Of a stretch of 64,000 nt of DNA, positions 1-64,000 are shown piece by piece (the first letter of the stretch is position 1; each line of letters opens with the position of its first letter). The notes beneath the pieces were generated by a model. The model made no database searches and was not told the DNA's origin. It saw nothing but the letters and a program-made list of their open reading frames with translations. Source of the DNA: Streptomyces celluloflavus (lineage in GTDB: Bacteria > Actinomycetota > Actinomycetes > Streptomycetales > Streptomycetaceae); NCBI GenBank assembly GCA_000720995.1, contig JOEL01000002.1:372001-436000 (forward strand). The letters run 5' to 3'. The position numbers and the translations under genes were made by a program.

Positions 1-302
1 ACCCCGCCGAGATCGAGTCGGTGCTGCTCGGCCACCCCGCCGTCGCCGACGCGGCCGCCTTCGGCATCCCGCACGACGACTGGGGCGAGGAGGTCAAGGC
101 CGTGGTGGAGCCCGCCGACGGCCACCCGCCGGGCCCCGGCCTGGCCGCGGAGATCCTGGCGCACTGCGCACGCCACCTCGCGGACTACAAACGGCCCAAG
201 TCCGTCGACTTCCTCGCGGACATGCCCCGCGACCCCAACGGCAAGCTCTACAAACGGCGGCTGCGCGACCCGTACTGGGCGGGCCGCGACCGCGCCGTGT
301 AG
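1..302 (+). CDS. Acyl-CoA synthetase / AMP-binding ligase, C-terminal end only (5' truncated by window)
   Basis: The reading frame is open from the first base (codons from position 3) to a TAG at 300-302, so only the last ~100 residues are visible. They form the mobile C-terminal domain of the ANL (acyl/aryl-CoA ligase) superfamily: an AEIESVLLGHP segment, a GIPHDDWGEEVKAVV strand and the terminal PRDPNGKLYKRRLR motif whose lysine (NGK) completes the adenylation site. It probably activates a carboxylic acid as an acyl-AMP and then the CoA thioester in the cytoplasm. The next acyl-CoA ligase starts 55 nt downstream on the same strand, so the two may be co-transcribed. Substrate cannot be inferred from this fragment. 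Confidence 0.9.
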   Translation, partial: PAEIESVLLGHPAVADAAAFGIPHDDWGEEVKAVVEPADGHPPGPGLAAEILAHCARHLADYKRPKSVDFLADMPRDPNGKLYKRRLRDPYWAGRDRAV

Positions 303-357
303 CCACCGGGCCGCCGGATGCCTTGACCCGCGCCGGGGCGCGGCCGAGGATCACGCC

Positions 358-1908
358 ATGACCCGAGCGCGGAGCAACACGGTCGACGACGTCCTGCGGC
401 GCAGCGCGCGCCGGGTGCCGCGGCGGACGGCGGTGCGGTACGCGGACCGGTCCTGGACCTACCGCGAACTGGACGACGCGGTGAGCGCCGCGGCCCGCGT
501 CCTGCTGGCGGACGGGCTCCGCCCCGGCGACCGGGTCGCCTCCTACGGCCACAACTCCGACGCGTACCTCATCGGCTTTTTGGCCTGCGCCCGCGCCGGC
601 CTGGTGCATGTGCCGGTCAACCACGGCCTCACCGGCGAGGACCTGCGCTACATCCTGGCGCAGTCGGGCAGCACGCTGGTGCTCACCGATCCCGCACTCG
701 CCGGCCGGCTGCCGGGCACGGTGCGCAGCATGCCGCTGCGCGACGACCCGGACGGGCTGCTGGAGCGGCTGGCCGGGGCCGCCGCGGCGCCCGGCGGACC
801 GGATCCGGCCGGGGTGCGGGCCGACGGGGCGCCGGCCGACGAGGCGCTCGTGCAGCTCCTCTACACCTCCGGCACCACCGCGCTGCCGAAGGGCGCCATG
901 ATGACGCACCGCGCGCTGGTGCACGCCTACACCAGCGCCGTCGTCGCCCTGGACCTGCGGGAGACGGACCGGCCGGTGCACTCGCTGCCCCTCTACCACG
1001 CCGCGCAGCTGCACGTCTTCCTGCTGCCCTACCTGGCGGTCGGCGCGGAGAACCTCATCCTGGACGGCCCCGACCCGGCGCATCTCCTCGAACTGGTGGC
1101 GGCGGGCCGGGCGGACAGCCTGTTCGCGCCGCCGACCGTGTGGATCGGACTGTCGGACCATCCGGACTTCGCGGTCCGCGATCTGCGCGGTCTGCGCAAG
1201 GCGTACTACGGCGCCTCGATCATGCCGGTTCCGGTACTGGCCCGGCTGCGCGCCCGGTTGCCGCAACTCGCCTTCTACAACTGCTTCGGGCAGAGCGAGA
1301 TCGGGCCGCTGGCCATGGTGCTGGGCCCGGACGAACACGCGGACCGGCCGGACTCCTGCGGGCGGCCGGTGCTGTTCGTGGAGGCGCGGCTGGTGGACGA
1401 GGCGGACCGGGAGGTGCCGGCCGGCACCCGGGGCGAGATCGTCTACCGCTCCCCGCAGCTGTGCACCGGCTACTGGGACAAGCCGGCGGAGACCGCCGAG
1501 GCGTTCCGGGACGGCTGGTTCCACTCCGGGGACCTGGCCGTCCAGGACGCCGACGGCTATGTCACGGTCGTCGACCGGATCAAGGACGTCATCAACTCCG
1601 GCGGTGTGCTGGTCGCCTCGCGCCAGGTGGAGGACGTGCTCTACGAGCATCCCCAGGTGGCGGAGGTGGCCGTCATCGGGCTGCCGGACGAGCGCTGGAT
1701 CGAGGCGGTGACCGCCGTCGTCGTACTGCGTACGGGCGAGGACAGCGATGGCGACGGGGTGGGGGAGCAGGAGCTGATCGACGCGGCCCGCGCGCGCCTC
1801 GCGGCGTTCAAGGCGCCCAAACGGGTGCTGTTCGTGGACGCGCTGCCGCGCAACGCCAGCGGCAAGGTCCTCAAGCGGGAGCTGCGCGACCGGTTCGGCG
1901 CTGCCTGA
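358..1908 (+). CDS. Acyl-CoA synthetase (FadD-like, ANL superfamily)
   Basis: A complete 516-residue ANL ligase predicted to convert a fatty or aryl acid, ATP and CoA to an acyl-CoA. Landmarks in order: the phosphate-binding loop LLYTSGTTALPKGAMM near residues 170-185, the YNCFGQSEIGPL adenine motif near 308-319, the GYWDKPAETAEAFRDGWFHSGD hinge region around 370-395, the DRIKDVINSGG motif near 408-418 and the C-terminal RNASGKVLKRELR with the catalytic lysine. The length is normal for the family. The ATG at 358 lies 55 nt after the preceding ligase, suggesting an operon. The acid specificity is unknown; the sequence resembles long-chain and side-chain activating FadD13/FadD17-type enzymes more than acetyl-CoA synthetases. 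Confidence 0.92.
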   Translation: MTRARSNTVDDVLRRSARRVPRRTAVRYADRSWTYRELDDAVSAAARVLLADGLRPGDRVASYGHNSDAYLIGFLACARAGLVHVPVNHGLTGEDLRYILAQSGSTLVLTDPALAGRLPGTVRSMPLRDDPDGLLERLAGAAAAPGGPDPAGVRADGAPADEALVQLLYTSGTTALPKGAMMTHRALVHAYTSAVVALDLRETDRPVHSLPLYHAAQLHVFLLPYLAVGAENLILDGPDPAHLLELVAAGRADSLFAPPTVWIGLSDHPDFAVRDLRGLRKAYYGASIMPVPVLARLRARLPQLAFYNCFGQSEIGPLAMVLGPDEHADRPDSCGRPVLFVEARLVDEADREVPAGTRGEIVYRSPQLCTGYWDKPAETAEAFRDGWFHSGDLAVQDADGYVTVVDRIKDVINSGGVLVASRQVEDVLYEHPQVAEVAVIGLPDERWIEAVTAVVVLRTGEDSDGDGVGEQELIDAARARLAAFKAPKRVLFVDALPRNASGKVLKRELRDRFGAA

Positions 1909-2271
1909 TCCGGCTGCGTGATCCGGCACTGCCCGGTTCGGTACCGCCCGAGCCGTCACCGCGGGTGCGGCGCCGGCTCCGGGGCACGGCCCCCGGGGTG
2001 CGTCCGGCCGGCCGCCACCCGTACGAAGGGCGACTGTCAGTGCCCCCTGCCATGCTGAGAAGTGGCCGGCGCAAGGCCCTCGGAACCGGCCGGGCGGGGC
2101 CACCCCGTCACCACCCCACAGCACACGCCTACCCAGCCACCGGACACACCCGACAGAACCCCACCCACCGGACGCACCCCGGACGCCCCGCCCCCGGTCC
2201 CAGCGGACCGCACCGCGGGCCCGGCCCCGTACGGCGGGTGCCGTCCCGCCCCGTACACCGGAGGAATTCCC
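1909..2271. other. Intergenic region, 363 bp, with possible RecA-NDp-like promoter
   Basis: No independent gene is supported here. At 2034-2056 the sequence reads cTGTCAGTG-N8-CATGCT, which matches the actinobacterial RecA-NDp (PafBC) -35 element and the 8-nt spacing, but its -10 box starts with C instead of T. A GTG at 2062, in frame with the VOC gene, lies 5 nt after that box and could be a leaderless start adding a 70-residue Pro-rich tail. The strong Shine-Dalgarno next to 2272 argues for the shorter protein. Confidence 0.4.
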
Positions 2272-3072
2272 ATGCTGACGACCGATTTCGTCCCGGGCAC
2301 ACCGAACTGGCTCGACCTCGGGGCCCCCGATATCGACGCCGCCACCACCTTCTACTCCGCCGTCTTCGGCTGGACCTTCCACTCGGCCGGTCCGGAGGCG
2401 GGCGGCTACGGCTTCTTCCAGCGCGACGGCCGCACCGTCGCCGCCGTCGGCCCGCTGATGGAGGAGGGCGCGAGCTCCGCCTGGACGGTGTACTTCCACT
2501 CCGCCGACGCCGAGGCCACGGTCAAGGCGGTCGAGCAGGCCGGCGGCTCGGTCCGCTTCCCGCCGATGGAGGTCTTCACCGCCGGGCGGCTGGCCGGGTT
2601 CACCGATCCGACGGGCGCCGATTTCGCCGTGTGGGAGCCCCGCGACGTCAAGGGCCTGGACGCGGTCATGGAGCCCGACACCCTGTGCTGGACGGAGCTC
2701 TACACCACCGACGCGGCCGCCGCGAAGGACTTCTACCGCGCCGTCTTCTCCTGGCGGACCCAGGACATGCCGATGGCCGGCGACCTGGTGTACACCGTCG
2801 TGTCCTCGCCCGGCGGCGGCAAGGGCGACGACACGGGGCAGGGCGGCATCATGCAGCTGGCGCAGATGCATCTGGCGGCCGGTTCGAGTTCGGAGTGGCA
2901 CCCGTACTTCGGCGTGACCGACTGCGACGCCACCGTCGCCTCGGCCGCTGCGCACGGCGCCACGGTCATCATCCCCCCGGCCGACGCACCCGGAGTCGGC
3001 CGGCTGGCGATGCTGACGGACCCGGCCGGCGCCCCGTTCGCCGTCATCAAGGGCGACCCGACGATGTCCTGA
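2272..3072 (+). CDS. VOC family protein with two glyoxalase/bleomycin-resistance domains
   Basis: 266 residues made of two tandem vicinal-oxygen-chelate folds, about residues 1-130 and 133-266. Both open alike (PGTPNWLDLGAPDIDAATTFY; DTLCWTELYTTDAAAAKDFY) and close with TDPTGADFAVWE and TDPAGAPFAVIK. Such proteins are small metal-dependent lyases, isomerases or dioxygenases, or bind drugs; this subfamily is often annotated as a hydroxylase or glyoxalase without a proven reaction. The ATG at 2272 is chosen because CCGGAGGAATTCCC precedes it, a near-ideal ribosome binding site, although the frame is open upstream to a GTG at 2062. The gene stands alone between the ligase and the convergent paaK gene. 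Confidence 0.9.
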   Translation: MLTTDFVPGTPNWLDLGAPDIDAATTFYSAVFGWTFHSAGPEAGGYGFFQRDGRTVAAVGPLMEEGASSAWTVYFHSADAEATVKAVEQAGGSVRFPPMEVFTAGRLAGFTDPTGADFAVWEPRDVKGLDAVMEPDTLCWTELYTTDAAAAKDFYRAVFSWRTQDMPMAGDLVYTVVSSPGGGKGDDTGQGGIMQLAQMHLAAGSSSEWHPYFGVTDCDATVASAAAHGATVIIPPADAPGVGRLAMLTDPAGAPFAVIKGDPTMS

Positions 3073-3175
3073 TCCGGCGGGGACCCGATCCGGCGGCGGC
3101 CCGGTCCGGCGGCCGTCGCCGGATCGCGCCGTCGGATCGCACCGGTCGTCGGACCGCGCCGCCCGCGCACCTCCG

Positions 3176-4492
3176 TCAGCCCCGCTCCCGCGGCCGCGCG
3201 TCGACAATGCGCTTGATTTTGCCGACCGAGCGTTCCAGCGTCTCCGGGTCGACGATCTCGACGTCGACCGAGACCCCGATACCGTCCTTGACGCAGCGCG
3301 CGATCCGCCCGGCGGCCGCCGTCCGCGCCTCCGGGGCCGCGTCCGGCCGGGCCTCGGCGCGTACGGTCAGCCGGTCCATCCGGCCCTCACGGGTGAGCCG
3401 CAGCTGGAAGTGCGGGGCGACGCCCGGCGTCCGCAGCACGATCTCCTCGACCTGCGCGGGGAAGAGGTTGACCCCGCGCAGGATGATCATGTCGTCGCTG
3501 CGCCCGGTGATCTTCTCCATCCGGCGGAAGGCGGGACGGGCGGTGCCGGGCAGCAGCCGGGTCAGATCGCGGGTGCGGTAGCGGACGATCGGCATCGCCT
3601 CCTTGGTGAGCGAGGTGAACACCAGCTCACCGGAGGCCCCGTCCGGCAGTACCTCGCCGGTGATCGGATCGACCACTTCCGGATAGAAGTGGTCCTCCCA
3701 GATGTGCAGCCCGTCCTTGGTCTCCACGCACTCCTGCGCGACCCCCGGCCCCATCAGCTCCGACAGGCCGTAGATGTCCACCGCGTCGATCGCGAACCGT
3801 TCCTCGATCTCGCGGCGCATCTCCTGTGTCCACGGCTCGGCGCCGAAGATGCCCACCTTGAGCGAGGTCGACCGGGGATCGATGCCCTGCCGCTCGAACT
3901 CGTCCAGCAGGGTGAGCATGTACGACGGCGTCACCATGATGATCTCGGGGCGGAAGTCCCGGATGATCTGCACCTGCCGGCTGGTCATCCCGCCGGACGC
4001 CGGCACGACCGTACAGCCGAGCCGCTCCGCCCCGTAGTGCGCGCCGAGACCGCCGGTGAACAGGCCGTATCCGTAGGCGATATGGACGGTGTGGCCGGCC
4101 CGCCCGCCGGCCGCGTGGATCGAGCGGGCCACCACATCCGCCCAGGACGACAGATCCCGATCGGTGTAGCCGACGACCGTGGGACGGCCCGTCGTGCCGC
4201 TGGAGGCGTGGATGCGGCGCACCTCGCTCCGGGGGACGGCGAACATCCCGAAGGGGTAGTTGGCCCGCAGATCGTCCTTGACGGTGAACGGGAACCGGGC
4301 GAGATCACCGAGCGAGCGGCAGTCCTGCGGCCGCACCCCGGCCCGGTCGAAGGACGCGCGGTAGAAGGGAACGTGGTCGTACGCGTGCTGCAACGAGGCG
4401 CGCAGCCGTGTCAGCTGGAGTTCCCGCAACGCGTCCCCGGAGAGCTTCTCGGTCTCGTCGAACGCCGCCCTGCCCGTAGCCGATTCCGGCAT
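3176..4492 (-). CDS. paaK: Phenylacetate-CoA ligase
   Basis: 438 residues with the full PaaK pattern: an N-terminal LRASLQHAYDHVPFYRASFD, the P-loop RIHASSGTTGRPTVVGYT, IFGAEPWTQEMRREIEERF, the DIYGLSELMGPGVAQEC adenine-binding motif, a GELVFTSLTKEAMPIVRYRT hinge region, and a C-terminal VGKIKR carrying the catalytic lysine. It makes phenylacetyl-CoA from phenylacetate, ATP and CoA, the first step of aerobic phenylacetate degradation. No paaABCDE epoxidase or ring-opening genes are in the window, so this copy is separate from a paa operon. It may serve a hydroxy- or amino-aryl acid, or activation for secondary metabolism. A TetR-type palindrome lies 24 bp upstream of the start codon. Confidence 0.93.
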   Translation of the reverse strand: MPESATGRAAFDETEKLSGDALRELQLTRLRASLQHAYDHVPFYRASFDRAGVRPQDCRSLGDLARFPFTVKDDLRANYPFGMFAVPRSEVRRIHASSGTTGRPTVVGYTDRDLSSWADVVARSIHAAGGRAGHTVHIAYGYGLFTGGLGAHYGAERLGCTVVPASGGMTSRQVQIIRDFRPEIIMVTPSYMLTLLDEFERQGIDPRSTSLKVGIFGAEPWTQEMRREIEERFAIDAVDIYGLSELMGPGVAQECVETKDGLHIWEDHFYPEVVDPITGEVLPDGASGELVFTSLTKEAMPIVRYRTRDLTRLLPGTARPAFRRMEKITGRSDDMIILRGVNLFPAQVEEIVLRTPGVAPHFQLRLTREGRMDRLTVRAEARPDAAPEARTAAAGRIARCVKDGIGVSVDVEIVDPETLERSVGKIKRIVDARPRERG

Positions 4493-4515
4493 GGAGTGTC
4501 ACCCGCCTTGTCTCC

Positions 4516-4533
4516 CTACCGATCATTCGGTAG
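4516..4533. promoter_or_regulatory. TetR-type operator (PaaR-like) upstream of paaK
   Basis: CTACCGATCATTCGGTAG is a perfect 7-bp inverted repeat around TCAT, ending 24 bp before the paaK start. The ACCGA...TCGGT half-sites resemble the actinobacterial PaaR (TetR family) operator that responds to phenylacetyl-CoA. No tetR gene is adjacent, so the regulator would act from elsewhere in the genome. Confidence 0.6.
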
Positions 4534-4742
4534 CTGAATGCGGGTCCAAACAATCAGCGCGCGGCGAGCACGTCAAGGGGTGTGCCGCGAACGGCTCCCG
4601 GGCGGCGTCCGCACCGGAGCCGGGTGCGGAAGGCGCAGGTCGGGCGGTACGGCCGGACTCCCGGGGCGGCAGGACGGCGGGACGGGGGGGCAGACCGGCG
4701 CCGTTTTCCCACCGCGGCCGGTCCGCCCGGCGGCACCGCACG

Positions 4743-6161
4743 TCACACCCGCCGCAGCCCGCTCCCCGTGGGCAGCTCCGGCAGCGCCTTGTCGTAGAGC
4801 CAGGACTGCAGGAGCGGCCGGACCGCCTGGGCGGTGTGCCGGTCCGCGTGGGTGATGAACGCCTCCGTGTCGCTGGTCCGGCCGCGGTGTGTCTCGTGCC
4901 AGGCGCGCAGCATGGGGAAGAAGCGGTCGTCGCCCATGGCCAGCCGCAGCGCGTGCAGGGTGCAGGCGCCGCGGACGTAGACCCGGTTGTCGAAGATATG
5001 GCGCGGGCCCGGCTCGGCGAGACAGAGGTCTTGGTCGCGGCGGCCCATCGAGAGGCGCTCGCGGCGGGCGATGGTGTCCGCGTCGTCCTCCCCGAGGTGC
5101 TCGGACCACAGCCACTCGGCGTAGGTGGCGAACCCCTCGTTGAGCCAGATGTGCCGCCAGTCGCTGAGGCCGACGCTGTTGCCGTACCACTGGTGGGCCA
5201 TCTCGTGCGCGACCAGCGTCTCCCAGCCCCGCTTCCCGTCGATGTGGTTGCGGCCGAAGACGGAGAGCGTCTGGTTCTCGACCGGTTCCGCGAGGTCGGC
5301 GTCCACCACCACGGCACCGTACGACTCGAAGGGGTACGGGCCGAAGAGCTCGGTGAAGTGCCGCAGCATCTCGGGCTGGCGCCCCAGGTCGTACCGGGCG
5401 GCCTCGGCCAGCCGCGGCGGGAAGGCGTTGTGCAGCGAGACGGGCCGGCCGCCGACCGTGGTGACGGACGGCAGATGCTCGTGCTGGAAGCGGCCCGTGT
5501 AGAGCGCGGCCAGATAGGAGGACATCGGGCCGGGGTGGTGATAGGTCCACACCTCCGTCCGCCCGTCCTGGCTGCGCTCGTGCAGGGTGCCGTTGGCGAG
5601 CGCCTGGTGGCCGCGCGGGACGGTGATACGGAAGGTGTAGGCGGCCTTGTCGTCGGGGCGGTCGTTGCACGGGAACCAGGACGGCGCGCCCAGCGGCTGC
5701 GACGCCACCAGCGTCCCGTCGTAGCGGTCGCCGGTACGGTCCCAGCCGATGGAGCCGAACGGCGAACGCAGCGGGCCGGGCCGTCCCCGGTAGCGCACGT
5801 CCAGGGTGAACGGCGCCCCGGCGGCGATCCGGCGCGGTGCCTCCAGGAACAGCTTGCCCTGCCGCTGCCGGGTGCGCGCCGCCCGCCCGTCCACCTCGGC
5901 GGCGTGCACCGAGAGCCGCGCGAGATCCAGCTCCACCCGGTCCAGCGCGGGGCCGGCCACGGCGTCGATCCGGGCGCGGCCGTCGAGCCGGCCGCTGTCC
6001 GGGTCGTAGGACAGGCGCAGATCGTAGGCGACCGTGCGGTGGGCGGCCGTGCCGTGCTGGGGGAAGTACCGGTCGGCGCGGCCGGTGGAGCAGTCGGCCG
6101 CGGCGGCCAGCGGGAGCAGGGCGGCGGTCCTGACCAGCGCCCTGCGGGTGCACCAGGTCAT
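4743..6161 (-). CDS. M1 family zinc metallopeptidase, secreted or membrane-associated (possible poly-amino-acid hydrolase)
   Basis: 472 residues. An N-terminal MTWCTRRALVRTAALLPLAAA stretch looks like a signal sequence with a twin-arginine character; the following DC is not a standard lipobox. The catalytic domain carries the M1 zinc site HEMAH (319-323), with the third ligand E342 eighteen residues on (WLNEGFATYAEW). The substrate-recognition segment reads PVENQTLS in place of the classic GAMEN. The start overlaps the stop of the upstream poly-amino-acid synthetase gene by 4 bp (ATGA), so the two are translationally coupled. From memory of the Streptomyces albulus epsilon-poly-lysine system, pls is accompanied by an aminopeptidase (Pld) that degrades the polymer and protects the producer; this gene fits that role, which remains an inference. 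Confidence 0.88.
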   Translation of the reverse strand: MTWCTRRALVRTAALLPLAAAADCSTGRADRYFPQHGTAAHRTVAYDLRLSYDPDSGRLDGRARIDAVAGPALDRVELDLARLSVHAAEVDGRAARTRQRQGKLFLEAPRRIAAGAPFTLDVRYRGRPGPLRSPFGSIGWDRTGDRYDGTLVASQPLGAPSWFPCNDRPDDKAAYTFRITVPRGHQALANGTLHERSQDGRTEVWTYHHPGPMSSYLAALYTGRFQHEHLPSVTTVGGRPVSLHNAFPPRLAEAARYDLGRQPEMLRHFTELFGPYPFESYGAVVVDADLAEPVENQTLSVFGRNHIDGKRGWETLVAHEMAHQWYGNSVGLSDWRHIWLNEGFATYAEWLWSEHLGEDDADTIARRERLSMGRRDQDLCLAEPGPRHIFDNRVYVRGACTLHALRLAMGDDRFFPMLRAWHETHRGRTSDTEAFITHADRHTAQAVRPLLQSWLYDKALPELPTGSGLRRV

Positions 6162-9100
6162 GCGGGGCCGCCTCCTTCGACGGCCCCCACCGGAGTGCCG
6201 GGCGCACCCACCGCGACCGGGGTGCCGGGCACACCCGCCCCCACCGGAGTGCCATGGGCGCGCACACCCTTGCGCGCACCGTCCGTGGCCCCCGCGATCG
6301 GGTTGCCCGCCCATCTCGTCCCGGCGGGGACGCTCTCGCCGCGCATCACCAGCGAGGACGGCCCGATGGAGGCGTGCGCCCCCACGGCGGTACCCGGCAG
6401 CGAGATACCGTGCGGGCCCAGCGAGGAGCCCGCCGCGAGGTGGACGGTGTCCAGCCGCATGATCCGGTCGTGGAAGAGATGGGTCTGGAGCACGCAGCCG
6501 CGGTTGACGCTGACCCCGTCCCCGAGGGTGATCAGATCCGTCTCCGGCAGCCAGTGCGTCTCGCACCACACCCCGCGGCCGATCCTGGCGCCGAGGCTGC
6601 GCAGCCACCAGTTCAGCACGGGTGTACCGGTGAACGCGCGGGTCATCCACGGGACGGCGAGCGATTCGACGAAGGTGTCGTACAGCTCGTTGCGCCATAC
6701 GAACGAGGACCACAGCGGATGCTCGCCCGCCGTGAAGCGGCCCACCAGCAGCCACTTCGCGGCGGTCGTGGTCAGCGCGGCCACGCCCGCCGCGAGCAGC
6801 AGCAGCGGCGCGCCCACCAGGACCGCCAGGCCCGGCCCGCCGGTGTCCAGCGCGCCCTGCTCGGTGAGCAGCACGGCCTCGGTGAGCGCCATCGCGCACA
6901 TCAGCGGCAGCACCCGGCACAGCTCGACGGCGGCGCGTGCCACCACCAGCCGGCGCGGCGGCTCGAAGGTGCGTCCCACCTCACCGGTCGTCGCCACCCG
7001 GGGCAGCGGCAGCGCGGGCCGCCCGAGCCAGGAGGTACCCGGCTCGCTGTGCTCCGGGGCGTCCGACAGCACCCCGATCAGGCTCTCGTCGGGCACCGCG
7101 CGGTCCGGCCCCACGATGCCGGAGTTGCCGACGAAGGACCGCCGCCCGATCCGCGCGGTCCCCAGCCGCAGCCAGCCGCCGCGCAGCTCGTACGGAGCGA
7201 CCAGCGTGTCATCGGCGAGGAAGGCGAAGTCCTCGACGCTCAGCAGGGACGGCAGCGGCAGCACCGTGGAGATCTCGGCGCGCCGGCCGACGCGGGCGCC
7301 GAGCAGCCGCAGCCACAGCGGTGTCGCCAGGCTCGCGTAGAGCGGGAAGAGGGTGCCGCGGGCGCCGTCGACGAGACGGGTCACCAGCCAGGCCCGCCAG
7401 GCGACCGGGCCGCAGACCGGGTGCATACCGGGCCGGATGCCCCGGCCCAGCAGCCGGACCACGGCGGCGAGCACCACCATCCAGCAGAGTGTGGTGCCGA
7501 TCGCGATCGCCGGGACGGCGGCGAACAGTCGCAGCGCCGCCTCGGAGAGCGTCGCGCAGTCGCGCACCAGGTAGTAGACGCCGACCAGCGCGGGCAGCGA
7601 GGCGAGCAGCGGCAGCGCCGGGAGCCCGGCCAGCGAGAGGGCGTAGGCGGCGCTCCAGCGGCGGGAGCGCTCCGGCCGCGGCGCGGGCCAGCCCTTGCCG
7701 GCGATCTGCGCGTACCCCTTGGCGGGGCGGGCTGGCGAGCCGGTCCAGCAGTTCCCCTCGGGCACCACGCCGTCCAGGCAGGCGCCGGGCGCCAGCTCGC
7801 CCTCCGGCCCGACCTCGGCACCGGGCATCAGCATGCTCCGGTGGCCGACGCGTGCCCCGGCCCCGATCCGCACGGCGCCGATGTGCAGCGTCTCCCCGTC
7901 CAGCCACCAGCCCGCCAGATCGGCCTCCGGCTCGACGCTCGCACCGTCGCCGAACTCGGCCAGCCCGGTCACCGGCGGCATGGCGTGCAGCGCCACGTTC
8001 GCCCCCACCCGGCAGCCCAGGGCGCGGGCGTAGCGGCCCGCCCAGGGCGTACCCAGCAGCGCGGGGACGCCGAAGGACGCGACGATCCGCTCGGCGCTCC
8101 ACAGCCGCAGATGGACCCGGCCGCCGCGCGGATAGCTGCCCGGCACGATGGTGCGGGTCAGCGCGCGGGCGGCCCCGGCGCCGATCAGGAACCGGCCGGG
8201 GGCGCTCAGCAGCACCAGCCAGCCGGCGATCACCAGCCACCACGAGGTGTACGGCGCCCACGCCTGCGGCGCCAGCAGGCCGAGCACGTTGTCGGCCGTC
8301 ATGAGGCCGACCAGCAGCCGCAGCCCCGCGATCGCGAACAGCCCCGTCTGCACGAGGAGTTGGGCGGCCCCGGTGCGCCGCCGCACCGGCCGCACCGGCC
8401 GGGCCGGGCCCGCTTCGCCCGCGAGGGAGTCCAGGTGCCCGGCCATGTCCCGCAGCACCGGCTGCCGGTAGAGGTCGGCCACCGACACGCCCGGGTGGTG
8501 CGCACGGAGCTCGGAGGCCAGCCGCGCGGCGCTCAGGCTGGTGCCGCCCAGTGCGAAGAAGTCGCTGTCCGCCCCGGGCCGGACGCCGAGCAGCCGCTCC
8601 CACAGCTCCGCGAGCCGCGCGGCGCTCCCGGACAGCTCCTCGCCCGGTTCGCTCCCCGCCCCGCCGCCGGCGAGCGCGGGCAGCGGCCAGGGGAGGGCGT
8701 CGCGGTCCACCTTGCCCGAGGTGCGGGTGGGCAGCTCCGCGACCTCGGCGAGTACCGGTACCAGTGCGGCGGGCAGCCGGTCCGCGAGCACACCGCGCGC
8801 GCGATCCGCCCGGAACCCCGTACCGCCGTCAGCGCCGTTCCCGGTCACCACGTAGCCGACCAGGATCTGGCCGCCGCCCGGTGTGGTGCGGACGGCGGCG
8901 GCGGCCCCGCGCACCCCGTCCAGGGCGCTCAGCGCGGCGTCGATCTCGCCGAGCTCGATCCGCCGGCCGCCCAGTTTGACCTGGTCGTCCGCCCGGCCGA
9001 CGTAGACCAGCCCGGCGCGTTCGGCCCGTACGAGGTCCCCGGTCCGGTAGGCGCGTGCCGCGTCCAGCGCGGCGCAGGGCCGAAACCGGTCCGCGTCCTT

Positions 9101-10207
9101 GACGGGGTCGAGATAGCGCGCGACGCCCGCGCCCGCGACCACCAGCTCGCCCTCGCAGCCGTAGGGCACCGGCTCGCCCGCGGCGTCGACGACCGCCAGC
9201 CGCCAGCCGTCCAGCGGCAGTCCGATGCGTACCGGCAGCCCCGCGGTCATCCGGTCAGCGCACGCCACGACGGTCGTCTCCGTCGGGCCGTAGGTGTTCC
9301 ACATCTCCCGCCCCGGCGTGGCGAACCGCTCCACGAGCCCGGCCGGGCACGCCTCACCGCCGACGATCAGCAGCCGTACCCGCGCGAGTGCCTCGTCCGG
9401 CCAGAGCGCGGCCAGGGTGGGCACCGTGGACACCACGGTGATGCCGCGTTCGATCAGCCAGCCGCCCAGCTCGTGGCCCGCCCGGACGAGCGAGCGCGGC
9501 GCGGGCACCAGGCAGGCGCCGTGCCGCCAGGCCAGCCACATCTCCTCGCACGAGGCGTCGAAGGAGACGGACAGCCCCGCGAGGACCCGGTCGCCCGGTC
9601 CCAGCGGGCGGTCGCCCTCCTGGAGGAAGAGCCCCGCCTCGGCGTCGACGAACGCCGCGGCCGACCGGTGGCTGACCGCGACGCCCTTGGGGGCGCCGGT
9701 CGACCCCGACGTGAAGATGATCCAGGCGTCGTCCTGCGGCCCCGGGGCCTTCCCTGGTGTGCCGCCGCGCGGTTCGCCCCGCGGTGCGAGCCGCCCGTCC
9801 GCCCCGATCACGGCGCACACCCCGGCCTCCCGGAACACCGTGGCGGCGCGCTCGTCGGGGTCGTCGGCATCGACCGGGACGTAGGCGGCGCCGCTGCGCA
9901 GCACGGCGAGCAGGGACAGATACAGCTCGGCCGTGCCGGAGGGAATGCGGATGCCGACCCGGTCGCCGGGCCCGATGCCGTGCTCCGACAGCCTGCGGGC
10001 CCGGCGCGTGACCTCCGCGCTCAGCCCGCGGTAGTCGAGCACCTCGTCCCCGGTGTCGAGGGCGTCGGCGCCGGGGTACGCGGCCGCGGTGGCATCCAGT
10101 ACGTGGAGCAGGGTCCGGGGCGGGGGAGCGGCCGCCCCGCGGTAGATGCCCACCGCGGGGTGCGGCTCCGGCGGATCACAGGGGGACTCAAGTAGGGACG
10201 AAGACAT
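6158..10207 (-). CDS. pls: Pls-type poly-amino-acid synthetase (epsilon-poly-L-lysine-synthetase-like NRPS)
   Basis: 1349 residues with the unusual Pls/PosA architecture and no condensation or thioesterase domain. The adenylation domain (~30-500) has IIFTSGSTGAPKG, SFDASCEEMW, NTYGPTETT, YRTGD and KLGGRRIELGE. A carrier domain follows with DFFALGGTSLSAARL; Ser557 is the phosphopantetheine site. The rest (~630-1340) holds six hydrophobic segments alternating with three left-handed beta-helix/soluble blocks, the membrane part that in Pls iteratively links monomers. By eye alignment to PheA the specificity residues read D-A-E-S-I-G-T-V-V-K; an acidic residue at position 239 suits a basic monomer (Lys, Orn, Dab). 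An AGAGG box lies 7 nt before the ATG. The product is probably epsilon-poly-L-lysine or a related cationic homopolymer; the monomer is inferred. Confidence 0.9.
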   Translation of the reverse strand: MSSSLLESPCDPPEPHPAVGIYRGAAAPPPRTLLHVLDATAAAYPGADALDTGDEVLDYRGLSAEVTRRARRLSEHGIGPGDRVGIRIPSGTAELYLSLLAVLRSGAAYVPVDADDPDERAATVFREAGVCAVIGADGRLAPRGEPRGGTPGKAPGPQDDAWIIFTSGSTGAPKGVAVSHRSAAAFVDAEAGLFLQEGDRPLGPGDRVLAGLSVSFDASCEEMWLAWRHGACLVPAPRSLVRAGHELGGWLIERGITVVSTVPTLAALWPDEALARVRLLIVGGEACPAGLVERFATPGREMWNTYGPTETTVVACADRMTAGLPVRIGLPLDGWRLAVVDAAGEPVPYGCEGELVVAGAGVARYLDPVKDADRFRPCAALDAARAYRTGDLVRAERAGLVYVGRADDQVKLGGRRIELGEIDAALSALDGVRGAAAAVRTTPGGGQILVGYVVTGNGADGGTGFRADRARGVLADRLPAALVPVLAEVAELPTRTSGKVDRDALPWPLPALAGGGAGSEPGEELSGSAARLAELWERLLGVRPGADSDFFALGGTSLSAARLASELRAHHPGVSVADLYRQPVLRDMAGHLDSLAGEAGPARPVRPVRRRTGAAQLLVQTGLFAIAGLRLLVGLMTADNVLGLLAPQAWAPYTSWWLVIAGWLVLLSAPGRFLIGAGAARALTRTIVPGSYPRGGRVHLRLWSAERIVASFGVPALLGTPWAGRYARALGCRVGANVALHAMPPVTGLAEFGDGASVEPEADLAGWWLDGETLHIGAVRIGAGARVGHRSMLMPGAEVGPEGELAPGACLDGVVPEGNCWTGSPARPAKGYAQIAGKGWPAPRPERSRRWSAAYALSLAGLPALPLLASLPALVGVYYLVRDCATLSEAALRLFAAVPAIAIGTTLCWMVVLAAVVRLLGRGIRPGMHPVCGPVAWRAWLVTRLVDGARGTLFPLYASLATPLWLRLLGARVGRRAEISTVLPLPSLLSVEDFAFLADDTLVAPYELRGGWLRLGTARIGRRSFVGNSGIVGPDRAVPDESLIGVLSDAPEHSEPGTSWLGRPALPLPRVATTGEVGRTFEPPRRLVVARAAVELCRVLPLMCAMALTEAVLLTEQGALDTGGPGLAVLVGAPLLLLAAGVAALTTTAAKWLLVGRFTAGEHPLWSSFVWRNELYDTFVESLAVPWMTRAFTGTPVLNWWLRSLGARIGRGVWCETHWLPETDLITLGDGVSVNRGCVLQTHLFHDRIMRLDTVHLAAGSSLGPHGISLPGTAVGAHASIGPSSLVMRGESVPAGTRWAGNPIAGATDGARKGVRAHGTPVGAGVPGTPVAVGAPGTPVGAVEGGGPA

Positions 10208-10545
10208 GGGTATGCCTCTGTTCGACGCCAGTGGTACGGATACCCCTCGGATATCCGCCCCTACAGACGACCCCTACCCACGCCGGGTTCGCTATTCGAC
10301 ACTATATCTCCGTCAATCGAACACCTCATTTCGCGCGCCCGAGGGGCCATCAGCCCAGGCCCGCACAGGGATAAGGCGTCTGCACCCTGACCGGCCCATG
10401 GGAAAGACTTGACGCGGCCTGTGCGTTGTTTTCGCCGCCAAGGAGGGGAATGCACGGCTTGCGTGGACATGAGGGCAGGCGTGTGGTAATGGGCGTGACA
10501 GGAGAGAGTGAGGGTGCGCCAGTACCGTAGCGTGGTACGGGCGTC
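10208..10545. other. Intergenic leader of the pls operon (338 bp)
   Basis: No credible gene is seen. The stretch around 10285-10330 is notably AT-rich for this genome and contains the candidate pls promoter listed separately. The 10430-10540 part, downstream of the start-less strand and after the methyltransferase stop, shows no clear hairpin. Confidence 0.5.
10289..10316 (-). promoter_or_regulatory. Candidate promoter of the pls operon
   Basis: On the minus strand TTGACG (10316-10311) is followed after 16 nt by TAGCGA (10294-10289), placing a transcript start about 75 nt before the pls start codon. The -35 hexamer is near consensus for the housekeeping sigma factor; the -10 box lacks the final T. 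Confidence 0.35.
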
Positions 10546-11382
10546 TCAGGCGGGCCGGGTCGCGCTGCCCAGCAGGGCGACGACGGGCAGCGCCACGAAG
10601 CCGTCACCGACCGCGTGCGCGGCGGCCTTGCGGTCGTAGATCCGGCGGACGGCCGCGTACGACGCCGCGTCGAGCCGGGAGACCACCGTGCCGGTCAGCG
10701 GAGTGCCCGTCACGAGGTCGGTCCACCACTGGTCCGGATCGACGCGGTGCAGCCAGCTGACCGTCTCGACATCGGCGTCCGCGAACCCGGCGTCCGCCAG
10801 CAGCCCGTGGAACGCCGACGGACGGTCCGGTGCGGTGGAGTCGGCCAGGAACGGCCCCGCCTGGGGCACCCCGGCGGGGTACGGCACGCCCGATTCGGCC
10901 AGCGCCTCGCCGAACAGCGCGAGCGCGCGCATCGGTTCCTTCTCCCAGCAGGTCAGCGCGAGCCGGCCGCCGGGCGCCAGCACCCGGCGGAGCTCCGCGA
11001 GCCCGGCAGCCGGATCGCCGAGGTGGTTGATCACGAAGTTGCCGACGACGGCGGAGAACTCCCCGTCGGGGAAGGGGAGTTCGGTGAGCAGCGCGACCCT
11101 GGTGTCGAGGCCGGGGTGGGTCCGTCCGGCGAGTTCGGCCATCTCCGGTGAGGCGTCCACGGCCGTCACCTTCGCCCCGCGCTCCAGCGCCGCCGCCGCG
11201 ACCGGGCCCGGTCCGCAGCCCGCGTCCAGCACCCGGGTCCCCGCGGTCACCCCCGCGGCGTCCAGCAGCGGTTCGGCCAGCCGGGTGGTCAGCCGCCCGA
11301 AGCCCGCCCGGTAGGCGTCGGCGCGGCCGGACCAGCCCGTCCGCTCGAACTCGTCGAACGACTCCGCGTCCCACGTGGTCAT
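10546..11382 (-). CDS. SAM-dependent class I methyltransferase
   Basis: 278 residues. The SAM-binding motif I reads VLDAGCGPGPVAAAALERGA, followed by the acidic strand VTAVDASPEM (motif post-I) and FSAVVGNFVINHLGDPAAGL (motif II region), then LRRVLAPGGRLALTCWEKEP. These place it with ubiquinone/menaquinone-type small-molecule methyltransferases. The ATG at 11382 is preferred over an upstream in-frame start because GAGGAC precedes it at the right distance and homologous folds begin there. The gene is monocistronic on the minus strand, 340 bp upstream of the pls operon, so co-regulation is not implied. The substrate is unknown. Confidence 0.88.
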   Translation of the reverse strand: MTTWDAESFDEFERTGWSGRADAYRAGFGRLTTRLAEPLLDAAGVTAGTRVLDAGCGPGPVAAAALERGAKVTAVDASPEMAELAGRTHPGLDTRVALLTELPFPDGEFSAVVGNFVINHLGDPAAGLAELRRVLAPGGRLALTCWEKEPMRALALFGEALAESGVPYPAGVPQAGPFLADSTAPDRPSAFHGLLADAGFADADVETVSWLHRVDPDQWWTDLVTGTPLTGTVVSRLDAASYAAVRRIYDRKAAAHAVGDGFVALPVVALLGSATRPA

Positions 11383-11526
11383 GGCCGTCCTCGTCTCTCC
11401 TCGGTGGCCCCTCATGGTGCCAGAGGCCCACCGGCGGGGCCGGTGTGTCCGGGCGGGTGTCGGCAACTTCCGGTCGCGGTCCGCGGTGCGCGCCGCACAC
11501 CTGGGCGGGCCCGTCCGCGGGCGTCC

Positions 11527-13155
11527 CTAGGACTCCCCGCCGGCCGCCGCCACCGCCTTCGCCCAGCGGTAGTCCGCCTTGCCGCTGGGCGAGCGCCGGA
11601 TGCGGTCGGTGAAGACGACGGCGCGCGGAATCTTGTACCCGGCCAGGCGGGTCCGGCAGTGGTCCTGGACACCGGCCAGGTCCAACGGCGCCGAACCGGC
11701 CCGGAGCTGGACGACGGCCGCCACCCGGCTACCCCACCGCTCGTCCGGAACGCCCGCCACCAGCGCGTCGTAGACGTCCGGATGGGCCTTCAGCGCCTGT
11801 TCGACCTCCTCCGGGTAGATCTTCTCGCCGCCGGAGTTGATGCACTGCGAGCCCCGGCCCAGCACGGTGACGATGCCCTCGGCGTCCACGGTCGCCATAT
11901 CGCCCAGCAGCACCCACCGGTCGCCGTCCGCCTCGAAGAACGTCTCGGCGGTCTTCTGCGGGTCGTTGTAGTAGCCCAGCGGGACGTGCCCGCGCAGCGC
12001 GATCCGCCCCGTACCACCGGCCGCGACCGGCTCGTGGGTGGCCGGATCCACCACCGCCGTACGGGAGTTGACCCGCAGCCGGAACCCCTTGTCCGGGCCC
12101 GAGTCCTCGGTGGCCGTGCCGTTGAAGCCGGATTCGGAGGAGCCGAAGTTGTTCAGCAGCAGGGCGCCCGGGACCAGTGCGGCGAACTGGTCCCGGACGG
12201 TCTCCGAGAGGATCGCGCCGGAGCTGCTGACGCTGAACAGCGAGGAGCAGTCGGTGTCCTTGAGCGGTCCGCCGAGCGCGTCGACGAGCGGGCGCAGCAT
12301 CGCGTCGCCGACCAGCGAGACGCTGGTGACCCGCTCGCGCGCCACGGTGCGCAGCACGTCCTCGGGCGTGAACTTGCGGTGCAGGACGACCTTCTGGCCG
12401 AAGTGGAAGGCGATGAACGCGGTGAGTGTGGAGGTGCCGTGCATCAGCGGGGGAGCGGGGAAGAAGGCGAGGCCGTCACCGCCCGCCGCGACCCGTTCGG
12501 CCAGTTCCGCCGGGTGCCCGACCGGCTCACCGGTCGGCGCCCCGCCGCCCATCCCGGAGAAGAACAGGTCCTCGTGGCGCCACACCACGCCCTTGGGCAT
12601 ACCGGTGGTGCCGCCGGTGTAGATGACGATCCGGTCGTCGCCGGAGCGCGGGCCGAAGCCGCGCTCGGGCGATCCGGCGGCTTCCGCGTCCGCGAGCGGG
12701 ACGGGGACGAGGTGCGGCCCGGCGACACCGGCGGGCGGGGTGCCCACCCGTACGAGGTGCCGCAGCCGCGCGGCCCGGGGCAGGGCGGCGGCGACCCGTT
12801 CGGTGAACTCCGCGTCGTAGACCAGGGCGACCAGGTCTGCGTCCCGGTAGAGATAGGCCAATTCGTCCGCCACATAGCGGTAGTTGACGTTGACCGGCAC
12901 CGCGCGGATCTTCAGGCAGGCGTAGAGGGTCTGGAGGTACTCGACGCCGTTGTAGAGGTGCAGCCCGACGTGCTGACCGGGGGCGACGCCCTGGTCGCGC
13001 AGATGGTGGGCGAGGCGGTTGGCGGCCCGGTCCAGCTCCGCGTAGGTGAGCCGGCGCTCGGCGCCGGACCCCGGATGGTCGAGGTACACCAGCGCCTCGC
13101 GGCCGGGGACCGTGTCGGCGATCGACTCGAAGAGGTCGGCAAGGTTGTACTCCAC
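11527..13155 (-). CDS. Acyl-CoA synthetase (FadD-like)
   Basis: 542 residues of the ANL superfamily, starting VEYNLADLFESIADTVPGREALVYLDHP, a typical opening for actinobacterial acyl-CoA synthetases next to crotonase and thiolase genes. The P-loop is IVIYTGGTTGMPKGVVWRHED, with NNFGSSESGF for adenine, GYYNDPQKTAETFF, VLGRGSQCINSGGEKIYPEEVE and a C-terminal RSPSGKADYRW lysine motif. The GTG at 13155 is chosen for its GGAGGAG ribosome site; an ATG at 13194 would add 13 residues. It is divergent from the enoyl-CoA hydratase/DUF35/thiolase operon across a 160-bp region containing a palindromic operator. It probably supplies the acyl-CoA processed by that operon (fatty acid or steroid/terpenoid side chain). 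Confidence 0.92.
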   Translation of the reverse strand: MEYNLADLFESIADTVPGREALVYLDHPGSGAERRLTYAELDRAANRLAHHLRDQGVAPGQHVGLHLYNGVEYLQTLYACLKIRAVPVNVNYRYVADELAYLYRDADLVALVYDAEFTERVAAALPRAARLRHLVRVGTPPAGVAGPHLVPVPLADAEAAGSPERGFGPRSGDDRIVIYTGGTTGMPKGVVWRHEDLFFSGMGGGAPTGEPVGHPAELAERVAAGGDGLAFFPAPPLMHGTSTLTAFIAFHFGQKVVLHRKFTPEDVLRTVARERVTSVSLVGDAMLRPLVDALGGPLKDTDCSSLFSVSSSGAILSETVRDQFAALVPGALLLNNFGSSESGFNGTATEDSGPDKGFRLRVNSRTAVVDPATHEPVAAGGTGRIALRGHVPLGYYNDPQKTAETFFEADGDRWVLLGDMATVDAEGIVTVLGRGSQCINSGGEKIYPEEVEQALKAHPDVYDALVAGVPDERWGSRVAAVVQLRAGSAPLDLAGVQDHCRTRLAGYKIPRAVVFTDRIRRSPSGKADYRWAKAVAAAGGES

Positions 13156-13239
13156 GTCTCCTCCAGACCGGGCGGACGTCGGCTTGGCGGTCATTAGAGC
13201 GCCGCCGAGAGGCGCAGGGAAGGGCCGTGGCCAAGAAAA

Positions 13240-13254
13240 CTGACTGCCTGTCAG
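13240..13254. promoter_or_regulatory. CTGAC-N5-GTCAG operator between divergent lipid-catabolism genes
   Basis: CTGACTGCCTGTCAG is a perfect 5-bp inverted repeat with a 5-nt centre, flanked by AAAA on both sides, located in the 163-bp region between the acyl-CoA synthetase and enoyl-CoA hydratase starts. The same spaced palindrome occurs at 60259-60273 before the second DUF35/thiolase pair. It looks like a TetR-family operator. Confidence 0.55.
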
Positions 13255-13318
13255 AAAACTCTTGAAGTCGCCGTTCGGCTGCTGCAACCTGTTCTCCGTC
13301 TGGAGACGGGAGGACGGC

Positions 13319-14119
13319 ATGAGCGGTACCGAACATCTCACCGTACGGCGCGTCGGCGCGACACTGGTGCTCACCCTCAACCGGCCGGAGGCCAGGAACG
13401 CGCTCTCGCTGCCGATGCTGGTGGGCCTGTACGACGGCTGGCTGGCCGCCGACGAGGACGACGCGATCCGCTCCATCGTGCTCACCGGCGCCGGCGGCAC
13501 CTTCTGCGCCGGGATGGACCTCAAGGCCCTCGCGGGCGACGGGATGACCGGCGAGCGCTACCGCGACCGGCTGCGCGACGACCCCGACCTGCACTGGAAG
13601 GCGATGCTGCGCCACCACCGCCCGCGCAAACCCGTGATCGCCGCCGTCGAGGGCCACTGCGTCGCCGGCGGCACCGAGATCCTCCAGGGCACCGACATCC
13701 GGGTGGCCGGGGAGAGCGCCGTCTTCGGGCTCTTCGAGGTCCGGCGCGGCCTCTTCCCCATCGGCGGCTCCACCGTCCGCCTCGCCCGCCAGATCCCCCG
13801 CACCCACGCCCTGGAAATGCTGCTCACCGGACGCCCCTACCCGGCGCGCGAAGCCGAACGCATCGGCCTGATCGGCCATGTCGTACCCGACGGCACCGCA
13901 CTGGAGAAGGCCCTGGAGATCGCCGAGCAGATCAACGCCTGCGGCCCGCTGGCCGTCGAAGCCGTCAAGGCGTCCGTCTACGAGACGGCGGAGCTGCCCG
14001 AGACCGAAGGGCTCAAGGCCGAACTGGAGCGCGGCTGGCCGGTCTTCGCCACCGCCGACGCGAAGGAGGGCTCCCTCGCCTTCACCCAGAAGCGCCCACC
14101 CGTCTTCCGGCGCGCCTGA
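13319..14119 (+). CDS. Enoyl-CoA hydratase/isomerase family protein (crotonase)
   Basis: 266 residues of the crotonase fold, predicted to hydrate a 2-enoyl-CoA (or act as an isomerase) in beta-oxidation. Visible elements are the CoA-binding TLNRPEARNALS, the first oxyanion-hole loop GAGGTFCAGMDLKAL (near 58-71), the second loop VEGHCVAGGTEILQGTDIRV (110-129) and FGLFEVRRGLFPIGGS. Only one of the two usual catalytic glutamates is obvious (E120/E140 region), so a reaction other than classical hydration is possible. The ATG at 13319 has GGGAGGA just upstream. It is the first gene of an operon with the DUF35 protein (15-nt gap) and two thiolase-like proteins, a set seen in steroid or branched side-chain degradation. 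Confidence 0.9.
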   Translation: MSGTEHLTVRRVGATLVLTLNRPEARNALSLPMLVGLYDGWLAADEDDAIRSIVLTGAGGTFCAGMDLKALAGDGMTGERYRDRLRDDPDLHWKAMLRHHRPRKPVIAAVEGHCVAGGTEILQGTDIRVAGESAVFGLFEVRRGLFPIGGSTVRLARQIPRTHALEMLLTGRPYPAREAERIGLIGHVVPDGTALEKALEIAEQINACGPLAVEAVKASVYETAELPETEGLKAELERGWPVFATADAKEGSLAFTQKRPPVFRRA

Positions 14120-14134
14120 CCCGAGGAGTTCCGC

Positions 14135-15082
14135 ATGGCCGAAATCCGCACGGCGCCGCTCGTGGTGGAGTTCCCCTTCACCCGCTCGCTGGGCCCCGTC
14201 CAGAGCGCCTTCCTCACCGGACTGCGCGAGCGCACCGTCCTCGGCGTCCGCGCGGGCGACGGACGGGTGATCGTCCCGCCCGCCGAATACGACCCGGTCA
14301 CCGCCGAGGAGATCCGCGACCTGGTCGAGGTCGGCTCGGCCGGCACCGTCACCACCTGGGCCTGGAACCCCGCCCCGCGCCGCGGCCAGCCGCTCGCCAC
14401 CCCCTTCGCCTGGGTCCTGGTCCGGCTCGACGGCGCCGACACCGCGCTGCTGCACGCCCTGGACGTCCCCGGCCCGGAGTCCGTACACACCGGCCTGCGG
14501 GTCCGCATCCGCTGGGCCGCCGAACGCACCGGCGCGATCACCGACATCGCCTGCTTCACCCCGTACGACGGACCGGGGAGCGGCGCCGAACCGGCCGCGC
14601 ACAGCGGGGAGTTCGCCGACCCTGTCACCGGCATCACCACCCCCGCCCGCCTCGACTACACCTACGCACCCGGCCGCGCCCAGTCCCGCTACCTCCGGGC
14701 GCTCGCCGGACGCAAGACCATCGGCGAGCGCTGCCCCTCCTGCCGCAAGGTCTATGTGCCGCCCCGCGGCGCCTGCCCCACCTGCGGTATCGCCACCGAC
14801 ACCCAGGTCGAGGTCGGCCCCCGCGGCACCGTCACCACCTACTGCATCGTCAACATCAAGGCCCGGAACCTCGACATCGAGGTCCCCTACGTCTACGCCC
14901 ACATCGCCCTGGACGGCGCCGGTCTGGCCCTGCACGCGCGCATCGGCGGCATCTCCTACGACGAGGTCAGGATGGGCCTGCGCGTCGAACCGGTATGGAC
15001 CGGCGACGGCACCTTCCCCGACCACTACCGCCCCACCGGCGAACCCGACGCTCCCTACGACAGCTACAAGGAGCTGATCTGA
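14135..15082 (+). CDS. Two-OB-fold protein with DUF35 zinc ribbon, partner of thiolase-like proteins
   Basis: 315 residues in two halves. The N-terminal half (1-145) looks like an OB-fold/MaoC-like domain. The C-terminal half has the DUF35 signature: a rubredoxin-like zinc ribbon with C200, C203, C214 and C217, followed by an OB-fold with VPYVYAHIALDG. DUF35 proteins bind thiolase-superfamily enzymes and are often needed for their activity, as in the Ltp2-ChsH2 aldolase of steroid side-chain degradation. Its stop TGA shares one base with the ATG of the next, thiolase-like gene (TGATG), so the two are translationally coupled, consistent with a stoichiometric complex. The fold calls are firm; the substrate is inferred only from context. 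Confidence 0.88.
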   Translation: MAEIRTAPLVVEFPFTRSLGPVQSAFLTGLRERTVLGVRAGDGRVIVPPAEYDPVTAEEIRDLVEVGSAGTVTTWAWNPAPRRGQPLATPFAWVLVRLDGADTALLHALDVPGPESVHTGLRVRIRWAAERTGAITDIACFTPYDGPGSGAEPAAHSGEFADPVTGITTPARLDYTYAPGRAQSRYLRALAGRKTIGERCPSCRKVYVPPRGACPTCGIATDTQVEVGPRGTVTTYCIVNIKARNLDIEVPYVYAHIALDGAGLALHARIGGISYDEVRMGLRVEPVWTGDGTFPDHYRPTGEPDAPYDSYKELI

Positions 15083-16137
15083 TGCGCGAGGTCGCCATCG
15101 TCGCCTTCGGACAGAGTGACCACGTCCGCGACAGCGCGCAGACCTCCGAGGTCGAGATGCTGATGCCGGTGCTGCACGACGTCCTGCGCCGCACCGGCCT
15201 GCGCACCCGCGACATCGGCTTCACCTGCTCCGGCTCCAGCGACTACCTCGCCGGCCGCGCCTTCTCCTTCACCATGGCCCTGGACGGCGTCGGCGCCTGG
15301 CCGCCGATCTCCGAATCCCATGTCGAGACGGACGGCGCCTGGGCCCTGTACGAGGCATGGGTCAAGCTCCTCACCGGCGAGGCGGACACCGCGCTGGTCT
15401 ACGCGTACGGCAAGTCCTCCCCGGGCGACCTCCGCGAGGTGCTCACCCGCCAGCTCGACCCCTACTACCTGGCCCCGCTGTGGCCCGACTCCGTCGCGCT
15501 CGCCGCCCTCCAGGCCCAGGCCCTGATCGACGCCGGACGGACCGACGAGGCGGAACTGGCCGCCATCGCCGACCGCGACCGCACCGCCGCCGCGGCCCAC
15601 CCGCACGCACAGCGGCGCGGCCCGCGCCCGGCCGGCGAGTACGTCGTCGCGCCGCTGCGCACCGGCGACTGCCCGCCCATCGGCGACGGCGCGGCCGCGG
15701 TGATCCTCGCCGCCGGCGACACCGCCCGCCGGCTGGCCGCCGCGCAGGGCCGCCGCCCGGCCTGGATCCGCGGCCTCGACCACCGCATCGAGGCCCACAG
15801 CTTGGGCGTGCGCGACCTCACCGACTCCCCGTCCACCCGGCTCGCCGCCGAACGCGCCGGCGTCTTCCGGCGCCCCGTCGACACCGCCGAACTGCACGCC
15901 CCCTTCACCTCCCAGGAGGTCGTCCTGCGGGACGCGCTCGCCCTCGACGACACGGTACGGATCAACCCCTCGGGCGGCGCCCAGGCCGCCAACCCCGTCA
16001 TGGCCACCGGACTGATCCGCCTCGGCGAGGCCGCCGACCGCATCCAGCGCGGCGACTCCGACCGCGCCCTCGCGCACGCCACCTCGGGGCCGTGCCTGCA
16101 ACAGAACCTGGTCGCCGTCCTGGAGGGGGAGGCATGA
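15082..16137 (+). CDS. Thiolase-superfamily protein lacking the nucleophilic Cys (lipid-transfer/aldolase type)
   Basis: 351 residues with the overall thiolase fold (MREVAIVAFGQSDHVRD start; INPSGGAQAANPVMATGLIRLGEA in the C-terminal half), but the usual ACASG cysteine loop is replaced by SESHVETDGAWALYE. The only other thiolase-like cysteine is in the terminal GPCLQQN. This is the pattern of the non-thiolytic SCPx/Ltp branch, whose members with DUF35 partners act as retro-aldolases or heteromeric thiolases. Gene order DUF35-thiolase-thiolase, with 1-bp and 4-bp overlaps, indicates a complex made from one transcript. It could also form a heteromer with the next gene, each contributing part of an active site. 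Confidence 0.85.
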   Translation: MREVAIVAFGQSDHVRDSAQTSEVEMLMPVLHDVLRRTGLRTRDIGFTCSGSSDYLAGRAFSFTMALDGVGAWPPISESHVETDGAWALYEAWVKLLTGEADTALVYAYGKSSPGDLREVLTRQLDPYYLAPLWPDSVALAALQAQALIDAGRTDEAELAAIADRDRTAAAAHPHAQRRGPRPAGEYVVAPLRTGDCPPIGDGAAAVILAAGDTARRLAAAQGRRPAWIRGLDHRIEAHSLGVRDLTDSPSTRLAAERAGVFRRPVDTAELHAPFTSQEVVLRDALALDDTVRINPSGGAQAANPVMATGLIRLGEAADRIQRGDSDRALAHATSGPCLQQNLVAVLEGEA

Positions 16138-17300
16138 GCAAGGAACCCGTGGCCGTCACCGGTATCGGCCAGACCGCGCACGCCGCCGCCCGCCGCGATG
16201 TCTCCCTCGCCGGACTCGTCCGCGAGGCCGCCCGCCGCGCCCTGGACGACGCCCGGCTGGAATGGGCGGACATCGACGCCGTGGTCATCGGCAAGGCCCC
16301 CGACTTCTTCGAGGGGGTGATGATGCCCGAGCTGTATCTCGCCGACGCGCTGGGCGCCGTCGGCAAACCGATGCTGCGGGTGCACACCGCCGGTTCGGTC
16401 GGCGGCTCCACCGCCCTGGTCGCCGCGAACCTCGTCGCCGCCCGGATCCACCGCACCGTCCTCACCCTCGCCTTCGAGAAGCAGTCCGAGTCCAACGCCA
16501 TGTGGGGGCTCTCCCTGCCGATCCCCTTCCAGCAGCCGCTGCTGGCCGGCGCCGGCGGATTCTTCGCCCCGCATGTGCGCGCGTACATCCGGCGCAGCGG
16601 CGCCCCGGACACCATCGGCTCCCTGGTCGCCTACAAGGACCGCCGCAATGCCCTGAAGAACCCCTACGCGCATCTGCACGAACACGACCTCACCCTGGAG
16701 CAGGTCCAGGCGTCTCCGATGCTCTGGGACCCGATCCGCTACTCCGAGACCTGCCCGTCCTCCGACGGCGCCTGCGCGATGATCCTCACCGACCGGGCCG
16801 GGGCCGCCCGCGCACCCCACCCGCCCGCCTGGGTGCACGGCGGCGCGATGCGCAGCGAACCCACCCTCTTCGCCGGCAAGGACTCCGTCTCACCGCAGGC
16901 CGGCAAGGACTGCGCGGCCGACGTCTACCGGCAGGCGGGCATCACCGACCCGCGCCGGGAGATCGACGCGGTGGAGATGTACGTGCCCTTCAGCTGGTAC
17001 GAGCCGATGTGGCTGGAGAACCTGGGCTTCGCCGCCGAGGGGGAGGGCTGGAAACTCACCGAGTCCGGCGTCACGGGACTCGACGGCGACCTCCCCGTCA
17101 ACCCCTCCGGCGGCGTCCTGTCCACCAACCCCATCGGCGCCTCCGGGATGCTCCGCTTCGCGGAGGCCGCCCTCCAGGTCCGCGGCCAGGCCGGCGACCA
17201 CCAGATCGACGGCGCCAGACGGGCGTTGGGACACGCCTACGGAGGCGGCGCACAGTTCTTCTCGATGTGGCTGGTCGGCACCGAACCCCCGCCCGGTTGA
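16134..17300 (+). CDS. Thiolase-superfamily protein, second subunit (no nucleophilic Cys)
   Basis: 388 residues, starting MSKEPVAVTGIGQTAHAAARRDVS. At the position of the catalytic cysteine it reads VHTAGSVGGSTALVAANL, so Ser/Gly replace Cys, a hallmark of Ltp-type thiolase relatives. The C-terminal half retains NPSGGVLSTNPIGASGMLRFAE and the GHAYGGGAQF histidine region. The start overlaps the preceding stop by 4 bp (ATGA). Together with the enoyl-CoA hydratase and DUF35 protein it probably catalyses the hydration and aldol or thiolytic cleavage steps of an acyl-CoA side-chain pathway. The operon ends here; no hairpin is obvious in the following 176 bp. Confidence 0.87.
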   Translation: MSKEPVAVTGIGQTAHAAARRDVSLAGLVREAARRALDDARLEWADIDAVVIGKAPDFFEGVMMPELYLADALGAVGKPMLRVHTAGSVGGSTALVAANLVAARIHRTVLTLAFEKQSESNAMWGLSLPIPFQQPLLAGAGGFFAPHVRAYIRRSGAPDTIGSLVAYKDRRNALKNPYAHLHEHDLTLEQVQASPMLWDPIRYSETCPSSDGACAMILTDRAGAARAPHPPAWVHGGAMRSEPTLFAGKDSVSPQAGKDCAADVYRQAGITDPRREIDAVEMYVPFSWYEPMWLENLGFAAEGEGWKLTESGVTGLDGDLPVNPSGGVLSTNPIGASGMLRFAEAALQVRGQAGDHQIDGARRALGHAYGGGAQFFSMWLVGTEPPPG

Positions 17301-17476
17301 CCTGCCCGAGCGGGCGCGGGCGCACCGCGCGCCTCGCCCGCGAGGCCGGCCGCCGCCGATGCCGGGAGCGGCGCACCCCGGTCTGCGGCAAGGGCGCCCG
17401 CCCGGCCCGTCGCCGAGCCCCTCGCCGCGCCCGGGTGCCCGCGGCGGGCGGACCGACAGGTCCTAGAGTGGCGGTC

Positions 17477-17872
17477 ATGACAGGTGAGCGTGATCTCCGG
17501 GTGCTGCTGAGCGGTATGCGGCCCGAGCTGAACGAAGGCCGCTACGTCTTCACGACCGTGGCCGGCCGGATCCCCGACGGCCTGCGGCCCGTGGTGACCG
17601 TCGCCGAACCGGAAGGCACCACGCTGGTCCTCCGCCAGGAGGCGGCCGACCGTGCGGGCCTGGCGTACGGCTACGTCGCCGGCTGGATCACCCTGCGGGT
17701 GCACTCGGCGCTGGACGCCGTCGGCCTGACCGCCGCCGTCGCCGCCGAACTCGCCACCGCCGGACTGAGCTGCAATGTCGTGGCGGGCTTCCACCACGAC
17801 CACCTCTTCGTCCCGTACGACGCGGCCGACGCGGCGCTCCGCCGCCTCGTCGCGCTCGCCGACCGGAGCTGA
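17477..17872 (+). CDS. ACT-domain-containing protein
   Basis: 131 residues forming a double ACT-like unit: N-terminal RDLRVLLSGMRPELNEGRYVFTTV and C-terminal YVAGWITLRVHSALDAVGLTAAVAAELATAGLSCNVVAGFHHDHLFV. ACT domains bind amino acids and usually regulate enzymes; this small stand-alone family has no assigned ligand and resembles the ACT part of DUF2241-type proteins. A TAGAGT box ends 7 nt before the ATG with no ribosome binding site, so the transcript is probably leaderless. It is a single gene between the thiolase operon and a conserved unknown. Confidence 0.8.
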   Translation: MTGERDLRVLLSGMRPELNEGRYVFTTVAGRIPDGLRPVVTVAEPEGTTLVLRQEAADRAGLAYGYVAGWITLRVHSALDAVGLTAAVAAELATAGLSCNVVAGFHHDHLFVPYDAADAALRRLVALADRS

Positions 17873-18019
17873 GCGGCCCGGTCCGGGGCCGGGTCCGCCG
17901 CGCGGGGAGCCCCGGACGGCCGCGCCCGCCACGCCGTCGTGTGCCGCGGCCCCGGGGCCCGGCCGGTCCCACCCCGACGTCCGCGCGGCGGGTCCGGCCG
18001 GGCCACGTACGATGGCGGC

Positions 18020-18520
18020 ATGTCCTTCCTCCGCCGCCGCAGCGCAGCCACGCCCGCCGGGCCTGACTTCGACGTCCTCGCCATGGACCCCGGGGACTGG
18101 CCGGGCAACCTCGGAGCCGGGCTGCTGCCCGCCCCCGACGGCAGCTGCCAGGGCGTCTTCCTCCGCTACGACCTGTTCGGCGGCCGTGGCCCCGCGATGA
18201 TCATCGGCAATCTGCCGGAGGGCTCCCCGGCCCGCGACCTCGACGAGGACCAGGTGCCCTTCGAGGTGGCCCAGCTCCTCGCGGCCCTCGGCAACGACGA
18301 GCCGGTGGTGGTCGTCGAGCGCGAGGACACCCCCGTGATGCACGAGGACAACCTGCTCATCGTCAAGCGCATCAAATGCTCCGAGAGCCGCATCTCCTGT
18401 GCCCAGTTCGACCGCAGCGACGGCGTACTGGTCACCATCGCCAGCTGGGACCGGCCGATCACCGACGACCTCTACGCCCTGCTCAAGCCGCTGCCCGCGG
18501 AGCTCTTCCAGCAGGGCTGA
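18020..18520 (+). CDS. Conserved protein of unknown function
   Basis: 166 residues, soluble, with no signal peptide or membrane segment. After a short basic start (MSFLRRRS) the chain is acidic and includes VPFEVAQLLAALGNDEPVVVVERED and LLIVKRIKCSESRISCAQFDR. I do not recognise a named domain; similar-sized proteins are widely conserved in Streptomyces as hypotheticals. TACGAT lies 6 nt before the ATG, suggesting a leaderless transcript. It converges on the amidase gene with a long terminator hairpin in between. Confidence 0.75.
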   Translation: MSFLRRRSAATPAGPDFDVLAMDPGDWPGNLGAGLLPAPDGSCQGVFLRYDLFGGRGPAMIIGNLPEGSPARDLDEDQVPFEVAQLLAALGNDEPVVVVEREDTPVMHEDNLLIVKRIKCSESRISCAQFDRSDGVLVTIASWDRPITDDLYALLKPLPAELFQQG

Positions 18521-18536
18521 GCGCCGCGCGGTCATC

Positions 18537-18578
18537 CGTCGCGCCCGGTGGACGGAGTGCCGTCCACCGGGCGCGACG
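18537..18578. terminator. Bidirectional terminator, 19-bp perfect stem
   Basis: Arms 18537-18555 and 18560-18578 are perfectly complementary with an AGTG loop. It sits between two convergent genes (stops at 18520 and 18601) and can terminate both. Confidence 0.85.
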
Positions 18579-18600
18579 TGTTTCCGTCACCCGGGCGGCG

Positions 18601-20625
18601 CTACCGGTCCGACGGCCGGACGTCCACGTCGGCCGCCCGCACATAGCCGACGCGGTGCCCGAGCTGGATCTCGTAGTACGCGTCCTTGCCGCGCACGACC
18701 GCGTGCTCGCCGACGTCGAAGGACTTGGCGTAGAAGTAGTCGCCCGTCAGCCGCTGACCCACGGCGTACCGCTGGCCGGCGGCCAGTTTGTACGGCAGCG
18801 GGGTGACGTTCTGGACCGGCACCCCGGCCGGGTAGGCGGCCTTCTCCGGGTACGCCACCCCGTAGACCGGGATGTCGGACCGGCCGGCCTTGGGCGTCGC
18901 GATCAGGCCCTTCGCGTTCACCGCCGTCGGCTGGTGGCGCGGGTTGTGGAACCACGCCCGTTGGCCGAGGTACCAGATCGCCGTCCAGTCGCCGGAGCGG
19001 CCCGCCACCGCGAACCGCTGCCCCGTCGTGGCGCGGGCGCCGGTGTCGTTGACGTCGGCCGTCGAATCGCTGCCGTCCGGGTGCAGCCCGGCGTCCTTGA
19101 CGAGCGGGGCGTCCTCGCGCGGCGCGGTGTGCAGCCGGACCGCGGCGGAGCCGTGCGCCGCGCAGGGCTCACCGCCCTTCTCGCAGCCGGTGTAGACCGG
19201 CTCGTTCCGGTCGTAGTCGGGGCGGATGGTGACCAGACCGCCGTGCGGGCCCGCGGTGGGTGTGAAGGGCTTGCCCAGCAGCGCGAAGTAGTGGCCCCAG
19301 TCCCAGTACGGGCCGGGGTCGGTGTGCATACCGGGGACCGTGGACGGCGAGGTGGCGGGCACGTTGTCGTGGCCCAGGATGTGCTGGCGGTCCAGCGGTA
19401 CGTCGTACTTGCGGCTCAGGTACTTCACCAGCCGGGCCGACGTGCGGTACATCGCCTCCGTGTACCAGGCGTCGGGCGCGGTCAGGAAGCCCTCGTGCTC
19501 GATGCCCACGGAGTGCGAGTTGGTGTACCAGTTGCCCGCGTGCCAGGCGACGTCCCTGGTCGGGACGTGCTGGGCGATCAGACCGTCCGAGGAGCGGACC
19601 GTGTAGTTCCACGACACATACGTCGGGTCCTTGATCAGTTTCAGCGTCGTCTCCCAGGACCCCTCGGTGTCGTGGATGACGATGGTGTCGACGCGCAGGT
19701 CCGCGGGGCGGTCCGCCCGGTCGTGGTTGCCGTAGTCGTTGTCGCCGAACCGCGAGTACGGCGCCGGAACCGACTCGCAGGCGACGCTCGACGGGCACTC
19801 CGGCATGGCGGTCCCGGCCGGGGCGGACGCCTGGACGGCGGTAATGGCGGGGCCCGCAGAGATACGTTTCTGCTGCGTACGGTCGGGAACCAGCGAGGGC
19901 GCGGCGGCCAGCGTGATCCGCTGCCCCGCGTCGGTGGTCCGGGTCTGGCCGTGGCGGAGCAGGTCGTACACCTCGTCGGCGAAGACCGTGCCGCCCTGTC
20001 CGCTGTCCTCGCCGGCGTAGCGCGCCACCGCGGCGTACCACTCGGCCGGGTCGGTGCTGCCGGGGAGCCCCAGCGCGCGCTGCTCGGCGGCGAGCAGCGC
20101 GGCACCGCCGAGCACATTCGCGGCGGGGTCGGTGCGCAGCTTCTCGGCGGGCAGCCCGGTCAGCCGCGCCGCGGTCGGCAACGTCCGCAGTCGGGCGGGG
20201 AGTTCGGCGGGCAGGGCGGCCAGCCGTGCCGTGGGCGCCGTCGCACGGGTGCCGCTACCGTCACCGCGGGCGCCGGCCCGCCGGGCGTCCGTCGCGTCCG
20301 CGCCATACTCCGGCTCGCGCGCCAGCGCCGTCCGGGCGTCGGTCAGATGCATGGGCCCGTAGCCGCCGGAGACGCTCGGCGCGCCGCCGTGGCCGTCCCA
20401 GCGGGACTCCAGGTACGAGACGCCGAGCAGCACACTGCGCGGCACCTGGAAACGGGCGGCGGCGTCGGTGAAGGCCCGCTGCAAGGCGGCGTCCGCCCGG
20501 GTCTGCCCGACGGGCGCGGCGGAGACCAGCGGCACCATCAGCGCCGCGGTGGCGACGGCGGTGGCGGACCTGCGCAAGGTGGGGCGGACAGTTCTCTTCG
20601 TGTCAATCGGGGCGGATTCTCGCAA
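18601..20625 (-). CDS. Secreted N-acetylmuramoyl-L-alanine amidase (amidase_2/PGRP fold)
   Basis: 674 residues. A signal peptide is evident (RRSATAVATAALMVPLVSAAPVGQT). Residues ~45-230 form a helical domain (FQVPRSVLLGVSYLESRWDG...) resembling a lytic-transglycosylase-like region. The amidase_2 domain (~305-480) has DTIVIHDTEGSW, YVSWNYTVRSSDGLIAQHV, DVAWHAGNW, SVGIEHEGF and HILGHDNVPA, giving the zinc His ligands. The C-terminal ~170 residues look like SH3-type wall-binding repeats. It should cleave the muramoyl-L-Ala bond in the cell wall during growth or differentiation. The start is a TTG (20625), chosen because AGGAGG lies 5 nt upstream; no ATG or GTG with a ribosome site precedes the signal peptide. 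Confidence 0.9.
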   Translation of the reverse strand: MRESAPIDTKRTVRPTLRRSATAVATAALMVPLVSAAPVGQTRADAALQRAFTDAAARFQVPRSVLLGVSYLESRWDGHGGAPSVSGGYGPMHLTDARTALAREPEYGADATDARRAGARGDGSGTRATAPTARLAALPAELPARLRTLPTAARLTGLPAEKLRTDPAANVLGGAALLAAEQRALGLPGSTDPAEWYAAVARYAGEDSGQGGTVFADEVYDLLRHGQTRTTDAGQRITLAAAPSLVPDRTQQKRISAGPAITAVQASAPAGTAMPECPSSVACESVPAPYSRFGDNDYGNHDRADRPADLRVDTIVIHDTEGSWETTLKLIKDPTYVSWNYTVRSSDGLIAQHVPTRDVAWHAGNWYTNSHSVGIEHEGFLTAPDAWYTEAMYRTSARLVKYLSRKYDVPLDRQHILGHDNVPATSPSTVPGMHTDPGPYWDWGHYFALLGKPFTPTAGPHGGLVTIRPDYDRNEPVYTGCEKGGEPCAAHGSAAVRLHTAPREDAPLVKDAGLHPDGSDSTADVNDTGARATTGQRFAVAGRSGDWTAIWYLGQRAWFHNPRHQPTAVNAKGLIATPKAGRSDIPVYGVAYPEKAAYPAGVPVQNVTPLPYKLAAGQRYAVGQRLTGDYFYAKSFDVGEHAVVRGKDAYYEIQLGHRVGYVRAADVDVRPSDR

Positions 20626-20985
20626 AAGAGCCTCCTCAAAGCCGGCCCGAGCCGGGACGGTGTGGCGGGTGGTGCGTGAACGGCCGTGCGGGGCGGGACC
20701 GGACCCGCGGTCAGGCCCTAGGGGTACCCCTTTGCCGACGCCCCGTCAATGACCGTGCAGGATTGGGATTTCGCATGTCAGAGCATGTCCCGGGGAGCTT
20801 TCCCGCTGCGGGCTCCCGGCCTGCGGCGCGTCAGTGGAATGGACCAATGTCCGGGCTCCGGCGCGGATCACGAATCTGCGGCGGAGGACACCGGAGGGTC
20901 CGGTTCCGCGCATCCGGGGAGCGGAGACGGGAGCGATACGGCGCGGATACGGAAAGCCGGGCGCGCCGGTGGGCCGAGACGGCTG
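20626..20985. other. Intergenic region (360 bp) upstream of the amidase
   Basis: No gene is supported. On the minus strand TTGACG (20749-20744) is followed after 17 nt by TACCCC (20726-20721), a weak promoter candidate for the amidase with a ~95-nt leader. The -10 overlaps a perfect 12-bp palindrome AGGGGTACCCCT at 20720-20731. I found no pattern convincing for the c-di-AMP (ydaO) riboswitch that precedes many actinobacterial wall hydrolases. Confidence 0.35.
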
Positions 20986-21042
20986 GGCGGAGACGGGTGA
21001 GCGGCGCGCCCGGATCGGGCGCGCCGCTCACCCGTCTCCGCC
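20986..21042. terminator. Terminator with 27-bp perfect stem
   Basis: Arms 20986-21012 and 21016-21042 are fully complementary around a GAT loop. It begins 5 bp beyond the stop codon of the minus-strand phosphotransferase gene (21048), so it is that gene's terminator. The stem is unusually long and GC-rich. Confidence 0.85.
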
Positions 21043-21047
21043 GGCGG

Positions 21048-22181
21048 TCAGCGCGTGCCGACCGCCGCCCGCACCGCACGCCGCGCCATCTGGCAGTCGT
21101 CGTGCAGCCGGCGCAGGAGCAGTCGCTGCTCCTCGCCCGCCGCGGGTGCCCCGGGCTGTCCCGGACCCGGTGTCCCCGTCGGCGCGGGCTCGCGCATGGT
21201 CCGCTGGACCGCGGTTTCGTAGCGCCGGATCTCGCGGGTCAGCACCAGCATCAGATTCACCAGGAAGGCGTCCCGCGAGGCCGGCCCCGCGGCCTGTGCC
21301 AGCTGGCTGATCTGACGGCGGGCCACCGGCGCGTCACCGAGCACCGACCAGAGCGTCGCCAGGTCGTAGCCCGGCAGATACCAGCCCGCGTTGTCCCAGT
21401 CCAGGAGCACCGGACCCGCGGGGGAGAGCAGGACGTTGTTGAGCAGCGCGTCGCCGTGGCAGAACTGGCCCTGGGTGTGCGACAGACCGCGCAGTAGCTT
21501 CTGGAGGTCGCCCAGATCCCGGTCGGTGAGCAGCCCGAGGTCGTGATAGCGGCCGATGCGGTCCGCGTAGTCCAGCGGGGCGTCGAACAGTCCGGCCTGC
21601 GGACGCCAGAGGTTGACCCGGCAGATCGCGCCGAGCGCGGCCCTGACGTCCGCGCGCGCGGGCGCCTCGGACGGATGCCGCTGCACGGCGGCGACCCGGC
21701 CCGGCATGCGCTCCACGACCAGGGTGCAGTTGTCGGGGTCGGCGGCCACCAGCCGCGGTACCCGCACCGGCGGACGGTGCCGGACGAACGCGCGATAGGC
21801 GACTATTTCCTGCCGGAACCGCTCAACCCAGGCCGGGGAATGGTCCAGTAAGCACTTCGCGACCGCGGTCGTACGGCCCGTGGTGCCCACCAGGAGAACG
21901 GACCTGCCGCCCCGGCGCAGCACCTTGACCGGGTTGAACTCCGGGCAGATGCGGTGCACCGAGGCGACGGCGGCGCGCAGCTGGGCACCCTGTGGGCCGG
22001 ACAAGTCGAGTCTCCCGCTGAGCGGTTGGGTGCCCGTCCCCTGCGCCCGCCGGGTGTGGCCGCCGGACAGGCCGTTGACCGCCCCCGCGGCAGCGGCGGG
22101 GGCGAGATACGGCCCGCTGCCTGCGGTGTGCGGCCGGTACGGCCGGGTGGGGGCGGTCACGGCGGACGATGCTGCGTACAT
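21048..22181 (-). CDS. Aminoglycoside-phosphotransferase-family kinase-like protein
   Basis: 377 residues. An Ala/Pro-rich N-terminus of ~75 residues precedes a kinase-like fold: [26 protein letters not shown] (nucleotide-binding lobe with Lys), Brenner motif [13 protein letters not shown] and the metal-binding LLDWDNAG. The family phosphorylates antibiotics, choline, or other small hydroxyl compounds; the target is unknown. The ATG at 22181 has a weak GGGAT site; the frame upstream is open but composition does not look coding. It is divergent from nsdA with a 286-bp shared region, an arrangement worth comparing with other Streptomyces. A 27-bp-stem terminator follows the gene. Confidence 0.85.
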
Positions 22182-22384
22182 GGGTGAGACAGATCCCTTC
22201 GTGCGCCGACGAATTGCGTGCGCGCCCCCGGCCCGGCGGTGGGAACCCGGTGAAGGGTCCCGTGCAGAAGGCCGATCCAGGGCCCCTGCGCAGGGCTCGC
22301 ACCCTGGGGAATGCGGTCCCGCCACGGGGCCGGGGGCTGCACACCTACAGAACACTCGGGCGCGGGTGGCAGACCATCTGGCGC

Positions 22385-22404
22385 ACCCTGGCGAACCCTG
22401 GCGA
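22385..22404. repeat. Tandem 10-bp repeat upstream of nsdA
   Basis: ACCCTGGCGA occurs twice head-to-tail (22385-22394, 22395-22404), about 65 bp before the nsdA start. One-turn spacing places both copies on the same DNA face, as for direct-repeat regulator sites. Confidence 0.5.
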
Positions 22405-22467
22405 ATGGTCGCCGCGCATGTCACGGGCCGTTACTGTCAACTCAGTCGAGGAACCTGGGGGCTTGAC

Positions 22468-24012
22468 GTGAACAGGGAGCCGAACACCCGTCTCGCGGAC
22501 CTTTTCGGCCTGGCGGGCTGGTCCAAGGGAGAACTGGCGAGACTGGTCAACCGGCAGGCGGCGGCCATGGGGCATCCGCAGCTGGCGACCGACACCTCGC
22601 GAGTGCGGCGCTGGATCGATACGGGGGAGACCCCGCGCGATCCGGTGCCCAAGGTCCTGGCATCCCTGTTCACCGAGCGACTCGGCCGTGTCGTAACCAT
22701 CGAGGACCTCGGGTTCGCAAGAACCGGCCGCGCGGGGAAACGGCAGGCCACGGACGGTCTGCCGTGGGCACCCGAGCGGACCGCCGCGGTCCTCACGGAA
22801 TTCACGGGAATGGACCTCATGCTCAACCGACGCGGCTTGGTGGGCGCGGGCGCTGCGCTCGCCGCAGGCTCCGCACTCACCGGCGCCATGCACGACTGGT
22901 TGCACACCGACCCGGCCACCTCGGCCGCCCCCTCCCACGACCCGTTCGCCGCCGGCTCGGCCGGCCGGCGCGATCAGCTCGACCAGATCGGCCTCGACCG
23001 CTACGAGGCGGCCCCCGTGGGGTCGCAGGAGATCGACGCGCTGGAGCACTCGGTGGAGGTGTTCCGCGCCTGGGACGCGGCCCGCGGCGGCGGGTTGCAG
23101 CGCAAGGCCGTGGTGGGCCAGCTCAACGAGGTCGGTGGCATGCTCGCCTACCGCCACCCCGACCATCTGCAACGCAGACTCTGGGCAGTGGCGGCCAATC
23201 TGGCGGTGCTGGCCGGCTGGATGTCCCACGACGTGGGCCTGGAGTCCACCGCCCAGAAGTACTTCGTCATCGCCGCCCACGCGGCGCGCGAGGGCGGCGA
23301 CCGGCCGCGCGCCGGGGAGGCGCTCTCCCGCGCCGCCCGCCAGATGGTCCATCTGGGCCGCCCGGACGACGCGCTGGATCTGATGAAGCTGGCCAAGTCC
23401 GGTTCCGGTGCGGAGAATCTGCCGCGCACCCGCGCCATGCTGTACACCATCGAGGCATGGGCGCAGGCGTCCAAGGGCCACGGCCAGGCGATGCGCCGCA
23501 CCCTGGGCGAGGCGGAGGAGCTCTTCGTCTCGGACAAGGCCGATGCGCCGCGGCCCAGTTGGATGCAGAATTTCGACGAGGCGGATCTGCACGGCATGCA
23601 GGCGCTGGCCTTCCGTACGCTCGCCGACCACGATCCGTCGGTCGCCGGGCTGGCCCAGCACCACGCCAAGCAGGCGCTCCGGCTGCGGGGGAGCGGCCAC
23701 CAGCGGTCGCAGATCTTCGACTACCTCTCGATGGCCTCGGCGTGCTTCATCGGTGACGATCCCGAACAGGGCGACCGGTACGCACGGTTGGCGCTGGCCA
23801 CCATCGGTGAGAACTCCTCCCACCGCACCTGGGACCGGCTGCGCGAGATGTTCCGGCTCACCGGGCAGTACGCGAACTCCGCCGAGATCCGGGCGCTGCG
23901 CGAGGAAATCCAGCAGGTCATGCCGAAGGAGAAGGCCAAGGGCAAGGCCCGGGAGAAGGAGGCGGGACCGGTACCGGAGTGGGGACCGGCGCTGGGCGGC
24001 CTCTCGGTGTGA
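22468..24012 (+). CDS. nsdA: NsdA-like negative regulator of Streptomyces differentiation (TPR protein)
   Basis: 514 residues. The N-terminus (EPNTRLADLFGLAGWSKGELARLVNRQAA...DTSRVRRWIDTGETPRDPVPKVLASLFTERLG, split here for length) forms a helix-turn-helix-like region. After a Gly/Ala-rich linker (~115-150) come helical TPR-like repeats (LNEVGGMLAYRHP, AGEALSRAARQMVHLGRPDDALDLM, RTRAMLYTIEAWAQASKGHG). The sequence and layout match NsdA of S. coelicolor, a negative regulator of sporulation and antibiotic production. The GTG at 22468 is used because GGGGG precedes it by 8 nt and homology starts there. The C-terminus is Lys/Glu-rich. NsdA is confined to streptomycetes and relatives, so this gene is a strong taxonomic marker. 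Confidence 0.88.
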   Translation: MNREPNTRLADLFGLAGWSKGELARLVNRQAAAMGHPQLATDTSRVRRWIDTGETPRDPVPKVLASLFTERLGRVVTIEDLGFARTGRAGKRQATDGLPWAPERTAAVLTEFTGMDLMLNRRGLVGAGAALAAGSALTGAMHDWLHTDPATSAAPSHDPFAAGSAGRRDQLDQIGLDRYEAAPVGSQEIDALEHSVEVFRAWDAARGGGLQRKAVVGQLNEVGGMLAYRHPDHLQRRLWAVAANLAVLAGWMSHDVGLESTAQKYFVIAAHAAREGGDRPRAGEALSRAARQMVHLGRPDDALDLMKLAKSGSGAENLPRTRAMLYTIEAWAQASKGHGQAMRRTLGEAEELFVSDKADAPRPSWMQNFDEADLHGMQALAFRTLADHDPSVAGLAQHHAKQALRLRGSGHQRSQIFDYLSMASACFIGDDPEQGDRYARLALATIGENSSHRTWDRLREMFRLTGQYANSAEIRALREEIQQVMPKEKAKGKAREKEAGPVPEWGPALGGLSV

Positions 24013-24034
24013 CGGGGTGACACCACCCACCCCG
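24013..24034. terminator. Short hairpin after nsdA
   Basis: CGGGGTG (24013-24019) pairs with CACCCCG (24028-24034) directly after the nsdA stop. It lies between the convergent nsdA and PP2C genes. Confidence 0.5.
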
Positions 24035-24116
24035 CCACCCGGTCCGTTACCCCCACCCGGTATCAGATCGGCCGACATCCGGCCGACAGGTCCGCCCGCC
24101 GTCCGCGCGCGGTGCG

Positions 24117-25580
24117 TCAGGCGCCGACTCTGGCGATCAGCACACAGGCGTCGTGCTCGCGCTCGGCGCTGCCGAACTCCTCCAGGACGATACGGACACC
24201 GTCCTGCGCACTGCGCGCCGCGGCGAACCGCGGCGCCAGCGCGAGCAGCCGCTCGGCACCCTCATGGGCGGTGTCCGCGTGGTGCGTACGGCGCGGCGCG
24301 AGTCCGTCGGTGTGCAGGACGAGCAGATCGCCGGGGGCCAGCTGCTCGGTGCGCTGGGTGTACACCGCGCCCGTCGTGGCGCCGAGCAGCACCCCCTCGG
24401 GCGGGTCCAGCGCGCGCCCCGTACCGCCGCGGAAGAGCAGCGGTGCGGGGTGCCCGGCCTGGGCCCACTCCAGCAGACGGGTGGCGGGGTCGAAGCGGCA
24501 GCACACCGCGCTGCCCAGGGCGGGCTGGGCAGCGGTGTCGAGGAGCTGGTTGAGGAATCCCATCAGCGGCCCCGGCCGTTGGCCCGCGACGGCCATCCCG
24601 CGCAGCGCGCCGAGCACCATCGCCATCCCGGAGGTGGCGGTGACGCCGTGCCCGGTGAGATCACCGACACTTAACAGTGTGTTGCCGTCCGGCAGTTGCA
24701 GGGCGTCGTACCAGTCGCCGCCGATCAGCGCCCGGGTGCCGGCGGGGAGGTAGTGCCCGGCGAGGTCGAGGGCGGCCGGGCCGCTCTGCGGGAACTGGAG
24801 GGAGCCGCGCCAGGGCGGCAGCACGGCCTGCTGGAGCTCGACCGCGAGCCGGTGCTCGGTCTGCGCGATATGCCGTTGGCGCTGCAGCGATTCGCGGGTC
24901 TCGGCCACCGCCTGCTGGCTGCGCCGCAGCGCGCTGACGTCCCGCAGCACGGCCCACATGCAGGCGGTACCGCCGTCGGCGTCGAGGACCGGCTCGCCCA
25001 CCATGTGCACCGTGCGGACGCTCGCGTCGGAGCGGACGATGCGGAACTCGCCGTCGATCGGCCGGCCGTCCACCAGACAGTTGGTGACCATCGTCGTCAG
25101 TCCCTCCTGGTCCTCGGCGAGGACCAGGGAGGGCAGCTCGTCCAGGGTCAGCGGACCGTCGGACGGTTCCCTGCCGAACATCGCGAAGAGCTCATCGGAC
25201 CAGCTCACCTCGTCCGTGAGCAGATTCCACTCGGCGCTGCCCACCCGGCGCAGCAGCGAGCCGCGCTCGTGCGGTTCGGGCTCGGGCGGGGCCGCCGGCG
25301 GCTCGGCGTCCGCGACCCCGCCGTCCGCGGTGTCGGCCGGCAGGCCCTCCCGCAGCTGGCCGAGGTGGCCGTCGAGGTCGTCGAGGTGGTGGACGGCGAG
25401 ATCGCACAGGGCCCGCTGCCAGCGCTGCTGCGGGTCGGCGGGGGCGTCGGCGGACGATGCCTCCCGGCGGACGGCGTCGAGGCCACCGCGCAGCCGGCGG
25501 GCCTGCGTGATGAGTGCCTCCAGCGATTCACGCTCGGGCGGCTGGGCGGCGTGGTGGTCCGCGAAGCGAGGGGACGGCAT
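24117..25580 (-). CDS. PAS-domain PP2C-type (SpoIIE/RsbU-like) protein phosphatase, contains a TTA codon
   Basis: 487 residues. An N-terminal helical segment (1-105) precedes a PAS domain (~108-220: LLRRVGSAEWNLLTDEVSWSDELF...EFRIVRSDASVRTVHMVGEPV), a short linker helix (222-255) and a SpoIIE-type phosphatase (260-487) with GGDWYDA (D289) and VGDLTGHG (D307) metal ligands. Such proteins dephosphorylate anti-anti-sigma factors in stress or development signalling. Leu303 is encoded by TTA (24674-24672), so translation should depend on the bldA tRNA, tying expression to differentiation. The ATG at 25580 has a GGAG box 7 nt upstream. It converges on nsdA and is divergent from the HEAT-like gene. 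Confidence 0.9.
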   Translation of the reverse strand: MPSPRFADHHAAQPPERESLEALITQARRLRGGLDAVRREASSADAPADPQQRWQRALCDLAVHHLDDLDGHLGQLREGLPADTADGGVADAEPPAAPPEPEPHERGSLLRRVGSAEWNLLTDEVSWSDELFAMFGREPSDGPLTLDELPSLVLAEDQEGLTTMVTNCLVDGRPIDGEFRIVRSDASVRTVHMVGEPVLDADGGTACMWAVLRDVSALRRSQQAVAETRESLQRQRHIAQTEHRLAVELQQAVLPPWRGSLQFPQSGPAALDLAGHYLPAGTRALIGGDWYDALQLPDGNTLLSVGDLTGHGVTATSGMAMVLGALRGMAVAGQRPGPLMGFLNQLLDTAAQPALGSAVCCRFDPATRLLEWAQAGHPAPLLFRGGTGRALDPPEGVLLGATTGAVYTQRTEQLAPGDLLVLHTDGLAPRRTHHADTAHEGAERLLALAPRFAAARSAQDGVRIVLEEFGSAEREHDACVLIARVGA

Positions 25581-25902
25581 GACGTACTCCGTGATCAGGC
25601 GGCGCCGGGGCCAGGTCTGACAGAAGGGCCGGTCACGACTGTTGCACAGGCTGCGACTGTCCGTAAGGGATTTGGCGGTACCCGTTACGGTGGTGCACCC
25701 GGCATATGCCCCCGGCCTCCCTGGGGCAACCCAGGGCCGAATCGGCGGAATGACCGCTTCCAAGCTAGGCTGCGCCCGCCGCAGGCAGTCACGCCCCCCG
25801 ACCCACGGTGGGAACGATGCATACGGCCCGCGGTCACCGGCAAGAATGCCGGTCGGCGGAAATCCCGTTGCCAGCCTGTCCCCCGCACCGGATGCTGACC
25901 TC
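25581..25902. other. Divergent intergenic region (322 bp) between PP2C and HEAT-like genes
   Basis: No gene is seen. On the plus strand TTGCAC (25642-25647) and TAAGGG (25664-25669), 16 nt apart, are a weak promoter candidate. A near-palindrome CGGTACCCGTTACGG spans about 25676-25690. Neither can be assigned to a regulator. Confidence 0.3.
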
Positions 25903-27327
25903 ATGTTCGATCCAGACATAGCGCCCAGTGGCACCTTGCTCGGCCTCCTTCAGCGAGGCCGCGGCGACGGTACCCTGCATGCCCTCGCGGCGCCGCGGGC
26001 CGAGGCGCTCGCGGCACTCAACGACAGTGTGCTGCGTGACCCCCGCCGCGACTGGCAGGTGGAGAACCGCTCGCTCTACTACGCGCGCCTCTACATGCAG
26101 CTCGACGGCGGGCTCGAAGAGATCGAACGGCACCTCTTCCACCCCGACGACCTCATCGACACCGCCGAGGAGCGCACCGGCCTCGCCCTCGCCGTCCTGG
26201 GCCACCTCGCCTCGTACGGCCGGGACGCCGCGCGCCTGCTGCTGCGCAGCTACGCCGCGGTCGGCAGCAACTGGCGCTGGGCCCTGGACGAGCTGGCGCT
26301 GCGCGACGACGACGCCGGGCTGATGGGCCTCGCCCCCGCCGTCCTCGCCCGCTTCCCCGAGACCGAGGAAGGGGAGGCCACGCTGGCCACCGCCGTCCGC
26401 GACGCCTTCGAGCCGCGGCCCTGGCGGCTGTGGGCCGAGGACGCCCGGTACGCCGGACGGCTGGCCGCCGCCGGGGAGCAGGGCTCCTTCGACCGCTGGC
26501 AGCGGCAGCTGCGGCCCCGCGGACCGCGCCCCGGCTGGAGCGTCACCGAGGTGCTGGAGTGGGCCCAGCAGGGCCTCGACCTGCACCCCGAGGAACACCG
26601 GCACGCCGCGGCCGCCCGCTGCCTGGCCGCCGTCGCGGGGCCCGAGGACCGCCCCGAACTGCTGCGGGCCGCGCGCGGCGGACCGGACGCCGCCCGCGCC
26701 GCCGCCCTGCACCACCTCGCCGAACGCGGCGACCCGGACGTCCTCGGCCTGATCGAGGAGGTGGCCGTCGACCCGCTGACCGCGGAGCCGCTGACCGCCG
26801 CCGCGCTGGCCTCCTTCGAGCGGATGCGCAGTGTCCAGGCCGTCGACCGGGCCCGGGTCTGGGCCCGGCGCGAGGACCGGCTGGGCGCGTCCGCCGCCGC
26901 GATGCTCGCCCGGCGCGGCGGGCAGCGCGATGCCGCACTGGTGCTGGCCGCGCTGCGCAGGACCGTACGCGCCGAGGGCCCGGACGCGGGCGGGCTGTGG
27001 GAGCTGGTCGACGGGGCGGGCCGCCTCGGTGTCGGCTGCGCCGCCCCCGTCCTGCGCCACGTCTACCGCGAGACCTCCTCCTCGCATCTGCGCGGCCGGG
27101 CCGCCGGGGCGCTCGCCGCCACCGACCCCGGTTTCGCGGCGGGTTTCGCCGTCGAATGCCTGTGGGACTGCGAGGAGACCACCCGGGAACTGGCCGCCCG
27201 GCACGCCGCGACCGGTGATGCCCGGGTCGTCGAACAACTCCGCCGCCTCGCCGCCGACCCGGCCGAGGAAGCCGAGGTCCAGACGGCCGTGCGCAGCAGA
27301 TTCGGGCCGGACGCGTCAGCGGTGTGA
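25903..27327 (+). CDS. HEAT-repeat-like helical protein of unknown function
   Basis: 474 residues, almost entirely helical and Ala/Leu/Arg-rich with repeated acidic-basic helix pairs. Segments such as RHAAAARCLAAVAGPEDRPELLRAARGG, ARAAALHHLAERGDPDVLGLIEEVA and HLRGRAAGALAATDPGFAAGF recur at ~35-residue spacing, as in HEAT repeats. No signal peptide or catalytic motif is visible. Such proteins are usually protein-protein adaptors; homologues are common hypotheticals in Streptomyces. The ATG at 25903 lacks a strong ribosome site and the frame is open upstream, so the start is uncertain. A 14-bp-stem hairpin 55 bp after the stop ends the unit. Confidence 0.75.
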   Translation: MFDPDIAPSGTLLGLLQRGRGDGTLHALAAPRAEALAALNDSVLRDPRRDWQVENRSLYYARLYMQLDGGLEEIERHLFHPDDLIDTAEERTGLALAVLGHLASYGRDAARLLLRSYAAVGSNWRWALDELALRDDDAGLMGLAPAVLARFPETEEGEATLATAVRDAFEPRPWRLWAEDARYAGRLAAAGEQGSFDRWQRQLRPRGPRPGWSVTEVLEWAQQGLDLHPEEHRHAAAARCLAAVAGPEDRPELLRAARGGPDAARAAALHHLAERGDPDVLGLIEEVAVDPLTAEPLTAAALASFERMRSVQAVDRARVWARREDRLGASAAAMLARRGGQRDAALVLAALRRTVRAEGPDAGGLWELVDGAGRLGVGCAAPVLRHVYRETSSSHLRGRAAGALAATDPGFAAGFAVECLWDCEETTRELAARHAATGDARVVEQLRRLAADPAEEAEVQTAVRSRFGPDASAV

Positions 27328-27836
27328 CGAGGGCGTCAGTGGGGTGCGACGCGTGGTGGAGTGCACGGTCCGCGCTGTCCACACACCGCACGTAGTGCTA
27401 CGCGCGGTGTGAGCCGAAAGGACCCGCCCGCGCCGCCGGGACGGACGCCGGGGCACCGGATCCCGTGCCCGCCGCACGCCGCGCCGGGCACCCCGCCGAG
27501 GTCGTGCGCGGTGCCCGGCCCGCCCCGGGCCGGTGCCCAGCACCTGCCCGGTCGCCCCGTCGGCGGCATGCGCGATATCAGGCCCGTCCCACCACCGTCG
27601 CGGTGTGCGGCCCGCTACCGTCCCCCGGGCCGGACCGGCGCGCTCCCTCCTCCCGTACCCGCCCCGGTGGCGGGCCGGCCGAGGCGGCACCGGGAGGCGG
27701 TGGACGACCGGCCCCGGGCGGTTTCCGGGGGCGTGTGCACCAGCCGGACGGTGGTTGCCGGCGGAGGCGCGAGACGGGGGTCCGGCGGGCCATCCGGTGC
27801 CCGTCCGTCAGGGCGGTGCGCTGTCACAATGGCCGG
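27328..27836. other. Intergenic region, 509 bp, no gene
   Basis: Very GC-rich with open frames in several phases but no coding-like composition or ribosome sites. It contains the terminator hairpin at 27382-27411 and a second perfect 8-bp inverted repeat CCGGCCCG/CGGGCCGG at 27515-27533. I saw no copy of the GntR operator found elsewhere in the pyroglutamate locus, so the 5-oxoprolinase gene may be regulated separately. Confidence 0.5.
27382..27411 (+). terminator. Terminator of the HEAT-like gene
   Basis: Arms 27382-27395 and 27398-27411 pair over 14 positions with one mismatch (central bases act as a tight loop). It lies 55 bp beyond the stop at 27327. Confidence 0.7.
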
Positions 27837-31478
<3,642 letters not shown>

Positions 31479-31503
31479 GCGGGCCGGGGCGCGGGCGGGG
31501 CGG

Positions 31504-32397
31504 TCAGCCGAAGCGGCGCCGGGTGGGTCCGGCCGCGCGCCGCGGGACGAACCGGACCGGGGTGCCCGGTACGGCCTGGGCGGCGGGGGCCAGAAAGCGC
31601 TCGGGGACCACGCCGATCACCGGGTAGCCGCCGGTGGTGGGATGGTCGTGGAGGAAGAGGACCGGGCGGCCATCGGGCGGCACCTGGAGGGCGCCCAACG
31701 GCATCCCCTCGCTGGGGAGTTCGCCGATGCGGGCACGTTCCAGGGACGGGCCCTCGGTGCGCAGGCCGATGCGGTTGCTGGCCGCGGAGACCCGGAAGCG
31801 GCCGGTGGCCAGGGTGCGCAGACCGTGGTCGGTGAACCAGGTGTGGCGGGGGCCGGGGACGAAGGGGAGCACCAGCTCCGTCCCCGGGCCGGGGTGCGGG
31901 ACGGCGTCCGCGTCGGCGGGCGGGCCGTGCGGCGGGCCGAGGGGGAGGACCGCGCCGTCGGTGAGCGGATCGGGGCCGAGGCCGGAGAGCAGGTCGGCGG
32001 CGCGGCTGCCCAGGACCGGTTCGGTGCCGATACCGCCCGCGCAGGCGAGGTACGAGCGCAGCCCGTGGGTGGCCGGTCCGGCGTCCAGGACGGCGCCCGC
32101 CGGGACGCGGACCGGCGCGCCCCAGGGCGCCGGGCGGCCGTCGACCGTCACCGGGCAGGGGGCGCCGGTCACGGCGACGGTGGTGGCCGTACGGACGCGG
32201 ATACCGCAGCCGGTCAGCGTCGTCTCCAGGGTGGCGGCCGACCCAGGGTTGCCCACCAGGCGGTTGGCGAGACGGTGCGCGGGCTCGTCGAGGGCGCCGG
32301 CGCGCGGTACGCCGAGGTGGGCGTGGCCGGGCCGGCCGAGGTCCTGGACGGTGGTGAGCGCACCGGCCCGGACGACCGTGAGGGCGGGGCCGGTCAT
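31504..32397 (-). CDS. pxpC: 5-oxoprolinase subunit C (biotin-dependent carboxyltransferase family)
   Basis: 297 residues of the PxpC/KipA family: [32 protein letters not shown] at the N-terminus, [34 protein letters not shown] near 225-240, and the C-terminal [13 protein letters not shown]. With PxpA and PxpB it forms the prokaryotic ATP-dependent 5-oxoprolinase converting 5-oxo-L-proline to L-glutamate; PxpB and PxpC are thought to phosphorylate the lactam carbonyl. The start overlaps the pxpB stop by 4 bp (32394-32397, ATGA). The gene is the last of the pxpA-pxpB-pxpC operon. The usual length for the family is 290-330 residues. Confidence 0.93.
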
Positions 32398-33095
32398 CGG
32401 GGTGCCTCCTCGGCGCGGCGGGTGTCGCCGGACAGGGCGCCGGACGCGGTGCCGGGGCGCTCCCGGACGGTGGTGCCCGGGAGATCCTGGGGGACGAAGC
32501 GGACGCGGGTGCCGGGCGCGAGGAGCGCCGCGGGCTCGCGGTGCGGATCCCACAGGACGGTGTCGGTGGTGCCGATGAGCTGCCAGCCGCCGGGGGAGGC
32601 GCGCGGGTAGACGCCGGTGTACGGGCCGGCCAGGGCGACCGCGCCGGCCGGGACCTTGGTGCGGGGGGTGTCGCGGCGCGGTACGTGGAGCGGTTCCGGC
32701 AGACCGGTCAGATAGCCGAAACCGGGGGCGAATCCGCAGAAGGCGACGTGGAATTCGGTACCGGAGTGCAGGCGGACGACCTCGTCAGGGGTGACGCCCC
32801 ACAGGGCGGCGACATCGGCGAGGTCGGGGCCGTCGTACCGGACCGGGATCTCGACACCGGGCCGGTCGCCCGCGGTGCGGGCCGGAATATCCCAGGTCGC
32901 CAGCTCGGCGGTGAGGCCGCGCGGATCCGCGAGCCCGTCGAGCAGGACGGTACGGGCGGCCGGCACGATCTCGCGGACCGGCGGCAGGGTGCCGTCGGCG
33001 GCCCGGCGCAGCAGTTCGGCGTGGAGCGCCTCGGTCTCGCCGGCGGTGTCCAGCTCGATGAGCAGCCCGTGTTCGCCGACGGGCAGCGGCCTCAT
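32394..33095 (-). CDS. pxpB: 5-oxoprolinase subunit B (KipI family)
   Basis: 233 residues. The N-terminal part ([25 protein letters not shown]) and the conserved core [18 protein letters not shown] (carrying the hallmark FxPGFxYL), [37 protein letters not shown] identify the KipI/PxpB family, also known as allophanate-hydrolase subunit 1-like. It works with PxpC as the ATP-using half of 5-oxoprolinase. It overlaps pxpA upstream and pxpC downstream by 4 bp each (ATGA), implying coupled translation and a complex with fixed stoichiometry. Confidence 0.93.
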
Positions 33096-33868
33096 ACGAA
33101 GCTCCGCACGCGGACGCCGGCCGCGGTCAGCGCGGACCGTACGCGGCGGGCGAGACCGGCGGCGCCCGGGGTGTCGCCGTGCAGGCAGAGCGACCGGGCC
33201 GTGATCTCGACCCGCCGGCCGTCGAGGGAGGTGACGGCGCGGTCCCGGGACATGCCCAGGGCGCGCCGGACGACCTCGTCGGGGTCGTGGACGACCGAGC
33301 CCGGCTCGCGGCGCGGGACGAGGGTGCCCGCGGCGGTGTAGGCGCGGTCGGCGAACGCCTCGCCGACCACGGGCAGCCCGGCCCGGCCGGCCGCCTCGTG
33401 CAGCCGGGAGCCGGTCAGGCCGAGCACCGGCAGACCGCCGCCCGCGGTGCGGATGCCGGCGACGACGGCGTCCGCCTGCTCCGCGTCGTGCACACAGCGG
33501 TTGTAGAGCGCGCCGTGCGGTTTGACATAGCCGACGCGGGCCCCGGCGGCGCGGGCGAAGACCTCCAACGCGCCTATCTGGTAGGCGATCTCGTCGGCCA
33601 GCTCCTCGGGCGGTACGTCCATCGCGCGGCGGCCGAAGCCGGCCAGGTCGCGGTAGGAGACCTGGGCGCCGATGACCACACCGCGCGCGGCGGCCAGGTC
33701 GCACACCCGGCGCATCGTGGCCGGGTCGCCGGCGTGGAAGCCGCAGGCGACATTGGCGCTGGTGACGACGGACAGCAGGGCCTCGTCGTCGGTGAGCTGC
33801 CAGCGGCCGAAGCCTTCTCCGAGGTCGGCGTTGAGGTCGATGACGGGAGGGGCCACCGCGTCGCTCAT
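33092..33868 (-). CDS. pxpA: 5-oxoprolinase subunit A (LamB/YcsF family)
   Basis: 258 residues with the complete LamB/YcsF signature: IDLNADLGEGFGRW at the start, SVVTSANVACGFHAGDP, GVVIGAQVSYRDLAGFGRR, YVKPHGALYN, GEAFADRAY and LCLHGDTPGA. PxpA forms the hydrolytic half of the PxpABC 5-oxoprolinase. It is the first gene of the operon, preceded by a 357-bp region shared with the divergent GntR-family gene, in which a perfect palindrome lies 229 bp upstream. Start at the ATG in MSDAVAPPVIDLNADLG. Confidence 0.94.
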   Translation of the reverse strand: MSDAVAPPVIDLNADLGEGFGRWQLTDDEALLSVVTSANVACGFHAGDPATMRRVCDLAAARGVVIGAQVSYRDLAGFGRRAMDVPPEELADEIAYQIGALEVFARAAGARVGYVKPHGALYNRCVHDAEQADAVVAGIRTAGGGLPVLGLTGSRLHEAAGRAGLPVVGEAFADRAYTAAGTLVPRREPGSVVHDPDEVVRRALGMSRDRAVTSLDGRRVEITARSLCLHGDTPGAAGLARRVRSALTAAGVRVRSFV

Positions 33869-34225
33869 GTGTGTCCGTTCCAGATGTGCTCGGTGCTCCG
33901 CCGGGTGCGCGGCAGCCGGTGCCGGGTCCGGGGGCTGCCGGGGTACCGGTGTGCGGGTGCGTGCGCCGTCGTGGCGCGCGCGTGTCGGAAGTGGCGGGAT
34001 GTGGTGGATGGGGATGAGGGAGCGCCGGCCGGCCCGTATCCGTAGTGACTCTCCCCCGAGGGCACTCGGGCCGACCGGCGTGGAGGCCAACGTAAGGGAT
34101 CGTTGAACGATCCGACAAGAGGTGTGTTGTCTCGCTCTCCCATCTGGGATTGACTTCCGCCGGAAGGGCACCCGGGTGGCCCGTCGGCGGGCCGCCCGGC
34201 ACGAGGTGAGGGACGGGGAGGCGGT
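33869..34225. other. Divergent regulatory region pxpA/gntR (357 bp)
   Basis: No gene. It contains the palindrome at 34097-34113 and presumably both promoters. The gntR ribosome site GGGGAGG lies 4-5 nt before its ATG; pxpA has only a weak GGAACGGA. Confidence 0.6.
34097..34113. promoter_or_regulatory. GntR operator 1 (pxpA/gntR)
   Basis: GGATCGTTGAACGATCC is a perfect 8-bp inverted repeat around one G. A near copy lies at 34995-35011 in front of the DUF969 gene. Position in the divergent region implies control of pxpABC and autoregulation of the GntR gene. Confidence 0.75.
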
Positions 34226-34969
34226 ATGGCCGGCGGAGTGGCGAAGAACGATCAGCGGCGGCTCGCGGAGGTCTCGGGGCTGGCGCGGGACCGTGCGCTG
34301 CTGGGGCGCTCCAGCACGGCGGAGCGGGTCGCCGACATCCTGCGGGACCGGATCACCGAGGGGTACTTCCCGCCCGGTGTCCGGCTGTCGGAGGAGGGCA
34401 TCGGCGGTGCGCTGGGCGTCTCGCGCAACACCCTGCGCGAGGCGTTCCGGCTGCTCACACACGAGCGGCTGCTGGTGCACCGGCTCAACCGCGGAGTCTT
34501 CGTACGCCTGGTGACGGTGGCGGATCTGGACGACATCTACCGGGTGCGCACCCTGGTGGAGTGCGCGGCGGTCCGTGGACTGGGGGCAGCGCCCCACGAC
34601 GCCGGGGCGACCGAGGCGATCGCGGCGATCGAGGCCGCCGTGCGGGCCGGTGAGACCGCCTCCCACGACCGGGCCTGGCAGGACCTCTCGACCGCGAACA
34701 TCCGCTTTCACCAGGCGATCGTGGCGCTGGCCGGCAGCCCCCGCACCGATGAGCTGATGCGCGGTGTGCTGGCCGAACTGCGGCTGGTCTTCCACGTCAT
34801 GGACGATCCGCGGCGCTTCCACGCGCCGTATCTGACCCGCAACCGGCAGATCGTCGAGGCGCTCCAGGCGGGCGACGCCGCCGAGGCGGAGCGGTTGCTG
34901 GTGTCCTATCTGGAGGATTCGCGCAGTCAGCTGTCGGGGGCGTACGCCCAGCACATCGCCGAACAATAA
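34226..34969 (+). CDS. GntR-family (FadR/FCD type) transcriptional regulator of the pyroglutamate locus
   Basis: 247 residues. A winged helix (~28-95) reads STAERVADILRDRITEGYFPPGVRLSEEGIGGALGVSRNTLREAFRLLTHERLLVH (in segments), the standard GntR head. The FCD effector domain (~103-235) has the metal-ligand pattern typical of the family around DLDDIYRVRTLVE, NIRFHQAIVALAGS and YLTRNRQIVEAL. It is divergent from pxpABC and directly upstream of the DUF969/DUF979 transporter, with matching operators on both sides, so it most likely represses the locus and is released by 5-oxoproline or glutamate. The ATG at 34226 follows GGGGAGG. Confidence 0.9.
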   Translation: MAGGVAKNDQRRLAEVSGLARDRALLGRSSTAERVADILRDRITEGYFPPGVRLSEEGIGGALGVSRNTLREAFRLLTHERLLVHRLNRGVFVRLVTVADLDDIYRVRTLVECAAVRGLGAAPHDAGATEAIAAIEAAVRAGETASHDRAWQDLSTANIRFHQAIVALAGSPRTDELMRGVLAELRLVFHVMDDPRRFHAPYLTRNRQIVEALQAGDAAEAERLLVSYLEDSRSQLSGAYAQHIAEQ

Positions 34970-34994
34970 GGTTCGTCCCCGCAGAACCCTTGTT

Positions 34995-35011
34995 GGATCG
35001 TTGAACAATCG
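34995..35011. promoter_or_regulatory. GntR operator 2 (DUF969-DUF979-pcp)
   Basis: GGATCGTTGAACAATCG matches operator 1 at 15 of 17 positions and lies 75 bp before the DUF969 start. It keeps the GATCGTT-G-AACAATC dyad with one mismatch. Confidence 0.7.
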
Positions 35012-35085
35012 CCTAGCCTCCGCAGGACTCTTCTCCTCTCTCCCTGCGCGCTCCGCGTGGGGTCCCGTACGCGGAAGGCGGATCC

Positions 35086-35793
35086 ATGATCGTGCTCCTC
35101 GGCGTGCTCGTGGTCGTGATCGGCTTCGCCACGAAACGCAACCCGCTCCTGGTCGTCGGGGTGGCCGGTATCGCCACCGGCCTCCTCGGCGGTCTGACAC
35201 CCGGTGAGCTCCTCGCCGCCTTCGGCGAGGGCTTCGCGAACAGCCGGGCGGTGACGATCTTCGCGATCACCCTGCCGGTCATCGGCCTCCTGGAGCGCTA
35301 CGGCCTCCAGGAGCAGGCCCGCACCCTGATCGCCCGGTTCGGCAAGCTCACCACCGGCCGTTTCCTGGCGCTCTACCTGGGCCTGCGGCAGATCGGCGCC
35401 GCGGTCGGGCTGACCAGCGTCTTCGGGCACGCCCAGACCGTCCGCCCGCTCGCCGTCCCGATGGCCGAGGGCGCCGCCGAGCAGCGGTACGGCCAACTGC
35501 CGGACCGGACCCGGGAGAAGATCAGATCGTTCTCCGCCAGCGCGGACAACATCGGCCTGTTCTTCGGTGAGGACGTCTTCCTGGCCGTCGGCTCGGTCCT
35601 GCTGATCACCAGCTTCGTCAACACCACCTACGGCACCCACCTCGAACCGCTGCACCTCGCCCTGTGGGCGATCCCCACCGCGCTCTGCGCCTTCGCCTTC
35701 CACGGCTGGCGGCTGCTGCGCCTGGACCGCCGGCTGGAGCGCGAACTGCTCACCGCCAACGCCGAATCCCTCGCCGCGGAGGCCGTCAAGTGA
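35086..35793 (+). CDS. DUF969 membrane protein, probable 5-oxoproline permease subunit
   Basis: 235 residues with about five hydrophobic segments (MIVLLGVLVVVIGFA, LLVVGVAGIATGLLGG, AVTIFAITLPVIGLL, VFLAVGSVLLITSFV, LALWAIPTALCAFAFHGW). The DUF969 family always pairs with DUF979, and the pair is found beside pcp and 5-oxoprolinase genes in many bacteria, which suggests transport of pyroglutamate or pyroglutamyl peptides; the function is not proven. Its stop overlaps the DUF979 start (GTGA). GntR operator 2 lies just upstream. Confidence 0.88.
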   Translation: MIVLLGVLVVVIGFATKRNPLLVVGVAGIATGLLGGLTPGELLAAFGEGFANSRAVTIFAITLPVIGLLERYGLQEQARTLIARFGKLTTGRFLALYLGLRQIGAAVGLTSVFGHAQTVRPLAVPMAEGAAEQRYGQLPDRTREKIRSFSASADNIGLFFGEDVFLAVGSVLLITSFVNTTYGTHLEPLHLALWAIPTALCAFAFHGWRLLRLDRRLERELLTANAESLAAEAVK

Positions 35794-36758
35794 TCAAGGC
35801 AGAGTGGTTCTACTGGCTGGTCGGCCTCAGCTTCCTGGTGATGGCCGCACAGATGGCCGCCGACCGCAGCAACCCCAAGCGCCTGGGCACCGGCGCCTTC
35901 TGGGGCCTGATCGGCGCCGGCTTCGTCTACAGCAGCTGGGTGGTCACCAAGCAGGCCCCCGCCGAGCCGCTGGGCGTCGCCGTCCTCCTCATGGCCGTTT
36001 TGGCCGGCTGCGGCTTCACCGGCCGTGGCACGCCTCGCACCACCACCCCGGAACAGCGCCGGGCGAGCGCCGCCCGGCTGGGCAACCGGCTCTTCGTCCC
36101 GGCACTCACCATCCCCGCCGTCGCCATGGCCTGCGCCATCGGCGTCAAACACCTCTCCATCGGCGGGCAGCCGCTGCTCCAGAAGGGCAGCGAGACCATC
36201 CTCGGGCTGGGCATCGGCGCCGTCGTCGCGCTGGTGGTCGGCATGGTGATGCTGCGTGAGAAGCGACTGTCCGTGCCCGTGCAGTCCGGCCGCGGCATGC
36301 TGGAGGCGATGGGCTGGGCGATGCTGCTGCCGCAGCTGCTGGCCACCCTGGGCACCATCTTCCAGGTCTCCGGGGTCGGCGACCAGGTGGGCAGGCTCAC
36401 CGCCGCCCTGCTGCCCAAGGACTCGCTCTACGTCGCGATCGTCGTCTACCTCGTGGGCATGTTCCTGTTCACCGTCATCATGGGCAACGCCTTCGCCGCC
36501 TTCCCGGTGATGACCGCGGCCGTCGGCTGGCCGGTCCTGGTAGGGCACTTCCACGGCACCCCCGCCGCCGTCCTGGCCATCGGCATGCTCGCCGGATTCT
36601 GCGGCACCCTGGTGACCCCGATGGCCGCCAACTACAACATCGTGCCGGCGGCCCTGCTGGAACTGAAGGACCAGTACGGGCCCATCAAGGCGCAACTGCC
36701 CACCGCCGGTGTGCTGCTCGGCTGCAACATCGTGATCATGTCCCTCTTCGCCTTCTGA
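35790..36758 (+). CDS. DUF979 membrane protein, probable 5-oxoproline permease subunit
   Basis: 322 residues starting at GTG (35790) that overlaps the DUF969 stop by 4 bp. Eight or nine transmembrane helices are visible (YWLVGLSFLVMAAQMAAD, AFWGLIGAGFVYSSWVV, PLGVAVLLMAVLAGCGF, FVPALTIPAVAMACAIG, ILGLGIGAVVALVVGMVM, YVAIVVYLVGMFLFTVIMG, PAAVLAIGMLAGFCGTL). Proteins of this family co-occur with DUF969 and pyroglutamyl peptidase. Membrane topology suggests a two-component secondary transporter with the DUF969 partner. Confidence 0.88.
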   Translation: MIKAEWFYWLVGLSFLVMAAQMAADRSNPKRLGTGAFWGLIGAGFVYSSWVVTKQAPAEPLGVAVLLMAVLAGCGFTGRGTPRTTTPEQRRASAARLGNRLFVPALTIPAVAMACAIGVKHLSIGGQPLLQKGSETILGLGIGAVVALVVGMVMLREKRLSVPVQSGRGMLEAMGWAMLLPQLLATLGTIFQVSGVGDQVGRLTAALLPKDSLYVAIVVYLVGMFLFTVIMGNAFAAFPVMTAAVGWPVLVGHFHGTPAAVLAIGMLAGFCGTLVTPMAANYNIVPAALLELKDQYGPIKAQLPTAGVLLGCNIVIMSLFAF

Positions 36759-36778
36759 CCACCGCCGAGGAGCACCGT

Positions 36779-37423
36779 ATGGCCCGGGTACTGCTGACCG
36801 GATTCGAGCCCTTCGACGGCGAGTCCGTCAACCCCTCCTGGCTGGCGGTACGCGCCGCCGCGGCCGAGCCGCCCGCCGGCCTGGAGATCGTCACCGCCGA
36901 ACTGCCCTGCGTCTACGGCGCGGCCCGGGTGGCGCTGCGCACCGCCATCGAGGAGGCTCGCCCCGAGATCGTGGTGAGCGTCGGCCAGGCGGGCGGCCGC
37001 CCCGACATCACCGTCGAACGCGTCGCCGTGAACCTCGACGACGCCCGCATCCCGGACGTCGCCGGTGCCCGCCCGATAGACGAGCCGATCGTGCCCGGCG
37101 GCCCCGCCGCGTACTTCTCCACGCTGCCGGTCAAGGCGTGCGTGGCGGCCGTCCGCGCCGCCGGACTCCCGGCCTCCGTCTCCAACACCGCCGGCACCTT
37201 CGTCTGCAACCACGTCTTCTACGCCCTCGCCCATCTCATCGCCACCGAACTGCCCGGCGTGCGCGGCGGCTTCGTCCACGTCCCCTACGCCCCCGAACAG
37301 GTCCTGGACCGGGCCCGGCCGTCGCTGCCGGTCGCCGACGTCGCACGGGCCCTGCGGGAGATCGCCGCCACCGCCGCGCACACCCGTACCGACCTGCGGG
37401 TCGCCGAAGGGGCCACCCACTGA
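36779..37423 (+). CDS. pcp: Pyroglutamyl-peptidase I (pyrrolidone-carboxylate peptidase)
   Basis: 214 residues, normal for the family. The catalytic triad is visible: E80 in GQAGGRPDITVERVAVN, C143 in SNTAGTFVCNHVFY and H167 in GGFVHVPY. It removes N-terminal pyroglutamate from peptides, yielding the 5-oxoproline that the 5-oxoprolinases in this locus open to glutamate. It follows DUF979 after 20 nt with the ribosome site GAGGAGC, so it shares a transcript with the permease. The pathway is therefore peptide hydrolysis and uptake, then ring opening. Confidence 0.94.
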   Translation: MARVLLTGFEPFDGESVNPSWLAVRAAAAEPPAGLEIVTAELPCVYGAARVALRTAIEEARPEIVVSVGQAGGRPDITVERVAVNLDDARIPDVAGARPIDEPIVPGGPAAYFSTLPVKACVAAVRAAGLPASVSNTAGTFVCNHVFYALAHLIATELPGVRGGFVHVPYAPEQVLDRARPSLPVADVARALREIAATAAHTRTDLRVAEGATH

Positions 37424-37620
37424 GCGGTACGGGCACGGGGCCGGCCGAGCTCGCCGCGCCCCCCGTCCCCGGCCCCGCAGGTCCGTGGACCGGCCACCGC
37501 ACCGGACGCCTGCGCGCCCCCGAGCCGGCCCGCCGGCGTCCCACCGCGGACCGCACCGTAGACTGACGGACCGCCGACCGACGGCTCCGTCACACCGGGC
37601 GGTCCGTGCCGTTTCGTCCG

Positions 37621-37643
37621 TTGTCAGTGCGAGCGCCTACGCT
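37621..37643 (+). promoter_or_regulatory. RecA-NDp/PafBC-type DNA-damage promoter of the SMC operon
   Basis: TTGTCAGTG (37621-37629), an 8-nt spacer and TACGCT (37638-37643) match the published actinobacterial RecA-NDp consensus tTGTCRgtg-N8-TAnnnT at every defined position. The start codon GTG (37651) is 7 nt after the -10 box, the distance expected for a leaderless transcript starting at the codon itself. Confidence 0.7.
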
Positions 37644-37650
37644 GTGCGAC

Positions 37651-39174
37651 GTGACTTTTCCAGCCCCGGGGGCCGCCGCGCCCCAGCTCAACGGGCCCAC
37701 CCGGCCCGCGCCGGGCCCGGCCGCCGACGAAGGACTGGCCCGCCGGCTGCGCGCCCTCGCGTGCACCGCGCCGCTCCACGACCTTGATGTGCGCAAGGCC
37801 AACCTCGCGGGCGAGTACGGGATCTACGCGATGTCGGAGGTGGCGCTCGCCGTCATCGACCTCGTCACGCTCCACATGGACTTCGACACCGGCGCCGACC
37901 ACGAGGAAATAGTGGCCAGGGTGCTCCCGCGGATCGCCGCGCAGGCCCCGCGCCGCCCCGCGGGCGAGCACGAGCGGGTGGCCCGCTGGGTGCTGGAGAA
38001 CCTGATCAACGTCGGCAGCGTGGACCGCGGCTTCCGCGCCGTCTACGGCACCTTCGGCCCCGAGGGCGAGTACGTCCGCCGCGACTACGACTTCAAGCTC
38101 ATCGAGGAGGTCCCCGGCACCGGCGGCACCGTCTACCTTCGGGCCACCGACGAAGCGGTCAACGTCCTGGTCGGCGCCCTCGACACGGACGTCACCAGCG
38201 CCCAGATCGCCGCCGAGGTCAAGCTGGAGGTGCTGATCAGACGCGGCCGGCTGGCCGACGCCCAGCTCGCCGCCGAGCAGGCCCGCTACCGCACCGTGCA
38301 GTACGCCGAGACCCTCCGCCGGACCCTGGACGCCACCCGGCGCAACGTCCGCGCCGTCGACTGGCTGCACGCCGTCCCCGACATGATCGCCGAGGCGCTG
38401 GAGCACGTCGCGGACCGCTACCGCCACGAGAACGCCATCCTCACCAACATCCGCAAGGCCCGCGACGAGACCGAGGAGCCCGAGCACAAGCGGCGCGCCG
38501 CCGAGCTGGTCGACATCGTCAAGGACTGCATCCGCCGGCACACCCAGCTCCAGTCCCGGCTGCTGGAGGCCGGACCGCTCTTCCGCGCCGAACAGGACCG
38601 GCAGGCGTTCGCCACCCCCGCCGCCGGCCTCGGCCTCGACCTCTACGGTCAGCTCGTCGCCCCGCTGCTGCCCCTCCCCGCCGAGCGCGCCATCCGCGTC
38701 ACCGACGCGTTCTTCGCCCGCGGCACGGGCCTGCGCACCCCCTCGGCCGTCCGCGTCGGCGACCTCGTCGAGATGCTGCTCACCCCGCCCCTGGAGCGCG
38801 AGCACCTCGGCGCCGAGATGCCCGAGCCCGACCTGGTGGCGACGCCCGACGACAGCCGCTTCAGCGAACAGCAGCTGGACGCCGCGATGGAACTCCTCGA
38901 CCTGCCCGCCGACGCCCCCCGCCGGCTCTCCGGGCTGCTCGCCGACGCCCGCCGCTCGGACCCCGAACTCCCCTACCTCGTCGCCCTCCTGGCGGTGCAC
39001 GCCGCCAGCCCCCCGGTCGGCACCGCCTACCGCCAGGGCGAGCAGCAGCTGCTCTTCGCCGTCGACGACGGCACCGAGCTGGCCGACCCGGAGTTCGGCG
39101 GCGCCGACCTCATCGTCGGCAAGGCCCTGCTGGACGCGGCCGGGATGGCCGCCGACCGCTCGGAGGTGGCCTGA
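37651..39174 (+). CDS. Kleisin-like subunit of a MukBEF/Wadjet-type SMC complex (MksF/JetA-like)
   Basis: 507 residues. After a Pro/Ala-rich start, residues ~25-110 form a helical/winged-helix head (EYGIYAMSEVALAVIDLVTLHMDF). Next comes a segment with the kleisin-typical pattern VYLRATDEAVNVLVGALDTDVTSAQIAAEVKLEVLIRRGRLADAQLAAEQA (shown in pieces, ~165-215) that mirrors MukF/MksF/JetA proteins, a helical bundle (215-310) and an acidic C-terminal region. The GTG at 37651 is taken as a leaderless start. It is followed by a 311-residue small subunit and a 1587-residue SMC ATPase, the A-B-C order of Wadjet and MksFEB operons. Identity as kleisin is by order, size and pattern and would need a profile search. 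Confidence 0.65.
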   Translation: MTFPAPGAAAPQLNGPTRPAPGPAADEGLARRLRALACTAPLHDLDVRKANLAGEYGIYAMSEVALAVIDLVTLHMDFDTGADHEEIVARVLPRIAAQAPRRPAGEHERVARWVLENLINVGSVDRGFRAVYGTFGPEGEYVRRDYDFKLIEEVPGTGGTVYLRATDEAVNVLVGALDTDVTSAQIAAEVKLEVLIRRGRLADAQLAAEQARYRTVQYAETLRRTLDATRRNVRAVDWLHAVPDMIAEALEHVADRYRHENAILTNIRKARDETEEPEHKRRAAELVDIVKDCIRRHTQLQSRLLEAGPLFRAEQDRQAFATPAAGLGLDLYGQLVAPLLPLPAERAIRVTDAFFARGTGLRTPSAVRVGDLVEMLLTPPLEREHLGAEMPEPDLVATPDDSRFSEQQLDAAMELLDLPADAPRRLSGLLADARRSDPELPYLVALLAVHAASPPVGTAYRQGEQQLLFAVDDGTELADPEFGGADLIVGKALLDAAGMAADRSEVA

Positions 39175-39256
39175 TGCCCCGACGATCCCGCGTACGGCGC
39201 CCCGGCGCCCGCCACCGCCAACCGGCCGCCCCCACCCCCCACAAGGAGCTCCAACC

Positions 39257-40192
39257 GTGACCGAGTACGACGCCGCCGACCCGGCACCGCCGGAGCCGTC
39301 CGCCGCGGGCGAGGCGGCGGGCCGGCCGGTGCCCGCCGACGAGACGCCGGGCCCGGCGGGACCCGCGCCGGTCACCCCGGCCGACGCCGCGGACGCCGCA
39401 CGGCTGGTCTCCTTCGGACTCCAGCCCAAACTGCTGCCCGCCCGCGACGCCGAATACGCCGAGCTGCTGCGCCGCTACCGCGACGAGCCCGCCTTCGCCC
39501 GGCTGAGCGACGCGGTCGCCACCGGCCTCGGCCTGGTCGTCCTGGAGGTGTCCACCCGCGCCGGGATGGCCGTCACCGCCGCCGAGGACTCCGTCTTCGC
39601 CGTCCGGATGGGCGACTACGCCCGCCGCGCCTCCGCCGACTCCGCCGACCGCTTCCTGCACGGTCTGGCCCATCTGGCCGTCGCCGCGCTGGCGTTCCCG
39701 CGCCCCGAGGACCTCGCCGACGACGGCTACATCGGCCGGATCACCGTCAACGGCGTCGACGCCTTCGTCCGCCAGGCGTGCCGCCGCCTGGAGGAGCGCG
39801 CCGAGCAGGACGGCGAGAACACCGACCCGGCCACCGGCGCCCCCGGCCTGGAGTCGGCCTGGCGGGTCTACGCCCGGCGCAGCGCGACGGGCGCCACCAA
39901 GGACGCCCGGCGGCTGGCCGGTTCGACCACCGGCATCATCGCCAAGGCCGTCACCTTCCTCGTCGACTCCGGCTTCCTGCAACGCACCGGCGACGACGCC
40001 GGCGGCGCCTACCGCACCACCGCCCGCTACCAACTCCAGGTCCGCGACCTGGCCGGCGGCGCCGCCATGGCCGAACTGCTGGAGCTGGGCATCGTCCCCG
40101 TCACCGACGGCAGCGCCGCCCTGCTGCCCGGCGAGGACACCGACGACCTCGACCTGGTCGCCGAGGCCGGGCTCCCCTTCCACTCCGCCTGA
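39257..40192 (+). CDS. Small accessory subunit of the SMC complex (MksE/JetB-like)
   Basis: 311 residues. A Pro/Ala/Glu-rich disordered stretch (1-45) precedes a helical domain with LVSFGLQPKLLPARDAEYAELLRRYRDEPAFARLSDAVATGLGLVVLEVSTRAG (in pieces) and a winged-helix-like C-terminal part (AKAVTFLVDSGFLQRTGDDAGGAYRTTARYQLQVRDLAG). MukE/MksE/JetB subunits are tandem winged-helix proteins that bind the kleisin; the C-terminal pattern of helix, 'GFL' turn and beta-wing fits. The GTG start at 39257 has AAGGAGC upstream. It lies between kleisin and SMC genes with gaps of 82 and 64 nt. No named family is recognised directly. Confidence 0.6.
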   Translation: MTEYDAADPAPPEPSAAGEAAGRPVPADETPGPAGPAPVTPADAADAARLVSFGLQPKLLPARDAEYAELLRRYRDEPAFARLSDAVATGLGLVVLEVSTRAGMAVTAAEDSVFAVRMGDYARRASADSADRFLHGLAHLAVAALAFPRPEDLADDGYIGRITVNGVDAFVRQACRRLEERAEQDGENTDPATGAPGLESAWRVYARRSATGATKDARRLAGSTTGIIAKAVTFLVDSGFLQRTGDDAGGAYRTTARYQLQVRDLAGGAAMAELLELGIVPVTDGSAALLPGEDTDDLDLVAEAGLPFHSA

Positions 40193-40256
40193 CCTCCGCC
40201 GGCCCCGCCCGCCGGCCACCGCCCGACACCACACGACACGACAACGAGAGTCCGCC

Positions 40257-43200
40257 ATGTACGAGCTGTCCAGGGTCCGCCTCTACTCCATCGGACCCGC
40301 CGGTGCGCGCTATGCCGACACCGTGCTGGACCTGCGCGGAGTCGGCGCGCCCGTACCCCGGCCGGCCCCGGCCCAGGCGGACTTCTTCGAGGACGAACCG
40401 GTCGGCCCGCCGCGCCGCCCGGCCCCCGCGGGCGTCCTCTTCCTGGAGAACGGCGGCGGCAAGTCCGTCCTGCTCAAGCTGATCTTCTCGGTGATGCTGC
40501 CCGGCCACCGCAACACCCTCGGCGGCGCCAGCTCCGGCGTCCTGCGCAAGTTCCTGCTCGCCGACGACTGCGGCCATGTCGCCCTGGAATGGCAGCACGT
40601 CCTCACCGGTGAGAGCGTCGTCGTCGGCAAGGTCAGCGAATGGCGCGGCCGGCAGGTCTCCAACGACCCCCGGAAGTTCGCCGAAGCCTGGTACAGCTTC
40701 CGACCGGGCCCCGGGATGAGCCTGGACTCCCTCCCCGTCGCCGAGGCCACCGTCGTCCGGCCCCGCCGGGAGAGCGGCGAGGGCGCCTCCGGCGCCCAGG
40801 GCCGCCGCCGCACGATGAAGGGCTTCCGCGACGTCCTCACCGAAGCCGGCAAGAACTACCCCAATCTCGACGTCGTCTGGGAAGAGATCCACGAACGCTG
40901 GAACGAACACCTCGGCGAGCTGGGCCTGGACCCCGAACTCTTCCGCTACCAGCGGGAGATGAACGCCGACGAGGGCGAGGCCGCCGGCCTGTTCGCGGTC
41001 AAGAACGACTCCGACTTCACCGACCTGCTGCTGCGCGCCGTCACCGACACCCGCGACACCGACGGCCTCGCCGACCTCGTCCACGGCTTCGCGCACAAGC
41101 TCGGCCGGCGCGCCGAACTCACCGCGGAGCGGGACTTCACCGCCGGCTCCCTCGACCTGCTGGCGCGTATCGCCGACGCCGCCGAGCAGCGCGAACGCGC
41201 CCGTGAGGTGCACACGGGCGCCGAACGGCGCACCCGCGGCCTCGCCCGGCGGCTGCACGCCCGCGGCACCGAGGAGCACGGCCGGGCCGCCGAACTCGCC
41301 GAACAGGTCGCCACCGCCGCGCACCGCGTCACCGACGCCGCGGACACCCGGGACCGCCGCGCCCTGGTCTCCGCCGAACTCGCCTACCGGCACGCCTCGC
41401 TGGCGCTGACCGCCGCCGAGAAGGGCGCCGCCGCCCAGCGCCGCGAACTCAACGACGCCCGCACGCTGCACAGCGCCTGGCAGGCCGCCGAGATCGCGCT
41501 GCGCCACCGCGCCGCCGCCGACCGCTCCACCCGCGTCGCCGCCGCCATCCGCGAGGCCGAACGGGACGCCGCCCCGGCGCTCGCCGCCCGCGCCACCGCC
41601 GCCGCCGACCTCGTCCGCGCCCTGCACACCGCCGCCGAGGCGGGCGAGCGGATCGCGGGCGAGGAGGAGGAGCGCTCCGCGGCACTCCAGGAGGCCGCCG
41701 AATCGGCGCACCGCGACGCCACCGCCGCCGCCACCCAGGCCCAGCGCGCCCGCAGCGAGACCGGACACCTCAAGCAGCGGCTCGCCGAGGTGGCCCAGGA
41801 GACCACCGAGGCCGTCGCGGCGGGCTGGCTGGACGACACCGCCCCGGACGCCGATCCGGCCCGCGCCGCGCTCGCCGCCTCGGACGCCGAGAAGAGCGCC
41901 GTCGCGATCTGGGACACGGCCCGCGAGGCGGCCCGGGAAGCCACCGACCGCGCCCGGGAGGCCACCGCGCGGCACTCCGCCGCGGAGCTGGCGGCGGCCC
42001 GCGCCGAGGACGCCGCCCAGGCCGCGGAGGGCGCCCATGACGCGGAACGCCGCGCCGCCGAATCGATCGGCGCCGAGCAGCGGCTCGCCGACCTCCTCGG
42101 CCTCCCCGAGGACCGGGCCCGCACCATCGGCCTGCCCGGCCCCCGGACGGCCACCGGCCAGGAACGCGAGGCGGTCCCCGCGGCCCCGCCCCGCCCCGCC
42201 GCCGGCCCGCTCACCGCCGAGGAACTGGACCGCAACGCCGACGCGCTGCACGAACTGCTCGACGAGGGCGTCGCCGCCGCCGAACGCCAGCTCTTCGACC
42301 TGCGCACCGCCGCCGCGGACGACTCCCGCATCCTCGGCGCGCTGGGCGACGGCGGACTGCTGCCCCCCGGCCCCGATGTGCTGGCCGCCGTCGAATACCT
42401 CGGCGAGCACGGCGTCCCCGCACTGCCCGGCTGGCGCTACCTCGCCCAGTCCGTCGATCCCGCCGACCACAACCGGGTGCTCGCCGCCCGCCCCGAACTC
42501 GTCGACGGCGTGATCATCACCGACCCCGACACCCACGCACGGGCCCGCGAGGTCCTCGGCCGGGCCGCGCTGCTGCCCCGCTCCGCCGTCGCCGTCGGCA
42601 CCGCCGCCGCCCTGCTCGCCCCCACCCCCGCCCCCGACGGCCGGGACACCGGCGTCTTCCTCGTCCCGCCCAACCCGGCGATGCACGACGAATCCGCCGC
42701 CGATGAGGAGCGCCAGGCGCTGCGGGCCCGCGCCATGCGGCGCGACGACGAGATCCGGGCGCTCGCCGCCCGCCTCGCCGGGGACCGCGCGCTGGCCGCC
42801 CGGCTCGCCTCCTGGCGCACCGGCTGCCCGGCCGGGCGGCTCGCCGAGCTGGCCGCCGCCGCGGCGCGCACCCGCACGGCCGCCGACACCGCGGCCGCCG
42901 AGCTGGCCGAGGCCCGTACGGTCCGCGCCGAGGCCGACGAGGTCGCGGCGGAGGCCACCCGGGTGCGCGACGAGCGGCAGGAGGCGGCGCAGCGCGCCCG
43001 CCGCGCCGCGGACATCCTGGCCGGGCTCGCCCACCGGCTGCGCGAGCGTGCCGGCTGGCAGTCCCGGATGCGGGAACTCGCCGACGAGAGCGCCGAGTTC
43101 GAGGCCCGCGCCGAGGAGTGCGTGGACCGCGCACGGGCCGCCGACGAGGACCGCAGAGCCGCCCAGCGGGCCGCCGACGACGCCCGCCGCACCGCCCGCG

Positions 43201-45020
43201 CGCTGCGCGCCGAGCGCGCCGAGATCGCCGGCGTCCCCGACGACCTGGGCGCCGCCCCCGAGGGCGCGACCACGTCCCTGCCCGCCCTGCGCGAGGCGTA
43301 CCGCGCCGCCTCCCAGCTCTACGAGAAGGTCGGCGTCGGCGCCGACCTGCGCGCCGAACAGGCCCGCGCCGAGGGCGAGGAGAGCGCCGCCCTGGCCGAG
43401 CTGAACCGCCTCACCAACAAGGTCCGCACCCGCGCCGAAGGGCTCCTGCAGAGCCCGGACGCCGCCGACGGCCCGTCCCGGCAGGCCGCCGCGGCGCGCG
43501 CCGAATCGCTCGTCCACATGCTGGAGACCCGCGCCTCGACCGCCAGCGAGCAACTGGGCCGGCTGCGCGGTGAGGCCGAGCGGCTCGCCCCCACCGACGG
43601 CGACGCGCACACCGAACTGCCCGCCGACCTGATCCCCGCGGACGCCGGCCGGGCCAAGGAACTCCTGCGCAGCGCGGGCGGCGAACTGGCCACCGCCACC
43701 GACGCGCTGGACGCCGCCCGCGCCCGGCACGAAGAGCTGCTGCGCGGCCACCGCGCCGCCGAGGACGCGGCCGGCGGCTTCGAGGAGAGCGCCGCCCTGC
43801 TGCGCGATCTGCTGCGCGACCACCACGACGCCGAGGACCCGGCGGGCGAGCAGCCCGAGCCGTACGCCGGCGGGCTGGCGGAGGCCCGGCACGCCGCCGC
43901 CGAGTCCCGCCGCTCGCTGCGCGGCTGCGCCGCCGACCTGTCGGCCGCCGAGGCCGCGGTGCGCGAGGCGGGCGACGTCCTGGTACGGCACGCCAACTCC
44001 ACCCGCTACGAACAGGTACGCACCCCCGCCCGGCAGCAGATCCGCGAACTGCCCGCCGCCGCGCTCCCGGACCACGCGGCCAAGTGGGCGGAGGCGTTCG
44101 CGCCCCGGCTGCGGGTACTGACCGACGAGCTGGCGCAGCTGGAGCGCAACCGCGACAGCATCGTCGACCGGCTCCGCGGCCTGGTCGAGTCGTCGCTGAC
44201 CACGCTGCGCTCGGCGCAGCGGCTGTCCCGGCTGCCCGAGGGGCTGGGGGAATGGTCGGGGCAGGAGTTCCTGCGGATCCGCTTCGAGGACCCGGACCAG
44301 GCCACCCTCGCCGAGCGGCTCGGCGAGGTCATCGACGAGGCGACCCGTTCGGCGGTCAAGAAGAACAGCGATCTGCGGCGGGACGGGATGTCGCTGCTGC
44401 TGCGCGGGGTCGCCGCCGCGCTCCTGCCGCGCGGGGTGGCCGTGGAGATCCTCAAGCCGGACGCGGTGCTGCGCGCCGAGCGGGTGCCGGTCGGGCAAAT
44501 GGGCGACGTCTTCTCCGGCGGCCAGCTGCTGACCGCCGCCATCGCCCTGTACTGCACGATGGCGGCGCTGCGCAGCAACGACCGGGGCCGCGACAAGCAG
44601 CGGCACGCCGGCACGCTGTTCCTCGACAACCCCATCGGCCGCGCCAACGCCACCTATCTGCTGGAGCTCCAGCGGGCCGTCGCCGACGCCCTCGGCGTCC
44701 AGCTGCTCTACACCACCGGCCTCTTCGACACCACCGCGCTCGCCGAGTTCCCGCTGGTCATCCGGTTGCGCAACGACGCGGACCTGCGGGCCGGGCTGAA
44801 GTACATCAGCGTCGAGGAGCATCTGCGGCCCGGTCTGCCGCAGCAGGACCCGGCCGGGGAGCCGGTGCACGGCCAGATCACGGCGACGCGGATGTACCGC
44901 CGTCCGGAAGAGCCCCCGCAGCCGCCGGCCCGGTCCGCGGACGCTCCGGAGGGGACGGCGGACGGTGCCCCGGCTCCGGCTCCGGCTCCGGCTGCCCCTG
45001 CGGACGGAGCCGCCCGGTGA
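40257..45020 (+). CDS. SMC-like ATPase with coiled-coil arms (MukB/MksB/JetC-like)
   Basis: 1587 residues with the SMC plan. The N-terminal head has a P-loop FLENGGGKSVLLKL (K69). Two long coiled coils (~320-680 and ~815-1380) flank a globular hinge (~690-810: PDVLAAVEYLGEHGVPALPGWRYLAQS...VDGVIITDP...FLVPPNPAMHD). The C-terminal head has the ABC signature VFSGGQLL (1418-1425) and a Walker B TLFLDNPIGRAN (D1457). Two departures stand out: the first Walker A glycine is Leu, and the acidic residue after the Walker B Asp is Asn (D-N, not D-E). No zinc hook (CxxC) is seen, unlike Rad50/SbcC. It is the third gene of the kleisin/small-subunit/SMC operon; no JetD/MksG nuclease follows. Its last 143 bp overlap the convergent oxygenase gene. 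Confidence 0.82.
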   Translation: MYELSRVRLYSIGPAGARYADTVLDLRGVGAPVPRPAPAQADFFEDEPVGPPRRPAPAGVLFLENGGGKSVLLKLIFSVMLPGHRNTLGGASSGVLRKFLLADDCGHVALEWQHVLTGESVVVGKVSEWRGRQVSNDPRKFAEAWYSFRPGPGMSLDSLPVAEATVVRPRRESGEGASGAQGRRRTMKGFRDVLTEAGKNYPNLDVVWEEIHERWNEHLGELGLDPELFRYQREMNADEGEAAGLFAVKNDSDFTDLLLRAVTDTRDTDGLADLVHGFAHKLGRRAELTAERDFTAGSLDLLARIADAAEQRERAREVHTGAERRTRGLARRLHARGTEEHGRAAELAEQVATAAHRVTDAADTRDRRALVSAELAYRHASLALTAAEKGAAAQRRELNDARTLHSAWQAAEIALRHRAAADRSTRVAAAIREAERDAAPALAARATAAADLVRALHTAAEAGERIAGEEEERSAALQEAAESAHRDATAAATQAQRARSETGHLKQRLAEVAQETTEAVAAGWLDDTAPDADPARAALAASDAEKSAVAIWDTAREAAREATDRAREATARHSAAELAAARAEDAAQAAEGAHDAERRAAESIGAEQRLADLLGLPEDRARTIGLPGPRTATGQEREAVPAAPPRPAAGPLTAEELDRNADALHELLDEGVAAAERQLFDLRTAAADDSRILGALGDGGLLPPGPDVLAAVEYLGEHGVPALPGWRYLAQSVDPADHNRVLAARPELVDGVIITDPDTHARAREVLGRAALLPRSAVAVGTAAALLAPTPAPDGRDTGVFLVPPNPAMHDESAADEERQALRARAMRRDDEIRALAARLAGDRALAARLASWRTGCPAGRLAELAAAAARTRTAADTAAAELAEARTVRAEADEVAAEATRVRDERQEAAQRARRAADILAGLAHRLRERAGWQSRMRELADESAEFEARAEECVDRARAADEDRRAAQRAADDARRTARALRAERAEIAGVPDDLGAAPEGATTSLPALREAYRAASQLYEKVGVGADLRAEQARAEGEESAALAELNRLTNKVRTRAEGLLQSPDAADGPSRQAAAARAESLVHMLETRASTASEQLGRLRGEAERLAPTDGDAHTELPADLIPADAGRAKELLRSAGGELATATDALDAARARHEELLRGHRAAEDAAGGFEESAALLRDLLRDHHDAEDPAGEQPEPYAGGLAEARHAAAESRRSLRGCAADLSAAEAAVREAGDVLVRHANSTRYEQVRTPARQQIRELPAAALPDHAAKWAEAFAPRLRVLTDELAQLERNRDSIVDRLRGLVESSLTTLRSAQRLSRLPEGLGEWSGQEFLRIRFEDPDQATLAERLGEVIDEATRSAVKKNSDLRRDGMSLLLRGVAAALLPRGVAVEILKPDAVLRAERVPVGQMGDVFSGGQLLTAAIALYCTMAALRSNDRGRDKQRHAGTLFLDNPIGRANATYLLELQRAVADALGVQLLYTTGLFDTTALAEFPLVIRLRNDADLRAGLKYISVEEHLRPGLPQQDPAGEPVHGQITATRMYRRPEEPPQPPARSADAPEGTADGAPAPAPAPAAPADGAAR

Positions 45021-46119
45021 CCCACCGGTGGAACTCGCCGATGTGGTGCTCGGTGGGCACGAGCACCCCGCCGGCCCGGTAGGCCCGGGAGTCCATCGCG
45101 GGCTGGGTCCGCTCGCAGGCCGCGAAATCCTGCGCGTTGACGCGGTGGAAGAGCTCCACCGACCGGTCGAGGTCGGCACCGGAGGCGACGACGTCGGGTG
45201 CGTACAGCCAGTCGCAGTCGACGACGGTGCGGTCCGCGGCCATCGGGAACATCCGGTGCACGATCACATGGTCGGGCACGAGGTTGAGGAAGACCTGCGG
45301 GCGGACGGTGACGGCGTAGTAGCGGCGGTCCTGCTCCGCGGCGAGACCGGCGAGCGGAGCGAAGCCGTCACCGCCGTCGACGGTGAACCCCGTGACCTCG
45401 TCCGCGAACGCCGCGCCGTGCCCGACGAAGTACTGCACGGCGAAACCGTCCGCGAACTCCGGTAACACCTCGGTCAGTTCGGGGTGGATGGTCGCGCAGT
45501 GGTAGCACTCCATGAAGTTCTCGACGATCAGCTTCCAGTTGGCGGCCACGTCGTAGCGGATCCGCCGGCCGAGCGCGAGCCCGTCGACCGCGTAACGGGC
45601 CACGGCCGCCGGATCGCCCAGCCGCTCGGTGACCGCCGCGATCACCGTCTCCTCGAAGGAGGGCGGCTCCTCGGCCAGGCACACCCACACATAGCCCAGC
45701 CACTCCCGCAGCCGGACCGGCAGCAGCCCGCGCTCACCCGGGTCCACCCCCGGCATCCGCCGCAGGTTGGGTGCGGCGGTCAGCCGCCCGTCCAGGTCGT
45801 AGGTCCAGGCGTGGTACGGGCAGCGCAGCGCGCGCCCCGCCGCACCGGACTCCTCGGTGCACAGCCGGGCGCCGCGGTGCCGGCAGACGTTGAGGAACGC
45901 CCCGAAACCGCCCCGGTGGTTGCGGGTGACCAGCACGCTCTCCCGGCCCACCTGGACGGTACGGAACGCGCCGGGCCGCGCCAGGTCGGCCGCCCGGACC
46001 GCGCAGAACCACAGCGATTCGAAGATCCGCCGCTGCTCCTCGGCGAAGACACCGGGGTCGGTGTACATCCGCCCCGGCAGGGTGGCGAGCAGACCGGTGG
46101 ACTCGGGAGCGAGGGTCAT
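44878..46119 (-). CDS. Rieske-type oxygenase alpha subunit, probable glycine betaine monooxygenase
   Basis: 413 residues. The Rieske [2Fe-2S] ligands are C79, H81, C100 and H103; the mononuclear iron site is [15 protein letters not shown] (H207, H212). The fold matches GbcA/stachydrine-demethylase-type enzymes that oxidatively remove an N-methyl group, releasing formaldehyde. Context (sarcosine oxidase, dimethylglycine oxidase) favours glycine betaine to dimethylglycine. Leu219 is a TTA codon (45465-45463), predicting bldA dependence. The start overlaps the sarcosine oxidase stop by 4 bp. The C-terminal ~45 residues are a low-complexity Pro/Glu tail that overlaps antisense with the SMC gene's 3' end. 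No dedicated reductase is adjacent. Confidence 0.9.
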
Positions 46120-47291
46120 CGGACACCTCCGGGGACGGGCGCGGCGGTCAGCCGGCCGGGGTCGAACAGCTCGATGGGATGCCCGGTCTCCCCGGTCAGC
46201 GCCAGATCGGCGAGGATCTCGCCGACCACCGGTACGAACTTGAAGCCGTGGCCGGAGAAGCCGCAGGCGACGGTGACTGCGTCGGGGTGCGCGGGGTGCC
46301 GGGTGATGACGAAGTGCTCGTCGGGGGTGTTGCTGTACATACAGGTGGCGGCCGACAGGAAACGGCCGGGCAGGGTGGGCAGCAGCCGGGCCGCCTGGGC
46401 AGCCATGGCCCGTACCTCGTCCTCGTGCACGGTCCGGTCGATGTTCTCCGGGGTGCAGACGGTGCCCTTGCGGAAGAACGCCACCTTCGCGCCGCCGTCC
46501 GGTCCGTCGATCGCCGGGAAACCGTAGATCTGGACGCCCGCCGCGTCCTCCCAGATGTAGACGGGGTGCTGCTCGGGGGCGTACGGGGCGGTTCCGCCGT
46601 CGGGCGCGAACCAGTACATCACCTGCCGTTCGATGGTGAACGGCACCCCGAGCCCGGCCAGCAGCCGCGGCGCCCAGGCACCGGGGCAGATCACCAACTG
46701 GCCCGCCGTATACGTGTCGTCGGGGGTGTGCACGCGCACCCCGCGCCCGCCCGGCAGCGCCTCCCAGCGGGTCACCGGCTCCTGGAAGTGCAGCGCGGCG
46801 CCGCTTTGCCCGGCGAGCTGGAGCTGGGCCGCGACGGTGTGCTCCGGGCGGACGAACCCGGCCCGCGCCTCGTACAGCGCGACCTCGTCGGCGGCCGGGG
46901 CCAGCGTCGGGAAGCGGCGCCGGATCTCCTTGGCGTCGAGCATCTCGTGCGGCAGGTCCCAGGTCCGCGCGGAGCGCAGCGCACCGGCGACGGTACGGCT
47001 CCCGGGCCGCCCGACCATCACCCCGCCGCACAGCGTCGCCACCCGCCGGCCGCTGTCGCGCGCCAGCCGCGCGTACAGCTCATGGGCGCGCAGCAGCAGC
47101 GGTACATATGCGGGGTCCTCGAAATAGGACTGCCGGGTGATGCGGGAGCCGCCGTGGCTGGAGCCGCGCTGATGCACCGGGCCGAATTTCTCCAGCCCCA
47201 GCACCCGGGCGCCCCGGGCGGCCAGATGGTGGGCGGCGGCGCTGCCCATGCCGCCGAGGCCGAGCACGATCACGTCATACGAGGGGGACAA
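46116..47291 (-). CDS. solA: Monomeric sarcosine oxidase-like FAD oxidoreductase
   Basis: 391 residues of the MSOX/SolA family. The dinucleotide-binding motif is [18 protein letters not shown], followed by [20 protein letters not shown], a highly conserved MSOX block. [15 protein letters not shown] near 315-330 contains the cysteine that carries the covalent FAD in MSOX. It oxidises sarcosine (or another secondary N-methyl amino acid) to glycine, formaldehyde and H2O2. It is upstream of and 4-bp coupled to the Rieske oxygenase gene, completing the betaine to glycine route. The gap of 96 bp to the dimethylglycine oxidase stop could hold its own promoter. Confidence 0.9.
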
Positions 47292-47387
47292 GCGGGCCTC
47301 CCGGGCCGAACGGGCTGCGACAGCGTCTTCCGGTGTTCCCCGGCGCTGTCCCTATTGTCGGATTCAGTGGTGCTTCCCCGGCACCGC

Positions 47388-50000
<2,613 letters not shown>

Positions 50001-50006
50001 TCAACA

Positions 50007-50029
50007 GCCCCTGCGGTGACGGCAGGGGC
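50007..50029. repeat. Hairpin upstream of the betaine operon
   Basis: GCCCCTGC (50007-50014) pairs perfectly with GCAGGGGC (50022-50029) around a 7-nt loop. It lies 17 bp before the remnant ORF's start and could be a leader hairpin in the minus-strand transcript or part of a terminator for nothing visible upstream. Confidence 0.45.
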
Positions 50030-50113
50030 GGGGGCGCCTGGAGCTGGCACGGATGCTGGTGAGGATGGCGCGGCGCGCTGTGCCGGGGCGTGTCGGACGG
50101 CGCTCCGCCGCAC

Positions 50114-50164
50114 CCGGTACGTACCGGATGCTGTTGCCTATGGCACATCGCGTTGCGCCATGGG
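50114..50164. promoter_or_regulatory. Candidate IclR/regulator binding region before the betaine operon
   Basis: CCGGTACGTACCGG (50114-50127) is a perfect 14-bp palindrome. Ten bp on, CCTATGGC (50137-50144) and GCCATGGG (50157-50164) form an 8-bp dyad with one mismatch across a 12-nt spacer. Both lie between the IclR-type gene and the operon it probably controls. Confidence 0.45.
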
Positions 50165-50220
50165 AGACATGCTGGAAGTCCATCAGGAATCCGTCAAGAG
50201 GGGAATTTCCTGACCGTGGA

Positions 50221-51027
50221 TCAGCCCGGGTGGCCCATCCGGCGGGAGAGTTCGGCGGCGGCCCCGACGGCCAGCCGGGCCAGCTCCGGAAGGCGTGCCC
50301 GCGCCATGCGGTAGGCGGGCCCGGAGACGCCGATCGCCCCGATCACCGCGCCGTCGTACGCCCGGACCGGCGCCGCGACCGCGTTCAGCCCGATCTCCAG
50401 CTCCTCGGCGGAGCAGGCGAACCCGTCCTCGGCGGCGGCGGTGAGCTGGGCGCGCAGCGCGGCCGGCGCGGTGAGGGTGTGCCCGGTGAACCGCGGCAGC
50501 TTCCGTGCCGCCAGACTCTCCTGCCGCTCCCGGGGCAGATGCGCCAGCAGCACCTTGCCGCTCGCGGTGGCGTGCAGCGGGGTGCGGCGGCCCAGCCAGT
50601 TGTACGCGGTCACCGCGGCGGCGCCCCTGGCCTGCATGATGTTCACCGCCGCATCGCCGTCCAGCACCGCGATGTTGGCGGTCTCCCCGGTGTCGTCGGC
50701 GAGCGCCCGGCACACCGGCTGGCCCTCCTGCGAGATGTCCAGCCGGATCGCGGCGGCGCCCGCCAGCCGCAGCACCCCGGCGCCCAGGAAGTACTTCCCG
50801 CGCTCCTTCTCCTGCTCCACCAGCCCGCGTGTCTCCAGCACACCCAGGATCCGGAACGCGGTCGATTTGTGGACGCCCAGCTCCTCGGAGATCTCGGTCA
50901 CCCCGGCCTCGCTCGTCCGGGCCAGGATCTCCAGCACGCTCACCGCGCGGTCCACGGACTGAACGGATCCCGCCGCGCCGCGCCGCTCCTCGGACCGTTC
51001 CCCGGCCGCATCGGTCGTGTTCGACAT
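50221..51027 (-). CDS. IclR-family transcriptional regulator (betaine cluster)
   Basis: 268 residues. The N-terminal winged helix is SVQSVDRAVSVLEILARTSEAGVTEISEELGVHKSTAFRILGVLETRGLVEQ (in pieces); the IclR effector domain follows with TANIAVLDGDAAVNIMQ, PLHATASGKVLLAHLP and GFACSAEELEIGLNAVAAPVRAYDGAVIGAIGVSGP. The ATG at 51027 is used; an in-frame GTG at 51045 would add 6 residues. It is divergent from the Rieske ferredoxin gene and upstream of the betaine operon, with palindromes on both sides, so it is the likely local regulator. The effector is probably a betaine-pathway intermediate. Confidence 0.9.
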   Translation of the reverse strand: MSNTTDAAGERSEERRGAAGSVQSVDRAVSVLEILARTSEAGVTEISEELGVHKSTAFRILGVLETRGLVEQEKERGKYFLGAGVLRLAGAAAIRLDISQEGQPVCRALADDTGETANIAVLDGDAAVNIMQARGAAAVTAYNWLGRRTPLHATASGKVLLAHLPRERQESLAARKLPRFTGHTLTAPAALRAQLTAAAEDGFACSAEELEIGLNAVAAPVRAYDGAVIGAIGVSGPAYRMARARLPELARLAVGAAAELSRRMGHPG

Positions 51028-51125
51028 CGGTCTCCGCGTCTCCACCCGGTGGCCCCGCGGGGCGCGTCCGACGGCAGCTCTGCGGGAAGCCCTTGACGGC
51101 CCGCTCCCCGGCTTGGATTCTGTTG

Positions 51126-51146
51126 CGCATCGCGCTCCGCGATGCG
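51126..51146. promoter_or_regulatory. Palindrome between iclR and ferredoxin genes
   Basis: CGCATCGCG-CTC-CGCGATGCG is a perfect 9-bp inverted repeat, with a further imperfect TTCTG...CAGAA dyad outside it. It lies in the 162-bp divergent region and is a candidate operator for the IclR protein. Confidence 0.55.
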
Positions 51147-51189
51147 TTATTCAGAACGCCATGATACCGATCAGCGCGAGGGGGGCCAG

Positions 51190-51519
51190 ATGATTCCCGT
51201 CTGCCGCATCGAGGACCTGCCCGAAGGCGAGTCCGTACGGATCGAGATCGACGACACCACACCCGCCATCGCCGTCTTCCACACCGAGACCGGCCTCTAC
51301 GCCCTCGACGACACCTGCAGCCACCAGGACGCCTCGCTCTCCGACGGCTGGGCCGAGGGCTGCCACGTCGAATGCCCGCTGCACGCCGCCCGGTTCGACC
51401 TGCGCACCGGCGTCCCCGCCGGGCCGCCCGCCCGCCGGCCCGTGCGCACCCACGAGGTCAGCGTCCTGGACGGCGTGATCCATATCCGGCTCGCGGTGTC
51501 CGAGGAGTCCATGGCGTGA
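51190..51519 (+). CDS. Rieske [2Fe-2S] ferredoxin
   Basis: 109 residues with the ferredoxin-type Rieske motif CSHQDASLSDG (C43, H45) and CPLHAARFDL (C62, H65). This soluble class passes electrons to ring-hydroxylating or demethylating Rieske oxygenases. Divergent placement from the IclR gene and proximity to the Rieske oxygenase suggest it is the electron donor for the betaine monooxygenase. A ferredoxin reductase would have to come from elsewhere, since none is in the window. The ATG at 51190 has GGGGGGCC nearby. Confidence 0.9.
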   Translation: MIPVCRIEDLPEGESVRIEIDDTTPAIAVFHTETGLYALDDTCSHQDASLSDGWAEGCHVECPLHAARFDLRTGVPAGPPARRPVRTHEVSVLDGVIHIRLAVSEESMA

Positions 51520-51597
51520 GCCCGGTCCGGCCGGGCGCCGCGCCCACCCGCGCGTGACGGCACACCGGCCCCCGACGGCACACCGGCCGCCGCCCGT

Positions 51598-52014
51598 TCA
51601 CGCCGCCGCGCGGTCCGCCCGCGCGGAGCCGTCCCGGGCCTCCCGCCGCCGCTGCCGGCGCGCCCGCCGCCGCTCCCGGCGCAACTCCCGGGCCGTACTG
51701 CTCGGCTGGGACCACACGCCGTTGCGCTGCACCCACACCTGCCGGGTCACCCAGACGTCCAGCACCCCCCAGGTGGCGACCACGGTGCTGGCGACCGTGC
51801 TGATCACCGCGGGGAAGGCGAGCCAGGATCCCGTCACGGTGCTCAGGAACGCCACCATGGCCTGGATCAGGGTGACCGCCACGATGATCACGGCGCGCAC
51901 CGCGGCCGTGCGCACCGGATCCGGCATCCGCCACCGGGTCGCCGGCTCCTCCTGCCACAGGGCACGCCTGCCGGTGTCCATGAACGCGTCACACTCCCCG
52001 CACTCTCCGCGCAT
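51598..52014 (-). CDS. Small membrane protein of unknown function
   Basis: 138 residues. A short polar N-terminus with CGEC precedes two transmembrane segments (AVRAVIIVAVTLIQAMVAFLS and SWLAFPAVISTVASTVVATWGVL). The cytoplasmic tail is strongly basic (ARELRRERRRARRQRRREARDG). No family is recognised. The ATG at 52014 is chosen for its GAGGAG box 7 nt upstream. It is divergent from the conservon with a 341-bp region between. Confidence 0.65.
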   Translation of the reverse strand: MRGECGECDAFMDTGRRALWQEEPATRWRMPDPVRTAAVRAVIIVAVTLIQAMVAFLSTVTGSWLAFPAVISTVASTVVATWGVLDVWVTRQVWVQRNGVWSQPSSTARELRRERRRARRQRRREARDGSARADRAAA

Positions 52015-52355
52015 GTCCGACTCCTCGGTGGCTGCCCGGATTTCACCGGGTACTGCCCGTGTCGCCGCACCTCGTCCACCCTCATCGTCACGCACCCCGG
52101 AGCCACCGGATCACCCGGGGTAGCAGAATTCCGGCCAACCGGCGCGGCGGGGCACCGGAGACGGGAGCGGCGTCCGGGGCCGTAAACACGGGTGGGTTGT
52201 CCGGGAATCGACGGACAACTCATGACCGCCCCGCCCCGAACCCCGCGCCACGGCGTCCGGAAGAGCCTTCGGCCCGGTCACCCGACAGTAGTAGGCTCGC
52301 GCCGTTTGCTGACGGAACACCGCCCCCGTGCGCCGGGGTTGACGTGGGGGAGGCC
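52015..52355. other. Regulatory region upstream of the conservon (341 bp)
   Basis: No gene. GTTGTCCG (52196-52203) and CGGACAAC (52212-52219) form a perfect 8-bp dyad with an 8-nt centre. A TAGGCT box at 52293-52298 is a plausible -10 for the cvnA transcript, though no good -35 is seen 17 nt upstream. Confidence 0.4.
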
Positions 52356-55133
52356 ATGCGCTTTCGCGGGAAGTCGATCCGCCGGAAGATCGTGGCGCTG
52401 CTGCTCGTGCCGCTGGTGTCCCTGACCGCCATGTGGGCGTTCGCGACCTACCTCACCGGCCGCGAGGCCAACCAGCTGCTGGACGTCGGCAACGTCGTAC
52501 GGAAACTGGGGTACCCGGCCGAGGACGTCGTCCAGGCCCTCCAGAACGAACGCCGGCAGAGCCTGCTCTACCTCGCGGACCGCCGCGGCGCCGACGCGCT
52601 CACCGAACTGCGCCAGCGGGACCGGGCCACCGACGAGGCCGCCGCCCGGCTGCGCGCCAACGCCCGGAACCCCGGCGTACGCGAGGACCTCACCGCCGGC
52701 GCGGGCGCCCGGATGCGCGACGTCATCAAGGGACTGGACGGCCTGCCCGCCCTGCGCACCGAGGTCGAGGGCAACACCCTCACCCGCGAGGAGGCCATGG
52801 AGGCGTACGACAGCCTGGTCGACCCGCACTACGACTTCCTCGCCGCCCTCCACGCCCTGGCGGACGTGGAGATGGACAAAGAGGGCCGCGCGCTGGTCAC
52901 CCTCACCCGCGCCCGCGAGGCGTTCGCCCGCGAGGACGCCCTGCTGTCCGCGGTCCTGACCTCCGGCAGCATGAGCACCCGCGATCTGCGGGCGTTCACC
53001 GAGCGGATCGCCGAACGCCGTGTCCTGTACGCCACCGGTCTGGCGGCCCTGCCCGCCGCGGAGCGCACCGCCTACGACGACTACTGGCGTACCGCCACGG
53101 CCCGCGCGCTGACCTCCTTCGAGGACGCCGTGATCGCCGCCGGTGCGCGGGACGCACCGCACGCCGTCAACACCGAACGCTGGCAATCCACCGCGGACAC
53201 GGTGCTCGGCGACCTCCAGCAGCTGGGCAAGGACGCCGGCGACCGCTACCAGGAGCGCGTCGCACCGGTCGCGCGGGCCGTCGTGATCAAGGCCGGTATC
53301 GCCGGTGTCCTCGGTTTCGTCGCCCTGCTGGTGTCCGTCATCGTCTCCCTGCGCATCGGCCGCCGGCACGTCAAGGACCTGACCCGGCTGCGCAAGGACG
53401 CGCACGAGGTCTCCGGCGTCCGGCTGCCCAGCGTCATGCGCCGGCTGGCGGCCGGCGAGCGGGTCGACGTGGCGGCCGAGGCGCCCCGGCTGGACTTCGG
53501 CCACGACGAGACGGGCCAGGTCGGCCAGGCGCTCAACACCCTCCAGCGGGCCGCCGTCGAGGCGGCCGTCAAACAGGCGGACATGCGCCGCGGCGTCTCC
53601 GAGGTGTTCGTCAACCTCGCCCGCCGCAGCCAGGTCCTGCTGCACCGTCAGCTGACCCTCCTGGACGCCATGGAGCGGCGCACCGAGAACACCGACGAAC
53701 TCGCCGACCTCTTCCGCCTCGACCACCTGACCACCCGGATGCGCCGGCACGCGGAGGGCCTGGTCATCCTCTCCGGCGCGGCCCCCTCCCGGCAGTGGCG
53801 CAAACCCGTCCAGCTGATGGACGTGGTACGGGCCGCCGTCGCCGAGGTGGAGGACTACGCGCGCATCGAGGTGCGCCGGCTGCCGCGGCTCGCGGTGGAC
53901 GGGCCCGCCGTCTCGGACCTCACCCATCTGATCGCCGAACTCGTGGAGAACGCCACCGTCTTCTCACCGCCGCACACCGCCGTCCAGGTACGCGGTGAGC
54001 GGGTCCCCAACGGCTTCACCCTGGAGATCCACGACCGCGGTCTGGGAATGGCCCCCGACCTGCTGCTGGACGCCAACCTCCGGCTCGCCGAGACCCCGGA
54101 GTTCGAGCTGTCCGACACCGACCGGCTCGGCCTGTTCGTGGTCAGCCGGCTCGCCCGGCGGCAGGGCGTACGGGTCTCGCTCCAGCCCTCGCCGTACGGC
54201 GGCACCACCGCCGTGGTCCTCATCCCCGGCACCATCCTGACCGAGACCGCCGAGGACGGCCGCGACGACACCGGCGCGGCGGCCCTGGACGGCGCGGCGA
54301 ACGGCGCACCGGAGGAGGCCGTGGACCGGCTGGCCGTCCTCGCGCAGATACCGGTCCCGCTGGCGGAGCGCGCGGGCCGCACCCTGGCCGCGCTCGACGA
54401 ACCGGCCGGACGGGAGGCGCCCCGCGCCGACGCGGCCGGCCGCCCCCGCGGCCGGAACCACGCCCGGGGCCGCGGCCGCCGGGGCCCGGCCGCCGCGCCG
54501 ACCGGCCCCACGCCCTCACCCGCCGCCCCCGCGGGCACCGCCCCGCCCCCGGCCGCCGAACAGCACCGGCAGAGCCGGGACCAGGCGCCGGGCGGCGGCC
54601 CCGCGCCGCTGCCGCGCCGCCGGCGCCCGCCGGTCCTGGTCGCCGACCACGGCAGACCTCTCGACGCCCGCGACGACGGTGGCGAACCACCCGCCGAGCG
54701 CCCCGGCCCGGACCGCGTCGGACGGCACACCGGGCACGGAGCGCGGCCCTCCGGCGACGGCACATCTGAGCCGGTGGACGGCGTACCCGTCACACCACCG
54801 CCCCCGGCCTCCGGCGGACTGCCCCGCCGGGTCCGGCAGGCCAGCCTTGCACCGCAGCTCAAGACCGACCCGGTCCGGCAGCAGGCGGCGGACGACGACG
54901 ACCGCGACGCGGACGCCGTCCGCGCCCGGATGGCCGCGCTCCAGCGCGGCTGGCAGCGCGGCCGCCGCGACAACGGCGAGGCCCCGGACGGCGGGGGAGC
55001 CGGCACCGCACCGGACGGCGGCCCCGCGGAGACCGCCGCCCACCGCACGGACACCACCCGCGACGCAGCCGCGCGCCGCGGCGACGGGGGCACCACCGCA
55101 CCAGGAACGACATCGGGAGGAGACGGTCCATGA
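52356..55133 (+). CDS. cvnA: Conservon sensor kinase-like protein CvnA
   Basis: 925 residues. TM1 (KIVALLLVPLVSLTAMWAFATYLT, ~10-33) and TM2 (IKAGIAGVLGFVALLVSVIVSL, ~308-329) bracket an extracytoplasmic nitrate/nitrite-sensor-type helical domain. A HAMP-like linker, a phosphoacceptor-like region (FVNLARRSQVLLHRQLTLLDAMERR) and a HATPase (LIAELVENATVFSPPHTAV, HDRGLGMAPDLL, LGLFVVSRLARRQGVRVSL) follow. The last ~280 residues are disordered and Pro/Ala/Arg-rich. CvnA proteins form GPCR-like membrane complexes with CvnB, C and D controlling development or antibiotics. SD GGGGGAGG precedes the ATG; the stop overlaps cvnB by 4 bp. Confidence 0.92.
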   Translation: MRFRGKSIRRKIVALLLVPLVSLTAMWAFATYLTGREANQLLDVGNVVRKLGYPAEDVVQALQNERRQSLLYLADRRGADALTELRQRDRATDEAAARLRANARNPGVREDLTAGAGARMRDVIKGLDGLPALRTEVEGNTLTREEAMEAYDSLVDPHYDFLAALHALADVEMDKEGRALVTLTRAREAFAREDALLSAVLTSGSMSTRDLRAFTERIAERRVLYATGLAALPAAERTAYDDYWRTATARALTSFEDAVIAAGARDAPHAVNTERWQSTADTVLGDLQQLGKDAGDRYQERVAPVARAVVIKAGIAGVLGFVALLVSVIVSLRIGRRHVKDLTRLRKDAHEVSGVRLPSVMRRLAAGERVDVAAEAPRLDFGHDETGQVGQALNTLQRAAVEAAVKQADMRRGVSEVFVNLARRSQVLLHRQLTLLDAMERRTENTDELADLFRLDHLTTRMRRHAEGLVILSGAAPSRQWRKPVQLMDVVRAAVAEVEDYARIEVRRLPRLAVDGPAVSDLTHLIAELVENATVFSPPHTAVQVRGERVPNGFTLEIHDRGLGMAPDLLLDANLRLAETPEFELSDTDRLGLFVVSRLARRQGVRVSLQPSPYGGTTAVVLIPGTILTETAEDGRDDTGAAALDGAANGAPEEAVDRLAVLAQIPVPLAERAGRTLAALDEPAGREAPRADAAGRPRGRNHARGRGRRGPAAAPTGPTPSPAAPAGTAPPPAAEQHRQSRDQAPGGGPAPLPRRRRPPVLVADHGRPLDARDDGGEPPAERPGPDRVGRHTGHGARPSGDGTSEPVDGVPVTPPPPASGGLPRRVRQASLAPQLKTDPVRQQAADDDDRDADAVRARMAALQRGWQRGRRDNGEAPDGGGAGTAPDGGPAETAAHRTDTTRDAAARRGDGGTTAPGTTSGGDGP

Positions 55134-55570
55134 CCGCACCGAAGGCAGCAGCTTCCACCGCACCGGACGCGTCGCAGGGAACGGGCGAGCTCAACTGGCT
55201 CCTCGACGAACTGGTCGAGCGGGTCGGCAGCATCCGCAAGGCACTCGTCCTGTCCAGCGACGGGCTGGCCACCGGCGCATCCAAGGACCTGACCCGCGAG
55301 GACGGTGAGCATCTGGCAGCGGTGGCCTCCGGCTTCCACAGTCTGGCCAAGGGCGTCGGCCGGCACTTCGACGCGGGCCGGGTCCGGCAGACCCTGGTCG
55401 AACTGGACGACGCGTTCCTGTTCGTCAGCGCGGCCGGCGACGGCAGCTGTCTGGCCGTCCTCGCCGACGCCGACTCCGATGTCGGGCTGATCGCCTACGA
55501 GATGACCCTGCTCGTCAAACGCGTCGGCGCACACCTGGTCACCGCGCCCCGGTCCGGGCTGACCACCTGA
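55130..55570 (+). CDS. cvnB: Roadblock/LC7 domain protein CvnB
   Basis: 146 residues: a roadblock/LC7 (MglB-like) fold with LNWLLDELVERVGSIRKALVLSSDGLATGASKDL and HLAAVASGFHSLAKGVGRHF. CvnB acts as the GTPase-activating or scaffold partner of the Ras-like CvnD in conservons. The start overlaps cvnA by 4 bp (ATGA), and cvnC begins 19 nt after its stop. Confidence 0.93.
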   Translation: MTAPKAAASTAPDASQGTGELNWLLDELVERVGSIRKALVLSSDGLATGASKDLTREDGEHLAAVASGFHSLAKGVGRHFDAGRVRQTLVELDDAFLFVSAAGDGSCLAVLADADSDVGLIAYEMTLLVKRVGAHLVTAPRSGLTT

Positions 55571-55589
55571 GGGCGCCGACGGTGACGCC

Positions 55590-56012
55590 ATGAGGGACCA
55601 GGAGGGGCGGGCCGGGCGGGCCGGTCCGGACCGTGCGGCGGCCCGCTGGTTCGACGACGACGCGGGCCCGGTCGTCCGCCCGTACGCCATGACCCGCGGG
55701 CGCACCCGCACGGCCGCGGAAGGACGCCTGGACCTCATCGCGCTGGTGATCGCGGAGACCCGCGCGGACGAGACGGTCGCCGACCAGACGCTCTCGCCCG
55801 AGCATGTGGACATCGTCGGGCGCTGCCGCCGGACACCGCTGTCGGTCGCCGAGCTGGCGGCCGGCCTCGATCTGCCGGTCGGCGTCGTACGGGTGCTCAT
55901 CGGCGATCTCCTGGACGCGGGACTGGTGCACGTCAGCCGCCCCGTACCGCCGGCCGAGCTGCCGGACGAGCAGATCCTGCGCGAGGTGATCGACGGTCTG
56001 CGCGCGCTGTGA
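55590..56012 (+). CDS. cvnC: DUF742 winged-helix protein CvnC
   Basis: 140 residues of the DUF742 family: WFDDDAGPVVRPYAMTRGRTRT at the start, LSPEHVDIVGRCRRTPLSVAELAAGLDLPVGVVRVLIGDLLDAGLVHV forming a winged helix, and the typical end ILREVIDGLRAL. In canonical conservons the cvnD GTPase gene overlaps or directly follows this gene; here an alpha/beta hydrolase begins 85 nt later instead. Confidence 0.93.
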   Translation: MRDQEGRAGRAGPDRAAARWFDDDAGPVVRPYAMTRGRTRTAAEGRLDLIALVIAETRADETVADQTLSPEHVDIVGRCRRTPLSVAELAAGLDLPVGVVRVLIGDLLDAGLVHVSRPVPPAELPDEQILREVIDGLRAL

Positions 56013-56097
56013 CACGGTGCTCGCGCACCGACGCCCATCCGACGGTCCGTCCGTACGGTTCGCGCCGCGCGGCGGCCGAAGAGAAGAGAGCACCGCC

Positions 56098-56967
56098 ATG
56101 TCCCCGGACACCACCCCGGCCCCCTTCGAGCAGCTGACGATCGAGGCCGGCCCGTACACCTACGACGCCCTGGCGGCCGGGCCCGCCGACGGCGAGTTCG
56201 TCCTGCTGCTGCACGGCTGGCCCGAGTTCGCCGACTCCTGGAGCGCCGTGCTCACCGCTCTGGGCGCGGCCGGCTACCGCGCCGTCGCGGTCGACCAGCG
56301 CGGCTACTCCCCGCGGGCCCGCCCGCCGCGGACCGCCGACTACGCCGTGCCCGAACTCGTCGCCGACGCCCTCGCGTTCGCCGCTTCCCAGGGCGCCGGC
56401 CGGTTCCACCTCGTCGCCCACGACTGGGGCGGCATGGTCGCCTGGGCGCTGGCCGCCGCCCACCCCGAGCGGCTGAGGTCGCTGACCGTACTGGCCACCC
56501 CGCACCCCGAGGCCCTCAGCCGCGCGGCGGCCCAGGACCCGGACCAGCACCACCGGCTGGACTATGTGCGCTTCTTCCGCCAGGCGGACGGCGCCGCCGA
56601 GCGCGCCCTGCTGGCCGACGGCGCGGCCCGGCTGCGCGCCGCGTACGGCGGCAGGGTCGCCGAGGAGCTGGTGGCGGCCAACGTCCGCAGGCTCACCGAG
56701 CCGGGCGCGCTGACCGCCACCCTGAACTGGTACCGGGCGCCCCGCGAGGCCGTCTCGGTCCCCGCGGGCCGGATCGCCGTCCCCACCCTGTTCCTGTGGG
56801 GCAGCGAGGACGTCGCCCTGGGACGTGTCGCGGCCGAATCGACGGGGGAGTGGGTCGACGGCCCGTACCGCTTCGAGGCGCTGGCGGGGGCGAGCCACTG
56901 GCTGCCCGAAGAGGTCCCCGACGCGCTCGTACCCCGGATCCTGCACCACCTCGGCCGGTACACCTGA
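56098..56967 (+). CDS. Alpha/beta hydrolase, epoxide-hydrolase-like
   Basis: 289 residues. HGWPEFADSW is the oxyanion-hole HGxP motif of epoxide hydrolases, AHDWGGMVAWALA carries an aspartate nucleophile rather than serine, and the base is His in LAGASHWLPEE. Members open epoxides or act on related esters or dehalogenate. The catalytic acid lies in LWGSEDVALG. It is inserted between cvnC and cvnD on the same strand, followed 62 bp later by a damaged TetR gene that probably once regulated it. The substrate is unknown. Confidence 0.9.
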   Translation: MSPDTTPAPFEQLTIEAGPYTYDALAAGPADGEFVLLLHGWPEFADSWSAVLTALGAAGYRAVAVDQRGYSPRARPPRTADYAVPELVADALAFAASQGAGRFHLVAHDWGGMVAWALAAAHPERLRSLTVLATPHPEALSRAAAQDPDQHHRLDYVRFFRQADGAAERALLADGAARLRAAYGGRVAEELVAANVRRLTEPGALTATLNWYRAPREAVSVPAGRIAVPTLFLWGSEDVALGRVAAESTGEWVDGPYRFEALAGASHWLPEEVPDALVPRILHHLGRYT

Positions 56968-57029
56968 CCGCGGTCGCGGGAGGGGACGATCCCCGTCCGG
57001 CCCGGCCCGCGCCGCCGTACACTGCGGAC

Positions 57030-57631
57030 ATGTCCGGCAAGCGCGCCACCCGTCTCACCCCCGACCAGCGCCGGGAACAGCTGGTCGAGATCGGCCGGGA
57101 GATGCTCGCCGGCCGTTCCCTGGACGCGCTCTCCACCGACGAGGTCGCCCGGCGGGCCGGTATCTCGCGCGGACTGCTCTTCCACTACTTCGACTCCAAA
57201 CACGACTTCTACCGCGCCGTGGTCCGCGCGGAGTGCGACCGCCTGACGGCCGCCACCGAACCGGACGCCTCGCTCGGCCCCGTCGAATGGCTGCGCTCCT
57301 TCATCGCGGGCTTCGTCGGCTACGTCCTGGAGCACCGGCAGGCGTACCGCGCGCTGGTCCGGGGCGCGGCGGGCAGCCATCCGGTGGTGGCCGACATCGT
57401 CGGCGAGACCCGCCGGACGCTCGCCGGGCGGGTGTGCGAGGGACGGCGGCGGCTGGGCCTGCCGGACGTCCCCCGGCTGGAGCTGGCCTCGGGCGCCTGG
57501 ATGGCGTTCGCCGAAGAGGCGGTCGCCCGGCGGACGCGGACGCGCGGGAGGAGATCTGCGCGTTCGTGGAAGCCGGCTTCGTCGGCCTCCTGGGGCTGCT
57601 GGACCGGCCCACTGCGCTCACCCCACGCTGA
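57030..57631 (+). pseudogene. TetR-family regulator disrupted by a frameshift
   Basis: The ATG at 57030 lies 6 nt after TACACT (leaderless-type promoter). The DNA-binding part is intact: RREQLVEIGREMLAGRSLDALSTDEVARRAGISRGLLFHYFDSKHDFY (in pieces). Near 57528-57530 the frame switches: the original frame reads EEAVARRTRTRGRRSARSW and runs to 57767, while the -1 frame gives the expected ADADAREEICAFVEAGFVGLLGLL and stops at 57631. So one nucleotide (or 3n+1) is missing in a CGGACG-CGGACG repeat. It may be a real mutation or a sequencing slip. If real, the protein has a foreign C-terminus of ~80 residues replacing the last effector-domain helices. Confidence 0.7.
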
Positions 57632-57843
57632 GCGGTGCCCGCCAACCAGCCCTTCCCGCAGACCATTTGGGGAAATTACGGGACTCCGCGGGCACCGTTC
57701 CCGGCCATGGCCCGTCTCGAGTGGGCTCACCGGCGGGCACGTTGTACCGTTCCCTTCCGGCCGCTGACGCCGGACGCTCGCCGTCCCCCGGGGACCCTGC
57801 GCGAGTTCACCCTCTGTACCCGGCAATCCTGGAGACGATTCCC

Positions 57844-58455
57844 ATGGCCTTCGGGCGTTCGGAACGCCGCAGCCGGCCCGCCACCGCGGACCCGATGACG
57901 CTCAAGATCCTGGTCGCGGGCGGGTTCGGCGTCGGTAAGACCACCCTGGTGGGCGCGGTCAGCGAGATCAAACCGCTGCGCACCGAGGAGCGGCTGACCG
58001 AAGCCGGCCGGCCGGTCGACGACCTCGACGGGGTGACCGGCAAGTCCACCACCACCGTCGCGATGGACTTCGGCCGGATCACCCTCAGCGAGCGGCTGAC
58101 GCTCTACCTGTTCGGCACCCCCGGTCAGGAACGCTTCTGGTTCCTCTGGGACGAGCTGGCGCTTGGCGCGCTGGGCGCCGTGGTGCTCGCCGACACCCGG
58201 CGGCTGGCGGACAGCTTCGCCGCCATCGACTACTTCGAGCGCCGCGGCCTGCCCTTCACCGTCGCCGTCAACTGCTTCGACGGCGCCGACCGCTACGCCG
58301 TGGAGACCGTCCAGGACGCCCTGGACCTCGACCCGGAGGTACCGGTGATGCTGTGCGACGCACGGCACAAGGACTCCGCCCGGGACGTGCTGATCGCCGT
58401 CGTCCAGCACGCGATGCGCCTCGGCGCCCGGCGGCGCGAGCCCGCGCTTCCCTGA
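57844..58455 (+). CDS. cvnD: Conservon Ras-like GTPase CvnD
   Basis: 203 residues with the G-domain motifs VAGGFGVGKTTLVGAVSE (G1), STTTVAMDFGRI (G2 region), LYLFGTPGQERFWFLWDEL (G3) and VAVNCFDGADRY (G4, NxxD). It is the GTP-binding output of the conservon. It starts 1.83 kb after cvnC, separated by a hydrolase and a frameshifted TetR gene, unlike the overlapping arrangement usual for conservons. TACCGT at 57745-57750 could be its own -10 box. A 13-bp-stem terminator follows. Confidence 0.93.
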   Translation: MAFGRSERRSRPATADPMTLKILVAGGFGVGKTTLVGAVSEIKPLRTEERLTEAGRPVDDLDGVTGKSTTTVAMDFGRITLSERLTLYLFGTPGQERFWFLWDELALGALGAVVLADTRRLADSFAAIDYFERRGLPFTVAVNCFDGADRYAVETVQDALDLDPEVPVMLCDARHKDSARDVLIAVVQHAMRLGARRREPALP

Positions 58456-58470
58456 CGGGGCGCGGAGGTA

Positions 58471-58505
58471 CGGCCCGCACCCCGCACCGTCAGGGGTGCG
58501 GGCCG
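58471..58505. terminator. Bidirectional terminator between cvnD and thiolase genes
   Basis: CGGCCCGCACCCC (58471-58483) pairs perfectly with GGGGTGCGGGCCG (58493-58505) around a 9-nt loop. It separates convergent genes. Confidence 0.85.
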
Positions 58506-58527
58506 CACGCCCGGCGCGTCCCCGGTC

Positions 58528-59718
58528 TCACCGGACGGCGACCACCGCGGACCCGTGCCCGAACAGCCCCTGGTTGGCCGTCACCCCGACCCGCGCGCCC
58601 GGCACCTGACGCGCGCCCGCCTGCCCCCGCAGCTGCCAGGTCAGCTCGCAGACCTGCGCGATGGCCTGGGCCGGCACCGCCTCCCCGAAGGAGGCCAGCC
58701 CGCCGCTGGTGTTCACCGGCAGCCGCCCGCCGAGCGCCGTCGTCCCCTCCCGCAGCAACCGCGCCCCCTCACCCGCGGCGCACAGCCCCAGGTCCTCGTA
58801 CCACTCCAGCTCCAGGGCGGTGGACAGGTCGTAGACCTCGGCGAGCGAGAGGTCCTCGGGGCCGATGCCCGCCTCCTCGTAGGCGCCGCGGGCGATCGAG
58901 GCGCGGAAGGCGGTCGCCGGCTCCGGCACGGCCGCCGCCGAGTCGGTGGCGATATCGGGCAGGTCGAGCACGGTCCGGGGATAGTGCGGGGTGGCCGTGG
59001 CGACCGCGCGGATCCGGACCGGGTCCGCGGCGCCGTGCCGGCGGGCGAAGTCCATACTGCTCAGCACGAGCGCCGCGGCGCCGTCGGAGGTGGCGCAGAT
59101 GTCCAGCAGCCGCAGCGGATCGGCGACCACCGCCGACGCGGCGACCTCCCGGGCCGTGACCCGCTTGCGGTAACGGGCGTACGGATTGACCGCGCCCGCC
59201 GCCGAGTTCTTCACCTTCACCTGCGCGAAGTCCTCGACGGTGTCGCCGTACAGCGCCATCCTGCGGCGCGCGTACAGCCCGAAGTACGCCGGGTTGGTGG
59301 CCCCCAGCACCCGGAAGCGCAGCCAGTCCGGGTCGTCGGGGCGGTCGCCGCCCGCCGGGGCGAAGAAACCCTTCGGCGCGGCGTCGGCACCCACCACCAG
59401 CGCCACCTCCGCCAGGCCCGCCAGGATCTGCGCCCGCGCCGTGCCGATCGCCTGCGCGCCGGAGGCACAGGCCGCGTAGACACTGGTCACCCGGGCGCCC
59501 TGCCAGCCCAGCGCCTTCGCGAAGGCGGCGCCCGCGACATAGCCGGGGTAGCCGCCGCGCACGGTGTCCGCCCCGACCACGCTCTGTACGGCGCGCCAGT
59601 CGAGTCCGGCGTCCGCGAGGGCGTCCCGCGCCGCCCGGGTGCCGTACTCGACGAAGCCGCGCCCCCACTTGCCCCAGGGGTGCATCCCGGCACCGAGCAC
59701 CGCCACCTCGCCCGTCAT
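58528..59718 (-). CDS. Thiolase family protein with intact catalytic Cys
   Basis: 396 residues. The nucleophile region TSVYAACASGAQAIGTARAQI places Cys84 as the active cysteine, unlike the two thiolase-like proteins at 15-17 kb. The NTSGGLASFGEAVPAQAIAQVCELT block and terminal FGHGSAVV complete the fold. It should cleave a 3-ketoacyl-CoA or catalyse the reverse condensation. It overlaps the upstream DUF35 gene by 4 bp (TCAT on the plus strand). The operator palindrome at 60259 implies co-regulation with the 13-17 kb lipid operon. Confidence 0.9.
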   Translation of the reverse strand: MTGEVAVLGAGMHPWGKWGRGFVEYGTRAARDALADAGLDWRAVQSVVGADTVRGGYPGYVAGAAFAKALGWQGARVTSVYAACASGAQAIGTARAQILAGLAEVALVVGADAAPKGFFAPAGGDRPDDPDWLRFRVLGATNPAYFGLYARRRMALYGDTVEDFAQVKVKNSAAGAVNPYARYRKRVTAREVAASAVVADPLRLLDICATSDGAAALVLSSMDFARRHGAADPVRIRAVATATPHYPRTVLDLPDIATDSAAAVPEPATAFRASIARGAYEEAGIGPEDLSLAEVYDLSTALELEWYEDLGLCAAGEGARLLREGTTALGGRLPVNTSGGLASFGEAVPAQAIAQVCELTWQLRGQAGARQVPGARVGVTANQGLFGHGSAVVAVR

Positions 59719-60173
59719 GACGCCTCCGGTGCGGCCGTGGCGACCGGCTGCCAGTACCAGGTCGTCCAGATGTGCTCGGCGTCCTCGTGAAGCACCCCCG
59801 GCACCAGCTCCACCTCCGCGCCGACGGTCAGGCCGTCGACGGTGACACCGGGCGCGGCCTGCCCGAGGACCACCATCCGCTCCGCCGCCAGCTCCACGGC
59901 GACCAGGGTGTACGGCTGCCATGGGGCGTCGGGGTCGGAGACGTAGGGGGCGGGTGGGCGGTAGCGCCCGTCGGTGTAGGACCAGACCGTGCCGCGCCGG
60001 GACAGCGGCACCTCGTCCAGCTCGTCGCCCGCGCAGCCGGGGTTGCGGCAGAAGGAGTCCTCCCGCGGGAAGAACACCGAGCCGCAGGCCCGGCACCGGG
60101 TCCCCAGCAGCCGGAAATCCGCGGCGTCCTGATCGAACCAACCCGGCACCACGGGTTTACGCGTACGCGGCAC
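59715..60173 (-). CDS. DUF35 zinc-ribbon/OB-fold protein, thiolase partner
   Basis: 152 residues. A rubredoxin-like zinc ribbon has C27, C30, C42 and C47 (RCRACGSVFFPREDSFCRNPGC), followed by an OB-fold with GTVWSYTDGRYRPPAPYVS and ERMVVLGQAAPGVTVDGLTVGAEVELVPG. The GTG at 60173 is chosen since GGGAGG lies 4 nt upstream; an in-frame GTG at 60215 would add 14 residues. It is coupled to the thiolase gene (4-bp overlap), the classic DUF35-thiolase pair that forms a heteromeric complex. Confidence 0.88.
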   Translation of the reverse strand: MPRTRKPVVPGWFDQDAADFRLLGTRCRACGSVFFPREDSFCRNPGCAGDELDEVPLSRRGTVWSYTDGRYRPPAPYVSDPDAPWQPYTLVAVELAAERMVVLGQAAPGVTVDGLTVGAEVELVPGVLHEDAEHIWTTWYWQPVATAAPEAS

Positions 60174-60258
60174 AACGCCTCCCGGCAACGCGACCGACGG
60201 ACCGGTGGAACGCACTCACACGGCGCACGCAGCTCACCGAATCGCCGGAATCGTAGAA

Positions 60259-60273
60259 CTGACGGAACGTCAG
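60259..60273. promoter_or_regulatory. CTGAC-N5-GTCAG operator before the DUF35/thiolase pair
   Basis: CTGACGGAACGTCAG has the same half-sites and 5-nt spacing as the site at 13240-13254, in an AACTGAC...GTCAG context in both. It lies 86 bp upstream of the DUF35 start. Confidence 0.6.
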
Positions 60274-60290
60274 GAGTGTGCCACGCGCCC

Positions 60291-60353
60291 GCTCGGCGCG
60301 GAACCCCGTCGGCTCGGCACGGAGCTCCGCCGGCTCGGCGCGGAACCCCGTCG
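60291..60353. repeat. Three tandem 21-bp repeats
   Basis: Units start at 60291, 60312 and 60333 with the pattern GCTCGGCGCGGAACCCCGTCG; units 1 and 3 are identical and unit 2 differs at four positions. The array lies in the intergenic region between the DUF35 and Mpo1-like genes. Confidence 0.8.
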
Positions 60354-60457
60354 GCTCCCGAGCGGTGGCCGCGGGGGAGGAGTGGGGGGGAGCGCCGCCG
60401 TCCCCTCCCGGCCGCGGATCCGTCGGCCGCCGTTACCCCTCCGTCGGCCGGACCTCG

Positions 60458-60856
60458 CTAACTCCCGTGCTCCGCGAGCCACTTCGCGGCGATCTCGGCC
60501 AGCTCCGCGTCCCGCCCCTTGAGCATCATGCGAATCATCTGCGCATCCCCGCGCAGCGACCACGCGGGGTGTCCGAACGTCGCGGGGTTGTTGCGCTCGA
60601 TGAGGAAGTGCGCCGGCCAGGCCGTGCCGTAGCCGATCAGCGGCAGGGCGAGCAGCAGTTTCGGCCGCCCGCGCAGCGCCCCGTACGCGGACACCGCCAG
60701 CCCGGTCAGCGTGCCCGTCAGATGCACCCAGCGGGTGGCCGCCTTGGAGTGCATCGCGACGTAGTAGGGCCAGAACTCCTCGTACGAGCCGAACCGCCGG
60801 CCGCCCGCACGCCCGGCCTCTCCCTCGCGCTCCTGGTTGCTCTCTCGGTCGGTCAT
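60458..60856 (-). CDS. Mpo1-like (DUF962) membrane protein
   Basis: 132 residues: RFGSYEEFWPYYVAMHSKAATRWVHLTGTLTGLAVS with the conserved His pair of the DUF962/YGL010w family, two or three hydrophobic segments (LTGTLTGLAVSAYGALRG, LLLALPLIGYGTAWPAHFLIE) and NNPATFGHPAWSLRGD. The yeast homologue Mpo1 is an Fe-dependent dioxygenase for 2-hydroxy fatty acids (phytosphingosine breakdown). The bacterial role is unproven. The start codon follows TACCGT by 6 nt with no ribosome site, so a leaderless transcript is expected. Confidence 0.85.
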   Translation of the reverse strand: MTDRESNQEREGEAGRAGGRRFGSYEEFWPYYVAMHSKAATRWVHLTGTLTGLAVSAYGALRGRPKLLLALPLIGYGTAWPAHFLIERNNPATFGHPAWSLRGDAQMIRMMLKGRDAELAEIAAKWLAEHGS

Positions 60857-60862
60857 GCCCGC

Positions 60863-60891
60863 ACGGTAGCCGGGCCCGTGGAGGCTGTCAG
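60863..60891 (-). promoter_or_regulatory. Promoter of the DUF962 gene (leaderless)
   Basis: On the minus strand CTGACA (60891-60886), a 17-nt spacer and TACCGT (60868-60863) make a near-consensus housekeeping promoter. The ATG starts 6 nt after the -10 box. Confidence 0.6.
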
Positions 60892-61080
60892 CATCCGGTG
60901 TCACGGTGGTCCCGTGCGGCCCCGGGGACGGGGCGCGAACCGGCCATCCGGGGTGGCCGGGGCGCATGTGGCCATGGCCCGGACCAAGGGGAACGGGGCC
61001 GGACCTCCGTTCCGCTACTCCTCGGTATTTCTCGTGTTTTCAACGAACCGGACGCGACCCGACCGCGTCCCTCACAGCAG

Positions 61081-61125
61081 GGTCCGGGGCACGGGATCGA
61101 CGGGGGTGATTCCGTGCCCCGGACC
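61081..61125. terminator. Terminator downstream of the dipeptidase gene
   Basis: GGTCCGGGGCACGG (61081-61094) pairs with CCGTGCCCCGGACC (61112-61125); the stem extends inward by about four more pairs. It lies 35 bp beyond the stop of the minus-strand VanX-like gene. The remaining part of the 303-bp gap 60857-61159 holds only the DUF962 promoter. Confidence 0.8.
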
Positions 61126-61159
61126 GCGGGCGCGCCCCGCCCGCGGCGGCCGGTCGACG

Positions 61160-61999
61160 TCAGTGCCGGACGAGTGAGCGCAGGGACACCGGGAAGTCGA
61201 AGTAGGTGTCCGGAAAGGTCTCCGCCGCGAGGGTGTAGTGCCACCACTCGTAGGCGTAATTGACGAACCCGGCCTGCTCCAGACCTTGCTTGAGCAGCAG
61301 CCGGTTCGCCCGCTGGGTGCCCGTGATCCGCGGATCGAGGGTGTGCGCCAGGGGATCCATGCAGTCGAAGCCGGTGCCCATGTCGAGCGAGTTGTCCGGG
61401 AAGCGGGCCGCCTTCGGGCCGTAGCAGGACGACAGCGGCTCCCCGGGGTGGTACGGCCTGGTCGGCAGCGCCGGCAGCCGTACCAGCGTCAGATCGAGGG
61501 TGCTGCCCCTGCTGTGCCCCGACTTCTCGGCGATATAGCCGTCCCGGAAGAGCGCCGACTTCTCGACCCGCGGATAGAACTCGTCCTTCATCCGCTGGTC
61601 GCCCGGATCCTCGGCCCACCGGATGAAGTGGTTCACGGCGCGCTGCGGGCGGTAGCAGTCGTAGACCTTGAGGGAGTAGCCGCGGCGCAGGAACGACAGC
61701 TGCGCCCGGTGCAGCGCCCGTGCCGTGTCCCGGGTGACGAGGCACACCGGCGCCCGATAGCCGGTCACCGGTACGCCCATGAAGTCATGCGGGGTGAAGT
61801 AGCGCATCTCCTGAATGATCGTGGGATCCACCGCGCGCAGCGCGACGAACTCCGCGGGCGCCTTGGGCTCCGCGGCCGGGGGCGGGGCGGGCCGGGCGGC
61901 GGGGACGCCCGCCACCGCACTCGACGGCAGCAGGGTGACGGTCAGCAGGGCGGCGGCGGCAACGGCGAGGCCGCGCAGCGCGGCGGTAAGTCTCGGCAT
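61160..61999 (-). CDS. Secreted D-Ala-D-Ala dipeptidase-like M15 peptidase (VanX family)
   Basis: 279 residues. A signal peptide (AALRGLAVAAAALLTVTLLPSSAVAG) is followed by a Pro/Ala linker and a VanX/M15D domain: LVTRDTARALHRAQ, YDCYRPQRAVNHF, and zinc ligands H162 and D169 in SGHSRGSTLDL and E251/H254 in YEWWHYTL. Vancomycin-type VanX is cytoplasmic; the signal sequence instead points to wall-peptide recycling outside the cell. The ATG at 61999 starts the signal peptide. Confidence 0.9.
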   Translation of the reverse strand: MPRLTAALRGLAVAAAALLTVTLLPSSAVAGVPAARPAPPPAAEPKAPAEFVALRAVDPTIIQEMRYFTPHDFMGVPVTGYRAPVCLVTRDTARALHRAQLSFLRRGYSLKVYDCYRPQRAVNHFIRWAEDPGDQRMKDEFYPRVEKSALFRDGYIAEKSGHSRGSTLDLTLVRLPALPTRPYHPGEPLSSCYGPKAARFPDNSLDMGTGFDCMDPLAHTLDPRITGTQRANRLLLKQGLEQAGFVNYAYEWWHYTLAAETFPDTYFDFPVSLRSLVRH

Positions 62000-62090
62000 G
62001 GCCCCCGTTTACCAGCCACGGCCCATGGAGGGGAACCCTCCGGGACGCGGGCCGTGCCGGGAGCGGGGACACCCGACGGGCGGAGGCCAC

Positions 62091-62153
62091 GCGGTGCGCC
62101 GCGACGGGAGGCCGCGCGGCGCACCGTGACGGGAAGCCGGGCGGCGCACCGTG
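62091..62153. repeat. Imperfect 25-bp tandem repeat
   Basis: GCGGYGCRCCGYG starts at 62091, 62116 and 62141, giving a 25-bp period for about 2.5 units in the gap between the dipeptidase and GH31 genes. No function is apparent. Confidence 0.5.
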
Positions 62154-62264
62154 GCGTGCGCCGCGATGTACGAGGCGATGTGCGATGCGAAGTCCCCCGA
62201 CGGGAACGGCTCGCCGCCGCGATGCACCTCTACGGGAACCGCCCGCCCGCGCGGCAGCCGCCCA

Positions 62265-64000
62265 CTACCGGCCCCCGCCCGCCGCGGACCCGCCCGTATC
62301 CGTCCCGGTCCCCGAATCCGACCCGGTTCCCCCGTCCGACCCCGCTCCGGGATCCGTCCCGGTCCCCTTGTCCGGCCCGGTATCCGCTCCACGCACCCGT
62401 ACCCGGTACCCCACGGCGTTGCCGCCGTGCCGCTCCACGACCACCCGCCCGCCCTCCAGCCGCGAGGTGAAACGCTCGACGTTCGGCCGCCGCCAGCCGT
62501 CCCCGGCGTCCGGCACCACCGGACCGCCGCCCCGGTGCCCGGCCGCCGGCGCCCACACCTCCAGCTCCGTCGTACCGTCCGCGCCCGCCACCGGCAGCAC
62601 CGCGCCCGCCCGTGCCAGCACCGGAATCCGCGACAACGGCGCCGCCACCCATACCTGGCCGGGCCCCTCGTACGCCTGCCCGGTCGCCGTGTCGTACCAC
62701 CGCCCGCGCGGCAGCCGCACCGCCCGCCGGGTCGCGCCCGGCTCCAGTACCGGCGCCACGAGCAGCGCGTCCCCCAGCAGGAACGCGTCCTCGCAGTCCC
62801 GCAGCGCCCGGTCCCGCGGCGCGTTCCACCACAGAGGGCGGACGTACGGCGCACCGGTCAGCCGCGCCAACTGCCCCAGCGTGTTGAAGTACGGCAGCAG
62901 CCGCACCCGCTCCCGCAGCGCCGCCCGCGCGTGCTCCAGCACCTGCGGCCCGTACTCCCACGGTTCCCGCCGCCCCGCCCGGATCGCCGAATGGGTGCGG
63001 AACAGCGGGAGATACGCGCCGAGTTGGAACCACCGCAGATAGAGCTCCGGCGACGGCACCCCGGAGAACCCCCCGATATCCGGACCGCTGTACGGCACCC
63101 CGCACAGCCCGAGCCCCAGCACCAGCGAGAGCGACGCCCGCAGCCCCGGCCAGCCCGTCGCCACATCGCCCGACCAACTGCCCCCGTACCGCTGCAAACC
63201 CGCCCACCCCGACCGGGAGAACAGGAACGGCCGCTCGTCCGGCCGCAGTTCGCACAGCGCCTCGTACCCGGCCCGCGCCATCGCCAGCGCGTAGACGTTG
63301 TGCGCCTCCCGGTGGTCGCCGCCCCGGCCCTCCAGCGCGTGCCGCGCCGAACGCGGCAGCGTCGGCTCACCGAACACCGCGAACGAGACCGGCTCGTTCA
63401 TGTCGTGCCAGACCCCCGCGAACCCCTGCGCCAGCCGCTCCGCGTACAGCGCGCCCCACCACTTGCGCACCCGCGCGTCGGTGAAGTCCGGGTACACCGT
63501 CTCGCCCGGCCACACCACACCGCGCACCTCCCGCCCGCGCGCGTCCCGGACGAACGCACCGGCCGCGGCCCCGCTGTCGTACACCGCCCCGCCCGGCTCC
63601 GCCTTCACCGCCGGATCGACGATCGACACCAGCCGCACCCCGTCCGCCCGCAGCTCCCGGGCCAGACCCGGCAGATCCGGATAGCGCTCCCGGTCGACGG
63701 TGAAGACCCGGTGCCCGTCGTAGTGGTCGATGTCCAGATGGACGGCGGCCAGCGGCAGCCCGCGCTCCCGATAGCCCGCGACCACCCGACGCACCTCCGT
63801 CGCCCCGCCGAACCCCCAACGGGCGTGCTGATGGCCCAGCGCCCAACGGGGCGGCAGCGCGGGGGCACCGGTCAGCGCCGTCCAGCCGAGCAGCACCCGG
63901 GCCGGGGTGCCGGCCAGCACCCAGTAGCGCAGCGGCCCGCCGTCCATCCGCACCTCGCAGGTGCCGGGCCGGTCGTGCCCGGAGCCCGCGCCCTCCTCGC
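62265..64000 (-). CDS. Glycoside hydrolase family 31 (alpha-glucosidase/xylosidase type), N-terminus beyond window
   Basis: The frame is open to the window end, so ~578 C-terminal residues are visible. PPRWALGHQHARWGF and LAAVHLDIDHYDGHRVFT are GH31 barrel landmarks. The nucleophile Asp is in FAGVWHDMNEPVSF, and the acid/base Asp follows in YGGSWSGDVATGWPGL. RTHSAIRAGRREPWEYG and LLPYFNTLG complete the barrel, followed by a beta-sandwich. The last ~40 residues are a Gly/Thr/Asp/Ser-rich tail (GTGTDPGAGSDGG type). It hydrolyses alpha-glucosides or alpha-xylosides; the linkage is unknown. Confidence 0.93.
   Translation of the reverse strand, partial: EEGAGSGHDRPGTCEVRMDGGPLRYWVLAGTPARVLLGWTALTGAPALPPRWALGHQHARWGFGGATEVRRVVAGYRERGLPLAAVHLDIDHYDGHRVFTVDRERYPDLPGLARELRADGVRLVSIVDPAVKAEPGGAVYDSGAAAGAFVRDARGREVRGVVWPGETVYPDFTDARVRKWWGALYAERLAQGFAGVWHDMNEPVSFAVFGEPTLPRSARHALEGRGGDHREAHNVYALAMARAGYEALCELRPDERPFLFSRSGWAGLQRYGGSWSGDVATGWPGLRASLSLVLGLGLCGVPYSGPDIGGFSGVPSPELYLRWFQLGAYLPLFRTHSAIRAGRREPWEYGPQVLEHARAALRERVRLLPYFNTLGQLARLTGAPYVRPLWWNAPRDRALRDCEDAFLLGDALLVAPVLEPGATRRAVRLPRGRWYDTATGQAYEGPGQVWVAAPLSRIPVLARAGAVLPVAGADGTTELEVWAPAAGHRGGGPVVPDAGDGWRRPNVERFTSRLEGGRVVVERHGGNAVGYRVRVRGADTGPDKGTGTDPGAGSDGGTGSDSGTGTDTGGSAAGGGR

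Follow-up and report, generated by a model that had tools for sequence, protein, structure and literature searches.

A candidate PafBC-type DNA-damage promoter in front of a JetD-less relative of type III Wadjet in Streptomyces

The RecA-NDp promoter has the consensus tTGTCRgtg-N8-TAnnnT, which reportedly goes back to Gamulin et al. 2004. With PafBC, the sigma-A holoenzyme gains the use of promoters carrying a -26 motif by means of sigma adaptation, and single-stranded DNA is named as the activator (PMC11804915). In mycobacteria, recA and uvrC are targets of the RecA-NDp/PafBC regulon, and the promoter is said to extend to other Actinobacteria (both as stated in PMC8223512). As for Streptomyces, the relevant passages of Stratton et al. 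2022 pose the existence of such a PafBC-type response as still to be shown, and mention an initial search by which the PafBC motif of M. smegmatis seemed not to be conserved in S. venezuelae (PMC9380542).

Among SMC complexes, Wadjet has been described as enriched in Actinobacteria and towards the ends of Streptomyces chromosomes, in counts which may or may not include operons of the type treated here (PMC10482375). MksBEF of Pseudomonas aeruginosa is described as acting without a nuclease (PMC10586767). MksBEFG of Corynebacterium glutamicum, like our operon, combines a kleisin, a KITE and an SMC subunit and comes from an actinobacterium; unlike our operon it has the nuclease MksG, and it acts in plasmid defence according to PMC10123090. 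Streptomyces SMC, another SMC complex, is the known condensin aligning the chromosome arms (PMC13121528), and this description sets it apart. In the open-access texts and excerpts consulted, neither a damage promoter on jetABC nor a core JetD-less Wadjet relative in Streptomyces was found. The parts of the system described below are already known; their combination seems to be new.

The operon lies in the window, i.e. the whole 64 kb stretch of DNA that was analysed, and its features are collected in Table 1.

Table 1. Features of the candidate promoter and of the jetABC operon, in window coordinates
Feature	Position	Strand	Basis
GCCGTTTCG block, -43 to -35 relative to GTG	37608..37616	+	conserved before jetA orthologues
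-26 element TTGTCAGTG of putative RecA-NDp/PafBC-type promoter	37621..37629	+	read directly, shuffles, genome-wide counts, orthologues
Spacer CGAGCGCC	37630-37637	+	read directly
-10 element TACGCT	37638..37643	+	read directly, orthologue conservation
GTGCGAC between -10 box and start codon	37644-37650	+	read directly
Plausible GTG start of jetA, 7 nt past -10 box	37651	+	read directly
jetA, type III Wadjet JetA, 507 aa, GTG start, probably leaderless	37651..39174	+	PADLOC JetA3, E 7.1e-186
jetB-position protein, 311 aa	39257..40192	+	position; 45% identity to same-place protein of C7 cluster
jetC, type III Wadjet SMC ATPase, 1587 aa	40257..45020	+	PADLOC JetC3, 1401.5 bits

An earlier note on this DNA had spoken of a condensin-like complex. 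In the sense of an ordinary condensin this description does not hold, since PADLOC assigns JetA3 and JetC3 and thereby rejects a generic condensin. A further type III Wadjet cluster, with all of jetABCD, lies on contig C7 (C7:1-16000) of the same genome; its A, B and C proteins are 49, 45 and 36% identical to those of the window, and its jetA has no damage motif upstream. From the PADLOC assignments and the identity to this complete cluster, the operon of the window is related to type III Wadjet, with which it also shares the gene order A-B-C and the ABC ATPase motifs. In the window JetC these are Walker A ENGGGKSV at residue 64, the signature FSGGQ at 1419 and Walker B LFLDNP at residues 1454-1459 (nucleotides 44616-44633). 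Of the 80 named core loci, which include incomplete ones, 74 showed Walker A, 69 the signature and 69 Walker B, and pairwise dN/dS was 0.12-0.31 in 11 gene comparisons. The Walker B motif of SMC ATPases usually reads D-E, the E being catalytic. In the window JetC it reads D-N, as in 14 of the 18 canonical clusters (several of them incomplete), and as this form is common to most nuclease-bearing relatives examined, ATPase activity of the window JetC is assumed. Searched against PDB sequences, JetC gave a sole match with E 0.19. The protein at the JetB position had no match in Pfam, NCBIfam or PADLOC up to E 1, a profile of 35 JetB sequences found no PDB match with an E value below 0.21, and an AlphaFold2 model from 23 core sequences (mean pLDDT 51.2) was too poor to use.

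The operon differs from type III Wadjet in the absence of JetD, the nuclease with which Wadjet cuts plasmids, from the operon itself and from the 64 kb window. A JetD hidden nearby was considered and rejected: tblastn with one JetD query detected none in the window and none among the 80 named core loci, of which several are incomplete. A profile built from 15 JetD proteins, which recovered all four held-out positives (L254, L285, L286 and L287), likewise detected none in the window, none in 69/69 core loci that contain the JetC end and at least 2 kb beyond it, and none in 6/6 loci of the second JetA-bearing family, f20. For f20, a JetD placed right after JetC was rejected as well, as a Pfam scan of one ORF from each of the six loci found no JetD. 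JetD was present in 15 of the 18 canonical clusters, and the other three (L255, L259, L261) are interrupted by contig ends. The fourth protein of the C7 cluster scored 21.9 bits against JetD_C as a whole ORF (cut-off 22) and 22.7 bits in the genome search. JetD_C was found in 16/121 genus genomes, a lower bound because type III JetD is poorly captured by the Pfam model, and in four more (G007, G022, G090, G094) JetD was found by tblastn only; in about 100 of the 121 no JetD was detected by either means. Without JetD, the window complex should not cut DNA. In having JetABC-type subunits without JetD/MksG it resembles MksBEF of P. aeruginosa (the JetB assignment resting here on position and identity only), from which it differs by its type III lineage, its occurrence in Actinomycetota and its putative DNA-damage promoter.

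As for this promoter, positions 37621-37643 of the + strand read TTGTCAGTG-N8-TACGCT, with CGAGCGCC as the N8 spacer. The earlier note had claimed that the motif fits tTGTCRgtg-N8-TAnnnT and that a GTG follows 7 nt past the -10 box, and the sequence at 37621-37651 is exactly so. TTGTCRGTG-N8-TANNNT matches exactly once in the 64 kb window and never in any of 100 dinucleotide shuffles. A sigma-70-like promoter, hence a canonical -35 box, was searched for in 37400-45500 and none was found, nor was an intrinsic terminator in the same interval; a LexA-like box was rejected, as GAAC-N4-GTTC does not occur in 37001-38000. The GTG at 37651 is a plausible start codon of jetA. In the window the frame is open further upstream, with GTG at 37606 and 37627 and TTG at 37621, so that by frame alone JetA could be longer. 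In 17/173 upstream regions of orthologues, a stop codon in frame falls between the 5' end of the motif and the start codon, so that JetA must begin later there. Among the canonical clusters, L255 and L256 also have a GTG 7 nt past the -10 box, and in L255 this GTG, behind an exact motif, is the only start codon in frame over the stretch checked; a stop codon of the same frame lies just ahead of it.

The motif belongs to a class that is over-represented in the genome. The exact pattern occurs 33 times in the 8.68 Mb, compared with 0 matches of the reversed pattern, and with up to one mismatch there are 115 matches versus 7 for the reversed control. All 150 family genomes drawn contain at least one exact match (control 0-2 matches per genome); genomes of the genera g2 and g5 have just 2-6, so the motif class is of unequal strength between genera. 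Downstream of each of the 33 sites a plausible ORF was taken, and 30 proteins were scanned with Pfam, jetA being the 31st and two sites (L004 and L148) being left out. Besides jetA, 10/33 sites precede genes of DNA repair or DNA processing: ruvC, uvrC, uvrB, recA, dnaX and genes for uracil-DNA glycosylase, O6-methylguanine methyltransferase, an AlkZ-like glycosylase, a UvrD-type helicase and an HNH nuclease. By these counts, which are not a formal enrichment statistic, the motif class is linked to DNA-repair genes in this genome. The remaining scanned targets are mixed (transporters, acetyltransferases, amine oxidase, folB, phoH, a WGR protein and several without Pfam match), and roughly two in three of the 33 sites stand before genes that either lack an evident role in repair or were left out of the scan. 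Short distances from -10 box to start codon recur at several sites, with 6 nt at uvrB and the methyltransferase gene and 7 nt at dnaX and the AlkZ-like glycosylase gene. Among the one-mismatch matches listed for this genome, only one differs at positions 8-9 of the motif, so these positions may matter. Many other one-mismatch sites combine TTGTCAGTG with CANNNT in place of TANNNT, which suggests either some tolerance in the -10 box or a separate class of sites.

Eleven WYL-domain matches were found in the genome, two of them adjacent on contig C18, where the gene order is pafA-FKBP-FKBP-pafB-pafC-tatA-tatC (names given by eye from the translations). Judged from these translations, PafB and PafC are encoded in the genome, with pafB-pafC near pafA. 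The likeness to the mycobacterial RecA-NDp/PafBC regulon comprises the -26 element, the spacer, the -10 pattern, the lack of a -35 box, recA and uvrC as targets, and pafBC near pafA. It differs in that an SMC operon is a target here and in that PafBC dependence in Streptomyces is only a prediction; the comparison covers the points just named. The enrichment of the motif in this genome and in the family supports the statement of PMC8223512 more than the suggestion made for S. venezuelae in PMC9380542.

Conservation in front of jetA orthologues, which the earlier note had proposed as a check, gave a mixed picture, the position being kept far more often than the exact sequence. NTGTC-N12-TANNNT lies 6-8 nt before the start codon in 184/186 core loci (exceptions L190 and L195), representing 169 distinct sites, and in 169/169 the start is in frame with JetA, with no intervening stop. 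The sample leans to near relatives, as it was made up of the 80 named loci with the best matches, the top loci from every genome search and 40 loci picked from 15 other genera; within the searched pattern, columns do not vary because the sites were selected by it. The site is present in 15/16 genera, the remaining one, g15, being represented by one genome (G134, locus L195). The exact TTGTC[AG]GTG is found in 56/169 distinct sites, NTGTC[AG]GAC in 63/169, and in the more distant f20 orthologues the motif is absent in 7/7; the window and its relatives L051-L060 keep it exactly. This loss of the exact motif weighs less because the GAC variant is itself enriched across the genus: TTGTCRGAC-N8-TANNNT occurs at least once in 118/121 genus genomes, controls being mostly 0, and it precedes an ORF containing ligA as well as a RecD2-type helicase gene (C12:61513-61535 and C50:44272-44294 in this genome; L271 and L274 are the ligA and RecD2-type helicase sites), in the latter case 6 nt before the ATG. 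For the assignment to the RecA-NDp/PafBC type, the over-represented class, the link to repair genes, the encoded PafB and PafC and the position kept across genera speak in favour; the exact motif in only a third or so of orthologous sites weighs against it and goes part of the way towards what the earlier note had named as a refutation, loss of the motif in orthologous promoters. Taken together, we consider it likely, with good confidence, that 37621-37651 acts as such a promoter.

Further upstream, the GCCGTTTCG block reaches up to 1.76 bits per column before jetA orthologues; in the sequence that lies 18-40 bases ahead of the motif, columns hold about 0.1-0.6 bits. It is peculiar to jetA promoters, the other motif sites of the same genome being without it, and this hints at a possible second regulatory site or additional regulator.

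A JetA orthologue is nearly universal in the genus sample (118/121 genomes), and a JetA match was obtained in 148/150 family genomes, genus g10 giving a weak match only. The best 80 named loci closest to the window JetA are all from Streptomyces, and among the rows of the JetA tree S. piniterrae is nearest to it. Outside the family, 13 of 15 genomes in the order search were without match and two had distant relatives only; the class search gave seven f20 genomes with 60-63% JetA matches and one further genome with a trivial match, and at least one f20 genome (G301) had no JetA match in it. Spread on plasmids or phages was rejected: five plasmid records had relatives, all below 60% identity, and phage records gave 0 matches. 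By its core status in the genus and by these plasmid and phage counts, the operon again departs from type III Wadjet. In the JetA tree, which has no fixed root and contains several long canonical branches, core and f20 sequences group together (99/96), separately from the canonical sequences. This fits a single loss of JetD or a nuclease-less ancestor.

Several other explanations have to be weighed. A chance match without function can be invoked for any reading of a motif, and nothing more speaks for it here; with the shuffles, the genome-wide control and the positional conservation against it, we regard it as very improbable. A different possibility is that the promoter is real and the operon nevertheless stands outside PafBC control, at least where a species carries the GAC variant, so that another activator, perhaps acting via GCCGTTTCG, or basal activity of the housekeeping sigma factor would drive it and the resemblance would be residual. 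The frequency of GAC among the distinct sites (63/169) and the conserved block further upstream, which of the compared sites only those of jetA have, would agree with this. The enrichment of the same variant in 118/121 genus genomes, with ligA and the RecD2-type helicase gene among the genes it precedes, argues the other way, as do the window and its relatives L051-L060 with their exact motif, and this alternative appears distinctly unlikely to us.

It might also be that the complex still serves in defence against plasmids or phages, either with a JetD-like or other nuclease supplied in trans or by a non-cleaving block, and that the damage promoter readies immunity when single-stranded DNA arises from invading DNA or conjugation. 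Some weight is lent to this by the promoter being found in canonical clusters of the same lineage as well: the exact motif lies upstream of JetA in 4/18 (L248, L250, L255, L260) and a one-mismatch motif in 4/18 more (L249, L252, L253, L256), with neither in ten, that of C7 included. At the motif density of the window's genome, and treating clusters as independent, the probability of at least four exact hits in 18 upstream windows is about 5e-10, the true value being larger because L248/L260 and L249/L250 are close relatives. Four plasmid-borne clusters were compared as well. In L286 and L287, TTGTCAGTG is retained together with a -10 box that departs from the consensus and ends 6 nt ahead of the annotated start; in L284 (Rhodococcus) a site with one mismatch sits 123 nt upstream, and L285 is without a site. 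From these counts the damage motif is recurrent in type III Wadjet clusters, not universal. Against a role in defence stands the presence of the operon in 118/121 genus genomes, unlike the sporadic occurrence of a defence system, together with the roughly 100 genus genomes in which no JetD was detected, the Pfam-based JetD count being a lower bound. On balance we hold this explanation to be unlikely.

We consider it reasonably probable that the operon encodes a damage-induced, PafBC-switched, nuclease-less SMC complex, related to Wadjet and acting on the chromosome; here we infer PafBC binding, induction, for which the earlier note named mitomycin, the leaderless start, the function of JetB and the chromosomal action. 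According to this model, 37621-37651 would be a PafBC-dependent, LexA-independent DNA-damage promoter giving rise to a leaderless or nearly leaderless jetABC transcript. Upon DNA damage, single-stranded DNA would activate PafB-PafC, which would allow the housekeeping RNA polymerase to use the -35-less promoter by sigma adaptation, and use of the promoter would supply more of the SMC complex related to type III Wadjet. The complex would most likely load on, extrude or tether the chromosome and might, by analogy with the nuclease-less MksBEF of Pseudomonas, help to hold together, compact or segregate chromosomes that are damaged or unfinished.

The genes predicted as targets of this response in the genome are recA, uvrB, uvrC, ruvC, dnaX and jetABC, which bears on the question, left open in the passages concerned of PMC9380542, of a RecA/LexA-independent damage response of PafBC type in Streptomyces. 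For the genus, the finding concerns a widespread SMC complex of which no description was found, and it points to a link between damage signalling and Wadjet-type immunity. It suggests that a former defence motor became a damage-induced chromosome tool. Whether type III Wadjet of actinomycetes has repeatedly been wired to PafBC as a sensor of single-stranded DNA, with the promoter on several plasmid-defence operons that have a nuclease and the nuclease-less branch of Streptomycetaceae representing a core, damage-induced SMC complex for genome maintenance, is in our estimate evenly balanced. If this is true, DNA-damage signalling and SMC immunity would share one switch.
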